39,822 bases of DNA, taken from positions 1 through 39,822 of IMG/VR virus record IMGVR_UViG_3300048930_001091, one strand, 5' to 3'. This stretch comes from a virus. This document shows positions 1-39,822 of this stretch, in pieces. How positions within the stretch are numbered: position 1 is the stretch's first letter; every line of letters starts with the position of its first letter. The notes below the pieces were generated by a model. That model was not told where the DNA came from, made no database searches, and saw only the letters and a list, made by a program, of their open reading frames with translations. The position numbers were made by a program, and so were the translations under genes.

Positions 1-170
1 AGCCCGACCCCGCCGCCCAGCGCAGCCAGCCAGAATGATTGAAACGGGTTGATCAGGCTTGATTGAGCTTGAATGGCCTGACGGTGCGCGAGTTGTGGAG
101 ACGAGGCTTTTTGAGACTGGAACGGCAACAATCGGGGAGGTCCGTGGAGTGGCGAAAAGATTGGAAAGGG
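1..170. other. left-edge non-coding sequence
   Basis: No convincing gene is visible in these 170 bases, which lie downstream of the leftward portal gene. The stretch contains purine-rich segments (GGCGAAAAG at 151-159 and GGAAAGGGTC at 163-172) whose reverse complements resemble the TTTTCGTTC and GACCCTTTTC motifs at the right edge (39710-39763). That would fit transposase-binding ends, but the match is short and no terminal TG/CA boundary or host flank can be identified. A short imperfect direct repeat of GCTTGA lies near 55-72. Confidence 0.4.
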
Positions 171-1724
171 TCAGTTGTCGAGAGCGTTGACGCTGGCAGA
201 AAAGGATGCAGCGGCGAGCAGTCGAGCGGCTTCCTGGGGGGGCGCGGCCGTCATCCGTGCCATCAGGATTTCCCGGAGTTCCTTCCGGGACCGGGCGGCG
301 GAGGCCAACACGAACAGATCGGCCAGATCCAGGCCGACCGCCGGCCCGAAGTCGGCCGCGGTGCGGGCATCGATCAATTCGTTGGCGACACCACTGAGGG
401 TACCTCCGACTGTCGCGGCTGAAAATGGCACTCCGGGCCGGATCGGAGCGATTCCGAGGCCCGCAGGGGCGGCTGGCGCCGCCTTTCGGCGCAGTGGCAG
501 CCCGGTGCGCTCGGACAGCAGGCCGATCCCCTCGTCGTCGACCTCCAGACCGGCGGCTGTGATGGCGTCCAGGAGGCCCTGCGTGACGTCCGCGGAGTCG
601 GTAGCGCCCCAGATGATGCGTGGAGCCGCTCCAGGGAGGCCGTTGAAGCGCAGTATTTGCCGGAAAAGCTGCGTCCGAAGCGTATCGCCGAGCTTGAAGG
701 CGTCCCAGGCACGGTAATCGGCGCGGACCTGGCCTTGGAGGTTGGCGACGCCGGATCCGAGGCCGGTTGGGTCGGCCTGGGCGGAGAGGGTTTGGCCAAG
801 GATGGCCATGATCTTCTCGCGTTTGGCGGCCTCGTGAAAGTCGCTGAAGCTTTTGCCGCCGTCCGAGGTGCTGGCCTGCTGGATTTCGACCTCGGTTTCG
901 CGGGTGGCAACGATGCCGAAGAGCCGGGTGGCGTCGGAGAACGCGCGCTCCAGGCTGTAGCGGCTCTCCTGGTCGTTCGAATCGTAATAGCCGACGAAAA
1001 ACGGGCTGCCGAAGCGGTCCAGAAAGCGGGCCCACCAATCTCGGCCCATCGCGCCGAAAAGGAACCAGAAGACCAGGCTCCGCATGGGACCGCCCCAATG
1101 GTCCGGCGTGTTGAGAAGGTGCCCTCGATGGACGATGTAGCGGATGGGGTCTGGAGCGTGGGTTTGATCGGTGGGGTCGCCGTCGGTACCGGCACATTTG
1201 ATGCGGAGGACGCGGTCGCGATAGTCGAGCAGCTCCGGGGGGACCGGCCGCAGCCCGCTTAGCCTGTATCCGGATCCGGTGGCCGCGAATCGCTTTTCGA
1301 CCACGGCCACAGGCCACATGGAGGCGCTGAGGAGGTGGTTGCAGGCGTCAGTAAAGCCGTCGAAGTCCGCGAGCTGGCCTCGAATGAAGTCGGCGGCGAC
1401 GACGTCGTCGCGCACGCGCTTGTCGAAGGGGAGAACAGTCCAACTGTCATTCAGCACGGCGAGCTTGCGGGTCGCGATCGCGCTTTGGATCACATGATCG
1501 GCCAGCTCCATTTCGCGGTAGAGAGTGAAGAGCTCGGCGACCTCGCCTTGTTGGGCCGCGGCGATGATCGAGTGAATTCGGTCCACCGTGAGCTGGTTGG
1601 CGATCGGCTGGTGGAGGTACAGCGGGTTGAGCTGGCGTCGGAATTGCCGGGGAAGGCGTTCCTGCCAAACCCCCGACAGCGCGGTGACGAGGGAACCAAT
1701 GGCGGGCTTCAGAGATTCAAACAT
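171..1724 (-). CDS. portal protein, DUF935 / Mu gp29-like
   Basis: 517-residue portal-like protein, expected to form the dodecameric ring at the head vertex through which DNA is packaged and ejected. The N-terminal half has the family pattern of a 'LYREMELADHVIQSAIATRK' helix followed by a Trp-containing strand ('NDSWTVLPF'), as in the Mu gp29/DUF935 family, and the total length is close to Mu gp29. The reading frame is open further upstream, but ATG 1724 is chosen because it overlaps the last codons of the terminase nuclease gene by 8 bases and gives the usual N-terminus. The partner MuF-type head gene, normally next to the portal in Mu-like phages, lies 23 kb away on the other strand. Confidence 0.88.
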   Translation of the reverse strand: MFESLKPAIGSLVTALSGVWQERLPRQFRRQLNPLYLHQPIANQLTVDRIHSIIAAAQQGEVAELFTLYREMELADHVIQSAIATRKLAVLNDSWTVLPFDKRVRDDVVAADFIRGQLADFDGFTDACNHLLSASMWPVAVVEKRFAATGSGYRLSGLRPVPPELLDYRDRVLRIKCAGTDGDPTDQTHAPDPIRYIVHRGHLLNTPDHWGGPMRSLVFWFLFGAMGRDWWARFLDRFGSPFFVGYYDSNDQESRYSLERAFSDATRLFGIVATRETEVEIQQASTSDGGKSFSDFHEAAKREKIMAILGQTLSAQADPTGLGSGVANLQGQVRADYRAWDAFKLGDTLRTQLFRQILRFNGLPGAAPRIIWGATDSADVTQGLLDAITAAGLEVDDEGIGLLSERTGLPLRRKAAPAAPAGLGIAPIRPGVPFSAATVGGTLSGVANELIDARTAADFGPAVGLDLADLFVLASAARSRKELREILMARMTAAPPQEAARLLAAASFSASVNALDN

Positions 1725-2451
1725 GGGTGCGACGGGTGAAGGCTTTTTGAACGCGAGCAAGGATCGATTGGTAGGCCTGACTGTGGCCTGGTACCGGCGC
1801 AGTCGCGGCCGACGCGTAGCCGCCCACTGGCGCCGCTTCAGCGGATGCCCTCCCGGCGCGCCAGAGGGCGTGACGGGCCAGTTTGCCGCTGTCCCAGGTG
1901 TCCCCGTGGTTGCCGTCCTCATCGAGCGTGTTGAGGAACGTCCCCTTATCTCGCAGGACGCTCCGGCGGTCCTTTCGCAGCCATTCCTCTGGTGCGATCG
2001 CGATCAGGGCATCCTCGTACAGGGCGGCGTAGCCGGCGCCGAGGTACTGCTTCCAGTTCCCTTCACCGGCCAACGGGTAGCGCTTGGGATCGGGTTTCTC
2101 CGATGCGACGATGGCGTCGACCGGCGCGAAGACCGAAAACTCCTTCTGGATCCGCTCGCAAAAAAACCGCTCGTTCGTGCCGTCCAGGCAGATCCGGCGA
2201 ATCGGGCATCCCCTGGCCTTCAGGTCTTCCAGGATCGTTCGAAGCATCAGCCGAGAAACCGCCTCGCGATCGGTCCGAAATCGCACTGTGAGGCGTTCGA
2301 CCGTGCGGTAGCCGTCTCGCTGCGCAACGGTGATCGATGAGGGATTCGATTTTTTGCTGGTCGTCGTGGCCAGGTCGAAGCCCACCCCGACAGGGGCCTG
2401 CTCATCGAGCAGGTCGATCCAGTACCTGGGAATGACATCACGTGGGGTCAT
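1717..2451 (-). CDS. terminase large subunit, C-terminal nuclease half (Mu gp28-like)
   Basis: 244-residue protein that looks like the RNase H-fold nuclease domain of a Mu gp28-type large terminase, which cuts concatemeric or host-linked DNA during packaging. Acidic positions expected in the active site are in 'VGVGFDLATT' (about residues 22-31), 'ICLDGTNERFF' (about 87-97) and the C-terminal 'DTWDSGKLARHAL' segment. ATG 2451 overlaps the stop of the preceding 55-codon ORF in an ATGA arrangement; an upstream TTG at 2490 is possible but less likely. Together with the separate ATPase gene (314 residues) it adds up to about 558 residues, a normal full-length gp28-type terminase, so nothing obvious is missing. 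Confidence 0.8.
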   Translation of the reverse strand: MTPRDVIPRYWIDLLDEQAPVGVGFDLATTTSKKSNPSSITVAQRDGYRTVERLTVRFRTDREAVSRLMLRTILEDLKARGCPIRRICLDGTNERFFCERIQKEFSVFAPVDAIVASEKPDPKRYPLAGEGNWKQYLGAGYAALYEDALIAIAPEEWLRKDRRSVLRDKGTFLNTLDEDGNHGDTWDSGKLARHALWRAGRASAEAAPVGGYASAATAPVPGHSQAYQSILARVQKAFTRRTHV

Positions 2452-2615
2452 TTCGATTGGAAAACGACGGCGATGCACCAGAACAACCAACGAAATTCGA
2501 TCGCGTATCCATGTGCAGCCCTGCAGGTCTCATCCTCGCACTTTGCCAACGCAAAGACGAGGCATGGAAGAAGGTGGAGGGCGTCGTAGTCCTCGAATGA
2601 ATGGAACGAGATCAT
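2448..2615 (-). CDS. 55-residue ORF between the two terminase halves
   Basis: Small ORF wedged between the ATPase and nuclease halves of the large terminase. Its ATG (2615) shares one base with the ATPase stop (TGATG) and its stop overlaps the nuclease start (ATGA), so all three genes look translationally coupled. The product begins MISFHSFEDYDALHLLPCLV, has four cysteines and a hydrophobic C-terminal stretch rich in Trp, Phe and Val (about residues 41-52). I recognise no family. Codon use seems less GC-biased than in the neighbours. It could be a real small gene, a remnant of an inserted element such as an intron or homing-endonuclease scar, or merely a coupling bridge. Confidence 0.45.
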   Translation of the reverse strand: MISFHSFEDYDALHLLPCLVFALAKCEDETCRAAHGYAIEFRWLFWCIAVVFQSK

Positions 2616-3559
2616 CAGTTGAGGCCTTGCGGAAGGGAAATGGTGTCCGTGACGTTGATCGCAATACCCTGCCCAACCCCGGCTGCCATGGCGTGGCGGA
2701 TGTCGGTTTCAGAGATGGCTGCAGTACCGCCTTTGAGAAATGCGCAGCCGTAGTTGCGGTCCCAGGCCTGCTTGTCCCAGGCACGCGCGCGAGCCTCCTC
2801 GGGGGTAATCGGCTTCCGCGTGTCGGGATGGTACAACGGTATCCCCGCGGCGTGGAGGTCGTAGGCGTCCGCTCGATGACAGAGTACCCCAGCTGGGGAT
2901 CGGTAGAAGTTACCTGTAGGACTGACCTCGAAATCCTGGCCCACGGGCGGGCAGAGCAGCTCGTAGCTGTAGTGGGTGTCGTCAGGCGGCGGCGTAGTGG
3001 CGCCGCGGATCTCGAACTCAGCCGAACTGGAGACGAACGGCTCGGCTGCTTCGTAGACGGCCTGGAATTCGGGCATCCGCCCGACCTCATCCAGCACCAG
3101 CCAGCCGGTAAAGCCCACGGCAGTGTCGGGATTCGGGGCGATGGTCAACGAACGGCTGTAGTCGGTGCGGTTGTGCCAGATCCGCGCTTCCAGCTTCTGC
3201 TTTTCGAACAACTCGGCCACGTCGTCGATGCCGAGGTCATCGATCGTGCTGGTGAGTTTCAGACCGGCCCCCTCGATGGGCTTCCTCATCGCTGACAGCA
3301 CGTCCCGCCAGACCATGGCCTCCTTCAGGATGTTCTCCTGGCCGAGACGGAGGCTGGCCGACATGAAGATGACGCTCACCCCGGATTTCGACATCATCTT
3401 GTCGAGGGCCTGGATCGCTAGGGCGTAGGATTTGCCGCACTGGCGCCGCCAGATGTAGAACAGAATCCCGCTCTTGTGACGAAACACCCGCCGTTGAGGC
3501 GGGCGGAGCTGGACGATCGGTTCGCCCGCGGGCAGCACGAGTTTTTTCTTGGCGCTCAC
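2615..3559 (-). CDS. terminase large subunit, N-terminal ATPase half (Mu gp28-like)
   Basis: 314-residue packaging ATPase. A Walker A-like motif is visible as 'RRQCGKSYAL' (about residues 38-47) and a Walker B as 'LVLDEVGRM' (about 155-163), the layout of the Mu gp28/terminase-6 ATPase domain, which powers DNA translocation at the portal. The frame stops shortly after the ATPase domain; the nuclease domain is a separate gene 164 bases downstream. The start is GTG at 3559, overlapping the small-terminase stop in a GTGA arrangement. The split is directly seen; whether the two chains work as a complex or the split is a sequencing artefact cannot be told here, though the coupled ORF between argues against a simple indel. 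Confidence 0.85.
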   Translation of the reverse strand: MSAKKKLVLPAGEPIVQLRPPQRRVFRHKSGILFYIWRRQCGKSYALAIQALDKMMSKSGVSVIFMSASLRLGQENILKEAMVWRDVLSAMRKPIEGAGLKLTSTIDDLGIDDVAELFEKQKLEARIWHNRTDYSRSLTIAPNPDTAVGFTGWLVLDEVGRMPEFQAVYEAAEPFVSSSAEFEIRGATTPPPDDTHYSYELLCPPVGQDFEVSPTGNFYRSPAGVLCHRADAYDLHAAGIPLYHPDTRKPITPEEARARAWDKQAWDRNYGCAFLKGGTAAISETDIRHAMAAGVGQGIAINVTDTISLPQGLN

Positions 3560-4224
3560 AGGACGGCCTCCTCTCCTTCGTGCTCGCCGAAGATCGCGAG
3601 ACGGAGCTGGGCGATCTTCTCGGAACGTGAGGTATCGTCACCGGCAAGGACCTTGCGAACCTCAGGCCGTTCGGACCAATCCATCAGCTTCTCGCAAACG
3701 ACGACTTCGAACTTCTGCCGATCCAGCGCCAGCCGATCCTCGTTCTGCTTGGTGCGCTGTTTGGCGATCTCGACGCGTTCCTGAGCGGTACGGGCGCTCA
3801 TCAGGGCAGACAGAGCTCCCATCAGCGGCACGAGCTTCTCAGGCTTTTCCGCTACCAGCTCTCGCTGTACATCCGGATCGAGAGTTTCGATCACTTCCAT
3901 GAGCAGCCCACCTGCCACAGCAGCTGAGCCCTGCAGGACATCGCCTCCAGTCTCGGCCACTTTGCGACAATGCTCGGCCAAGAGCCTCAAGCGTTCATTT
4001 TTGTCTTCGCGGCGAAGCCAATCGGCGTAGCCGCCCTGCCTCCAATTCGTGAGGTTCTGGTCGTTGACCGCATCGCCGTTGAACTGCTGATCCAGAATCT
4101 TCCGTACCGGAGGCAGCGCGTTGAGCCACGTGAGAATCTCAGCCGCAGTCTGGCCGTCCCGCAGTCGCTGGTTCACTTGCGAGCGGATGGATTCGGGCAG
4201 TCGGCCAATTTTTCCTCTGGACAT
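3556..4224 (-). CDS. terminase small subunit-like, DUF3486 / Mu gp27-like
   Basis: 222-residue protein beginning MSRGKIGRLPESIRSQVNQR, followed by 'RLRDGQTAAEILTWLNALP' and 'LTNWRQGGYADWL'. This is the N-terminal pattern of the Mu gp27/DUF3486 group, thought to be the DNA-recognition (small terminase) component. A long charged helical segment follows (about residues 130-190) and may form a coiled coil for oligomerisation. It lies directly upstream of the ATPase gene (GTGA overlap) and two bases downstream of the beta-helix gene stop. Family assignment is by motif memory, supported by gene order. Confidence 0.75.
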   Translation of the reverse strand: MSRGKIGRLPESIRSQVNQRLRDGQTAAEILTWLNALPPVRKILDQQFNGDAVNDQNLTNWRQGGYADWLRREDKNERLRLLAEHCRKVAETGGDVLQGSAAVAGGLLMEVIETLDPDVQRELVAEKPEKLVPLMGALSALMSARTAQERVEIAKQRTKQNEDRLALDRQKFEVVVCEKLMDWSERPEVRKVLAGDDTSRSEKIAQLRLAIFGEHEGEEAVL

Positions 4225-4226
4225 GG

Positions 4227-6227
4227 TTAATGGGAAAGGATTTTCGCGCCCCTGCCTTTGAGTCGCCCTTTATTTTTCACAGAAGCTGCCTCCGTGAGAT
4301 TCGTGACACTGAATCCTGTAAAACTTGCCAAATTATTGCCGGTCGCGTCCTCAGTTCCTCCAGCGATGTAGTTTATCGTGATAGATTGCCCATTCTCAGC
4401 TGGGGGGGATGCGGTCATGGTGTACACCGCCCCGGCACCAGCTGCCGTAGACAACGTGCCGATAGAGATAGCGTAATCAGCAGGTGAGACGTTTACCACG
4501 CTTTCATTGAAGACGAACGTCACGTTGGCTCCATGGATAGTGACCGTCAGCAGGGTGGGCGGCGTTGTGTCAGGCGCCACCTCATCCCTCAATGGATGGG
4601 GGTAGGTATAGGGGGTGTACCCGACTGGTGCAGTAAGATAATAATCCCGGTTCTCCACAATAGAAAATCCTGCATTACCCCCTTTCGTGACCTCTATTGG
4701 CCCGCCGTTGTCCGTATTGTTCCAAACGTAAATCGGGTCAGTTCCTTGACTCAAGTTCTGGTGGTTTGACGGACTGCCTATAATCGGAGTTGTTTGACCG
4801 CGCCCAATTCCGTCCAGCACTCGGTCAACCTTGCGAATCTCATACGACTCCGTTCCGATGTATGTGACGGCACTTCCGTCTGTTGTGACGAGAGTCGTTA
4901 TCTCGTTCGCCGTATTGCCGGAAATTAAGCCTCCTTTACTGAGCACAAATCCGTTTCCAGCGGCGAATGTTGGCCGGTACACGGAGGAACTCAAGGTGAT
5001 TGTGTCGGCTGTATTGCTGGCCACGTAGCCCTTTGCATTCGTAGAGTTTTGCGTGATTTCCCATCCAGCCCAGCGATTCGGAGTCCAATCGGCACCTGTA
5101 ACTGTCAAAGTGCCGTACGCGCCCGATGTTGCAGTATTGGAATACTTCACCCTCAATGTATAACCCACCCACTCATCAGGAAGCCACGATTTTGAAGCGT
5201 CGGCCAATTTGCTATTAGCGGGAATACTTGTAGGGGTCCCTCCTTCAAATACCCCATCGCCCGCGCCGCCTGGTGTGCTCGGCCCATCAGTCAAGTCTGG
5301 TGTATCCCATAGCTTAGTTCCGTCCGCTCGCATAAATGGAATGAACCCCTGTGGATTCAGCCTGTAATTACTGAAAACCACATCATTGAGGTCCCTCCCG
5401 GTTATCTCGTTGTCGAAAATCAATGCAGTGCCGCCGCGCAAGTCAATATAAGCGTAAAGGGCTTTGTTGAGTGGGTTCTGAATCTTATTGCCGTAGATTT
5501 CCATTGCGCGCATGGATCGCAATCTTTGACTCGATTCGGTTCCATGGTTTGATATACGCGTCCCTTCAATCGTATTATGCCGAAAAACAACGCGTCCGCC
5601 CATCCATCCATCGAGGCACCCATAAACCTGAGTGTGCGTTGCGTAGCAGTCCTCAATAAATAGAAAGTATTCTGTACCCCAACGCACTGGAGACTCCCAC
5701 GCTTTATCCCCATAAGATCCTCCTTCCGCATTACCGTTCTGCGGCAGAACAATCCTCCCAGTTCCAGTCAGGTAAAACTCGCAGTTGTAGATTACTCCGT
5801 ATCCCGCCGCATAGAAAATCGTCTCGGGCATCAAATAGAATTTGCACCTCGCAACGCAACTCCTTGTCGATGCAAGGCCGATACTGGCGTTAAAATCTTG
5901 CGTCCCCGTGTCCCCCTGAAACTCGATATCCGTGAGATAAGTCGTGCCTGAGGCGTCGAAATTCAGCAATCGCCTCGATCCGCTGGTGATTCCATGTTTA
6001 ATGATCGTCTGCCCTATTCCAGCACCCTTCACCACAATCGCTTTGCTCACCGTGAGGCCCGACGTCCATACCGCAGTCCCGGCAGGAATCTGCAGGGTAT
6101 CACCCGGATCGCACAAAGCATATGCGGCCGCCACTTCGTCGCGGCTCACGCCTGTTGCGGTGCGCACGGCGGCGAAGGCGTCCCAAGTCAGCAACAAGAG
6201 CCCTGCGATGGTAGGAATGGGTTTCAT
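4227..6227 (-). CDS. secreted parallel beta-helix protein with C-terminal Ig/SwmB-like domain; tail spike candidate
   Basis: 666-residue protein. Residues 1-19 form a Sec signal peptide (Lys-2, hydrophobic core, AFA cleavage site). From about 25 to 300 the sequence has irregular repeats typical of right-handed parallel beta-helices (pectate-lyase fold), with short strand-turn units rich in Asn, Gly and aromatic residues. A C-terminal domain (about 560-645) starts near 'DTTPPTLLTVTIHG' and has the strand pattern of bacterial Ig-like/SwmB repeats. Such folds in phages are usually receptor-binding or polysaccharide-degrading spikes. The signal peptide is odd for a virion protein. The region is less GC-rich than its neighbours, which suggests transfer. 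It overlaps the preceding gene by ATGA. Confidence 0.75.
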   Translation of the reverse strand: MKPIPTIAGLLLLTWDAFAAVRTATGVSRDEVAAAYALCDPGDTLQIPAGTAVWTSGLTVSKAIVVKGAGIGQTIIKHGITSGSRRLLNFDASGTTYLTDIEFQGDTGTQDFNASIGLASTRSCVARCKFYLMPETIFYAAGYGVIYNCEFYLTGTGRIVLPQNGNAEGGSYGDKAWESPVRWGTEYFLFIEDCYATHTQVYGCLDGWMGGRVVFRHNTIEGTRISNHGTESSQRLRSMRAMEIYGNKIQNPLNKALYAYIDLRGGTALIFDNEITGRDLNDVVFSNYRLNPQGFIPFMRADGTKLWDTPDLTDGPSTPGGAGDGVFEGGTPTSIPANSKLADASKSWLPDEWVGYTLRVKYSNTATSGAYGTLTVTGADWTPNRWAGWEITQNSTNAKGYVASNTADTITLSSSVYRPTFAAGNGFVLSKGGLISGNTANEITTLVTTDGSAVTYIGTESYEIRKVDRVLDGIGRGQTTPIIGSPSNHQNLSQGTDPIYVWNNTDNGGPIEVTKGGNAGFSIVENRDYYLTAPVGYTPYTYPHPLRDEVAPDTTPPTLLTVTIHGANVTFVFNESVVNVSPADYAISIGTLSTAAGAGAVYTMTASPPAENGQSITINYIAGGTEDATGNNLASFTGFSVTNLTEAASVKNKGRLKGRGAKILSH

Positions 6228-7066
6228 GGTGCGGTAGTTGCGGTCAGTCCCCCGGTGACAGTTGAGAGCGTATGGCCATTTCCAGATGAATCCGTTTTCC
6301 AGTCTTCGCCTTGGCCGTTGCGGCTATAATAAAAGTCCGGAGCACTGCCTGTTGGAGTGCTTCCAGTGGCACCGATATCTGCTGGATTCGTACCGTTGTA
6401 GAATGAGGCCGGGATGTCGTGGTAGGTGTCGTAGAACAAAAGTTCCGCCAACGCTGCATTGAGCCTTAAACCAGCCGTATTGCCCGCCGATGATCCAACT
6501 GCATATCGCGGGTCTGAATCTGGCGCGAGGTCGATGTTGGTAGATGAATCTCGAACGCTAATGACGGCCTCCTGGCTACCGTTGACGTAAATCTTGCATT
6601 TCGCGGCGTCGGTCGTGTCCGCACAAATGAAGATGTGGCTCCATCCATCCCCATCCCATCCGGCGGAAGCGGCTGTGAAAGTTGATGTGGTCCCCATTTG
6701 CAGGCGATTTGTCCCGCCAAATGAGTTCCCTCGCACGTTAATCTTATTGTCGGTGTCCTTCCATACGTAGAGTTTGATAGCGGTCGTGCTGGAGATTTCC
6801 CAGATGTGCTTTGTCACGCCATCGGAGCCATCGAAGTTTATCCAGAAGGAGATGGTGAAGGTCTTGCCGTCAGCCACATTATTGGCGATTCCAGAGTAGC
6901 GGACCGCATCGTTCGCGCCGTCGAAAACCGCGGTGTACGCCGTAAAGCTCGGAGCACTCGGCGGCGACCCTCCAAGAAACACACTAAGAGGAATCGCCCG
7001 CAGTTGGGCGATCGGAGCCCAGCACCAGAGGCAGAGGATGAGGTAGACGAGAGATGGATGTTTCAT
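6224..7066 (-). CDS. secreted LamG/concanavalin A-like protein
   Basis: 280-residue protein with an N-terminal signal peptide (hydrophobic segment about residues 6-22, likely cleavage near residue 24). The body (about 45-215) has the LamG pattern 'FDGANDAVRY', 'FTISFWINFDGS', 'WSHIFICADTT' and 'KIYVNGSQEAV', a beta-sandwich that often binds glycans. It sits between two fibre-like genes, starting one base after the previous stop and overlapping the next start by ATGA, so the three are probably one translational unit. A carbohydrate-binding receptor-recognition role is plausible. AT content is higher than in surrounding phage genes. The signal peptide again implies export from the cytoplasm, which is unexpected for a tail component. 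Confidence 0.72.
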   Translation of the reverse strand: MKHPSLVYLILCLWCWAPIAQLRAIPLSVFLGGSPPSAPSFTAYTAVFDGANDAVRYSGIANNVADGKTFTISFWINFDGSDGVTKHIWEISSTTAIKLYVWKDTDNKINVRGNSFGGTNRLQMGTTSTFTAASAGWDGDGWSHIFICADTTDAAKCKIYVNGSQEAVISVRDSSTNIDLAPDSDPRYAVGSSAGNTAGLRLNAALAELLFYDTYHDIPASFYNGTNPADIGATGSTPTGSAPDFYYSRNGQGEDWKTDSSGNGHTLSTVTGGLTATTAP

Positions 7067-7067
7067 G

Positions 7068-8678
7068 TTAAGAGCCGGCTGTGAGAGTTCCGTTTCGGCC
7101 GAATGTGACCCAGCGAACCCCGTCGAACAGGATAGCGACGTAGTTTCCGTCTCCGGCCGAGAGCTTAATCGAGACCCCAGCCGCCTGCACCGTGCTGTCC
7201 CTCTTGAAGGGATCCGAGTCGTCCGGATTTATAACGATGTCGAAGGCCGTGTTGTTGTAGATAAGACCGTTCATGCCGGCCAGCCCATCAGGCAGATTGA
7301 CCAAGCCCTCGTCAGATGGCTCAACGAAGAGAACGAATCCATAAGCGTCGGCGGCAGCGAGTGTATATGGATCAGTGGCGATTCCTGAGTCCGAGTTCCC
7401 GAGGACACCAGCTTTACCCGGCCCGACCGTGTTTCCGGTGCCTCCGTTTGCGACAGGGAGCACCCCCGTCACCTCGTCAGCGAGATTGAGGAGTTCAAAG
7501 ATGGTCTCACCAACCCAGAGATCGCTGGAAGATTGGTAGAAACTGGCTGAGTGATTGCCGTTCTGAGTGAGGACAAGCGTCGTTGTCGTGTTGGAGGAGC
7601 CGCGCCTGCGCGAGGCCGGGATGTTGACCGTCACGGGCGCATTGGACACCACCCAATTAAACTCCACTCTCTCTCCCGCGGCCAAAGGGAGGGTCAAGGT
7701 GGCGGTTGCGGCCAAATTTCCGGTATAAATCCCCCCTCCTACGTATGTCCCAGTTCCTGTAAAGGATGCTGGCCCCAGATCATCGAGCTTGTTGATCCCG
7801 TAAGTCGTCGCCGTAAGCAGCGAGATTGCGGTGAGCGCAGAATTGAGCGGTTGGCCATTGGTGATGCCGTACCCCGCCAAAGTAGAAGGCTTGCCCGTCA
7901 CATCATCCCAGGCGACTTCCGAGGCCGTCCCCCCGCTTCCGGACCACTTCACCCACCTACTCCCATCCCAGGAGTAGGCCACCGCCATGCCTGCAGAGCC
8001 ATCAATGACATCATCCACCCCGGCGCCCAAGGCCACTCCTCCCTCGATGATTTGTTCAGTCCCATTGGGATTCATCGTGATGGTGAAGGTGCCAGTCGGC
8101 ACCATGATCAGCGTGGCCCTCTCGTAGCCCGCTCCCGGTGGGAAATTGACCGTGCCACTCGCGCCGTAGGGAACGATGAAGGTCTCTGAGGTCCAGGTAG
8201 GCGAGTATGGGTTCGTCGTGATGGGAGAGGCCAGGGTCGCTGCCCAATTCACCCCCACCCGAATGGCGAGCTTGGTCGGATCGATCGCCGCTCCAGCCGG
8301 GATCTTCGCATTGGTTACAACCCCATCATCGATCGTCCAGACTCCCAGACCGCTCACCGTGATTTCTCCCTTGTCGCCAGCGGTGAGGCCGGCATCAGCG
8401 AATTCGAACCCGGTGTTGGCGGCGTTGCGGCGAAGCACTTGTAGAGCGGACCCACTGGGGAGAAAGTTCAGCAGCGTGAGCGGTCCGAAGACGCCATCTG
8501 AAGCGAAGCCCATGACCTGGTTGGGATAATCGGTGCCCTGGTAATCGAGCGTCACCGGCTCACCATCCGCGCCACGCTGGATGATGCGGAGGTTGTACGG
8601 CTCCGGGTCCGCGGCGCGGACCGGTGGCGAGAGGGCGGCCGCGAGGATGGCGGCCAGAATCAGGAGATGGTATTTCAT
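7068..8678 (-). CDS. tail fibre-like protein with signal peptide
   Basis: 536-residue fibre-type protein. Residues 1-22 are a clear Sec signal peptide ending in VRA-AD. The rest is a string of short beta-rich segments with phage-fibre hallmarks: 'VAWDDVTGKPSTLAGYGITN' (about residues 253-272) and 'TGVLPVANGGTGNT' (about 402-415), both widespread in side tail fibres of tailed phages. The combination of these fibre motifs with an export signal is the strongest evidence that phage fibre proteins here pass through the Sec system. It overlaps the preceding gene (8675-9502) by ATGA. Host-range determination is the likely role; export is unexplained. Confidence 0.8.
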   Translation of the reverse strand: MKYHLLILAAILAAALSPPVRAADPEPYNLRIIQRGADGEPVTLDYQGTDYPNQVMGFASDGVFGPLTLLNFLPSGSALQVLRRNAANTGFEFADAGLTAGDKGEITVSGLGVWTIDDGVVTNAKIPAGAAIDPTKLAIRVGVNWAATLASPITTNPYSPTWTSETFIVPYGASGTVNFPPGAGYERATLIMVPTGTFTITMNPNGTEQIIEGGVALGAGVDDVIDGSAGMAVAYSWDGSRWVKWSGSGGTASEVAWDDVTGKPSTLAGYGITNGQPLNSALTAISLLTATTYGINKLDDLGPASFTGTGTYVGGGIYTGNLAATATLTLPLAAGERVEFNWVVSNAPVTVNIPASRRRGSSNTTTTLVLTQNGNHSASFYQSSSDLWVGETIFELLNLADEVTGVLPVANGGTGNTVGPGKAGVLGNSDSGIATDPYTLAAADAYGFVLFVEPSDEGLVNLPDGLAGMNGLIYNNTAFDIVINPDDSDPFKRDSTVQAAGVSIKLSAGDGNYVAILFDGVRWVTFGRNGTLTAGS

Positions 8679-9502
8679 GGGACTGGAGCTGCGGGATTTG
8701 TGTAGGCGCGGCCTCCGAGGGTCAGCACGAGGTTGCCGTTGACGATCTGGGCGAGTGGTGCGCCGGGGGTGTAGGGAATTTCGGCGACGGGCCAGGTGTA
8801 GATCTGGCCGCTGGTGGTGAGCAGGGCGTTGCCGTTGACGACGGTGAGGCCGAGGCCGGATCCGGCTCCTACGGCGGCCACGGGCCAGGTCCAGATGACT
8901 GGGCCGACGGCGAAATTGGCGTTTCCGGACACTACGGAGATTCCACCTGTGCCGTTGCCCAACAGGGCGTAGATCTGGGCGGCGGTCAGGTAGAGTTCTG
9001 GCGGCGTGGGTGGTGTCCCTCCGCCGAGGGCACGGTCGCGTACGATCGCGATTTCACCGGCGCCGAGGGTGGCTCGTTGGTCATTCTGATCGACTGCGAC
9101 GATGCTGAGCCAGGCGGTTCGCTGCTTCTGCGCGAAGGCGAATGCAAGTTCGGCTGTGGTGTATTCTATGACCGCGTGTTGGGCCGATCCAGCCGCCCAC
9201 TGGGCCTCGGTTAGGCCGGCGTTGAGCCCGCCGGCGGCAATGACTTTGCCGGGCGCCAGGAGCGTGCCATCGAGCTGGCTGTTCCACAGTTCACACACAA
9301 TCTCACGCCAGCCGGCCCAGGAGGTGACCAGCTTGGGTGCTGTGGCGGTCGGTTCATCGATGCCGAGTTCGATGCGCAGCGCGTTGGCCACCCAGATGCT
9401 CGCTGTGCGGCCGGTCAGGGTGTCGATCAACGCCGTGGATGGATCACCCGGGGTGCGGGAGCTCAAGCGTAGCCGGAGGCGTCTGTGGAGCAGGGCTGGC
9501 AT
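8675..9502 (-). CDS. tail/fibre-associated protein, repeat-containing C-terminus
   Basis: 275 residues, start taken at ATG 9502, which shares one base with the stop of the glycosyltransferase gene (TGATG). The N-terminal half begins MPALLHRRLRLRLSSRTPGD and is of unknown fold. The C-terminal part (about 190-270) contains three diverged units built on a 'VVNGNALLTTSGQIYTWPVA' type pattern, suggesting short beta repeats of a tail-tip or fibre protein. No signal peptide is present, unlike the next three genes, so this could be the particle-attached adaptor onto which fibres are mounted. That role is inference. Confidence 0.6.
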   Translation of the reverse strand: MPALLHRRLRLRLSSRTPGDPSTALIDTLTGRTASIWVANALRIELGIDEPTATAPKLVTSWAGWREIVCELWNSQLDGTLLAPGKVIAAGGLNAGLTEAQWAAGSAQHAVIEYTTAELAFAFAQKQRTAWLSIVAVDQNDQRATLGAGEIAIVRDRALGGGTPPTPPELYLTAAQIYALLGNGTGGISVVSGNANFAVGPVIWTWPVAAVGAGSGLGLTVVNGNALLTTSGQIYTWPVAEIPYTPGAPLAQIVNGNLVLTLGGRAYTNPAAPVP

Positions 9503-10131
9503 CAGGTGTCCTTCGTTTCCGGGTTTGCCCAACTGCCAGCGAATCCCGGATCAACCCATCCTTCCGGATTCGCTGGGACGCCTTTGTACCACTGGTGGGT
9601 AAATGCGATCGCGCTACTGACCAACACGACCCTCCAAGGCCGTGCTTTGAGTGCGGTCCACCAGCATTCCGGGCCAGTCACCATTGCAACATTTCTGTGC
9701 TTCAGAAGCCGAACATCGCGCAGCTGGTGGCGGCATACGCACTGAGTCATCGGATGGCCTGGCTCTCTGAAGTAGACGAGACCACTCGCAATTTGAGCGT
9801 GACCGCTGCGCCCCAATTCGATCGTCAACCAAGCCTCGTTCTGATTACAAAAATCGGCGAGAGGCTGGAAATTGACAGGCCGGCTGTCGGTTCCGATCGC
9901 GAGGCCACCATAGTCTCGAAGTGCGCGGGCAAGTATCAGATCGGCACGCATGGCGTGGTGAGAACAAACGCCGGCGTGGGTCGCATAGTCGGCCCACTGG
10001 GCAGCTGCCGTATCGTGATCCCAAAGACGGAGATCGACACCTTGAGCGCGCCACCTGTCCAGGTTCGCACGGTACTCCGCTGGGAGATTGTTTTCTCCCT
10101 GAATCCATACAGCGTGGGCCACCAGTCTCAT
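9502..10131 (-). CDS. GT32-like (DXD sugar-binding) glycosyltransferase
   Basis: 209-residue protein with the outline of the GT32/Gly_transf_sug group: N-terminal 'HAVWIQGENNLPAEYRANLD', then 'LRLWDHDTA', the helix 'MRADLILARALRDYGG' (about residues 61-76) and directly after it 'LAIGTDSRPV' (about 77-86) where the family normally has a YLDTDV-like DXD strand. Only the second Asp (D82) of the DXD pair is kept; the first position is Gly, so metal or nucleotide-sugar binding may be altered. Being next to the fibre genes, it might glycosylate fibres or remodel a host glycan receptor. It overlaps the endolysin candidate by ATGA and the following gene by one base. Confidence 0.7.
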   Translation of the reverse strand: MRLVAHAVWIQGENNLPAEYRANLDRWRAQGVDLRLWDHDTAAAQWADYATHAGVCSHHAMRADLILARALRDYGGLAIGTDSRPVNFQPLADFCNQNEAWLTIELGRSGHAQIASGLVYFREPGHPMTQCVCRHQLRDVRLLKHRNVAMVTGPECWWTALKARPWRVVLVSSAIAFTHQWYKGVPANPEGWVDPGFAGSWANPETKDT

Positions 10132-10727
10132 GCGTCAGGCCGTTCGATGAGGATGAGCGGGAAGGTTGCTGTTGCTGCCACGCCATAGCGGTCGAGGAGG
10201 TCGTAGCCAGCGACACGGAAGGCATGCCACATGGCAACCGGGATGGTGAGGCAACCCTCTGACGATGTACCCTGGGTACCGCCTTTGTGCAGGTTGATGC
10301 CGAAGCAACCCGTGTCGGTTTTCACGAAGGTGCCAGATTTGTGAATGCGGTCGATAGAGACCGGGTTGGAGCCTTGGCCGAAAGCGGCGTATTGGCCCTT
10401 GTGTTTCCAGCGCCGGAACCGCCAGACGCCGGGCCGGAGCATGGCCATGTACTGGCCGGCGCGCGGATTCCAGCCGAAGCGGGATGGATCGGCATTCGCG
10501 TTCCAGGCGCTGAAGTGGTCAGGCGCCAGCCAGAAGGCGGCATCGTCGTACATGCCGAGATCGTTCCGACCTGGACGACCCATGGTGTCCCGGCGATAAC
10601 CGCGCACGATCACGCAGGCGACCTTGTCGGTCGTCCGGAAGTTCGGGTGTTTCTGCATCGGCAGAATCAACCGTTCGATATCGGCAAGGGTGGCCTTCGG
10701 CTGAGTTGTCGGGCAGGCGGCAGGCAT
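10128..10727 (-). CDS. putative endolysin / YkuD-like peptidase
   Basis: 199-residue protein ending with a region 'GCFGINLHKGGTQGTSSEGC' (about residues 140-159) that resembles the L,D-transpeptidase/YkuD signature of His followed by Gly, then S-x-G-C, with H147 and C159 as candidate catalytic residues. The middle part, 'GRNDLGMYDDAAFWLAPDHF', is found in phage proteins of this kind as I recall, but I cannot name the family with certainty. It lies in the lysis block, downstream of holin and spanin-like genes, so cleavage of host peptidoglycan at lysis is the natural guess. It has no signal peptide, consistent with holin-dependent release. A peptide-binding or cross-linking enzyme is the alternative. 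Confidence 0.55.
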   Translation of the reverse strand: MPAACPTTQPKATLADIERLILPMQKHPNFRTTDKVACVIVRGYRRDTMGRPGRNDLGMYDDAAFWLAPDHFSAWNANADPSRFGWNPRAGQYMAMLRPGVWRFRRWKHKGQYAAFGQGSNPVSIDRIHKSGTFVKTDTGCFGINLHKGGTQGTSSEGCLTIPVAMWHAFRVAGYDLLDRYGVAATATFPLILIERPDA

Positions 10728-10757
10728 GACGATGGCAGCGGTGGCGAGGCGACGTGA

Positions 10758-11012
10758 TTACTTGACCTTCCGCGCGTAGCTGACGGCGAGCTCGATTAGG
10801 ACGTTCACGGCGGCGGTTCCCATTTCGCGGCCGTTGTCTGAGAGCCATCTGAGGATCATTCTTCCGACGATTTTCGCCTTTTCGGATCCGTCGATGTCGG
10901 TGCGCATGGCAAGCGAGCGGACGGCGTTGAGGGCGAAATCGAAGTCGGCGCGGCTCAGGCCGTGCAGCCACGCGATCAGGCGGGTGATGATGAGGGTGTA
11001 GAATGCGGTCAT
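10758..11012 (-). CDS. small protein of unknown function in the lysis block
   Basis: 84 residues starting MTAFYTLIITRLIAWLHGLS, with a short hydrophobic N-terminal segment and a soluble helical remainder with many Arg, Ala and Asp residues. ATG 11012 is preferred over an upstream in-frame start at 11135 because the extension looks non-coding. It sits between spanin-like and endolysin-like genes, so a lysis role (antiholin, accessory membrane protein) is possible. I recognise no family. Confidence 0.5.
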   Translation of the reverse strand: MTAFYTLIITRLIAWLHGLSRADFDFALNAVRSLAMRTDIDGSEKAKIVGRMILRWLSDNGREMGTAAVNVLIELAVSYARKVK

Positions 11013-11302
11013 GGTGGTTGCTGTTGGATGCGGCCTGACCAGGTCAAGCTGGGAAAAGCTGCAGTCTGCAACGTTGGCGCCGCACTTGCCGTTGACTGGG
11101 GCGACGCCGATGGGCGCCCCATAGTTCCGGAGCATTACCAGTGTTTTGTACCAGGCCCTTCGCTAGGCGAATGGAAGTGGCTTCCCAAGCGGGAGCGCAC
11201 GCGGCGATCATTAAAATCTGCGTTGGAATCTGCGAAGCGAGTGCGTGGGACACCCCCAGTAGAATGTGTTTTAACATATTGAACTGTTGTTGGTTGGTGG
11301 GA
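11013..11302. other. 290-base stretch without a firm gene; possible 77-residue ORF on minus strand
   Basis: Between the spanin pair and the 84-residue gene there is one candidate ORF on the minus strand (11277 to 11044) starting MLKHILLGVSHALASQIPTQ. Its second half is Arg-rich and looks like out-of-frame coding DNA. A second frame (from 11135) reads 'APVNGKCGANVADCSFSQ', more protein-like, and runs in frame into the next gene. A frameshifted or decayed small gene is possible. The first part is noticeably AT-richer than the surrounding DNA. Confidence 0.3.
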
Positions 11303-11665
11303 TCAAAGAGGCAGAGCGCGCCTCACCTCGGGGACATCTCCAGCAGCCGGATCACCTCCGGGCTGAACCACTGTTCGTCGTGAGCTGGGACGTAGGTCCC
11401 GTCCTTCGTCTGCACCGGCTGACCTGCGGGCAAGATCAGCATACCGGGCTGATAAAGCGTCGGCGGCTGCTTGCGCGGCTTGGATGCGCTGCACGAGGTG
11501 AGTGGCCAGGTGCTGATCAGCCAGGAGAGCGCTGCCGCGCAGACGATCGTGCTCAAGTGTGAGTTGGCGGACTTCATCGAGAAGAGCGTTTTTTTGTCGG
11601 CGGTATTCGGCCGTGTTGCGCAGCTCGATCCAGAGCAGCGCGGCGCGGAGAAGTGATCCGAACAT
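11303..11665 (-). CDS. Rz-like inner-membrane spanin (i-spanin) candidate
   Basis: 120 residues beginning MFGSLLRAALLWIELRNTAE: a short N-terminal hydrophobic anchor (about residues 3-14) followed by a long charged helix with heptad-like spacing (about 20-85), the layout of Rz-type i-spanins. These join an outer-membrane lipoprotein to disrupt the outer membrane of Gram-negative hosts. ATG 11665 shares a base with the holin stop (TGATG). The gene contains the whole Rz1-like lipoprotein gene in another frame, as in lambda-type nested spanin pairs; that arrangement is the main support. The hydrophobic anchor is short, which lowers certainty. Confidence 0.65.
   Translation of the reverse strand: MFGSLLRAALLWIELRNTAEYRRQKNALLDEVRQLTLEHDRLRGSALLADQHLATHLVQRIQAAQAAADALSARYADLARRSAGADEGRDLRPSSRRTVVQPGGDPAAGDVPEVRRALPL
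11323..11577 (-). CDS. Rz1-like outer-membrane lipoprotein (o-spanin) nested inside the Rz-like gene
   Basis: 84-residue lipoprotein. A signal peptide of about 28 residues ends in the lipobox LTSC with Cys29 as the lipidation site, followed by a Pro-rich mature part ('KPRKQPPTLYQPG') and 'AGQPVQTKDGTYVPAHDEQW'. Small size, lipobox and proline content fit Rz1-type o-spanins. The gene lies entirely within the Rz-like gene in a different reading frame, so both proteins are encoded by the same 255 bases. The reading with a lipobox in one frame and a coiled coil in the other is hard to explain by chance. Confidence 0.7.
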   Translation of the reverse strand: MKSANSHLSTIVCAAALSWLISTWPLTSCSASKPRKQPPTLYQPGMLILPAGQPVQTKDGTYVPAHDEQWFSPEVIRLLEMSPR

Positions 11666-11859
11666 CAAGGCTGAGGCGGTGTGCTCTGCTTCTGGGCGAA
11701 GCGGAGCAAATTGTAGAGGGCAGTCAGGACCGTGGTGGCAGTGATGGCCCAGCCTGCACTGAGCTGATCGAGTACGGTGAGGCCGGCGGTGATAAACACT
11801 CCGGCCGTGCTGAGCCAGAATTCGGTGGTTTTGATGCCGGGCTTGAGCGGTGGTTTCAT
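11665..11859 (-). CDS. holin-like membrane protein
   Basis: 64-residue protein with two predicted membrane segments (about residues 14-30 and 35-52) separated by a short turn, a short basic N-terminus and a polar C-terminus with Lys and Gln: the shape of a small class II holin. It would form pores in the inner membrane that time lysis and release the endolysin. ATG 11859 is chosen over an upstream GTG at 11901, which would only add a Pro-rich tail. Its TGA overlaps the Rz-like ATG. Confidence 0.65.
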   Translation of the reverse strand: MKPPLKPGIKTTEFWLSTAGVFITAGLTVLDQLSAGWAITATTVLTALYNLLRFAQKQSTPPQP

Positions 11860-11927
11860 TGGCGGTGGTGGTTGCGGTTTTGGCGGCGTGCGGTGGCACA
11901 CCGCCGGTCTTGGCGGTGAAGGTGGTC

Positions 11928-12320
11928 TTAGGGCGCGTGCGTGGCCTTGGTAACGTCGGCCGCGATTGCGGCGCGTTTGGTGGCTTCCTTGCCAGCGGCG
12001 ACGGCACGGGTGGTGCCTTCGGTGGCGACCAGGCGTTTCGTCATTCCGTCCTGTAAAATCTGCTGACCAGTGGTGGCGGCATCAGCGACGATGTCAGTCG
12101 CCACAACCGTCCCGACTGTTTTGACGCCTGTGCTGAAGCTTTTCGACGTGTCGAGGGACTCGGCCTCCAGTCCCTCGGCCGTTTGTTTCAGGCCGCGTGC
12201 GTCTCCGCCGACGCTGGCGTAGAGGTAGGTCCCCTTGTTGCGATTGCCGGTGGCGATCTGGCATGACGCTGCCGATAGGGCCAATGGGGCCAATAGGGCC
12301 AGTATGCGGATGGAGTGCAT
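11928..12320 (-). CDS. small lipoprotein of unknown function
   Basis: 130-residue protein with an N-terminal signal and a lipobox-like LSAASC (Cys20), followed by an Ala/Thr-rich helical mature part with 'GVKTVGTVVATDIVADAATT' in its middle. It is predicted to be anchored in a membrane facing the periplasm. Its place between small membrane/coiled-coil genes and the holin suggests a role in lysis or in the host envelope, for example superinfection exclusion, but no family is recognised. The same 'LSAASC' string occurs in the secreted protein at 13424-13936. Confidence 0.6.
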   Translation of the reverse strand: MHSIRILALLAPLALSAASCQIATGNRNKGTYLYASVGGDARGLKQTAEGLEAESLDTSKSFSTGVKTVGTVVATDIVADAATTGQQILQDGMTKRLVATEGTTRAVAAGKEATKRAAIAADVTKATHAP

Positions 12321-12346
12321 TGCGGTGGACGAGGCGTGGGTTGGGG

Positions 12347-12607
12347 TCAGCCGTGGGGATCCCGTTCTTGAGCGAGCTGTCCGGCGGCGGTGATACGGTA
12401 GAAGACTTCCCCGCCCAGGGGATCGGTCTCGGAAGCGACCTGGCCGAGATCGAGCAGGAAGCGGCAGGCGCTCTCGACCTGGTCCTCAGTGCAGCTGTGC
12501 TCGGGCTTGAGGGCCCGGGCGATGCTGGCGGCGCTGCGGGCGACGCTGGACCGGACGTAAAGGAAATGGCGCACGGCGCGCCGGAGTTCGGCTGGATCCA
12601 TACTCAC
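12347..12607 (-). CDS. small winged-helix-like protein
   Basis: 86 residues with the helix-helix-strand pattern of a winged helix: 'ELRRAVRHFLYVRSSVARSA', 'TEDQVESACRFLLDLGQVAS' and 'EVFYRITAAGQLAQERD' as wing strands. Mu-like phages carry small proteins of this kind near DUF2730 genes, and DNA binding is possible. The start is GTG 12607, giving a GTGA overlap with the upstream gene, although ATG 12601 is only two codons further on. Confidence 0.6.
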   Translation of the reverse strand: MSMDPAELRRAVRHFLYVRSSVARSAASIARALKPEHSCTEDQVESACRFLLDLGQVASETDPLGGEVFYRITAAGQLAQERDPHG

Positions 12608-12978
12608 GAAGCCCTCCCTTTTGCTGCTGCGCCTTCGAGTCGGCCGAGCGCGCGCTGGATGTCTTGCAGCTCGGCATTGACGGTGGCAGTCTGCTTGGTC
12701 TGCTCGTCCCGCAGGTCATCGAGCTTCTCGTTCACTTCTTTAAGGACGCCTTCGACCCGCTGTGTGATCGTGCTTTCCAGTTTGACCACCCGCTCCTCCA
12801 ACCTTGTGAACCCCGACTTGCTGGCGAAGCGCTCATCGTAGCTCGGCTTCGGGCGTGTGCCGTTCCAGATGTCGAGCACAGTCTTGACGAACGAGAGGAA
12901 CGTCATCACGAACATCGTGCCAATCCCCCACAGGACGGCGGGATCATCGAAACTCAGCGAAGCTTGAACGGGCAACAT
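12604..12978 (-). CDS. membrane-anchored coiled-coil protein, DUF2730-like (Mu gp25-type)
   Basis: 124 residues: one membrane segment (about residues 14-36, 'LWGIGTMFVMTFLSFVKTVL') followed by a long charged coiled coil (about 50-115, 'LEERVVKLESTITQ', 'ELQDIQRALGRLEG'). This arrangement and its place next to the winged-helix gene resemble the DUF2730 family of Mu-like phages, whose function is unknown. It overlaps the next gene by GTGA. Confidence 0.6.
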   Translation of the reverse strand: MLPVQASLSFDDPAVLWGIGTMFVMTFLSFVKTVLDIWNGTRPKPSYDERFASKSGFTRLEERVVKLESTITQRVEGVLKEVNEKLDDLRDEQTKQTATVNAELQDIQRALGRLEGAAAKGRAS

Positions 12979-13047
12979 CGAGTGCCCATTCCACCACAGA
13001 TTTCAGCAAACCCTTTTAGCGGGAGGACAAGCCCGCAGGGGGAATCC
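12979..13047 (-). terminator. possible weak hairpin between leftward genes
   Basis: On the minus strand the spacer can form a short stem, GCGGGC pairing with CCCGC, followed by TAAAA rather than a U-run. It may be a weak terminator or pause site separating the repressor-proximal genes from the lysis/structural block. The evidence is only the short inverted repeat at about 13018-13039. Confidence 0.25.
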
Positions 13048-13416
13048 TCAGTCTTTCTGGCCTGGCTCGCGGGTGAGCGGACGGATTTCCACTCGGTGCC
13101 CTAGCTGCTTCTCCAATTCACTCAGGGCCGCAACGAAGTGATCGAGCAGCTTTCGCGTTTCCTCGGCGGTGTGGCCGCGAGAGCGGAACTTCCTTCCCGC
13201 AATGTCGATTTCTACTTCGCTCATGCCCATCAGGCTCATCATGGCCTGCGCGACTTCTCGCACCGGCCCGGCAATTTGCAAGATGGCCTGAGCCCAGCCT
13301 CCCTCAGAGTTGGCAACCTCGTACAGTTCCTGGACCTCACATCCATGGATGGAGATCACTTCCGGCGCAGGTAGATCACAGCCGCTGGCCGCGAGGATGA
13401 TCGTGATTTCTTCCAT
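13048..13416 (-). CDS. conserved-looking protein of unknown function
   Basis: 122 residues, acidic, with a mixed N-terminal half ('PAPEVISIHGCEVQELYEVA') and a helical C-terminal half ('HTAEETRKLLDHFVAALSEL'). No membrane segment, signal or known motif is visible. It follows the secreted-protein gene by 7 bases and therefore probably belongs to the same leftward transcript. Confidence 0.55.
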   Translation of the reverse strand: MEEITIILAASGCDLPAPEVISIHGCEVQELYEVANSEGGWAQAILQIAGPVREVAQAMMSLMGMSEVEIDIAGRKFRSRGHTAEETRKLLDHFVAALSELEKQLGHRVEIRPLTREPGQKD

Positions 13417-13423
13417 GAGTTTT

Positions 13424-13936
13424 TCACTTTGGCTCGTCTACGCCTACCAACCGGCAGTCGTGGACGGAGAGGTTTAGAGAAAAGTCGCCCCACAGATTGC
13501 CGTAACGAGTGCTCACGAGACGCCCCTCGATTTCCGCCGAGGTTCCCTGCTTCATGGCCGAGAGTAGCGGCCGCCACTTTTCATCGAAGCCAGCAAACAC
13601 TCTGATTTTGTGCCCTTCGTTGTTCTTGATTTCTGCGAAGAAGGTCAGCTTTGGCCAATCAGCCACCTCCAGCATTTTCAGCGTCATTCGGAACGTCGGG
13701 TTCTTCACAGCCAGGCTGGTGGCCAGGCTCTCGTTGGCCAGTTTTCTCTGTGCAGTCGTCCATTTGGTCGGCTTGATCTTCCCCAAGTCTGAGGGCACGC
13801 CATCGAGGATCTGGCGGTAATTCGTTATGGGCTGTTGCTCCGTTGCCTTCAGGCCTGGAGGAGCCGCAAGGCACGAGGCTGCGCTCAGGACGAGACACAG
13901 TGGGAGCAGGATCGTGATTTCAGGATTGGAGTTCAT
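13424..13936 (-). CDS. secreted protein or lipoprotein, possible lysogenic-conversion gene
   Basis: 170 residues from ATG 13936, which shares a base with the TAA of the preceding gene. The N-terminus has a hydrophobic signal segment ending 'LVLSAASCLAAPPG', which could be cut after residue 24 or lipidated at Cys22. The mature part has no recognised family; it contains 'FFAEIKNNEGHKIRVFAGFD' and 'GTSAEIEGRLVSTRYGNLWG', the latter like a small OB-type beta fold. It lies second downstream of the repressor gene in an overlapping series, so it may be made in lysogens and act on the host envelope. Confidence 0.6.
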   Translation of the reverse strand: MNSNPEITILLPLCLVLSAASCLAAPPGLKATEQQPITNYRQILDGVPSDLGKIKPTKWTTAQRKLANESLATSLAVKNPTFRMTLKMLEVADWPKLTFFAEIKNNEGHKIRVFAGFDEKWRPLLSAMKQGTSAEIEGRLVSTRYGNLWGDFSLNLSVHDCRLVGVDEPK

Positions 13937-14643
13937 TACGGCAGGTTGATCAGAGCATTTTCTTCGAACCATGAGCGCTGACGCCGCGCGTTCCCGAGCT
14001 GCCAATCGACAAACGTGGACTTCTTCCTGTAGGGAAGCGGATCGCCCGCCAAGTGTGTTCCAGACCGTACATGCAGACGATTGAACCGGATCTTCTTGCG
14101 GAGGACCAAGGTCAGATCTACCCCAGCGCCGCTGGCGCCGAACGTGGACTGAAGGATTCTGAGCGGAGGCTTTGACACGGCTTCCAATTCGGTACGTACC
14201 AGGGCCGCGCCGGCCGCATCATTCGCCTCAAGCAGTTTTGCCTCGAGCTTGCGAAGCTCGCCTGCACACCACGCCAGCGCTGTTCGGCTGGCCCGTTCAT
14301 AGGCTCGCTCATATTCCGACCGGAGCTTGCGAAGACGGGTCAACCGCGAAGAGTTTTTTCCGTCTGGAATTTTCAAAGGCGCGAGACCAAGAATCGCAAT
14401 TGGGGAATCCGCCTCACTCGTGGCGGCATCTGCGGAGTAGACGTCCTTCGCCGCCAATGCCTCCTTCGCGAGGTCGTGGAGGTCCTTTCGATATTTGATG
14501 GTGTCTGGTTCGAGAGTCTTCGCCCGAAGCACTTCAAATTCAGAGGCAATTTTGTCCAAGGCAGCACTTGTCGAATCGGTTTGGGCCGCAAAGCAGAACG
14601 CTGCGCTAAGGAGGAGCCACAAGGGGAGGATGGGTAGTTTCAT
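13936..14643 (-). CDS. secreted helical protein coupled to the repressor gene
   Basis: 235-residue protein with a Sec signal (MKLPILPLWLLLSAAFCFAA). The mature part is largely helical and charged, with 'RKLRSEYERAYERASRTALA' and then 'ELRKLEAKLLEANDAAGAAL' before '..ELEAV', a pattern I associate with many secreted proteins of Verrucomicrobia and Planctomycetes. The C-terminal 70 residues look beta-rich. It starts inside the repressor stop (ATGA), so it should be translated together with the repressor and present in lysogens. This suggests a cargo gene acquired from the host, for example for surface exclusion; the function is unknown. Confidence 0.65.
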   Translation of the reverse strand: MKLPILPLWLLLSAAFCFAAQTDSTSAALDKIASEFEVLRAKTLEPDTIKYRKDLHDLAKEALAAKDVYSADAATSEADSPIAILGLAPLKIPDGKNSSRLTRLRKLRSEYERAYERASRTALAWCAGELRKLEAKLLEANDAAGAALVRTELEAVSKPPLRILQSTFGASGAGVDLTLVLRKKIRFNRLHVRSGTHLAGDPLPYRKKSTFVDWQLGNARRQRSWFEENALINLP

Positions 14644-15110
14644 TTCTTGGATCGGTTCTCAAAGTATTTTCCTAGGCGAATCGCGCAGTGCTCTATTGCC
14701 AACGCGAACATTCCTACAGATCGAGGGCTTGGATCTGCCAGATTCAACAGGCTACGGCAGTACGTCACGATTTCTGCGATCTCCAACTTCGGATCGATGT
14801 TGTCGCTGGGAATGACGGGAAACAGGTCATCGAGCTTCTTCAACATTGCCAGATTTTTGCGGTCGTCCTTCAGCCGCTCAACCGCCTCGGCAGTGGTGAC
14901 AGGTTCTATGGGATGATTGCCCGTGAGAAGCCATGCCCTTGTGGTGTTTAACGCAACGCAAAGATCCTCCAGCATTCTGCCGCGTGGTTTGGAACCGTTA
15001 ATCCAGCGAAGTACGGTACTCTGATGCGTCCGCAGTTCCCTAGCGAGAGCAGATTGAGTGTACCCGAGTTCAGCCATCCTTGATTGGAGGCGTGAGGAAA
15101 AATCTTCCAT
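14640..15110 (-). CDS. XRE-family phage repressor
   Basis: 156-residue regulator with an N-terminal helix-turn-helix: 'RMAELGYTQSALARELRTHQ' followed by 'STVLRWINGSKPRGRMLEDL' (about residues 11-50). This is the cI/XRE layout, with Gln and Ser/Thr positions of the recognition helix visible. The C-terminal part is helical and lacks a recognisable LexA-type Ser/Lys peptidase, so induction may not go through RecA-stimulated self-cleavage. It is transcribed leftward, away from the Cro/Ner-like gene, with the operator repeats between them. No Shine-Dalgarno lies upstream of ATG 15110; the leader is AT-rich. Confidence 0.85.
   Translation of the reverse strand: MEDFSSRLQSRMAELGYTQSALARELRTHQSTVLRWINGSKPRGRMLEDLCVALNTTRAWLLTGNHPIEPVTTAEAVERLKDDRKNLAMLKKLDDLFPVIPSDNIDPKLEIAEIVTYCRSLLNLADPSPRSVGMFALAIEHCAIRLGKYFENRSKK
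14951..14961. promoter_or_regulatory. possible auxiliary operator inside the repressor gene
   Basis: ACGCAACGCAA here is the reverse complement of TTGCGTTGCGT, a 10-base match to the tandem CTTGCGTTGCG repeats in the intergenic operator about 170 bases away. It lies in the codons for Cys-Val-Ala-Leu-Asn of the repressor, so it may be a coincidence of coding sequence, or a second site allowing DNA looping and self-repression. Confidence 0.3.
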
Positions 15111-15174
15111 AAAAAGTGATTTTCAACTTGCGTTGCGCTTGCGTTGCGAATACTGTGCGCGCACAACGCACACT
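15111..15174. promoter_or_regulatory. divergent operator/promoter region between repressor and Cro/Ner gene
   Basis: Two perfect tandem copies of CTTGCGTTGCG occur at 15127-15137 and 15138-15148. They are followed by the perfect 12-base palindrome TGTGCGCGCACA at 15154-15165 and an inverted copy of the repeat core, CAACGCA, at 15164-15170. This is the kind of repeated, partly palindromic sequence bound by repressor and Cro/Ner proteins. A weak rightward promoter could use TTGCGT (15128-15133) and TACTGT (15151-15156) with 17-base spacing, overlapping the repeats so that binding would block it. The promoter call is tentative; the repeats are certain. Confidence 0.7.
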
Positions 15175-15336
15175 ATGATGTCGCGAAAGCAAACCACCGT
15201 CAATCCGTCATTCAGGTCCGCCGCCAAGCAGCTGGGGGTCGATCGCACACACCTCTCGCGTGTAGTCCGAGGAGTTCGGACATCCAGAAGGCTTCTGCAG
15301 CGCTACAAAGCCCTTGTGAAAGGAGGTGCCCGATGA
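15175..15336 (+). CDS. small Cro/Ner-like HTH protein
   Basis: 53 residues, beginning with two Met codons (15175 and 15178), with 'SFRSAAKQLGVDRTHLSRVV' followed by 'RGVRTSRRLLQRYKALVKG', a compact helix-turn-helix of the type used by Ner/Cro regulators. It is the first gene of the rightward early arm, immediately after the operator repeats and divergent from the repressor, so it probably turns down the repressor and early promoters during the lytic cycle. Its stop overlaps the ParB-like start (ATGA). Confidence 0.7.
   Translation: MMSRKQTTVNPSFRSAAKQLGVDRTHLSRVVRGVRTSRRLLQRYKALVKGGAR
15319..15327 (+). promoter_or_regulatory. strong Shine-Dalgarno of the ParB-like gene
   Basis: AAAGGAGGT, 5 bases before ATG 15333, is a near-perfect anti-16S match. 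It fixes the start of the ParB-like gene and is notable because most free-standing genes on this strand have C/A-rich leaders without any such site. Confidence 0.8.
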
Positions 15337-16166
15337 GCGCGCCGAAACTGATCAAGGTCCGGCGCGAGCAGCTGGAGCCGCATCCGCTGACTTCTGCCCT
15401 CCCTACAACGTCGGCAGTCATTCGCGAACTGGAATCCAGGCCTTCCAAGGATGAATCGCAGTCGAAGATGGATTTCCTGAAGGACCAGGCCAGCGCATTC
15501 AAGGCGGACTTCGCCGAAACGGGGATCGTGGAACCGCTGGATGTCTGCCCACATCCTGAAGAGAAGGGCAAGTTTTATGTTCTCGATGGCCGTCACCGAG
15601 TGGAATTCAGTGATGCGGATGAATTCCAAGCAAGACTCCATGCCGTTACCTCGGCCAAGGAGGTGATCCTCAGCAAGGTCTTGCAGCGTCGCTCGGTAAA
15701 GCAGGGGGCACGCGCATGGTTTTTGATCTGCATGTTCCCCGAGTTGGCCGACACGGAGAGCCGATTGGGGGGTACCCCCTACGAAACGGAGGGGGTATCG
15801 CTCACAGCCGCCTCCAAACGTTACGGCATCAGAATCGGCGACCTCTGTGAAGCCGCGAAAACATACCGAGCAGCCAAGGAAGCTAACCTGATTGATTGGG
15901 CGAGCTGCTCCGTGATGGCTGCGACGCCGTTGGCAAATATTCGTCGAGGGCTGGCGTCCAAAACCTCACTCAAGGAGACCAAGAACAAACGGCGCCCTGT
16001 GAATTACGCCACCTTGCTCGATACAGCGTCCACCTCCTTCTGTGAGGCTTTCAAGAAATGGGATAAACTCGACTCGGAGGAACGCAAGGCTGCGAAAGTG
16101 AGCTGGCTGAAGGCGCGCAAAAGGCTGCCTGATGAAATCCGGAAAGCAGAGGAGGCCACGCAATGA
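15333..16166 (+). CDS. ParB/Srx-fold domain protein
   Basis: 277 residues. The N-terminal third carries the ParB-like (ParB/sulfiredoxin) pattern: 'ETGIVEPLDVCPHPEEKGKF' leading to 'YVLDGRHRVEF' (about residues 82-92), where the conserved 'DG.HR' motif of the nucleotide-binding fold is visible. The rest is helical, with a possible helix-turn-helix around 'LTAASKRYGIRIGDLCEAAK'. In transposable phages such early genes are thought to act in regulation or DNA handling; partition itself is not expected in an integrated phage. It has a strong ribosome-binding site and its stop overlaps the next start by ATGA. Confidence 0.75.
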   Translation: MSAPKLIKVRREQLEPHPLTSALPTTSAVIRELESRPSKDESQSKMDFLKDQASAFKADFAETGIVEPLDVCPHPEEKGKFYVLDGRHRVEFSDADEFQARLHAVTSAKEVILSKVLQRRSVKQGARAWFLICMFPELADTESRLGGTPYETEGVSLTAASKRYGIRIGDLCEAAKTYRAAKEANLIDWASCSVMAATPLANIRRGLASKTSLKETKNKRRPVNYATLLDTASTSFCEAFKKWDKLDSEERKAAKVSWLKARKRLPDEIRKAEEATQ

Positions 16167-16582
16167 AGACCGTTCTCTGGCTCCAATGGCGGGGCGGCCG
16201 GCCGCACTGGTACATACTCACCAGCCGGAGTGACTATGCAGGGTTTTATCGGTTTTCCATGCGCGGCCTGGACAACAGGATCCGTCGTGCAAGACGAGGA
16301 TTTACGCTGGCAGGCGCAGTAGCAGATCAAACTCCCTATTCGGATTCAACTCTTCGTTATTGGGATTCTGAGGATTATCTCTTGGCAAATTATCCCAACA
16401 GTTCGTCGCGAGTATGTATCGCAAGCGCGCCCAGTTGTCCCAAATCGAGCCGTTGTGATCGTGATTTCAGATCGAAGGTTTCACGGTCTCTGGTACGTGG
16501 CTTCTGGCTGCCTGAACCAGTCCGCTGCAGAGGCTTGGAACAACTTATTCCCTACCGTGTGACCCAAGGAGGTGGAAAGTGA
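16163..16582 (+). CDS. protein of unknown function
   Basis: 139 residues, basic, beginning MKTVLWLQWRGGRPHWYILT. It starts with an ATGA overlap and ends with a GTGA overlap with the next gene, which supports it as a real gene. Codon use is less GC-biased than in its neighbours from about 16300 to 16560, and the C-terminal half (many Ser, Arg and Cys) looks less like a folded domain, so a frameshift or recent acquisition is possible. No family is recognised. Confidence 0.5.
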   Translation: MKTVLWLQWRGGRPHWYILTSRSDYAGFYRFSMRGLDNRIRRARRGFTLAGAVADQTPYSDSTLRYWDSEDYLLANYPNSSSRVCIASAPSCPKSSRCDRDFRSKVSRSLVRGFWLPEPVRCRGLEQLIPYRVTQGGGK

Positions 16583-16878
16583 ACGCCTCCCCGCCCACCC
16601 GGCGCGACCAGCGCCTCCGCGCGATCGCGCGGCGGATCATCCGACACGGTTACACCGCAGAGGAAGTGGCGACGTGTCTGGCGCGCGCGGCGCTGGAATA
16701 CACCGAAGGATATATCGGCGAGGCGGCTCGGCAGTTGGGACTGCCGGCGGCGTCGATCGAGCCATGCCTGAGCGCCACGCGGGCCGCGGCTGGGATTGAG
16801 GAAGGAAGCGCTGCGGCGGCCAGCGGCCCGTGGGACGCCGGCACGGCGCCATGGCCTGAAACCCCGGATCACGACTGA
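16579..16878 (+). CDS. small helical early protein
   Basis: 99 residues with the helices 'RDQRLRAIARRIIRHGYTAE' and 'EEVATCLARAALEYTEGYIG', then 'EAARQLGLPAASIEPCLSAT', a pattern like a DNA-binding HTH followed by a disordered Ala/Gly/Pro tail. The start is GTG 16579 in a GTGA overlap with the preceding gene. It lies directly before the transposase, where Mu-like phages often keep small DNA-binding regulators. Confidence 0.55.
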   Translation: MNASPPTRRDQRLRAIARRIIRHGYTAEEVATCLARAALEYTEGYIGEAARQLGLPAASIEPCLSATRAAAGIEEGSAAAASGPWDAGTAPWPETPDHD

Positions 16879-16889
16879 GACATTTACCT

Positions 16890-18698
16890 ATGGCCTGGAA
16901 ATCCAAATTCGAGAAAGAGGCGGCGGTCCGACGCGTACAAGCACTGATGGACGCGGGTGGCCTCTCCCAGAATCAGGCCTGTGCGCAAGCGGGCGTGTCT
17001 GTCGCCAATTTCGTGCGCTGGTCGACCGCGATGCAAACCGCTGGTCTGGATGGATTGGCGCCTGCCAAGCCGACCGGCCGGCCGCGCTCCTTTGACCTGA
17101 CGGAAGAAGAGACGCATGCACTACGCGGCCTGACGGCGACGTTCGACAGTGTCCGCTATGCCATCGAGCAGTTTCCGAGGCACGAAGCGTGCGGGCCGCA
17201 GACGCGCGAGAAGATTCTGGAAATCCTCGATCGAGCGGCGCGGGCAGGCCGGGAGCCACACTTCCCCCGAGCCTTGTGCCGGGCAGCGTTCGTCACGGCC
17301 GACGAGAAGGCGCGACTCCGCGGCCAACGCCATGCCCAGGCGAGGGAATTCACACCCCGCAAGGGCATGTGGTTCGAAGGGCCGGATGGCGAGCAGATCC
17401 CGATCCTGGCCCACACGGCCTGGATGATGGACGACTACTCGACCAACGAGCCATACATCGTGGGCGCCGAGGATGGGACGATGCGGCTGTGCCGGCAGTA
17501 TCTCATGAGCCTGGACGTCTACTCGGGTGCCTGGATCGGGAGCGAAGCGATCGGGCGGGAGCGAGACGCATACCGAGGTGAAGACATCCTGCGGTTCATC
17601 CTCCGGAACATCGATGGCCAGGGAACCATGCCGCGCTTCCTCCTCCTGGAGCGGGGCCGTTGGGATAGCCAGGCCGTGCACGGGTTGCCGCTGACGGCCG
17701 ATCACGACGGCCCGCGCTGGGGTGGGCTCGATGATTTGATCCACATCATCCACGGCTACACCCCGCGCCACAAGGCGGCGCTGGAATCGAATCTGTCGAT
17801 GCTTCAGCGGGCACTGGCTCACAGCGGCCGGGAAATTGGCCGGCATCGGGGAGAATTCGAAGACGCGACGAAGGCCTACCTCGCCGTCCAGGCCGGCCGA
17901 TTGGATCCTCACAAGGCCGGCTTCTTGAGCCTGGCCGACAGCTCGGAGCTGCACTGGCAGGCCTGTCAGCAGCTCAACGCTCGGCCGAAGGCCCGGGTCA
18001 ACTTTGAGCACCAGACTGTCCCCAACGACCTTCTGCAGCAGGCGGAAGCCCCTAGGCCTTTGGCCGCGGAGGAGCGCTGGCGGTTCTTCCCAGCGAAGAT
18101 GACTGGTACGGTGCGCGGAGGATTTGTAGAGAAGAGCCTGCCGCATTGGCCGCGGATGTTTCGGTTCCAGGTCAACGGGGTGCTCGACGGGCTGTACCTC
18201 GACAACGGGTATGCGGTCCTGGTGGCCTTCGATCCGGCCCAACCGCACCTGGGCGCCATGATCGCCAATGCCGAAACCGGGACGCGCAATCGCGCCGGAT
18301 GGGCACTGGGCCAGAACCTGATCCTCGCCCCCGTCGCGACCGAGGTGCCGCAGTTTACGCTTCGCTCAGGCGGCGCGGCCGAGGGCTCGAAGCGGAAGGC
18401 GAATGCCACGGCCCGAACCTCGTTTGCCGCGGTGCGCCCGCATGTTCGTGGGATGCGCGTGGCCGCCAGCTTCGATGGCGAAGGCCGCAGCGCCACCATC
18501 CAGACGGGTACGGCGCCTGCCTCGTGCGTGGCCCCGGCCGAAGTGATTCAAGGCGCGGCCGTCATCCGGCCTGGCCGAGGCGTGACCCCGGCCGCGCCCC
18601 CTGCGCGCCGTGCCGTCCGAGACCTCAACAACATGTCCCGCGCCGAACTCATCGCCGCCCTGGCTCGGGCCCAGGAGACCGAGGAAGCCCTTCACTGA
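16890..18698 (+). CDS. MuA-type DDE transposase (rve fold)
   Basis: 602-residue transposase responsible for integration and replicative transposition. Parts seen: an N-terminal HTH ('GGLSQNQACAQAGVSVANFV', about residues 23-42); the catalytic core from about 165 to 340; and a C-terminal beta-barrel-like segment ('LYLDNGYAVLVAFDPAQPHL') followed by a Pro/Ala-rich linker and a short helix that may contact the MuB ATPase. Candidate catalytic residues are D181/D182 ('MMDDYS') and E299 ('ALESNLSM'). The position where the second Asp is expected reads 'LLLERGRW' with Glu254, a substitution worth checking. The spacing (about 72 and 45 residues) is compatible with MuA. The leader is short and has no Shine-Dalgarno. 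Confidence 0.85.
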   Translation: MAWKSKFEKEAAVRRVQALMDAGGLSQNQACAQAGVSVANFVRWSTAMQTAGLDGLAPAKPTGRPRSFDLTEEETHALRGLTATFDSVRYAIEQFPRHEACGPQTREKILEILDRAARAGREPHFPRALCRAAFVTADEKARLRGQRHAQAREFTPRKGMWFEGPDGEQIPILAHTAWMMDDYSTNEPYIVGAEDGTMRLCRQYLMSLDVYSGAWIGSEAIGRERDAYRGEDILRFILRNIDGQGTMPRFLLLERGRWDSQAVHGLPLTADHDGPRWGGLDDLIHIIHGYTPRHKAALESNLSMLQRALAHSGREIGRHRGEFEDATKAYLAVQAGRLDPHKAGFLSLADSSELHWQACQQLNARPKARVNFEHQTVPNDLLQQAEAPRPLAAEERWRFFPAKMTGTVRGGFVEKSLPHWPRMFRFQVNGVLDGLYLDNGYAVLVAFDPAQPHLGAMIANAETGTRNRAGWALGQNLILAPVATEVPQFTLRSGGAAEGSKRKANATARTSFAAVRPHVRGMRVAASFDGEGRSATIQTGTAPASCVAPAEVIQGAAVIRPGRGVTPAAPPARRAVRDLNNMSRAELIAALARAQETEEALH

Positions 18699-18722
18699 TC
18701 ATCAATCCAACGACCCAGCCCA

Positions 18723-19061
18723 ATGTCCACCGCAACCATCCTCGAACCTCCCGCTGCTCCGCCTCGACGGGCGGCCGTGGTCGTCACCAGCGACCAGTGG
18801 GAGCCGCAGATCCTCGCCGCAGTATTCCAGCGCGGCCGCATCGTCATAGATACCACCGCCGCGGGCCGCCTCATGTACATCTGGCCGGTGAATGAATTCC
18901 AGGCCGTGGCGCCCCAGGAGGGGGCGCGGGTCTGGTGCCTCTTCGATCCCATCACCGCGGAGGAGATCATGGTGTTTGCTGCGCCAGCCGGGCACGAGGA
19001 GCCGGTGTTTCTGGGCGTGGCCGAGGTGGACTTCGCCGATGAAGAGGAGGTGGCGTCATGA
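18723..19061 (+). CDS. small protein resembling the transposase beta-barrel region
   Basis: 112 residues. The segment 'RVWCLFDPITAEEIMVFAAP' followed by 'VFLGVAEVDFADEEE' resembles the Mu transposase C-terminal beta-barrel pattern (a strand with '..V.FDP....', then '..flg.A'), and also part of the transposase gene just upstream. It may be a detached barrel domain assisting the transposase, or an unrelated small protein. It ends with an ATGA overlap. Confidence 0.5.
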   Translation: MSTATILEPPAAPPRRAAVVVTSDQWEPQILAAVFQRGRIVIDTTAAGRLMYIWPVNEFQAVAPQEGARVWCLFDPITAEEIMVFAAPAGHEEPVFLGVAEVDFADEEEVAS

Positions 19062-19321
19062 TCACCTCCATGAATGACGAGGCGCCCTTCGTCTTGGCCA
19101 CGGCGAATGCCACGCTGCGCACGCTGCCGGACGATTTCCGGGATCACAAAAACGCCGCCGCGAATGCCCTGGGCTGGCTGAATGACTATGCCGACCAGGA
19201 CGGCCTGGATGATACCGTGATCGACAGCCTGGCCGGCCAGGTCATCGCGATCGCGCTCCATGCCCGGGCGCGGGCGCTGCAACGGCGGGCGGACTTAACC
19301 GAGGGGGGCAACGGGATATGA
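19058..19321 (+). CDS. small protein of unknown function
   Basis: 87 residues, acidic N-terminus and a helical second half ('TVIDSLAGQVIAIALHARAR'). It overlaps both neighbours by ATGA and so is probably translated as part of the transposition operon. No family is recognised. Confidence 0.55.
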   Translation: MITSMNDEAPFVLATANATLRTLPDDFRDHKNAAANALGWLNDYADQDGLDDTVIDSLAGQVIAIALHARARALQRRADLTEGGNGI

Positions 19322-19812
19322 AATCGCGCCGCTCCTACGTGGAACTCGACTGGCTGCTCAAGCAGACCGCCAGCCAGTTCCTGGTGAAGCCAACGGAATT
19401 GCGGAATGCAGGCCGCCATGCCTGGCGCGTGGCTGCTCGGGACGCGTTCTGCCTGGTCGCTGCCATGTTCAGATTGGGCAGCCAACGGGACATCGCAGAT
19501 TTCCTTGGCTGTGATCCTTCCACCATCAGCGACGGGATCAAGCGAGGGAGGGACATGTATGCCCAGGCGCCCCTTGATCTGGTCACCCTGGCGGTCCGCT
19601 CTCTGAGCGACCTGACCTCACGCGCCAAGATCTACGGAACGGGGTCATTCAGCAGGTTCCCGGAAAACCCGCTTAAAACGCCGCCTAAGGCGGTGATCGC
19701 GCCGCCCCGCGGTGGTCCTACTCGCCGACCCCCATCCCGGGCTTCTAACCCGCGGCCTATCGCGGCCTGCCGCGACTCTTCGCGCCCGCTGACATCTTCA
19801 TCCCCCAAATAG
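19318..19812 (+). CDS. DnaA domain IV-like DNA-binding protein
   Basis: 164 residues. Residues about 8-80 follow the C-terminal DNA-binding domain of DnaA: a leading helix with 'FLVKPTELRNAGRHAWRVAA', then 'DAFCLVAAMFRLGSQRDIAD' and 'FLGCDPSTISDGIKRGRDM', where the D-x-S-T-I/V element corresponds to the DHSTV signature that reads the DnaA box. The AAA+ domain is absent. The C-terminal 60 residues are Pro/Arg/Ser-rich and likely disordered. In a phage that replicates by transposition it could recruit or block host replication initiation, or bind specific phage sites. It overlaps the upstream gene by ATGA. Confidence 0.65.
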   Translation: MKSRRSYVELDWLLKQTASQFLVKPTELRNAGRHAWRVAARDAFCLVAAMFRLGSQRDIADFLGCDPSTISDGIKRGRDMYAQAPLDLVTLAVRSLSDLTSRAKIYGTGSFSRFPENPLKTPPKAVIAPPRGGPTRRPPSRASNPRPIAACRDSSRPLTSSSPK

Positions 19813-19861
19813 TACCGAAACCCGAAAAACCTACCCGAATCCCAATTCAAAAACCCATACC

Positions 19862-21010
19862 ATGAGCAACCGCATAAAACAAGCCCAGGCGACCGCGCGC
19901 CGCTCCGCCACCACCTTCCTCGAACACAGCGTGCCGAACGGCGATTTGGATCTGGATGACGCCCTGCTCGATGACGGCTCGACCCCACCGGTCGTAACGG
20001 ATGCCGAGGCGCTGCAGGCCGTGGCGCAACAGATCCGCAAGTACCAGCAGAGCCAGACGCCGCCGCTGAGCGATGCGAAACTCATCCAGAGGTTTCCCAG
20101 CCTCGGGTCGGCGAAGACGTTCCGGCGGATCCGGGAAGGCAAGGCTCAGGATCCTTCGACTGGCGGCCTTCTGGACATCGCTCAATGGCTGAACCGGTAC
20201 AAGGCCGTGATGGGTCAGATCCGGAAGAAGCAGTTGGGCAATGGCGCCGAGACAATCTATGCGGACTTTTCGAACGCGCTCCGCGTGCAGGCGGCCTTTG
20301 CCGACCTCTGGCGCTCCGAAGATCTGAGCTCGGTGGTGCTGGTGGAGGGAGCGAGCGGAAGCGGAAAGACGCAGGTGTTGAAACTCGTGGCGGCGTCCGG
20401 CGACGGCACGGTGTGTTGGACCGAGGCCACCGAGAGCTGGGAGAGCCTCTGCACGGCGCTGGGCGATCTGCTCCACGCCCTGGACGAATACGCGATCCCA
20501 AACAGCATGTCCCTGCGGCTGCAGCGCCTGACCGAAGTGTTGCGCGGCCAGGACCGGATCATCTTCATCGATGAGGGAGAGCAGATCACGCCACGGGTGT
20601 TGAACGTAATAAAAACCCTCGTGAATCGCACCAGCGTGAAATTCATGATCGGGGCGAACCCGACGCGCAAGTGGAGCCGATTGCTGGCGACCGAGGAGGG
20701 AAGCCAGATCCTGCACAACCGACTGTGCTGCCGGGTGATTCTTCCGGCCATGGATGCCGAGCATGTGGGCCTCTACATCCTCCGCCGCCTCGGCCTCTCG
20801 CTGGAAGGCCGGGAATGGGAGACCGCATTTGGCGCAGTGGCCGGGATCGCCCGCCACAACGGGCATGGCGCATTCCTCCGAAAGCTGGTGTCCCGCCTTC
20901 GCGCCGCCCTGGCGGAGGATCCGGACGCGCTGAGCAGCCCGCAATGCCTCAGCGACCACGCCGCCCTGGTCCGCAGCGGGGTCAAGGGCCGATCGGGCGC
21001 GGACGTCTAG
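19862..21010 (+). CDS. MuB-type transposition ATPase (AAA+)
   Basis: 382-residue ATPase. Walker A is GASGSGKT at residues 163-170, Walker B is 'IIFIDEGEQ' with D237 and E238, and 'VKFMIGANPTRKW' (about 260-272) probably carries the sensor position. The N-terminal 100 residues are helical with an HTH-like part ('SDAKLIQRFPSLGSAKTFRR'), as in MuB-like proteins that bind target DNA, deliver it to the transposase and protect phage DNA from self-insertion. It is preceded by a 49-base C/A-rich leader with no Shine-Dalgarno. Confidence 0.85.
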   Translation: MSNRIKQAQATARRSATTFLEHSVPNGDLDLDDALLDDGSTPPVVTDAEALQAVAQQIRKYQQSQTPPLSDAKLIQRFPSLGSAKTFRRIREGKAQDPSTGGLLDIAQWLNRYKAVMGQIRKKQLGNGAETIYADFSNALRVQAAFADLWRSEDLSSVVLVEGASGSGKTQVLKLVAASGDGTVCWTEATESWESLCTALGDLLHALDEYAIPNSMSLRLQRLTEVLRGQDRIIFIDEGEQITPRVLNVIKTLVNRTSVKFMIGANPTRKWSRLLATEEGSQILHNRLCCRVILPAMDAEHVGLYILRRLGLSLEGREWETAFGAVAGIARHNGHGAFLRKLVSRLRAALAEDPDALSSPQCLSDHAALVRSGVKGRSGADV

Positions 21011-21048
21011 CCCCAGAACCCCGAATCCATCCATCCCCACCACCCATC

Positions 21049-21594
21049 ATGAGCAAACGAATCAAAACCACGGAGGAGCAAGACATCCAAATCATCATCC
21101 CGCAGTCACGGGACGAGGCCGTCGCCAGCGTGCGCGTGATCGTCCAGGCCCAACTGGAGACCGAGCGACTGGTCGCCGAGCGCGACAAGGCGATCGCGAA
21201 GATCAGCGAAGGCTACCACGGCGACATCGAAGGCCACGGCAAAGTGATCGAGTCGCGGTTGGCCGGCCTGAAGGTCTGGTCGAAGGCGAACGCGGCCGAG
21301 TTCGGGAAGCTGAAGTCGACCACGCTCGACGGGCATGCGGTCGGATTTCGCGACAGCCGGGAAACGAAGCCGGCGCGCGGCTGGACCTGGAAGACCATCC
21401 TGGAAGGGCTCCTCAAGCGTCCCGAGCTCGACCGCTTCATCCGCCGGAAACAGGAGCCGAACAAGGAACAGATGCTGGCCGAGCGCGATGACACCGCGCT
21501 GCTGGAATCCATCGGCGTCCGGATCGTGCCGAAGGAAACGTTTTTTCTCAAACCGAACCGCGAGGGCCAAGACGCCCCTGAGCTGACGCTCTGA
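21049..21594 (+). CDS. Mu Gam-like DNA end-binding protein
   Basis: 181 residues with the Gam outline: 'QLETERLVAERDKAIAKISE' long helix, 'KSTTLDGHAVGFRDSRETKP' beta hairpin, then 'GWTWKTILEGLLKRPELDRF' and 'KQEPNKEQMLAERDDTALLE'. Mu Gam binds double-strand ends and protects them from host exonucleases, and is related to Ku. ATG 21049 is chosen because the open frame upstream only overlaps the ATPase gene in another frame. The leader is C/A-rich. The position after the ATPase gene matches transposable phages. Confidence 0.82.
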   Translation: MSKRIKTTEEQDIQIIIPQSRDEAVASVRVIVQAQLETERLVAERDKAIAKISEGYHGDIEGHGKVIESRLAGLKVWSKANAAEFGKLKSTTLDGHAVGFRDSRETKPARGWTWKTILEGLLKRPELDRFIRRKQEPNKEQMLAERDDTALLESIGVRIVPKETFFLKPNREGQDAPELTL

Positions 21595-21640
21595 GCGGTA
21601 GCCCTCACCCACCCAAAATCCACCCCTGTCCACCGCTACC

Positions 21641-22204
21641 ATGTCCACCGCTGGAAACACCCACCCCGAAAACACGATCACCGCATCAACCTCACCCCCG
21701 GCGTCCCCGCTAGGGCTGGCGGCGATGCTCGCCATGACTCCGCCTGTACTGAGCGCCGTCGCGCGAGATGCGCTGCGCGAACTGCAGGTGGCCCGTATGA
21801 GCCCCACCTGGCAGCCGGCCCGCCGCGATTGGAATCTGGCCCACTTCATCAGCCGATTCGGCACCCTGCTGAGCAGCGTACACCCGCGCCGATTCCCCGA
21901 CGCCGCGGCTTCGGCCCAGCGCTGCCTGGTGCTGATCCGGCTCATGTCCGCTCCCGGGGCCACGGCCGAGCAGGATGCGCTCTGGCTGAAGGCCAGGGAG
22001 GAGCTGGGGTGCCACTTCAAACCTGGCTGGCCGGAATCGGTGACGATGCTGGCCACGGCCCTGGGCGCCGCACTGGAAGAGCCAATCATGCGCCGGATCT
22101 GCGCCGTCGACCATCTCGCCGAGCTGCTCCTGGCCACGGCCAAGTGCTGGCCCACGTCCCCTGTGCCTCCGCCATTGTTTCTCTCAACCCGGGAGGTCGC
22201 ATGA
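21641..22204 (+). CDS. early protein of unknown function
   Basis: 187 residues with a Thr/Pro-rich N-terminal 25 residues and a helical body ('PTWQPARRDWNLAHFISRFG', 'ESVTMLATALGAALEEPIMR'). No catalytic motif is seen. It is preceded by a 46-base C/A-rich leader and overlaps the next gene by ATGA, which supports it as coding. It is part of the early run of small genes after Gam. Confidence 0.55.
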   Translation: MSTAGNTHPENTITASTSPPASPLGLAAMLAMTPPVLSAVARDALRELQVARMSPTWQPARRDWNLAHFISRFGTLLSSVHPRRFPDAAASAQRCLVLIRLMSAPGATAEQDALWLKAREELGCHFKPGWPESVTMLATALGAALEEPIMRRICAVDHLAELLLATAKCWPTSPVPPPLFLSTREVA

Positions 22205-22443
22205 GAGCGTTCTGCTTCCGCAATGGAGTGATCGGGTTCGCTCGCCGCACACCAGAGGGCGCCATCCCCATCGCCAAGGGGTCACCCAAAAGACTGCGCC
22301 GAATCATCGGGACGGCAGCGCGGCATGGATACGAACCAGGCGTCCTGCTGGTGCCGGGCATTCCCGAGGCCGCCTCTGAGGATGAGGCGCTGAAGGCGCT
22401 CCGATTCTTTGTCGCCCAAATCCGAACTCGCTCAGCCGAATGA
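22201..22443 (+). CDS. small early protein
   Basis: 80 residues beginning MRAFCFRNGVIGFARRTPEG, a compact alpha/beta protein with two strands and helices ('PKRLRRIIGTAARHGYEPGV'). ATG 22201 and the stop are both in ATGA overlaps with neighbours. No function is recognised, although small proteins of this kind are frequent in early regions of Mu-like phages. Confidence 0.55.
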   Translation: MRAFCFRNGVIGFARRTPEGAIPIAKGSPKRLRRIIGTAARHGYEPGVLLVPGIPEAASEDEALKALRFFVAQIRTRSAE

Positions 22444-22943
22444 AACCGCTCACCCGAAAACAGAAGGCCGTCATTTGCGACCTGGCCAACCAGGCATTCA
22501 CCGCCCAGGAGAAATGGGGCCAGGTCAGTGTGCCGAGCGGCGTGTCACGGTCCCGCGTTATTGAGGCATGGCGGCGTACGAAGCAGATCGAGGAGGTCGG
22601 GCTGTCGAGCCTGACCGCCTGCGACCAGCGGCATTACAACGCCCTGGTCACGGTTTTCGCCCACCTGGCTGGCCGGTCGGCCGATGCGTTCCGGAGCTCG
22701 ATGCGAGAGGATGCTCCCGGGCAACCCGCCGGCGAGGCCGAATCGATTCGTCAGGCGCTTTGGCAACTGAAGTGCAACTGCGAGAGGTTCGACTACGCGT
22801 ACCCGCAGTGGCCGCTCTCGATCGCTCGGGACAAGTTCCGCGTGCATGCGCTGGAGGAGCTTTCGCCGAAGCAGCTCTGGCAGGTCGTCTTCACGGTGCG
22901 CACCCGCGGGTTCGCCAAGCTCAGAAAGGGGGTGGCGGCATGA
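22440..22943 (+). CDS. possible GemA (Mu gp16)-like regulatory protein
   Basis: 167 residues. It begins with an HTH-like stretch ('LTRKQKAVICDLANQAFTAQ', 'SVPSGVSRSRVIEAWRRTKQ') and has a middle part with 'HYNALVTVFAHLAGRSADAF'. The C-terminal 'ALEELSPKQLWQVVFTVRTR' recalls the C-terminus of GemA/DUF1018 proteins, which modulate host gene expression in Mu. The match is by impression; it could be another early DNA-binding protein. Both ends are ATGA overlaps. Confidence 0.45.
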   Translation: MKPLTRKQKAVICDLANQAFTAQEKWGQVSVPSGVSRSRVIEAWRRTKQIEEVGLSSLTACDQRHYNALVTVFAHLAGRSADAFRSSMREDAPGQPAGEAESIRQALWQLKCNCERFDYAYPQWPLSIARDKFRVHALEELSPKQLWQVVFTVRTRGFAKLRKGVAA

Positions 22944-23242
22944 GCATGCTCGACGTCGACTGGCAGATGCAGCAGATCAGCGCGGTCCAGGCGGAACCTG
23001 ATAAGGCAATCGCCTCGCTGAGCGGAACCATCGAAGTGGCATTGACCCTCGGCTTCTCGGAGGAGGCCTGGCAACGGCTTGAAACGTACCTCGCGGACGA
23101 CGGGTCCGGGACGGAGCTGGAACGCGAAGTCCAGGCCGCCTTGCTCGCTTGGCTGCGAGCTGAGCGGCGCCTCGGCATGGTCCGAGAGGCCGCGCTGCGT
23201 GGCGATCTGGACCAACGGAAGGAGGACGACCACAATGGCTGA
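22940..23242 (+). CDS. small acidic helical protein
   Basis: 100 residues, all-helical and acidic ('FSEEAWQRLETYLADDGSGT', 'LEREVQAALLAWLRAERRLG'). ATG 22940 lies in an ATGA overlap and its end overlaps the next gene by 8 bases. No family is recognised. Confidence 0.5.
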   Translation: MSMLDVDWQMQQISAVQAEPDKAIASLSGTIEVALTLGFSEEAWQRLETYLADDGSGTELEREVQAALLAWLRAERRLGMVREAALRGDLDQRKEDDHNG

Positions 23243-23855
23243 TCTGACCGCCAAGATCGTCCCGGACAATACCGTCGTGACTGTGCCGCGCGCCCAGGCC
23301 ACGGAGGTGGAGCCGAACACGTACTTGGTGGCCCAGCCTCCGGGCATGCCGCCCATGACCGGCCGCCACGCCTGGCGGCGGCGGGAGGACGGCGCCTACG
23401 AGCCGGTGCTGGAGCTGCGCAGCGCGCTCATCCCGCTGAGCGAATGGAACCCGAAGCGGTACGGGTGCTCGAAACAAACGATCTACCGCCTGGTCATCGG
23501 AGGATTTGTGCGGGGCGACATGCCCGGCCCCGGCACGCTGGTGATCGATCTCGACTCCTTCTACCGGCACCTCGACGCGGTCAGGAACGAACCGCTGTTC
23601 TGGAACGAGGAGCGGCTGGCGCAATACGCCGCGGCGCGGCTGCTCCACAACAAGGGCCTGGGCGGACTGGGCCACCGGCGCCGGAAGGTAGACCGCGACC
23701 TGGTCGTGGAAGCCGTGAAGCGGATTTTGGCCAGCCCGGGCACGCTCAATCAACTGCCCAGCGTGCAGCCGCCACCGGCGGAACCGCGCCCTGCCAAACC
23801 GCGGCAGGTGTTCGATCACCCTGAACTTTTCCCCATCCCCACACCATCCAAATGA
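23235..23855 (+). CDS. HTH-containing early protein
   Basis: 206 residues. The middle segment 'WNPKRYGCSKQTIYRLVIGG' followed by 'FVRGDMPGPGTLVIDLDSFY' looks like an excisionase/MerR-type winged helix in which a recognition helix reads DNA and a beta hairpin follows. The C-terminus is Pro-rich ('PSVQPPPAEPRPAKPRQ') and likely disordered. It probably regulates early or middle transcription. Its start overlaps the preceding stop by 8 bases and its stop overlaps the next start by ATGA. Confidence 0.55.
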   Translation: MADLTAKIVPDNTVVTVPRAQATEVEPNTYLVAQPPGMPPMTGRHAWRRREDGAYEPVLELRSALIPLSEWNPKRYGCSKQTIYRLVIGGFVRGDMPGPGTLVIDLDSFYRHLDAVRNEPLFWNEERLAQYAAARLLHNKGLGGLGHRRRKVDRDLVVEAVKRILASPGTLNQLPSVQPPPAEPRPAKPRQVFDHPELFPIPTPSK

Positions 23856-24190
23856 ATTCTGCGCAAACCTCTCAACCAACCGCGCCCAAGGCGCATCAGG
23901 TGACCATCATCGCCTGCACTGGACTGGCCGATATTCCGGAAGCGGTAATCTGCGAGGCCTTGCGACGCATTCCGCAGTGGGCAGACCTGCCTTCGCGGAA
24001 GTGCGTGATCGCCTGTACGAAGCTCACCCTGGCCGCCGAAAGAGCGCTGCTGGAGGACGAGGACGTCAAGCGCGAGAAGCCGAGGCTTTTGGTGCATCTG
24101 ATCAAGGGGCTCCGCAAGCTCGGTTGTCAGAGATCAGGGAGCGGTGAGACCACGAGCGACTACCCGATTCACGATCCAAACGCGAATTGA
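23852..24190 (+). CDS. small protein of unknown function
   Basis: 112 residues with a mixed core 'HQVTIIACTGLADIPEAVIC' and a helical, Lys/Arg-rich C-terminal half. Nothing recognisable. The ATGA overlap with the preceding gene supports translation. Confidence 0.5.
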   Translation: MNSAQTSQPTAPKAHQVTIIACTGLADIPEAVICEALRRIPQWADLPSRKCVIACTKLTLAAERALLEDEDVKREKPRLLVHLIKGLRKLGCQRSGSGETTSDYPIHDPNAN

Positions 24191-24192
24191 CC

Positions 24193-24525
24193 ATGCCCAA
24201 ACTGATCTGCTCCGATCCGCTGCAGATGGAACTCTTCGAGGTTCCGTCCCGTGGTCAGCGCGGTGACAACCTCACCTACCGGATCACCGCCAAGGGCAAA
24301 GTCCTCTACGATATTCCCCGCGGCTATGCGGCGCCCCCTGGCTCCGGTCCGGCCGGCGAAACGTGCCGCTCGTGTGCGCACCGCCGCATCCTGAATACGT
24401 ACGGCCACAACTGGCACAAGTGCGGTCTGCTGGAGCACCGATGGACCCGCGGCCCGGGTACCGACATCCGCCTGAAATCACCGGCGTGCCTGCACTGGGC
24501 GCCGAAACCCACACCCCAACCATAA
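24193..24525 (+). CDS. small protein with a four-cysteine (zinc-binding) motif
   Basis: 110 residues from ATG 24193 (a TTG at 24187 overlapping the previous stop is also possible). The C-terminal half has 'ETCRSCAHRRI', 'WHKCGLLEHRW' and 'KSPACLHWAP', giving four Cys with CxxC spacing for the first pair, so a structural zinc site is likely. Small Cys-rich proteins of this layout are common in early regions of transposable and other phages; function unknown. Confidence 0.55.
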   Translation: MPKLICSDPLQMELFEVPSRGQRGDNLTYRITAKGKVLYDIPRGYAAPPGSGPAGETCRSCAHRRILNTYGHNWHKCGLLEHRWTRGPGTDIRLKSPACLHWAPKPTPQP

Positions 24526-24541
24526 GATCCAAACTCTGACC

Positions 24542-25255
24542 ATGAACTTTAAAATCAAGATTGATCAAGACAGCCTCGAATTTCGGAATCTTTCTAAAGC
24601 GGCTCAGGACTTTGTTGTCCGTGCCTCTCTGGGTGAGTTCGACGAAACGGGACCGCCGCAGGTTTCGCCAGAGGTGCGAGCGGAAATAGCGAAATGGGCT
24701 CTCTCACCCTCGCCGTGGACTATTCACAGATTAGATCAAGAAACGGCCCCAGAAATGAGCGGCCCTGACAATCAGCCGCATCCCATCAGCGCCCCATTCA
24801 TTTCAGCCACCGCTCTACTGGAAAGGGAAATCGCCGCCGAGGAGTTGGTGCACGGACCGGGTAACGTGCCACGGTCTCATTGGCAGTCCATGGCCAAACA
24901 TCTTGCCAGCCGGCTTGCCGAGGCAGAGCAGAAGCTCGTGGCTGCTGGTTACTCTTGGGATGTGGAAGCCGGCAAGTTTATCCGCCGAGATGGGCTAGAA
25001 ATGGACTTTCCGACGTCCTTGATTCTCCAATGCGTGAAAATAGAGTTGTTGCGAGCTCGTCAAAAATTTCCCTCCTCCGAGTACAGCATGACCGCGCTGA
25101 TGGAGGAGGTCGGAGAGCTTGCCAAAGCATTGCTGGATGAACCGTTGCAGCGCGTACAAGCCGAAGCCGTCCAAGTCGCGGTCATGGCGATTCGAGTGGC
25201 AACAGAAGGAGACTCTTCATTCTCCAATATTCGAGCCCGAAATGGGCTCCAATAA
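24542..25255 (+). CDS. MazG-like nucleotide pyrophosphohydrolase
   Basis: 237 residues. The C-terminal helical domain (about 155-228) has the MazG metal site EEVGEL at residues 188-193 (E188, E189, E192) and 'EAVQVAVMAIRVATEGD', where E208 is kept and the usual Asp three residues later is Gln211, as in some phage MazG-like proteins I recall. These enzymes hydrolyse nucleoside triphosphates and can alter the host (p)ppGpp or dNTP pools. The first 150 residues are of unknown fold. The gene is visibly less GC-rich than its neighbours, which suggests recent acquisition, and sits between the early and the late block. Confidence 0.7.
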   Translation: MNFKIKIDQDSLEFRNLSKAAQDFVVRASLGEFDETGPPQVSPEVRAEIAKWALSPSPWTIHRLDQETAPEMSGPDNQPHPISAPFISATALLEREIAAEELVHGPGNVPRSHWQSMAKHLASRLAEAEQKLVAAGYSWDVEAGKFIRRDGLEMDFPTSLILQCVKIELLRARQKFPSSEYSMTALMEEVGELAKALLDEPLQRVQAEAVQVAVMAIRVATEGDSSFSNIRARNGLQ

Positions 25256-25257
25256 CC

Positions 25258-26931
25258 ATGGCCGATTTCCTCTTCGATCCAGTACCTGCCGAGACGGCGA
25301 TCGCGTTTGTGAAGCGGCGCCTGCCGATGAAGCGGGCGACGTACGAAGGCCTGCTGCCGGAGCTGCAGGGTGCGGCGTTCACGGTGGCGGGGATAGAGCG
25401 GTTGGACGTACTGCAGCAGCTGCTCGACATGGTGGCTGAGGTGCCGGCCGGTGAGGACTTGGACCAGGTCAAGAAGCGGGTGAAGGAAATCCTGCTCGAC
25501 CACATCCGGCCGCCGCGTGATGGCGAGCCGACGCTCTTCGCGGACTTCACTGCGGAAGAGCTGGCCGAGCATGCGCGCAAGCTGGAGAACCGGGCGAAAT
25601 TCATCACGCGGTCGCTGACGACGAAGGCTTACGCGCATACCGCCTACGCGGACCTGCAGGCCGCGGGCGATGCGCTGCCGTACTGGCAGTACCTGACGGT
25701 CGGTGACGAACATGTGCGAGACACGCACCGTGCGCTCGACGGGGTGATCCTGCCGAAGGACGATCCGTTTTGGCAGAAGCACTTTCCGCCATGGGAGTTC
25801 GGCTGCCGCTGCCAGGTGGTGGGGGTGCCTGGACCCGAGGTGGAGGAGATGCGTGCGGCGGAGGCGGAGAAGCCCGACGAGGAGAAGCTGGTGCTCACGC
25901 CGGAGCAGATCGAGCGGCTGCACAATGAAAACCGGCTGTGGCGGGTGGTGGGCGGAAACAAGATGGACGCCATCCTCACGCCTCCGGATGAAAAGGGGAA
26001 GGGGCTGGCCTGGAAGTTCGACCCGGCCGATCTGCGGCCGGACATCGTCGAACTCAAGGCCCGGTACCGGCCGGAGGTCTGGAAGGCATGGGAAAAGTGG
26101 GCGAAGGCGACACCCGTCGACCCGCTGGGCAAGGACGCTCGCTCGGTCTGGGACTGGGCCTCGGCGAAGAAGCCGCGCTCACCGCGGAAGGCGAAGGCAG
26201 GGCTCCCGAAGCCGCGTGCCGCCAATCTTACGGAGGCGCTGGTGCGCGCCGGGATCTCGCGCACAGGGTTGGCCACCCTGGGCAAGATCCAAGCGTTGCG
26301 AGCGGCGCTGAAACACCAGAGCCCAACCACGATCGATGCCTCCATCCGGGGGGTGAAGGTGGAAGGCGGGCAATATGCGCGCTCGCTGGAGGCGAGCTGG
26401 AGAGCGCACGTGAACGACTTTCTGCAGTACGTGGATCCGGAACTGGTGAAAAACCTGCCTCCTCTGGACCTGGTGATAACAGCGAAGCTGAATGCGCTGG
26501 GCCAGTACAGCCCCACGGCCCGCAAAGTCACACTGAATGCGACCCACCTGGCTCCTGGACAGATGGCCCGGGATACAGTCTTTCACGAATTCACACACTG
26601 GCTGCACATGCACGCACCCGAACCGAAGAGGAAGGCGCTGGCGGCGTGGTTCGCCACCCAGACGGCCGGCCAGCGTGTCCAGCGTCTTCGCGATGGCGGG
26701 GACGGGATTCCCGACGATCTTCTCACCCCGGCCAGGGGCGACTATGCCGGGCGGATCTACCCCTTCGAAGGCGGGGCTCCGCAGGGGCTGGAAGTGCCCA
26801 CCACGCGGTTGGAGGTGCTCTCGCGTTCTGACGAGGAGCTGCTCGACCATTGGAACTTCATCTCCCCGACGACCGGCCGTTACGCCTGGCGCGAGTCATT
26901 CCTCGAAACCTTGAACCTGCTCTTCCCATGA
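25258..26931 (+). CDS. MuF-type head protein with C-terminal HExxH zincin-like domain
   Basis: 557 residues. The N-terminal part (about 1-190) is a Mu gpF/SPP1 gp7-like head morphogenesis protein: 'YWQYLTVGDEHVRDTHRALD', then 'PFWQKHFPPWEFGCRCQVV' with the conserved Cys pair. Such proteins are packaged in small numbers with the portal and can be ejected into the new host. After a linker, residues about 340-557 form an added domain with 'DTVFHEFTHWLHMH', a zincin HExxH motif (H443, E444, H447). MuF fusions to toxin domains are known as phage-encoded polymorphic toxins, so this is a candidate metalloprotease effector carried in the virion. No immunity gene is recognised next door. Confidence 0.8.
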   Translation: MADFLFDPVPAETAIAFVKRRLPMKRATYEGLLPELQGAAFTVAGIERLDVLQQLLDMVAEVPAGEDLDQVKKRVKEILLDHIRPPRDGEPTLFADFTAEELAEHARKLENRAKFITRSLTTKAYAHTAYADLQAAGDALPYWQYLTVGDEHVRDTHRALDGVILPKDDPFWQKHFPPWEFGCRCQVVGVPGPEVEEMRAAEAEKPDEEKLVLTPEQIERLHNENRLWRVVGGNKMDAILTPPDEKGKGLAWKFDPADLRPDIVELKARYRPEVWKAWEKWAKATPVDPLGKDARSVWDWASAKKPRSPRKAKAGLPKPRAANLTEALVRAGISRTGLATLGKIQALRAALKHQSPTTIDASIRGVKVEGGQYARSLEASWRAHVNDFLQYVDPELVKNLPPLDLVITAKLNALGQYSPTARKVTLNATHLAPGQMARDTVFHEFTHWLHMHAPEPKRKALAAWFATQTAGQRVQRLRDGGDGIPDDLLTPARGDYAGRIYPFEGGAPQGLEVPTTRLEVLSRSDEELLDHWNFISPTTGRYAWRESFLETLNLLFP

Positions 26932-27173
26932 GAACTCTGACCATCATCTTCCAATTCCCGGACGGCGCGGAAGCCCGGGCCGTGCACAGCGTGGATTTTC
27001 CCGGCCAGGAGGTGCTGGCCCAGTGGTCGGGGGCGACTGATCGCCTGCCGCCGGACCTGATCGCCAAGGCCCGCACTCAGGATGGCCTGGCCGCGCGCTG
27101 CTCGGCGGAAGCGCGGACGATCGGGATCGTCCTTTCGATCGAGGTTGAGGGCGGATACAAATTCGCAGACTGA
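26928..27173 (+). CDS. small protein after the MuF-zincin gene
   Basis: 81 residues beginning MRTLTIIFQFPDGAEARAVH, beta-rich N-terminus and a helical middle. It overlaps the MuF-zincin stop by ATGA and is thus tightly coupled to it. No family is recognised. Because of its place it could be an immunity or chaperone partner of the zincin, or a minor head protein. Confidence 0.5.
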   Translation: MRTLTIIFQFPDGAEARAVHSVDFPGQEVLAQWSGATDRLPPDLIAKARTQDGLAARCSAEARTIGIVLSIEVEGGYKFAD

Positions 27174-27175
27174 GT

Positions 27176-27604
27176 ATGGCTGACGGCTTCCAAATTCGCG
27201 TGACAAGCCGGGATGGAATATCGCCCAGGTTGAAGCGTGCAGCGGCGGCAGCGAAATCGCCGAAGCTCATGCACGCGATCGGGACCGGGCTGGTGGGGCA
27301 GACGAAGCGCGCCTTCAACCAGCCGGCGCTGAGGCCGGCGCCGTGGAAGGCAAAGAAGGACGGGAGCCCGGCCACGCTGAAGAGCCGCGAAGCCACGCTG
27401 TGGCGCTCGATCCGCGTGGTGAAGGCCGAGGCGAAGCGGGTGCGCATCGGAAGCGATCGGCCGTACGCAGCGATCCACCAGCTCGGGGGAAAATCGCGGC
27501 CGATGCCGGCGCGGCCGTACTTCCCATTTTACGCGAGTGGACAATTGACGCCCGGCGGAGCAAAGTTGGTGGGGCAGGTGATCGAGACGGTGCTGAAGTT
27601 GTAG
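27176..27604 (+). CDS. phage virion morphogenesis protein (Mu gpG-like)
   Basis: 142 residues with the family pattern: 'KLMHAIGTGLVGQTKRAFNQ', 'LRPAPWKAKKDGSPATLKSR', 'TLWRSIRVVKAEAKRVRIGS' and 'RPYAAIHQLGGKSRPMPARP' with Tyr/His/Gly positions typical of the virion morphogenesis (gpG/tail completion) family. Members act in head-tail joining or head assembly. It follows the preceding small gene by 2 bases. Confidence 0.8.
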   Translation: MADGFQIRVTSRDGISPRLKRAAAAAKSPKLMHAIGTGLVGQTKRAFNQPALRPAPWKAKKDGSPATLKSREATLWRSIRVVKAEAKRVRIGSDRPYAAIHQLGGKSRPMPARPYFPFYASGQLTPGGAKLVGQVIETVLKL

Positions 27605-27670
27605 ACTCCCCCTGCGGCCTCGGGCTCCCATTAAACGGAACGAAGAAATTCCGTGGTCTACTGGCGGCCG

Positions 27671-28936
27671 ATGTCCACCCCGGCCACGAAGACCAGAACC
27701 CGACCCACCTCAGCCGCCGCGCCACCCGAGCCGGCTGCTATCTGCTTCGGGCCGCGGGTGGCATTTTCTGCTTCGGCCGGTGCTGGCAATGATGCGCTGC
27801 CTCAACGCATCCTGATCGCCAAGTGGGGTGAGAATGCCGGCCGAACCAGTGGCGCGAAACTCAAGGTGAACGAGGTCACGGCCGCGGCGCTGCCTCGGGT
27901 GATGGATCGTCTGGGCCTGGACTTGGTCCCGCTCGACTTCGAGCATCAGAGCCACAAAGGGCATGCGAACTATGTGCCGCCGCCGCAGCTCGATGTGGCT
28001 GGTCACGGCACCGTGGAGGTGGTGGCGGGTGAGGGCATTTATTTCAACGTCCGCAGCTACACGCCGGTCGGCCAGGCGAAGGCGGTCAATTACCCGGATG
28101 TCTCGGGAGTCTTCATTCCGGACGCCGAGGGAAACGTGCTCGCCGTCTCAAGCGTGGCGCTGACCTTGCAAGGCGACATCCAGGGTGCCCACTTCAGCCA
28201 GGCCCAGGCATTCTCAGCCTGGCTGGCGCTGCATACCGGTCAGCCGGCCGCCGCGATCACCATGGACGAGACGCTCATGGGTCAGCTGCGAGAGCTGCTC
28301 GACCTGAGCGATGATTCATCGGCCAAGGACGTCAGCGAGGCGCTGGAGGAGGTCCTGGCTGCGCAGCGCAAACCGGTCGCTCCGAAGCCGGATGGAAAAG
28401 CCGTGAAGGAGGCCAGCGAAGTCAACGAGTCCGCCGCGCCGGAAACCAAAGATCCCACAACCCAACCTGATACCGCCATGTCGAAAGAGACCACGCCCGC
28501 TCCCGCCGCTGCCCCTGCTTCGGGCGGCTCCCTGGAACAGAAGATCGATAAGGTCATCGATCTGCTGAGCAGCCAGCACACCGCCGCCCAAGCGGCCAGC
28601 GCCACCGCCGCCCACAACACCGCCGTGGATGCCGTCTTTGCCAGTGCCACGCAGGCCGGCAAAGTGATTCCAGCTGGGCTGAAGCGAAAGGACGACAAGG
28701 GCCAATACGTTTTCGCCGCCGCCGATGTGGAAGAGGTACTGAAGGAACTGCCCGGCGGCCAGGTGCCGACGGAACACCGGACGCCGGAAACGGTCATGGC
28801 CGGGGTTTCCGCGACGGCCAGCCAGCCCGCAGAGGACTTCGTGCGCGTGTCCCTCGGAATCGATCCGGACGCCTGGAAGAAGGGAGGCATCCCATGCTCC
28901 GCGGCCCGGACGTCGGAAAAGGCCGTCGTGGCCTGA
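27671..28936 (+). CDS. prohead protease and scaffold (Mu gpI-like)
   Basis: 421-residue protein combining an N-terminal Mu gpI-type protease with a scaffold region. The protease part has 'LDLVPLDFEHQSHKG' (D89, E91, H92), then 'NYPDVSGVFIPDAEGNVLAV' and 'SSVALTLQ', the usual gpI landmarks. The C-terminal half is Ala/Glu/Thr-rich and helical, as expected for a scaffold removed during maturation. ATG 27671 is preferred to a GTG at 27653. An in-frame ATG at 28478 with favourable position may start a separate scaffold (gpZ-like). Confidence 0.78.
   Translation: MSTPATKTRTRPTSAAAPPEPAAICFGPRVAFSASAGAGNDALPQRILIAKWGENAGRTSGAKLKVNEVTAAALPRVMDRLGLDLVPLDFEHQSHKGHANYVPPPQLDVAGHGTVEVVAGEGIYFNVRSYTPVGQAKAVNYPDVSGVFIPDAEGNVLAVSSVALTLQGDIQGAHFSQAQAFSAWLALHTGQPAAAITMDETLMGQLRELLDLSDDSSAKDVSEALEEVLAAQRKPVAPKPDGKAVKEASEVNESAAPETKDPTTQPDTAMSKETTPAPAAAPASGGSLEQKIDKVIDLLSSQHTAAQAASATAAHNTAVDAVFASATQAGKVIPAGLKRKDDKGQYVFAAADVEEVLKELPGGQVPTEHRTPETVMAGVSATASQPAEDFVRVSLGIDPDAWKKGGIPCSAARTSEKAVVA
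28478..28936 (+). CDS. possible internally initiated scaffold protein
   Basis: In-frame ATG at residue 270 of the protease/scaffold gene would give a 152-residue helical protein beginning MSKETTPAPAAAPASGGSLE. The preceding bases (ACAACCCAACCTGATACCGCC) are C/A-rich like the leaders of free-standing genes here. Mu and lambda both make scaffold from internal starts in the protease gene, so this is plausible but not proved. Confidence 0.4.
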   Translation: MSKETTPAPAAAPASGGSLEQKIDKVIDLLSSQHTAAQAASATAAHNTAVDAVFASATQAGKVIPAGLKRKDDKGQYVFAAADVEEVLKELPGGQVPTEHRTPETVMAGVSATASQPAEDFVRVSLGIDPDAWKKGGIPCSAARTSEKAVVA

Positions 28937-28973
28937 ATCATCCAAACCACCCACCCAATAACACGATCATACC

Positions 28974-29408
28974 ATGCCCAGCACAGCTGAATTCAGCCCA
29001 CTCCAACGCGGAGCTTCGTTCATCGAATTCGCGGTCCCGGTAAAGACCGGAGTCAAGATCTACGCCGGCACGCTGGTCGGGGTGGATGCGTCAGGTTATC
29101 TGGTACCGGCGAGCGCCGCGACCACCAAGGCACGCGCCGTCGCCCAGGAAACTGTCGACAACGTGGCGGGCGCCAGCGGCGCCAAATCCGCGCTCGTCCG
29201 GACGGAGGGTTTCTGGCGGGTGCTCAACTCGACCGCCAACCCCGCGCTCATCACTCATGTGGGCGCGACCCTCAAAATCGCCACCGGGCTGGATGAAACG
29301 GTGACCTTCTCCGGATCGGGCGCGGCCAGCGCGATCGACGCCGGTGTGCTCGCCCAACTCGAAGTCGATGCCGGGGTCTCCTACTGCTGGATCAAGATCA
29401 CCTGGTAA
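28974..29408 (+). CDS. head decoration-like protein
   Basis: 144 residues, Ala/Gly/Thr-rich beta protein beginning MPSTAEFSPLQRGASFIEFA, with 'AGTLVGVDASGYLVPASAAT' as in DUF2190-type capsid decoration proteins: a phage cement that stabilises the shell. It lies directly before the major capsid gene, where decoration genes are usual, and has a 37-base C/A-rich leader. Confidence 0.65.
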   Translation: MPSTAEFSPLQRGASFIEFAVPVKTGVKIYAGTLVGVDASGYLVPASAATTKARAVAQETVDNVAGASGAKSALVRTEGFWRVLNSTANPALITHVGATLKIATGLDETVTFSGSGAASAIDAGVLAQLEVDAGVSYCWIKITW

Positions 29409-29453
29409 TCCGCCCCGAATCACCCTCGCAACACTTCACACCTCACTTTTCCC

Positions 29454-30365
29454 ATGATCGTCAACAAAGGCAACGTCGAAGCCATCTTCAAGGGCTACTC
29501 CATTCTCTTCGCCCAGGAATACCAAGGCGGCGGGGATCCGCTCTGGCCACAAATCGCCAAGAAGGTCACCAGTACCTCGATCGCCGAGGAACACGACTTC
29601 CTGAACTCCTTCCCGAAGATGCGGGAGCTGCTCGGCCAGGCTGTGGTACAGAATCTGCGCGCCTCGAAATTCATCATCACCAACCGGGAATGGGAGAGCA
29701 CCATCGAACTACCGGAACGGGACGTCCGCACCGACCGGATGGGCCTGTACGCGCCCCGCGCTGAAATGATGGGCCGCTCGGCGCGTCAACACCCCGACGA
29801 ACTGATCGCTCAACTGCTCAAGGACGGCTTCACCACCGGCCTGGACTACACGGGTACGGCCTTCTTCTCCGCGAACAAGGCGAGCTACCCGGGTGCGACG
29901 ACGTTCACGAACTTCGGCACAGGCCAACTCAGCGTGGCCCGATTCGAGACTGCCCGTGCCAACCTGAAGGGTCGCCTGAACGACGTCGGCCAGCCGCTCG
30001 GGCTCGGTCAGGATCTGGTGCTGGTGGTGTCGCCCAAGTGGGAGGCCATGGCGCGCAAGATCGTGGTGGCCGAAACCGTCAACGGCGGGGAAACCAACGT
30101 CAACAAGGGCACCGCTCGCGTGGTGGTGTGGCCGCAACTGGGCGCACAGGGAATGGAGGACTACTGGTTCCTGATGGAGGCGGGCTGGCCGGTGAAGCCG
30201 TTCGTCTTCCAGGAGGAGCAGGCTCCGGCCTACAACCAGGTGACCGATCCGAGCGACAGCTTCGTGGTGCTGAACCACAAGTTCCTCTTCCAGGTCTACG
30301 CCTCCTACAACGCCGGGTACCAACTGCCACAGCTGATCTGGGGTTCCAACGGCACCGTCGCCTGA
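29454..30365 (+). CDS. major capsid protein (Mu gpT-like)
   Basis: 303 residues of the Mu gpT type. 'FKGYSILFAQEYQGGGDPLW' near the N-terminus, 'PKMRELLGQAVVQNLRASKF' and the Trp/Tyr-containing segment 'EDYWFLMEAGWPVKPFVFQE' are the gpT landmarks. It forms the icosahedral shell (HK97-like fold) and is followed by a strong hairpin at 30377-30429. The 45-base leader (29409-29453) is C/A/T-rich with very few G and no Shine-Dalgarno. Confidence 0.88.
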   Translation: MIVNKGNVEAIFKGYSILFAQEYQGGGDPLWPQIAKKVTSTSIAEEHDFLNSFPKMRELLGQAVVQNLRASKFIITNREWESTIELPERDVRTDRMGLYAPRAEMMGRSARQHPDELIAQLLKDGFTTGLDYTGTAFFSANKASYPGATTFTNFGTGQLSVARFETARANLKGRLNDVGQPLGLGQDLVLVVSPKWEAMARKIVVAETVNGGETNVNKGTARVVVWPQLGAQGMEDYWFLMEAGWPVKPFVFQEEQAPAYNQVTDPSDSFVVLNHKFLFQVYASYNAGYQLPQLIWGSNGTVA

Positions 30366-30376
30366 CGTCTTCTCTG

Positions 30377-30429
30377 CCTCCGCCGGCTGCCGGTGTTTTC
30401 ACGGGGGTTTACCCCGGCACCGGCGGAGG
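30377..30429 (+). terminator. strong hairpin after the major capsid gene
   Basis: The arms CCTCCGCCGGCTGCCGG (30377-30393) and CCGGCACCGGCGGAGG (30414-30429) pair over 16 bases with one bulged C and a 20-base loop. No U-run follows, so it may be a partial terminator, an mRNA-stabilising 3' end for the abundant capsid message, or a processing site. Confidence 0.6.
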
Positions 30430-30463
30430 TCGGGAGCGCTCCGCCCATCACCATTCCACCGTC

Positions 30464-30931
30464 ATGATTCCAGCCATCACTCACCCAGCAGGCGAATTGG
30501 TCATCCGCAAACTCAACGAGGCCGCCGCCAACCTGGGCTCCTTCGCCGCTCAGCTCGACGGCCATGCCCGCACGCTCCTCACGGAACGCGACAGCCTGAC
30601 CGGCCTGGACGGCTTCCGCACCGCATTCGGCGAGCAGGCGGAGGAGGTGCTCGACGCCATCCGGGGCTTTCGCCGGCTCTACGGTTTCCTGGCTGGCCAC
30701 GATGTGCCGCCTCTGCAGGGGATGCCGGAGCTCGCGCTTCCCGAGCTTGAAACGACTATACCACCAACCGACAAACCGCCGGTTGTCGATGGGGCTGCAC
30801 CAGAAGCCCCATCGGCACCGGTGGTTGAAGAGACGCCGGCTCCGCCGGTGCCAAGCGACCCTCCAAGTGAGGCCGCAACCGCAAGTAGCCGCGGCGTAGC
30901 CCGAACCAATCATCACCCGTCATGGCTCTGA
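30464..30931 (+). CDS. head-region protein with disordered C-terminus
   Basis: 155 residues from ATG 30464. The N-terminal half is helical ('KLNEAAANLGSFAAQLDGHA', 'EVLDAIRGFRRLYGFLAGHD'); the second half is Pro/Ala/Val/Glu-rich and probably disordered. Its 3' end overlaps the next gene by 10 bases. It lies after the capsid gene and may be a head or connector accessory protein. No family is recognised. Confidence 0.5.
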   Translation: MIPAITHPAGELVIRKLNEAAANLGSFAAQLDGHARTLLTERDSLTGLDGFRTAFGEQAEEVLDAIRGFRRLYGFLAGHDVPPLQGMPELALPELETTIPPTDKPPVVDGAAPEAPSAPVVEETPAPPVPSDPPSEAATASSRGVARTNHHPSWL

Positions 30932-31416
30932 TCGATACCGTCAACATCGAGCTCAACGCGATCGCCTCGCAGGTGCTTTCCGGCTTGGGGAATGGCGATG
31001 CGGTGATCCGGCACTCGCTCTTGAAGCGGGATGATGTGGTCATCGCCCACTTCGCCGAAACTGGCAACGTCGTCGGCGCGGTGAACTACACGCTCTCGGC
31101 CGGTCAGCTGCTCCGCGAAGGCTCGGCCATTCCGAAAACCGAGGGTGGCTCCGGTCGGATCTTCACGAAGCTGTACGGCTGGATCCTCAAGGTGGAGCCG
31201 GTCAACCCGCTGGACCTTACGGGGAATCCAGTTGGGCTCTCGTATCAATGGGCTGGGACGCTGGTCTCCACCGTCCAGTCACTTCACAACGGACTCTACG
31301 TCATGCTCGCGAACGTCCCCTTCACGGATGCGGGCTTTGCTCTCAATCTCGACTTCGGCGGAGCGGGCACGACCAAGAAGCGGGTCACCGGTCTCCTGAT
31401 CGGCTCGGCAGTGTAA
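30922..31416 (+). CDS. structural-looking beta protein, paralogue of the next gene
   Basis: 164 residues. The C-terminal half contains 'GRIFTKLYGWILKVEPVNPL' and ends 'TTKKRVTGLLIGSAV'. The gene 26 bases downstream has 'KTFHYLHGLIVKVDKILPAS' and ends 'VTNKRASVIILGSDNP' at the same positions, so the two appear to be diverged duplicates. Both are Gly/Val-rich beta proteins with the look of decoration, stopper or minor tail proteins. Exact role unknown. Confidence 0.55.
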   Translation: MALIDTVNIELNAIASQVLSGLGNGDAVIRHSLLKRDDVVIAHFAETGNVVGAVNYTLSAGQLLREGSAIPKTEGGSGRIFTKLYGWILKVEPVNPLDLTGNPVGLSYQWAGTLVSTVQSLHNGLYVMLANVPFTDAGFALNLDFGGAGTTKKRVTGLLIGSAV

Positions 31417-31441
31417 CCGCCACCACGACACCCATCGCGCC

Positions 31442-31954
31442 ATGCCCATCAACGAATCCGCGGCCGTCGGCCTGAACATCGATCTGAATCTCACCCGGAT
31501 GGCCGAGATCGGGTACTCGCTTGGTCGGGGCCGAGGAGCCCTGCAGTTCCAGCGGCTCTTCGAAAACGGCCCGGCAAATTCGGGCCTGAACGTGGCCTCG
31601 TTCGTGGAGGCGGCGGGAGTGACCTTCGATCAGTCGGCCGGCAGCCTGCGAAGGAATGCGGTGGCTGCCACTCGCAGCGAGCACGGCGCCGGCAAGACCT
31701 TCCACTACCTCCATGGCTTGATCGTGAAGGTCGACAAGATCCTGCCAGCCTCAGCAGCGGCGGGCTCCATCTCCGTGGCCTTCACCGGTGGCACAGTCGG
31801 TGGGGGCACAACCAGCACTCCCTTCCTCATCTCTGATGGGGTGCTCGCGATCCTCGACGATGCCCGCCTGTGGACCGGCACCATCACGCTGGGCTGGGCC
31901 GGGGTCACCAACAAGCGGGCCAGTGTCATCATCCTCGGTAGCGACAATCCATGA
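31442..31954 (+). CDS. structural-looking beta protein, paralogue of the preceding gene
   Basis: 170 residues, related to 30922-31416 through the shared 'HYLHGLIVKVDKI' strand and the C-terminal 'TNKRASVIILGSDNP' pattern. It also has 'GTVGGGTTSTPFLISDGVLA', a Gly/Thr-rich strand-loop segment. A C/A-rich 25-base leader precedes it and its stop overlaps the next start by ATGA. A head-tail or decoration role is a guess. Confidence 0.55.
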   Translation: MPINESAAVGLNIDLNLTRMAEIGYSLGRGRGALQFQRLFENGPANSGLNVASFVEAAGVTFDQSAGSLRRNAVAATRSEHGAGKTFHYLHGLIVKVDKILPASAAAGSISVAFTGGTVGGGTTSTPFLISDGVLAILDDARLWTGTITLGWAGVTNKRASVIILGSDNP

Positions 31955-32364
31955 CCGAATCGCCGCTCCAACGCTCGCCGGCCGTCGAGCTCTTGCTGGC
32001 CTCTACTCCGCCAAGGGTGCAGGACGCACCGGCGCAAGAGGCCGCCTCTGGGCCCAGCACCGGCCCGCTCGCGGCCGTCGCTGCAGCGGCACGCAGCCTG
32101 CATCCGGCCTTCGACCTGCCGAGTCCTGCCCGCCAAACGGCCCGCGCCCAGGCGCACCAGATCCGGACCTACCTGCAGCAAGTGGTGACTGCCATCCAAA
32201 CCGCCCGTACCGCCGTGCCCACCATCCTGGACCTCGCCGCCCAGGACGAGGTGCTGCACCGCGAGCTCGAGCGCGAGGAGATCGACGTGGAACTCGTGCG
32301 CGGGTTCCTCGCGCGCGCCACGGAGCTGCTCAACTCGGTCAGTGCCACCCCGAACCAGCCCTGA
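31951..32364 (+). CDS. helical protein of unknown function
   Basis: 137 residues, with an Ala/Pro-rich N-terminal 60 residues and a helical C-terminal part ('ARAQAHQIRTYLQQVVTAIQ', 'EIDVELVRGFLARATELLNS'). It starts in an ATGA overlap. It lies between structural genes, so it may be a head-tail joining or minor virion protein; no family is recognised. Confidence 0.5.
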   Translation: MTESPLQRSPAVELLLASTPPRVQDAPAQEAASGPSTGPLAAVAAAARSLHPAFDLPSPARQTARAQAHQIRTYLQQVVTAIQTARTAVPTILDLAAQDEVLHRELEREEIDVELVRGFLARATELLNSVSATPNQP

Positions 32365-32366
32365 CG

Positions 32367-32798
32367 ATGTACACCACCTTCGACGAAGTCGCGGCCTACC
32401 TGCCTGCTCCTTTCCTAAGCGAGGCGACTGACGATGACGGCAATGGTGTGCCCGAAATGTTCCAGGACGTGGCCGATGTGGCGAGCGCCTTCGTCAATGG
32501 GAAGCTCTCGACGGCGTACACTGTGCCTCTCGTGGGGCCGCTCATCACGAGCTTCATCCGCTCGGTGACCACGCTGTACGCTGCGAAGGTGTGCTTCGGG
32601 CGGCGCGGGATGTCGGAGGCATTCCCGTACCACGAGGAGTTGGCGAACCTGCTCAAGCAGCTCGACTTGGTCGCGACCGGCAAACTGCCCCTCGTGCCTT
32701 CGGGTGCGACGGGTGCCGGCACGCCGGCCGGCGCCGGCGGCGCCGTGATCCTGGGCGAGGCGAAAACCCACAGCGCATCGGGGAGGCTTTCGATATGA
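32367..32798 (+). CDS. head-tail connector-like protein, DUF1320 / Mu gp36-like
   Basis: 143 residues beginning MYTTFDEVAAYLPAPFLSEA, then 'DVADVASAFVNGKLSTAYTV' and 'LYAAKVCFGRRGMSEAFPYH', the DUF1320/gp36 pattern of a small helical protein at the head-tail interface. The C-terminal 40 residues are Gly/Ala-rich. It starts after two bases of spacer and overlaps the next gene by ATGA. Confidence 0.75.
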   Translation: MYTTFDEVAAYLPAPFLSEATDDDGNGVPEMFQDVADVASAFVNGKLSTAYTVPLVGPLITSFIRSVTTLYAAKVCFGRRGMSEAFPYHEELANLLKQLDLVATGKLPLVPSGATGAGTPAGAGGAVILGEAKTHSASGRLSI

Positions 32799-33310
32799 CG
32801 AGCTGGCAACTTCTCCGGGCGATGCAAAGCGCCCTGCAACCGGGCATCGAGGCGGACAAGGGCACCTTCGTGGTCGCTCATGATGTGAATCAGTACCTCG
32901 ACGCGCTGGCCAGCAGTCCGGCCAGGTGGCGCGTCATTCTGGGCTTCGAACGCGAGGAGTCTTTCGGGGATCCCTCCGAACAGCGCGGTGGCCTGGTCTA
33001 CGGCACCTTCTTCGCCACGGTGCAGATGCACAAGGATTTCAGCATCCGCGCAGGGGATGATTTCGCTGTCTCCCGATCGGGCGAACCGCCCATCCTCATG
33101 CGCAGCGAGCAGATCGTGGCGTCGATCCGGGGATTCAGCTTCCCCGCTGAGCGCACCGATGTGGACCACGCCTTCGGATTCCGCCTGGTGAGCCGGGAAT
33201 GGGTGGAACAAACCGACTCCCAAAAGCAGCTCCACCGTTCGCTGCAAGCCCGCCTGGTGCTGGGCTACACCCTGCCGCCTCCAGTCGAGGCCGAACTCTC
33301 TTTCCCCTAA
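32795..33310 (+). CDS. tail terminator / head-tail joining-like protein
   Basis: 171 residues starting MTSWQLLRAMQSALQPGIEA. It lies between the gp36-like connector and the tail tube candidate, the usual place for a tail terminator. Features are a mixed alpha/beta N-terminal domain ('QYLDALASSPARWRVILGFE') and 'RGGLVYGTFFATVQMHKDFS'. The family is not recognised with confidence. Confidence 0.55.
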   Translation: MTSWQLLRAMQSALQPGIEADKGTFVVAHDVNQYLDALASSPARWRVILGFEREESFGDPSEQRGGLVYGTFFATVQMHKDFSIRAGDDFAVSRSGEPPILMRSEQIVASIRGFSFPAERTDVDHAFGFRLVSREWVEQTDSQKQLHRSLQARLVLGYTLPPPVEAELSFP

Positions 33311-33332
33311 TCCACCCTGACCCCAACACCCT

Positions 33333-33734
33333 ATGGCCAATCGTCAATGGCTCACCAACGGCCCCCAGGCCAACGAACCGTACGTCATCGGTACCTGCGA
33401 GGTCGGTCTCGACACCTTCGGCGCGGTCGTCAACGCATCGCTCAAACGGGAACACGATGTGATCGAGATCAAGAATTGCTGCGGTGACACCATCGCCGCC
33501 CTGCTGAAGAACAGCAGGTACACGCTCTCGATCAAAGCGCAGTTCCCGAAAGCCGCGGCGGTACCGGGCGATGGCGACAACATCACCTTCCCGGGTGGCG
33601 TGGTCAATGTGGTCGGATCGATCATGAGCTGGCAGGTGGACTGGGAGAACGAGGGCGTTCGCCAGATCTCGATCGAAGCCACGCACTGGAGCGCGATCGG
33701 CACGCCGACGAAGTCGACCTTCGCCTGCCCGTAA
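33333..33734 (+). CDS. major tail (tube) protein candidate
   Basis: 133 residues, beta-rich ('AVVNASLKREHDVIEIKNCC', 'RYTLSIKAQFPKAAAVPGDG', 'MSWQVDWENEGVRQISIEAT'), at the position of the tail tube gene: before the tail assembly chaperones and tape measure. It is followed by a hairpin (33746-33793) as after the capsid gene, which fits an abundant structural protein. The leader (33311-33332) is C/A-rich. Sequence alone does not prove the fold. Confidence 0.6.
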   Translation: MANRQWLTNGPQANEPYVIGTCEVGLDTFGAVVNASLKREHDVIEIKNCCGDTIAALLKNSRYTLSIKAQFPKAAAVPGDGDNITFPGGVVNVVGSIMSWQVDWENEGVRQISIEATHWSAIGTPTKSTFACP

Positions 33735-33745
33735 CCTGATTTCCA

Positions 33746-33793
33746 GCGCTCCGCGCCGCCGGCATAGGGCCGGCCCCTCCAGGTCAGGAGCGC
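33746..33793 (+). terminator. hairpin after the tail tube candidate
   Basis: Outer arms GCGCTCC (33746-33752) and GGAGCGC (33787-33793) enclose an inner palindromic pair GCCGGC (33758-33763 and 33769-33774). The structure has the same setting as the post-capsid hairpin, directly after an abundant structural gene. Only 'ACTCTTT' follows, so an mRNA-stability or attenuation role is as likely as termination. Confidence 0.5.
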
Positions 33794-33811
33794 ACTCTTT
33801 CCCATCACCTC

Positions 33812-34444
33812 ATGTCCACCGCAACCATACCCACGCAACCTTTCCAGGGACCAATCCTGGGTCACGCCGCTACTCACGCCGGGGATCCGCGCCCCGCGAT
33901 CACTCGACGGCAATTCAACTACACGATCGCGGCCGCGGGCAGTCATGCTGCCCAGGCGGCCCAGGCGGAAGGGATCGATCCGGAGGCCAGCGCCGCCCTG
34001 CTGCAACAGGCGGTCCAAATCGGCCCGGTCGTCTTCGCGCCCGTGAGCATGCAAACCCTACTGGCACTGCAGATGCTCATGAAGCGGCGCAGTGTGCTGG
34101 GGTCCGACGCCAGTCCCATTTCCAGCGGTGGACACGATGGAAACGGCACCAGCACGGCTGAGACCGGCGAGGAGACTGACCTCTTCGCGCTGGCCGAGGC
34201 CGTGCTGGTGTTCGCGTCGCCTGCGGAGGCAGCATTGCTGTTGAGGCCATCGGTGAGGCGAGAGGCATGGGAAGAACGCGTGATCGCTTTTTCCGGCTCA
34301 CTCTTGCCCGCCGACCTGCGCGAAATGGGGGCCTTCATCAACGAGCAGATGGGTCTTCTCCGCCGCTTGGGAGGGGAATCTGACGGAGAAACCGAATCGC
34401 ACCCTCAGTCGGGGCAGCGGACTCAGCCACCGGCCTGCCCCTGA
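33812..34444 (+). CDS. tail assembly chaperone (gpG-type), start of a likely frameshift pair
   Basis: 210 residues, located between the tube and tape-measure genes, where nearly all long-tailed phages have chaperone genes. The N-terminal 90 residues are Ala/Gln-rich ('RQFNYTIAAAGSHAAQAAQA'); the rest includes the helices 'LFALAEAVLVFASPAEAALL' and 'DLREMGAFINEQMGLLRRLG'. The frame ends at TGA 34442-34444 immediately after a run of four C (34438-34441). The -1 frame is open from 34384 to 34683, so a -1 shift before the stop would make the usual long gpGT-like form. Confidence 0.65.
   Translation: MSTATIPTQPFQGPILGHAATHAGDPRPAITRRQFNYTIAAAGSHAAQAAQAEGIDPEASAALLQQAVQIGPVVFAPVSMQTLLALQMLMKRRSVLGSDASPISSGGHDGNGTSTAETGEETDLFALAEAVLVFASPAEAALLLRPSVRREAWEERVIAFSGSLLPADLREMGAFINEQMGLLRRLGGESDGETESHPQSGQRTQPPACP
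34411..34444 (+). promoter_or_regulatory. candidate -1 frameshift window in the chaperone gene
   Basis: Within the stretch where the gpG frame and the downstream -1 frame are both open there are two homopolymer runs placed so that the codon can slip back one base: GGGG at 34411-34414 (TCG GGG) and CCCC at 34438-34441 (TGC CCC directly before TGA). Both keep full pairing of the shifted tRNA. A typical XXXYYYZ heptamer is not present, so the site is inferred from frame geometry. Confidence 0.45.
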
Positions 34445-34683
34445 AATCATCCGGCTCGGCCTGTGGATGGCTGCCTGCCCTGCTTGATCTGATCATGCAC
34501 GAGTACCCGGCTCACACCATCGACCATGTGCTTGCATCCCCTTTGGCCCGCTGGTTCGCCATGATCCCCGCGATCGAGGCCCGGCACGGGGTCGAGAGCG
34601 GTCGCTCCTGGGTGGCTCGCAGCGTCTCGGCAGCCATGATCGAAACCGAAACCTACCTGCGGACCAACTACCAAATCGTCTGA
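34441..34683 (+). CDS. tail assembly chaperone extension (gpT-like, -1 frame)
   Basis: If the ribosome slips at the CCCC run, translation continues from CTG 34441 as 'LKSSGSACGWLPALLDLIMH' and 'EYPAHTIDHVLASPLARWFA', adding 80 residues. The first in-frame ATG is at 34495, so a separate 62-residue protein is the alternative. The -1 direction, the position before the tape measure and the Trp/Leu-rich helices match gpT-like extensions. Confidence 0.55.
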   Translation: MKSSGSACGWLPALLDLIMHEYPAHTIDHVLASPLARWFAMIPAIEARHGVESGRSWVARSVSAAMIETETYLRTNYQIV

Positions 34684-34687
34684 TCCC

Positions 34688-36529
34688 ATGCCTGGCATAA
34701 ACTACGACGTCAATCTCAAGGCGGGGGGCTTCACCGCCGGCATCAACGAGGCCCTCGCTGGCGTTGGCGCCCTGGGGGGCAAACTGTTGGGCTTGGTGGG
34801 GATCGCTGGGGCTGTCGCGGGAGCGCTTGCCGGCGTGAAAAAGGCGGTGGGCGGGGCGGCGGGATTGGAGACAACCACCATCGCATTCGAGACGCTCCTT
34901 GGCAGCGCGGCGAAGGCCAAATCGCTCCTCGGAGAATTGAAGCAGCTTGGTGCGAGCACTCCGCTCGAATTCCCTGAGCTCACCGATGCCGGCCGGAAGC
35001 TGATCGCCTTCGGCGTAGCGGCAGACGTTGTCACCGATACCCTCCGTCGAATCGGCGATGTCGCCACGGGCATCCAGGCACCGTTGGGCGAAATCGCGGA
35101 AATCTACGGCAAGGCTCGGGTGCAGGGCACCCTGTTCGCTGAGGACATCAACCAACTCACCGGGCGTGGTATCCCGGTGATCCAGGAATTCGCCCGCATC
35201 CTCGGGGTGTCGGAAGGCGAGGTGAAGAAACTCGCATCCGAGGGCAAAATTACCTTCGGTTTACTGGAGCGCGCTTTTGTGAATCTGACCGACAAGGGAG
35301 GTAAGTTTTCGGGAATGATGGGGAAGCAGGCGGAGACCACTGCTGGGCTCTGGAGCACGCTGAAGGATTCCATCAACGACGTCTTCACGACGCTCGGCCA
35401 ACCACTGAATGATTCGCTGAAGCCGTTCCTCAAGCAGGCGATTGAGGTCGTCAATCAAGTGAAGGAGGCAGCCGCGAATTTGCTCTACACGCTGCAGGCT
35501 GCCTTGAAGGAAGGGAACCTCGGGGCGCTTCTCAAGTCGCAACTCATGCGCGGGGTGAAAGAAGTGGGAAATTTTCTCCGAGCCGTCATGATCGGTGCCG
35601 GGTCCGCTCTTGTCGAGGCCGCCGCTGTCGCATGGGAATCGCTCAGCAAACTGCCCGACCTCATGTACGCGGCCGGCATGAATCTGCTCGGCGGAGCGCA
35701 GGTGCTTTTGAAGGGGGAGTTCTGGAACGGCGTGGCTTTGCAGATGACGAGCATCGGGCTGCGCTTCGCCGCGGCGATCGGGGATGGGCTCGCTCCAGTG
35801 ATGGACCAGCTGATCGCCTTGGTGAACCAAGTGCGCGCAGCCTTCGGGAAAGAGGCTATCAAGGGGCCCAATCTCGGGTCGGTTGGCCAGGTGGCGGGCG
35901 TGATGGCCGGGGTGGCGGACCGAGGCGCCGCAGAATCTTTCGTGAAGGCCATGGCGGGCGTCCAACGGTACAACGCCCCAGAATATGATGGGCTGGAAGT
36001 GATGTTCGGAAGGGTTCTGAATGCTTTTGAAAGCGGTTTTAAGGGGGCTGGGGATGGCTTCAACACCCGGGTGGAGGAGGATGCCTGGTCGAGGTGGCGC
36101 GATCTCGGCAGCATGCAAAGGAAGAAGGATGAGGCGGCTGCCCGCGCCAATGAGAAGCAGGAAAAGGCTGCTTCGAAGCAGGCACTGGCAGCTGAAGCTG
36201 TCGGCCGCGCCGCCAAACTGATGGAGCGTCTCTTCGGGGCGCCAGAGGAGGGGTCTGGTCGGATCCGGACCTTCAACCGCGCTGAATCGGCGACCCGGCG
36301 GTTTCTGCGGCGGAGCAAGGCGGACCAGGATGGCTCCTTGAGCGACTTCCTCGGCCCGATCGACGCCGACTTGAAGCGATCGGTTGGTCGGAATCTGAAC
36401 CTGGCCCGCCTGTACCGCGAGACGCAACGCGACGACAAGAGCGGGCGCGCGCAGGAAAAGCTGCTCTCCCGCATCGACCACAACACGCGCGAGACCGCAC
36501 AGCAACTCGCCAAATTCCAGCCGGCATGA
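34688..36529 (+). CDS. tail tape measure protein
   Basis: 613 residues. An N-terminal Ala/Gly/Leu-rich region (about 10-60) with hydrophobic stretches is followed by the conserved tape-measure N-terminal domain ('LETTTIAFETLLGSAAKAKS', 'STPLEFPELTDAGRKLIAFG', 'EDINQLTGRGIPVIQEFARI', about 60-190), then hydrophobic segments (about 300-400) that may enter the host membrane and a charged helical C-terminus. Tape-measure length sets tail length; about 610 residues suggests a short to moderate tail, on the order of 90 nm by the usual 1.5 angstrom per residue rule. It starts 4 bases after the chaperone extension. Confidence 0.88.
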   Translation: MPGINYDVNLKAGGFTAGINEALAGVGALGGKLLGLVGIAGAVAGALAGVKKAVGGAAGLETTTIAFETLLGSAAKAKSLLGELKQLGASTPLEFPELTDAGRKLIAFGVAADVVTDTLRRIGDVATGIQAPLGEIAEIYGKARVQGTLFAEDINQLTGRGIPVIQEFARILGVSEGEVKKLASEGKITFGLLERAFVNLTDKGGKFSGMMGKQAETTAGLWSTLKDSINDVFTTLGQPLNDSLKPFLKQAIEVVNQVKEAAANLLYTLQAALKEGNLGALLKSQLMRGVKEVGNFLRAVMIGAGSALVEAAAVAWESLSKLPDLMYAAGMNLLGGAQVLLKGEFWNGVALQMTSIGLRFAAAIGDGLAPVMDQLIALVNQVRAAFGKEAIKGPNLGSVGQVAGVMAGVADRGAAESFVKAMAGVQRYNAPEYDGLEVMFGRVLNAFESGFKGAGDGFNTRVEEDAWSRWRDLGSMQRKKDEAAARANEKQEKAASKQALAAEAVGRAAKLMERLFGAPEEGSGRIRTFNRAESATRRFLRRSKADQDGSLSDFLGPIDADLKRSVGRNLNLARLYRETQRDDKSGRAQEKLLSRIDHNTRETAQQLAKFQPA

Positions 36530-37176
36530 GCGTGAAGGTCCTCCATGGTGGCGGCTGGACCGTCAATGTGCCCTTCGAGGTGCAGAAGCCGCTACCGGAT
36601 CTGCAGCCGACCGGATTCGATGGCCTGACGGCCACGTACGGGGTGATCGCGAACATCCCGATCGACAGCCCCTGGATCGATGCCCAGTGGCCGCTGGCCT
36701 CGGCCGGCCCGGGCGGGTACGGCAATTTCTACCGATCGGTGGCCCGGCTGGTGCGCACCGAGTGCCCGTACTACGAGATCGCCGTCGAATGGAAGGGTAT
36801 CCTCAATCCGGCCCGGGCGAAGACGTATCGGCTGACGGCCGGCGCTCAGCAGACGAGCGCGGAAAACATCACTTACGGCGGGATCACCTACGCGAAGGTC
36901 AGCTCCTACGAAGCCAACAACATCATCGAGGCCTCGTACGTGACCCTCACGAGGCCTGCCACTGACCAGGTCGGGACCGTCCAAACTCCCCCGACTACGG
37001 TGCTGGTGCGGCCGTCGGTCTGGTCGTCGATCGCCAACCCAACGATCCACATCCCGCCTGGCCCCACTGGTACAGGCAACTGGCTCCTCATGGATCGCAC
37101 GATCGAGGAGCTGCCGGGCACCACTGTGGGCTTCGTCACGGATCGCTACGAGTACATCTTCGTCCACAGCCTGTGA
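36526..37176 (+). CDS. distal tail / tip protein candidate
   Basis: 216 residues, beta-rich, beginning MSVKVLHGGGWTVNVPFEVQ and with 'GNFYRSVARLVRTECPYYEI' and 'AKTYRLTAGAQQTSAENITY'. It directly follows the tape measure (ATGA overlap), where distal tail proteins are encoded. No recognised domain; it contains no obvious hydrolase or fibre motif. Confidence 0.55.
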   Translation: MSVKVLHGGGWTVNVPFEVQKPLPDLQPTGFDGLTATYGVIANIPIDSPWIDAQWPLASAGPGGYGNFYRSVARLVRTECPYYEIAVEWKGILNPARAKTYRLTAGAQQTSAENITYGGITYAKVSSYEANNIIEASYVTLTRPATDQVGTVQTPPTTVLVRPSVWSSIANPTIHIPPGPTGTGNWLLMDRTIEELPGTTVGFVTDRYEYIFVHSL

Positions 37177-37355
37177 GCGCCCCTAAACCACAGCTGCCGA
37201 GCATTCCTCGCTACGCGCCTGGGAAGAAGTTCATGGCCATTCCGCCGGGGTGGTGGGCGGCCGTCCGGACCAGGCTCGCCTGGCAACGCATCAATGCCGG
37301 TGCCGGGTTGCGAATTCGGCGCACGGCCGGCCGTACTCTCCTCATGCGTCGATGA
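37173..37355 (+). CDS. small basic tail-region protein
   Basis: 60 residues with GTG start in a GTGA overlap and a stop in an ATGA overlap with the next gene. The sequence is very basic (many Arg) with Pro/Trp near the middle ('KKFMAIPPGWWAAVRTRLAW'). No family is recognised; both overlaps support translation. Confidence 0.5.
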   Translation: MSAPKPQLPSIPRYAPGKKFMAIPPGWWAAVRTRLAWQRINAGAGLRIRRTAGRTLLMRR

Positions 37356-37855
37356 TCCGGAAGCACAGGCAGGGCTTATGCGTCGTCACGGGGGCGCAGC
37401 TCAACGCGATCGCGGATGCGCTGGATCGGGACGTGCCGCTCGCAGGCGAAGGGCTCGACTTCATTCAGGGGGTCGAAGGTCGGACATTTTTCATTCCTGG
37501 CGTCGAGATTGGCGGAGCCAATGGGCGCGAGGCCACGCCAGATCTGCCGGCCCTGCCCGACCCTCAGGTGGTCCCAGGTCGTGCCCTCAACGCGCTCCAG
37601 GCGGCAATCCAGGCCCAGCGTGGATTTGCTGGGTCCGGGGTTGGTATGAAGGCCGGTACGCGCGGCCGGATCTTCAGCGTCGTCGCGCCCTTCATCACTC
37701 CGCCATTCCCGCCACCCCCACCGCCCCCAGACGGCAGCAGCGGGAGTTCCGAGGGTTCGAGCAGTGGGAGCGGGAGCGGCAGTGGCTCCGGCGGTGGTGG
37801 CGGCGGCCCTGATCCGGATCCTGACAGCTCGTCGTCATCTTCATCGGGATCGTAG
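37352..37855 (+). CDS. tail-tip protein with proline- and Ser/Gly-rich C-terminus
   Basis: 167 residues from ATG 37352. The N-terminal 110 residues are a folded-looking domain ('VVTGAQLNAIADALDRDVPL', 'RALNALQAAIQAQRGFAGSG'). After 'SVVAPFITPPFPPPPPPPDG' comes a low-complexity tail of Ser, Gly and Asp-Pro repeats to the end (about residues 129-167), which looks like an extended linker or a display region, possibly a target for O-linked glycosylation by the GT25 encoded 2 bases downstream. That link is inference. Confidence 0.6.
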   Translation: MIRKHRQGLCVVTGAQLNAIADALDRDVPLAGEGLDFIQGVEGRTFFIPGVEIGGANGREATPDLPALPDPQVVPGRALNALQAAIQAQRGFAGSGVGMKAGTRGRIFSVVAPFITPPFPPPPPPPDGSSGSSEGSSSGSGSGSGSGGGGGGPDPDPDSSSSSSSGS

Positions 37856-37857
37856 CC

Positions 37858-38934
37858 ATGAAACTCCACGAGGCTTTCGAGGCCGTGTTCATCATCACGT
37901 TGAAGCATCGGCCTGACCGGCGCGTCAGGGTTTGGGACCACGTCGTGCAAGAGTCGGGGTTGTGGGCCAAGGGGGCGAAGCCGATCATCGTCCATGGCGT
38001 GTCAGGCGACGCGATTCCTCCGCCGAAGTGGTGGGGGGCTGGCAATGGGGCATGGGGGTGCTTGCTCAGTCACAGCAGGGTCATAGAGCAGGCGCTACAT
38101 GAGGGCTTCAAAAACTGGCTGGTGCTGGAGGACGATGTTGTTTTCCACCCGCGGGCAGCCGCGCATTTCGAAGCGGTCATGTCGACTCTGCCGAGCGATT
38201 GGGGCCAGCTCTACTTGGGGGGGCAACACCTCCGCGAACCAGTCCACCACAGCGAGCTGATTTTCCGAGGGGCGAACGTCAACCGCACCCACGCCTTCGC
38301 AATGACCCGTCGGGTAGCAGCGAAGGTGCACGCCCACATCTGGCATGCTCCGGACTACATCGACCGTAAGGGGTGGCACATCGACCATCAGCTGGGTTTG
38401 GCTCACGAGCGGCGCGACTGGCCGGTCTACTGCCCCAAATGGTGGCTGGCGGGTCAGGAAGGGGGCAGCTCGAACATCAGCGGCCGTCAGGACCTGCCGC
38501 GCCAGTTCTGGCAGCCGGCCGCCTATGCTCGGCAGTTGCCGTTTTTCTGGGGGCAGCCTACATCGGCTACCCAGGAGGAAGGGCTGCATTGGGGCAACCA
38601 CCACCGGATGGATGTCGCCTGGTCGGACATCGGCCTGAACGACGCGGTCGGCAACCCCGAGCGGCTGGCGCGATGGCTGGAACTCATCGCCACCGAGGCC
38701 ATCAGCATGGGCCGCCTGCCGGCCGCCTGGCACGAGTGTCTGGGCCTGGCAGATCTGAGGCCCCTGTGGCCCGCGCGGGTGTACCCCATCGATCACTACA
38801 ATCCGGGTTTGCTGGACTACCCGTGGAACGGCCTGTTCCATCACCCCTACGCAGCCTTGCGGCCCACCACGGCCGCAGCCCGGCCTGCAGTAGGCCTGGG
38901 CACGGCCGCGACGGCCGCCGCCGCTGTAGGCTGA
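37858..38934 (+). CDS. GT25-family glycosyltransferase
   Basis: 358-residue enzyme of the LPS-type GT25 family. 'AVFIITLKHRPDRRVRVWDH' at the N-terminus, 'GAWGCLLSHSRVIEQALHEG' (about residues 61-80), the acidic 'LVLEDDVVF' (E91, D92, D93), 'GQLYLGGQHL' and 'AFAMTRRVAAKVHAHI' are typical GT25 motifs; such enzymes transfer galactose or glucose to lipooligosaccharide or protein (collagen-type) acceptors. The C-terminal 30 residues are Ala/Pro-rich and lie in the region that overlaps the convergent methyltransferase gene. Next to tail-tip genes, it might decorate a virion protein or modify the host surface to exclude other phages. Confidence 0.8.
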   Translation: MKLHEAFEAVFIITLKHRPDRRVRVWDHVVQESGLWAKGAKPIIVHGVSGDAIPPPKWWGAGNGAWGCLLSHSRVIEQALHEGFKNWLVLEDDVVFHPRAAAHFEAVMSTLPSDWGQLYLGGQHLREPVHHSELIFRGANVNRTHAFAMTRRVAAKVHAHIWHAPDYIDRKGWHIDHQLGLAHERRDWPVYCPKWWLAGQEGGSSNISGRQDLPRQFWQPAAYARQLPFFWGQPTSATQEEGLHWGNHHRMDVAWSDIGLNDAVGNPERLARWLELIATEAISMGRLPAAWHECLGLADLRPLWPARVYPIDHYNPGLLDYPWNGLFHHPYAALRPTTAAARPAVGLGTAATAAAAVG

Positions 38935-39692
38935 ATGACGAGCTCGCCAAAAGTGGCGTCCGGACACAGGCGACGATTGACCGCCCCATTGCGGGTGCGA
39001 ACGGGGGTGATGCGGCAGCCAGTGAAGGCTCGTCGCGTGAATGGCGAATCGTCCACGGTCACCAGCCAGGTCCCTTTGAGGGCCAGTACCCTTTCGGCGA
39101 AGGCACCCATGGCCGCTTCGTCCCAACCGGCATAGTGCTCCGCTTTGCTCGCCAGGTAGGGCGGATCGAGAAAGAAGAAGGAGTCGATCCCGTCGTAGAG
39201 GTCCAAGCACCGCTCGTAGGGCAGATTCTCGACCGAGACATGATCCAAACGGGCGTTCAGGGCTCGCAGCAGCTCCATCACCTTGGCCCGGCTCGGAGGA
39301 GGTTGAGTCTTGGCCACTCCGTACGTCTTTCCATTCCCTCCGAAACTTTGCCGGTTGGCGACCAGGAAGCGGGCTGCCCGCTGCAGCTCGGTAAGGCCAG
39401 GTTGTTCGACCAGATCCAGCACGTTCCGCCGGCTCATCAGCATGAACTCGATTTCGGAGCAGAGGGCATCCAAGTGCCATTGAGCGCATCGGTACAGCGA
39501 GACCAGGTCGCCGTTGAGGTCGTTCACCACCTCCACGCGAGATCGAGGCTTCGCCAATAGGAGGGCCAGCCCTCCCGCGAACGGTTCACAATAGAGGCGA
39601 TGTCGGGGGATTCGGGGTAGGAGGTGCCCCAGCAGCCGGCTCTTGCCGCCGGCCCATCGCACGACAGGCAGTGTGCGATTCATTCCCCCCAT
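38847..39692 (-). CDS. Dam-type DNA adenine methyltransferase (D12 class)
   Basis: 281 residues. 'VVRWAGGKSRLLGHLLPRIP' near the N-terminus is the FxGxG-equivalent SAM-binding motif of the D12 class, 'CEPFAGGLALLL' follows, and the catalytic DPPY is at residues 176-179 ('FFFLDPPYLAS'). These enzymes methylate adenine, often GATC, and in phages protect DNA from restriction or regulate gene expression. The gene is convergent to the GT25 gene and overlaps its 3' end by 88 bases, an unusual arrangement for a GC-rich phage. The start is ATG 39692 or the third codon ATG 39683. The upstream region holds the TTTTCGTTC repeats. Confidence 0.85.
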   Translation of the reverse strand: MGGMNRTLPVVRWAGGKSRLLGHLLPRIPRHRLYCEPFAGGLALLLAKPRSRVEVVNDLNGDLVSLYRCAQWHLDALCSEIEFMLMSRRNVLDLVEQPGLTELQRAARFLVANRQSFGGNGKTYGVAKTQPPPSRAKVMELLRALNARLDHVSVENLPYERCLDLYDGIDSFFFLDPPYLASKAEHYAGWDEAAMGAFAERVLALKGTWLVTVDDSPFTRRAFTGCRITPVRTRNGAVNRRLCPDATFGELVIQPTAAAAVAAVPRPTAGRAAAVVGRKAA

Positions 39693-39822
39693 ACGTGCCG
39701 ACCCAACCCTTTTCGTTCAACGATTTTCAGTTTTCGTTCTGGCCTCCTCGACCCTTTTCATTCTTTTTGACGCGAGGTGTTCCATTTTTTTTGCCGGTTA
39801 CCACCGATCTTGATGTTGGCGG
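39693..39822. repeat. right-edge AT-rich region with three spaced 9-base repeats
   Basis: TTTTCGTTC occurs at 39710-39718 and 39731-39739 and TTTTCATTC at 39755-39763, spaced by 21 and 24 bases (about two helical turns), on the promoter side of the leftward methyltransferase gene. This fits binding sites for the transposase at a phage end, as in Mu R1-R3, or operators for the methyltransferase. No gene is seen here, and the sequence is distinctly more AT/T-rich than the rest of the window. Confidence 0.45.

Follow-up and report, generated by a model that had tools for sequence, protein, structure and literature searches.

A predicted zincin tip and a co-inherited small gene mark a MuF head protein of a Mu-like phage record as a probable polymorphic toxin

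Does a phage head protein that ends in a metalloprotease-like motif carry a weapon, and what would the small gene coupled to it then do? The question is raised by an uncultured virus record (IMG/VR IMGVR_UViG_3300048930_001091; its 39,822 nt, analyzed in full, are called the window below), in which an intact open reading frame with an ATG start on the plus strand (25258..26931) encodes a 557-residue protein with a MuF head part and an additional C-terminal domain. MuF toxins have long been proposed to be loaded into the phage head and injected, and to our knowledge head loading and injection have hardly been shown. An earlier note, made from the letters of the window, had proposed that the protein is a protease carried in the virion, and we followed that proposal through family scans, structure prediction and a comparison of related loci (given here by L numbers).

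The first part of the protein is a MuF carrier. Residues 64-187 (25447..25818, plus strand) match the Phage_Mu_F domain (PF04233, E 2.9e-17, above the curated cut-off), and the 557-residue protein matches the minor capsid protein model TIGR01641 in an NCBIfam scan (E 1.1e-15) and PHROG 220, "minor head protein and DNA pilot" (E 4e-40). In an alignment with eight relatives, the similarity of the carrier spans about residues 1-300, at 28-40% identity. A match of residues 303-442 to NF009588 (indolepyruvate oxidoreductase, E 6e-6) was rejected, as it covers 140 of about 1200 model positions and scores 24 against a cut-off of 952.

The C-terminal part gives no Pfam match at E ≤ 10 and no accepted family in the Pfam, PHROGs or NCBIfam scans; PHROG 33618, of unknown function, is weak for the window protein (E 0.12) and clearer for its relatives (E 1e-8). 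Within this part, the motif HEFTH (residues 443-447; 26584..26598, plus strand) would supply two zinc-ligand His residues and the catalytic Glu. An HExxH arises in 2.6% of shuffles of the MuF protein, so the motif alone is weak evidence. An alignment of 16 sequences, with identity to the window's domain down to 20%, shows H443, E444, H447, G498 and E512 to be invariant. The predicted third zinc ligand is E512 (26791..26793, plus strand), which lies within GLEVPTTRLEVLS, aligns with TEILSMGLE of the cyanophage relatives and is also invariant in all six sequences of a smaller alignment. E519 was considered for this position, but it varies (Gln in L070, L071 and L072) and was rejected on that ground.

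AlphaFold2, run on residues 327-557 (26236..26928, plus strand) with the 16-sequence alignment, returned a model with a pLDDT of 90.4 and a pTM of 0.89; the single-sequence prediction of the full MuF protein reached a pLDDT of 37. In the domain model, HEFTH lies within helix 109-125, and E512 (model residue 186) opens helix 186-196. The closest solved structures are zincins throughout, in a structural search that does not rule out folds absent from its match list. The best match is the protease domain of lethal factor (Z 9.5-10.1, rmsd 3.0-3.3, 154-160 residues aligned), the top one having a Z of 10.1 over 158 residues and covering model residues 32-231; PPEP-1 and PPEP-3 follow at Z 8.0-8.2, and M1 aminopeptidases and Certhrax at about 7. 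Foldseek ranked lethal factor (5e-3) and Wss1 (1e-2) first, with modest E-values. In a set of predicted viral structures, a 364-residue protein, G9BWI3, matches best (E 1.8e-7), and several proteins annotated "Phage head morphogenesis domain" come next. A phmmer search against the PDB gave no match, and the domain profile reached only sub-threshold IrrE, jannalysin and Wss1 entries there, the best of PprI/IrrE type at E 0.3, and no lethal-factor or PPEP chain.

With high confidence, the model thus gives residues 327-557 a zincin fold with a complete HExxH plus Glu ligand set. The domain resembles the lethal-factor/PPEP group in fold; membership in that group has no ground in sequence and is not claimed, because sequence homology to it was undetected, and a fold match at a Z of 10 speaks for the fold and not for the substrate. 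Lethal factor, PPEP-1 and PPEP-3 share with the window's zincin the common fold and the HExxH-plus-Glu arrangement, at 13-16% identity over the structural alignment, and their delivery, host and partner gene are unrelated to the window's. The earlier note had seen a MuF signature in the first 190 residues and HEFTH at 443-447 of an extra, zincin-like C-terminal domain, and had said beforehand that a model with no zincin fold, or a missing third zinc ligand, would speak against its proposal. Both features are where it placed them, the fold matches are to zincins and an invariant third ligand is present.

How widely this domain occurs became apparent only with profiles. Single-sequence scans of viral contigs with the full-length protein and with the domain found no true relative (L001, a polyvalent-type HExxH protein, was rejected as one), and a nucleotide search of phages with the window sequence found no match. 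A tblastn search gave a distant match (26% over 129 aa, E 1e-3) to ORF081R of the Planktothrix phage PaV-LD (YP_004957354.1), a zincin homologue with the same ligands, in which no MuF domain was found, and which has a different N-terminus and is annotated as a virion structural protein. Profiles seeded with ORF081R and its kin led to L013, L022, L023 and L014; L063/L070 and L064/L069 came from a genome search, and L071-L077 were reached with a second profile. Several of these relatives derive from metagenome bins. The zincin sits on at least ten head proteins (window, L013, L022, L070, L071, L072, L073, L075, L076 and L077; L074 is a fragment), and the reading frame is intact in at least ten independent MuF-zincin fusions. 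The weak genome matches G140, G023, G197 and G087 were rejected as relatives, L065 being SprT-like and L085 and L086 lacking a toxin context.

Related carriers end in different tips. Verrucomicrobiota prophage head proteins that share 33-40% identity with the window's in their first 300 residues bear an ADP-ribosyltransferase in L025 (ADPrib_exo_Tox, PF03496, E 4e-18), a PI3/PI4-kinase-like domain in L027 (E 2.6e-7) and a different HExxH protein in L029, and the 291-residue MuF protein of L026 has no tip; in the same group, the long C-terminal parts of the MuF proteins at L024:5956-9156 (1066 aa) and L028:5830-9369 (1179 aa) match no Pfam family. The near-identical C-termini that the earlier note had named as evidence against its proposal were not seen, and the variable C-termini that it had suggested looking for were. 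The change of tip is sharpest in phages of Akkermansia. Over residues 1-342, the L071 carrier shares 93% identity with the head protein of the Akkermansia muciniphila phage Chantilly and 87% with that of phage Chambord; there the match ends, and those two continue into a different zincin of HEIGHYVD type. Between the sister Akkermansia prophages L071 and L072, the DNA around the MuF gene is mostly 97-100% identical, with a few bins at 91-95%; identity is 85-86% at 4500-4799, 52-75% over 4800-5700, which holds the zincin and the start of the small gene, 80-81% over 5700-5999, and 99% from 6000 on. Behind the HEIGHYVD tip of Chantilly (L078) and Chambord (L079) only an ORF of 37-42 aa is annotated, so that an immunity gene for this tip may be dispensable or lie elsewhere.

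The zincin and its carrier do not share one history. The window's zincin is most like those of L071 and L072 (33%, E 1e-38 to 1e-40) and L073 (33%, E 1e-33), the carriers of which BLAST does not relate to that of the window (E values of 0.02 or worse); the window's carrier is closest to the one of L013 (38%). In the zincin tree, the window groups with the zincins on Akkermansia carriers and with the orphan L014 (support 97/96), and the AU test rejects a single clade made up of the six zincins that window-type carriers bear (p 1.1e-5). The tree has long branches, and these six may form an ancestral grade; as the tree and carriers are read here, it is safe to say that the zincin cassette has changed carrier at least twice. 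If the zincins on window-type carriers are ancestral, exchange would have occurred only about twice, which counts against wide exchange. In Verrucomicrobiota phages the zincin occurs on three or more types of carrier, two of which the Pfam MuF model misses. The cassette also occurs outside head proteins. In L069, from a Verrucomicrobiota-phylum genome, a 1505-residue non-MuF protein has at its end a zincin of a third type (HEIVH) and is followed by an orphan cassette with the same linker (a 138-nt repeat, 96%) and a HEIGHH zincin; last comes an orphan cassette with a window-type zincin, and there is a small ORF behind each cassette. Repeated linkers on orphan cassettes are a characteristic sign of polymorphic toxins (PMC3482391). 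The locus comparisons show the zincin and its small gene as a cassette exchanged among head-protein carriers and with cell-encoded polymorphic toxins, the sharing of a toxin pool resting on one case, L069, an assembled draft genome in which the locus is partly masked. The 1505-residue protein itself has no accepted Pfam hit; with its two orphan cassettes (L069:10141-17761, minus strand, G191:C19) it resembles a class of Verrucomicrobiota polymorphic toxins whose delivery part is of an unfamiliar kind.

The small gene of the window (26928..27173, plus strand) encodes 81 residues, and its start overlaps the MuF stop in ATGA. Homologues lie directly behind the same zincin in L013, L075 and L077, on the window-type carrier, and also in L076 and L073, behind the same zincin on an unrelated carrier. 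L070 and L022 have ORFs of like size and place that are weakly similar to the 81-residue protein, and the 78-residue ORF behind the zincin of L071 and L072 is unrelated to this family; the small-gene family is thus not universal behind this zincin, which counts against a toxin-immunity reading. When an HMM of the family was run over the 12,802 ORFs of all loci, among them about 29 MuF loci with other C-termini, it matched only directly behind this zincin; for its own members the model is circular, and the absence elsewhere is the informative part. A search of 388 Verrucomicrobiota-phylum genomes gave no convincing copy of the family, and in L026, the MuF protein of which lacks a toxin tip, no small ORF separates MuF from the gpG frame behind it. 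From its position, its co-inheritance with the zincin and its absence without this zincin, we infer that the 81-residue protein is probably an immunity protein, cognate to the zincin. The earlier note had offered it as a possible partner; the co-inheritance agrees with that, and a generic partner fits less well than an immunity protein. The 244-residue neighbor gene of L014 was considered as a relative of the small ORFs and rejected, the similarity not being significant. We note that the 78-residue ORFs (L071:5560-5796 and L072:5519-5755) have an identical C-terminal end (ELYFRKHPEMRGKIFLE) and a divergent N-terminal half, a pattern consistent with recombination within the small gene. In L022, a 236-residue ORF (5729-6439), kinase-like by eye and with no Pfam hit, lies between the small ORF and the gpG-like gene.

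Judged by its genes, the window is probably a transposable, Mu-like phage record, because it encodes a transposition protein (19862-21010, PHROG 296, E 1.1e-12) and a Mu-type portal (171-1922, minus strand, PF06074, E 1.2e-55), which together suggest a transposable temperate phage. Loci related to the window's lie in bacterial contigs, and the assignment of this uncultured virus to a Verrucomicrobiota host rests on the nearest relatives of its carrier. Behind the small gene, on the plus strand, come a gpG-like neck protein (27176-27604, PHROG 26), a head maturation protease (27653-28936, PHROG 328, E 2e-15) and the major head protein (29454-30365, PHROG 371), with a decoration-like protein between the last two. 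The portal and the large terminase subunit (2615-3559, minus strand, PHROG 2) together occupy 171-3559 and are separated by over 20 kb from the genes for MuF and the capsid (25258-30365), an arrangement that is unusual for a Mu-like phage. Two minus-strand genes, 4227-6227 (Ig-like, PF19078) and 6224-7066 (laminin-G/concanavalin-like, PF13385), have no PHROG match and possibly encode surface-binding tail proteins, and a family 25 glycosyltransferase (37858-38934, PF01755) perhaps modifies the host surface.

Taken together, the exchangeable tips, as compared in sequence, and the modeled fold make it likely, in our judgment, that the protein is a MuF polymorphic toxin with a lethal-factor/PPEP-like zincin tip, which would be injected and against which the 81-residue protein would act as immunity. 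The tip would belong to a new zincin subfamily whose bearers are mainly phages of Verrucomicrobiota. By analogy with SPP1 gp7, the first ~300 residues would serve as a minor head protein that reaches the interior of the procapsid by way of the portal. In SPP1 the portal protein pulls gp7 into the procapsid; heads can assemble without gp7, but it raises infectivity, and toxin-bearing gp7-like proteins have been proposed to exploit this route (PMC6316719). Coupling of the portal to MuF is an assumption here, because the portal gene of the window is not adjacent to MuF. The last ~230 residues are predicted to form a zinc-dependent endopeptidase that uses H443, E444, H447 and E512. Together with the DNA or ahead of it, a few copies would pass into the recipient cell, and the injected protease would cleave one or a few cytoplasmic proteins; the cleavage may harm non-lysogens or tip the infection in the phage's favor, and the immunity protein would shield the producing cell and lysogens. 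A bolder version, which we hold only tentatively, would make the tip a lethal-factor/PPEP-like substrate-specific endopeptidase with one defined bacterial target, injected from the capsid and encoded in a toxin-immunity cassette that roams among unrelated head proteins and cell toxins of Verrucomicrobiota, including gut Akkermansia.

An injected protease could also be a host-takeover or lysogeny effector, which cleaves a defined host defense or regulatory protein with mild effect and which the small protein only silences before delivery. The main text of Jamet et al. proposes an effector role for peptidase-domain MuF proteins (PMC5576092), and the nearest solved folds, lethal factor and PPEP-1/-3, belong to substrate-specific endopeptidases. 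The fast replacement of the tip by ADP-ribosyltransferases and kinase-like domains argues for antagonism with immunity and not for one conserved host target, and the orphan cassettes beside a polymorphic toxin likewise point to antagonism with immunity; we give the effector a low probability. Were the zincin a protease of head assembly, which cuts head proteins to size or releases either itself or the MuF part, it would not be a toxin, and such a role has its parallels: zincins of polyvalent phage proteins have been proposed to process their own polypeptides (PMC5512222), and the distant PaV-LD homologue carries a structural annotation. However, the window already encodes a separate head maturation protease, and the zincin is not needed for assembly, because carriers of the same type lack it or replace it with an ADP-ribosyltransferase or kinase-like tip. 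It is also found outside MuF proteins and in orphan cassettes, and the co-inherited small gene would be left unexplained. A head-processing role is therefore unlikely, an outside chance in our estimate. That the C-terminal region is an inert or decayed passenger, inactive and retained by chance, is highly improbable given four active-site residues that are invariant down to about 20% identity and a frame that is intact in at least ten independent fusions.

The preferred reading, a MuF toxin with a zincin tip and a cognate immunity protein, has known counterparts. The main text of Jamet et al. 2017 (PMC5576092) describes MuF toxins with an N-terminal MuF domain, an exchangeable C-terminal enzyme and a small ORF behind, as in the window; it reports a metallopeptidase domain in 20% of 191 MuF toxins and an ORF under 150 aa behind 89.4% of the toxin genes. 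Their toxins are chiefly from Firmicutes, and that main text names neither Verrucomicrobiota nor Akkermansia. Two MuF toxins, Bxa (PMC11699363) and Apk2 (PMC12226406), poison the cells that make them, and small proteins encoded next to them neutralize the effect. Both Bxa, from Bacteroides with an ADP-ribosyltransferase, and Apk2, with a (p)ppApp synthetase, have the window's layout of carrier, tip and adjacent immunity gene; they act by ADP-ribosylation and alarmone synthesis, and neither is a protease, unlike the predicted tip of the window. In the paper library that was searched, we found no test of a MuF metallopeptidase. The zincin-like metallopeptidases of polyvalent proteins (PMC5512222; PF18818) are likewise zincins in phage-delivered multidomain proteins, sometimes with MuF, whereas the window has a single zincin tip and a coupled small gene, and PF18818 matches the window's relatives only below threshold (E 0.06-0.14).

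MuF polymorphic toxins, metallopeptidase-bearing ones included, are thus already known (PMC5576092), as are zincins in polyvalent proteins (PMC5512222). As far as the searched libraries show, what is new is a zincin subfamily that has no Pfam or NCBIfam model, although the families of Jamet et al. were compared by their main text and may overlap with it, and, on the loci compared, its presence on three or more types of carrier in Verrucomicrobiota phages, the small partner family and the swaps in Akkermansia phages. The finding adds Verrucomicrobiota to the range of MuF polymorphic toxins, with a protease family for which those two libraries have no model, and suggests that the prophages of a common gut bacterium carry exchangeable weapons. 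The Akkermansia phages amount to a natural experiment, with near-identical head proteins, different protease tips and matching small genes, and this set makes head loading, delivery and immunity directly testable. A second zincin-small-gene pair was observed in proteobacterial MuF proteins (L039:6001-7829 and L040:3622-5643), which carry a related zincin (HEYSHRLQ/HEYVHHLQ) and small ORFs of their own (109 and 133 aa).
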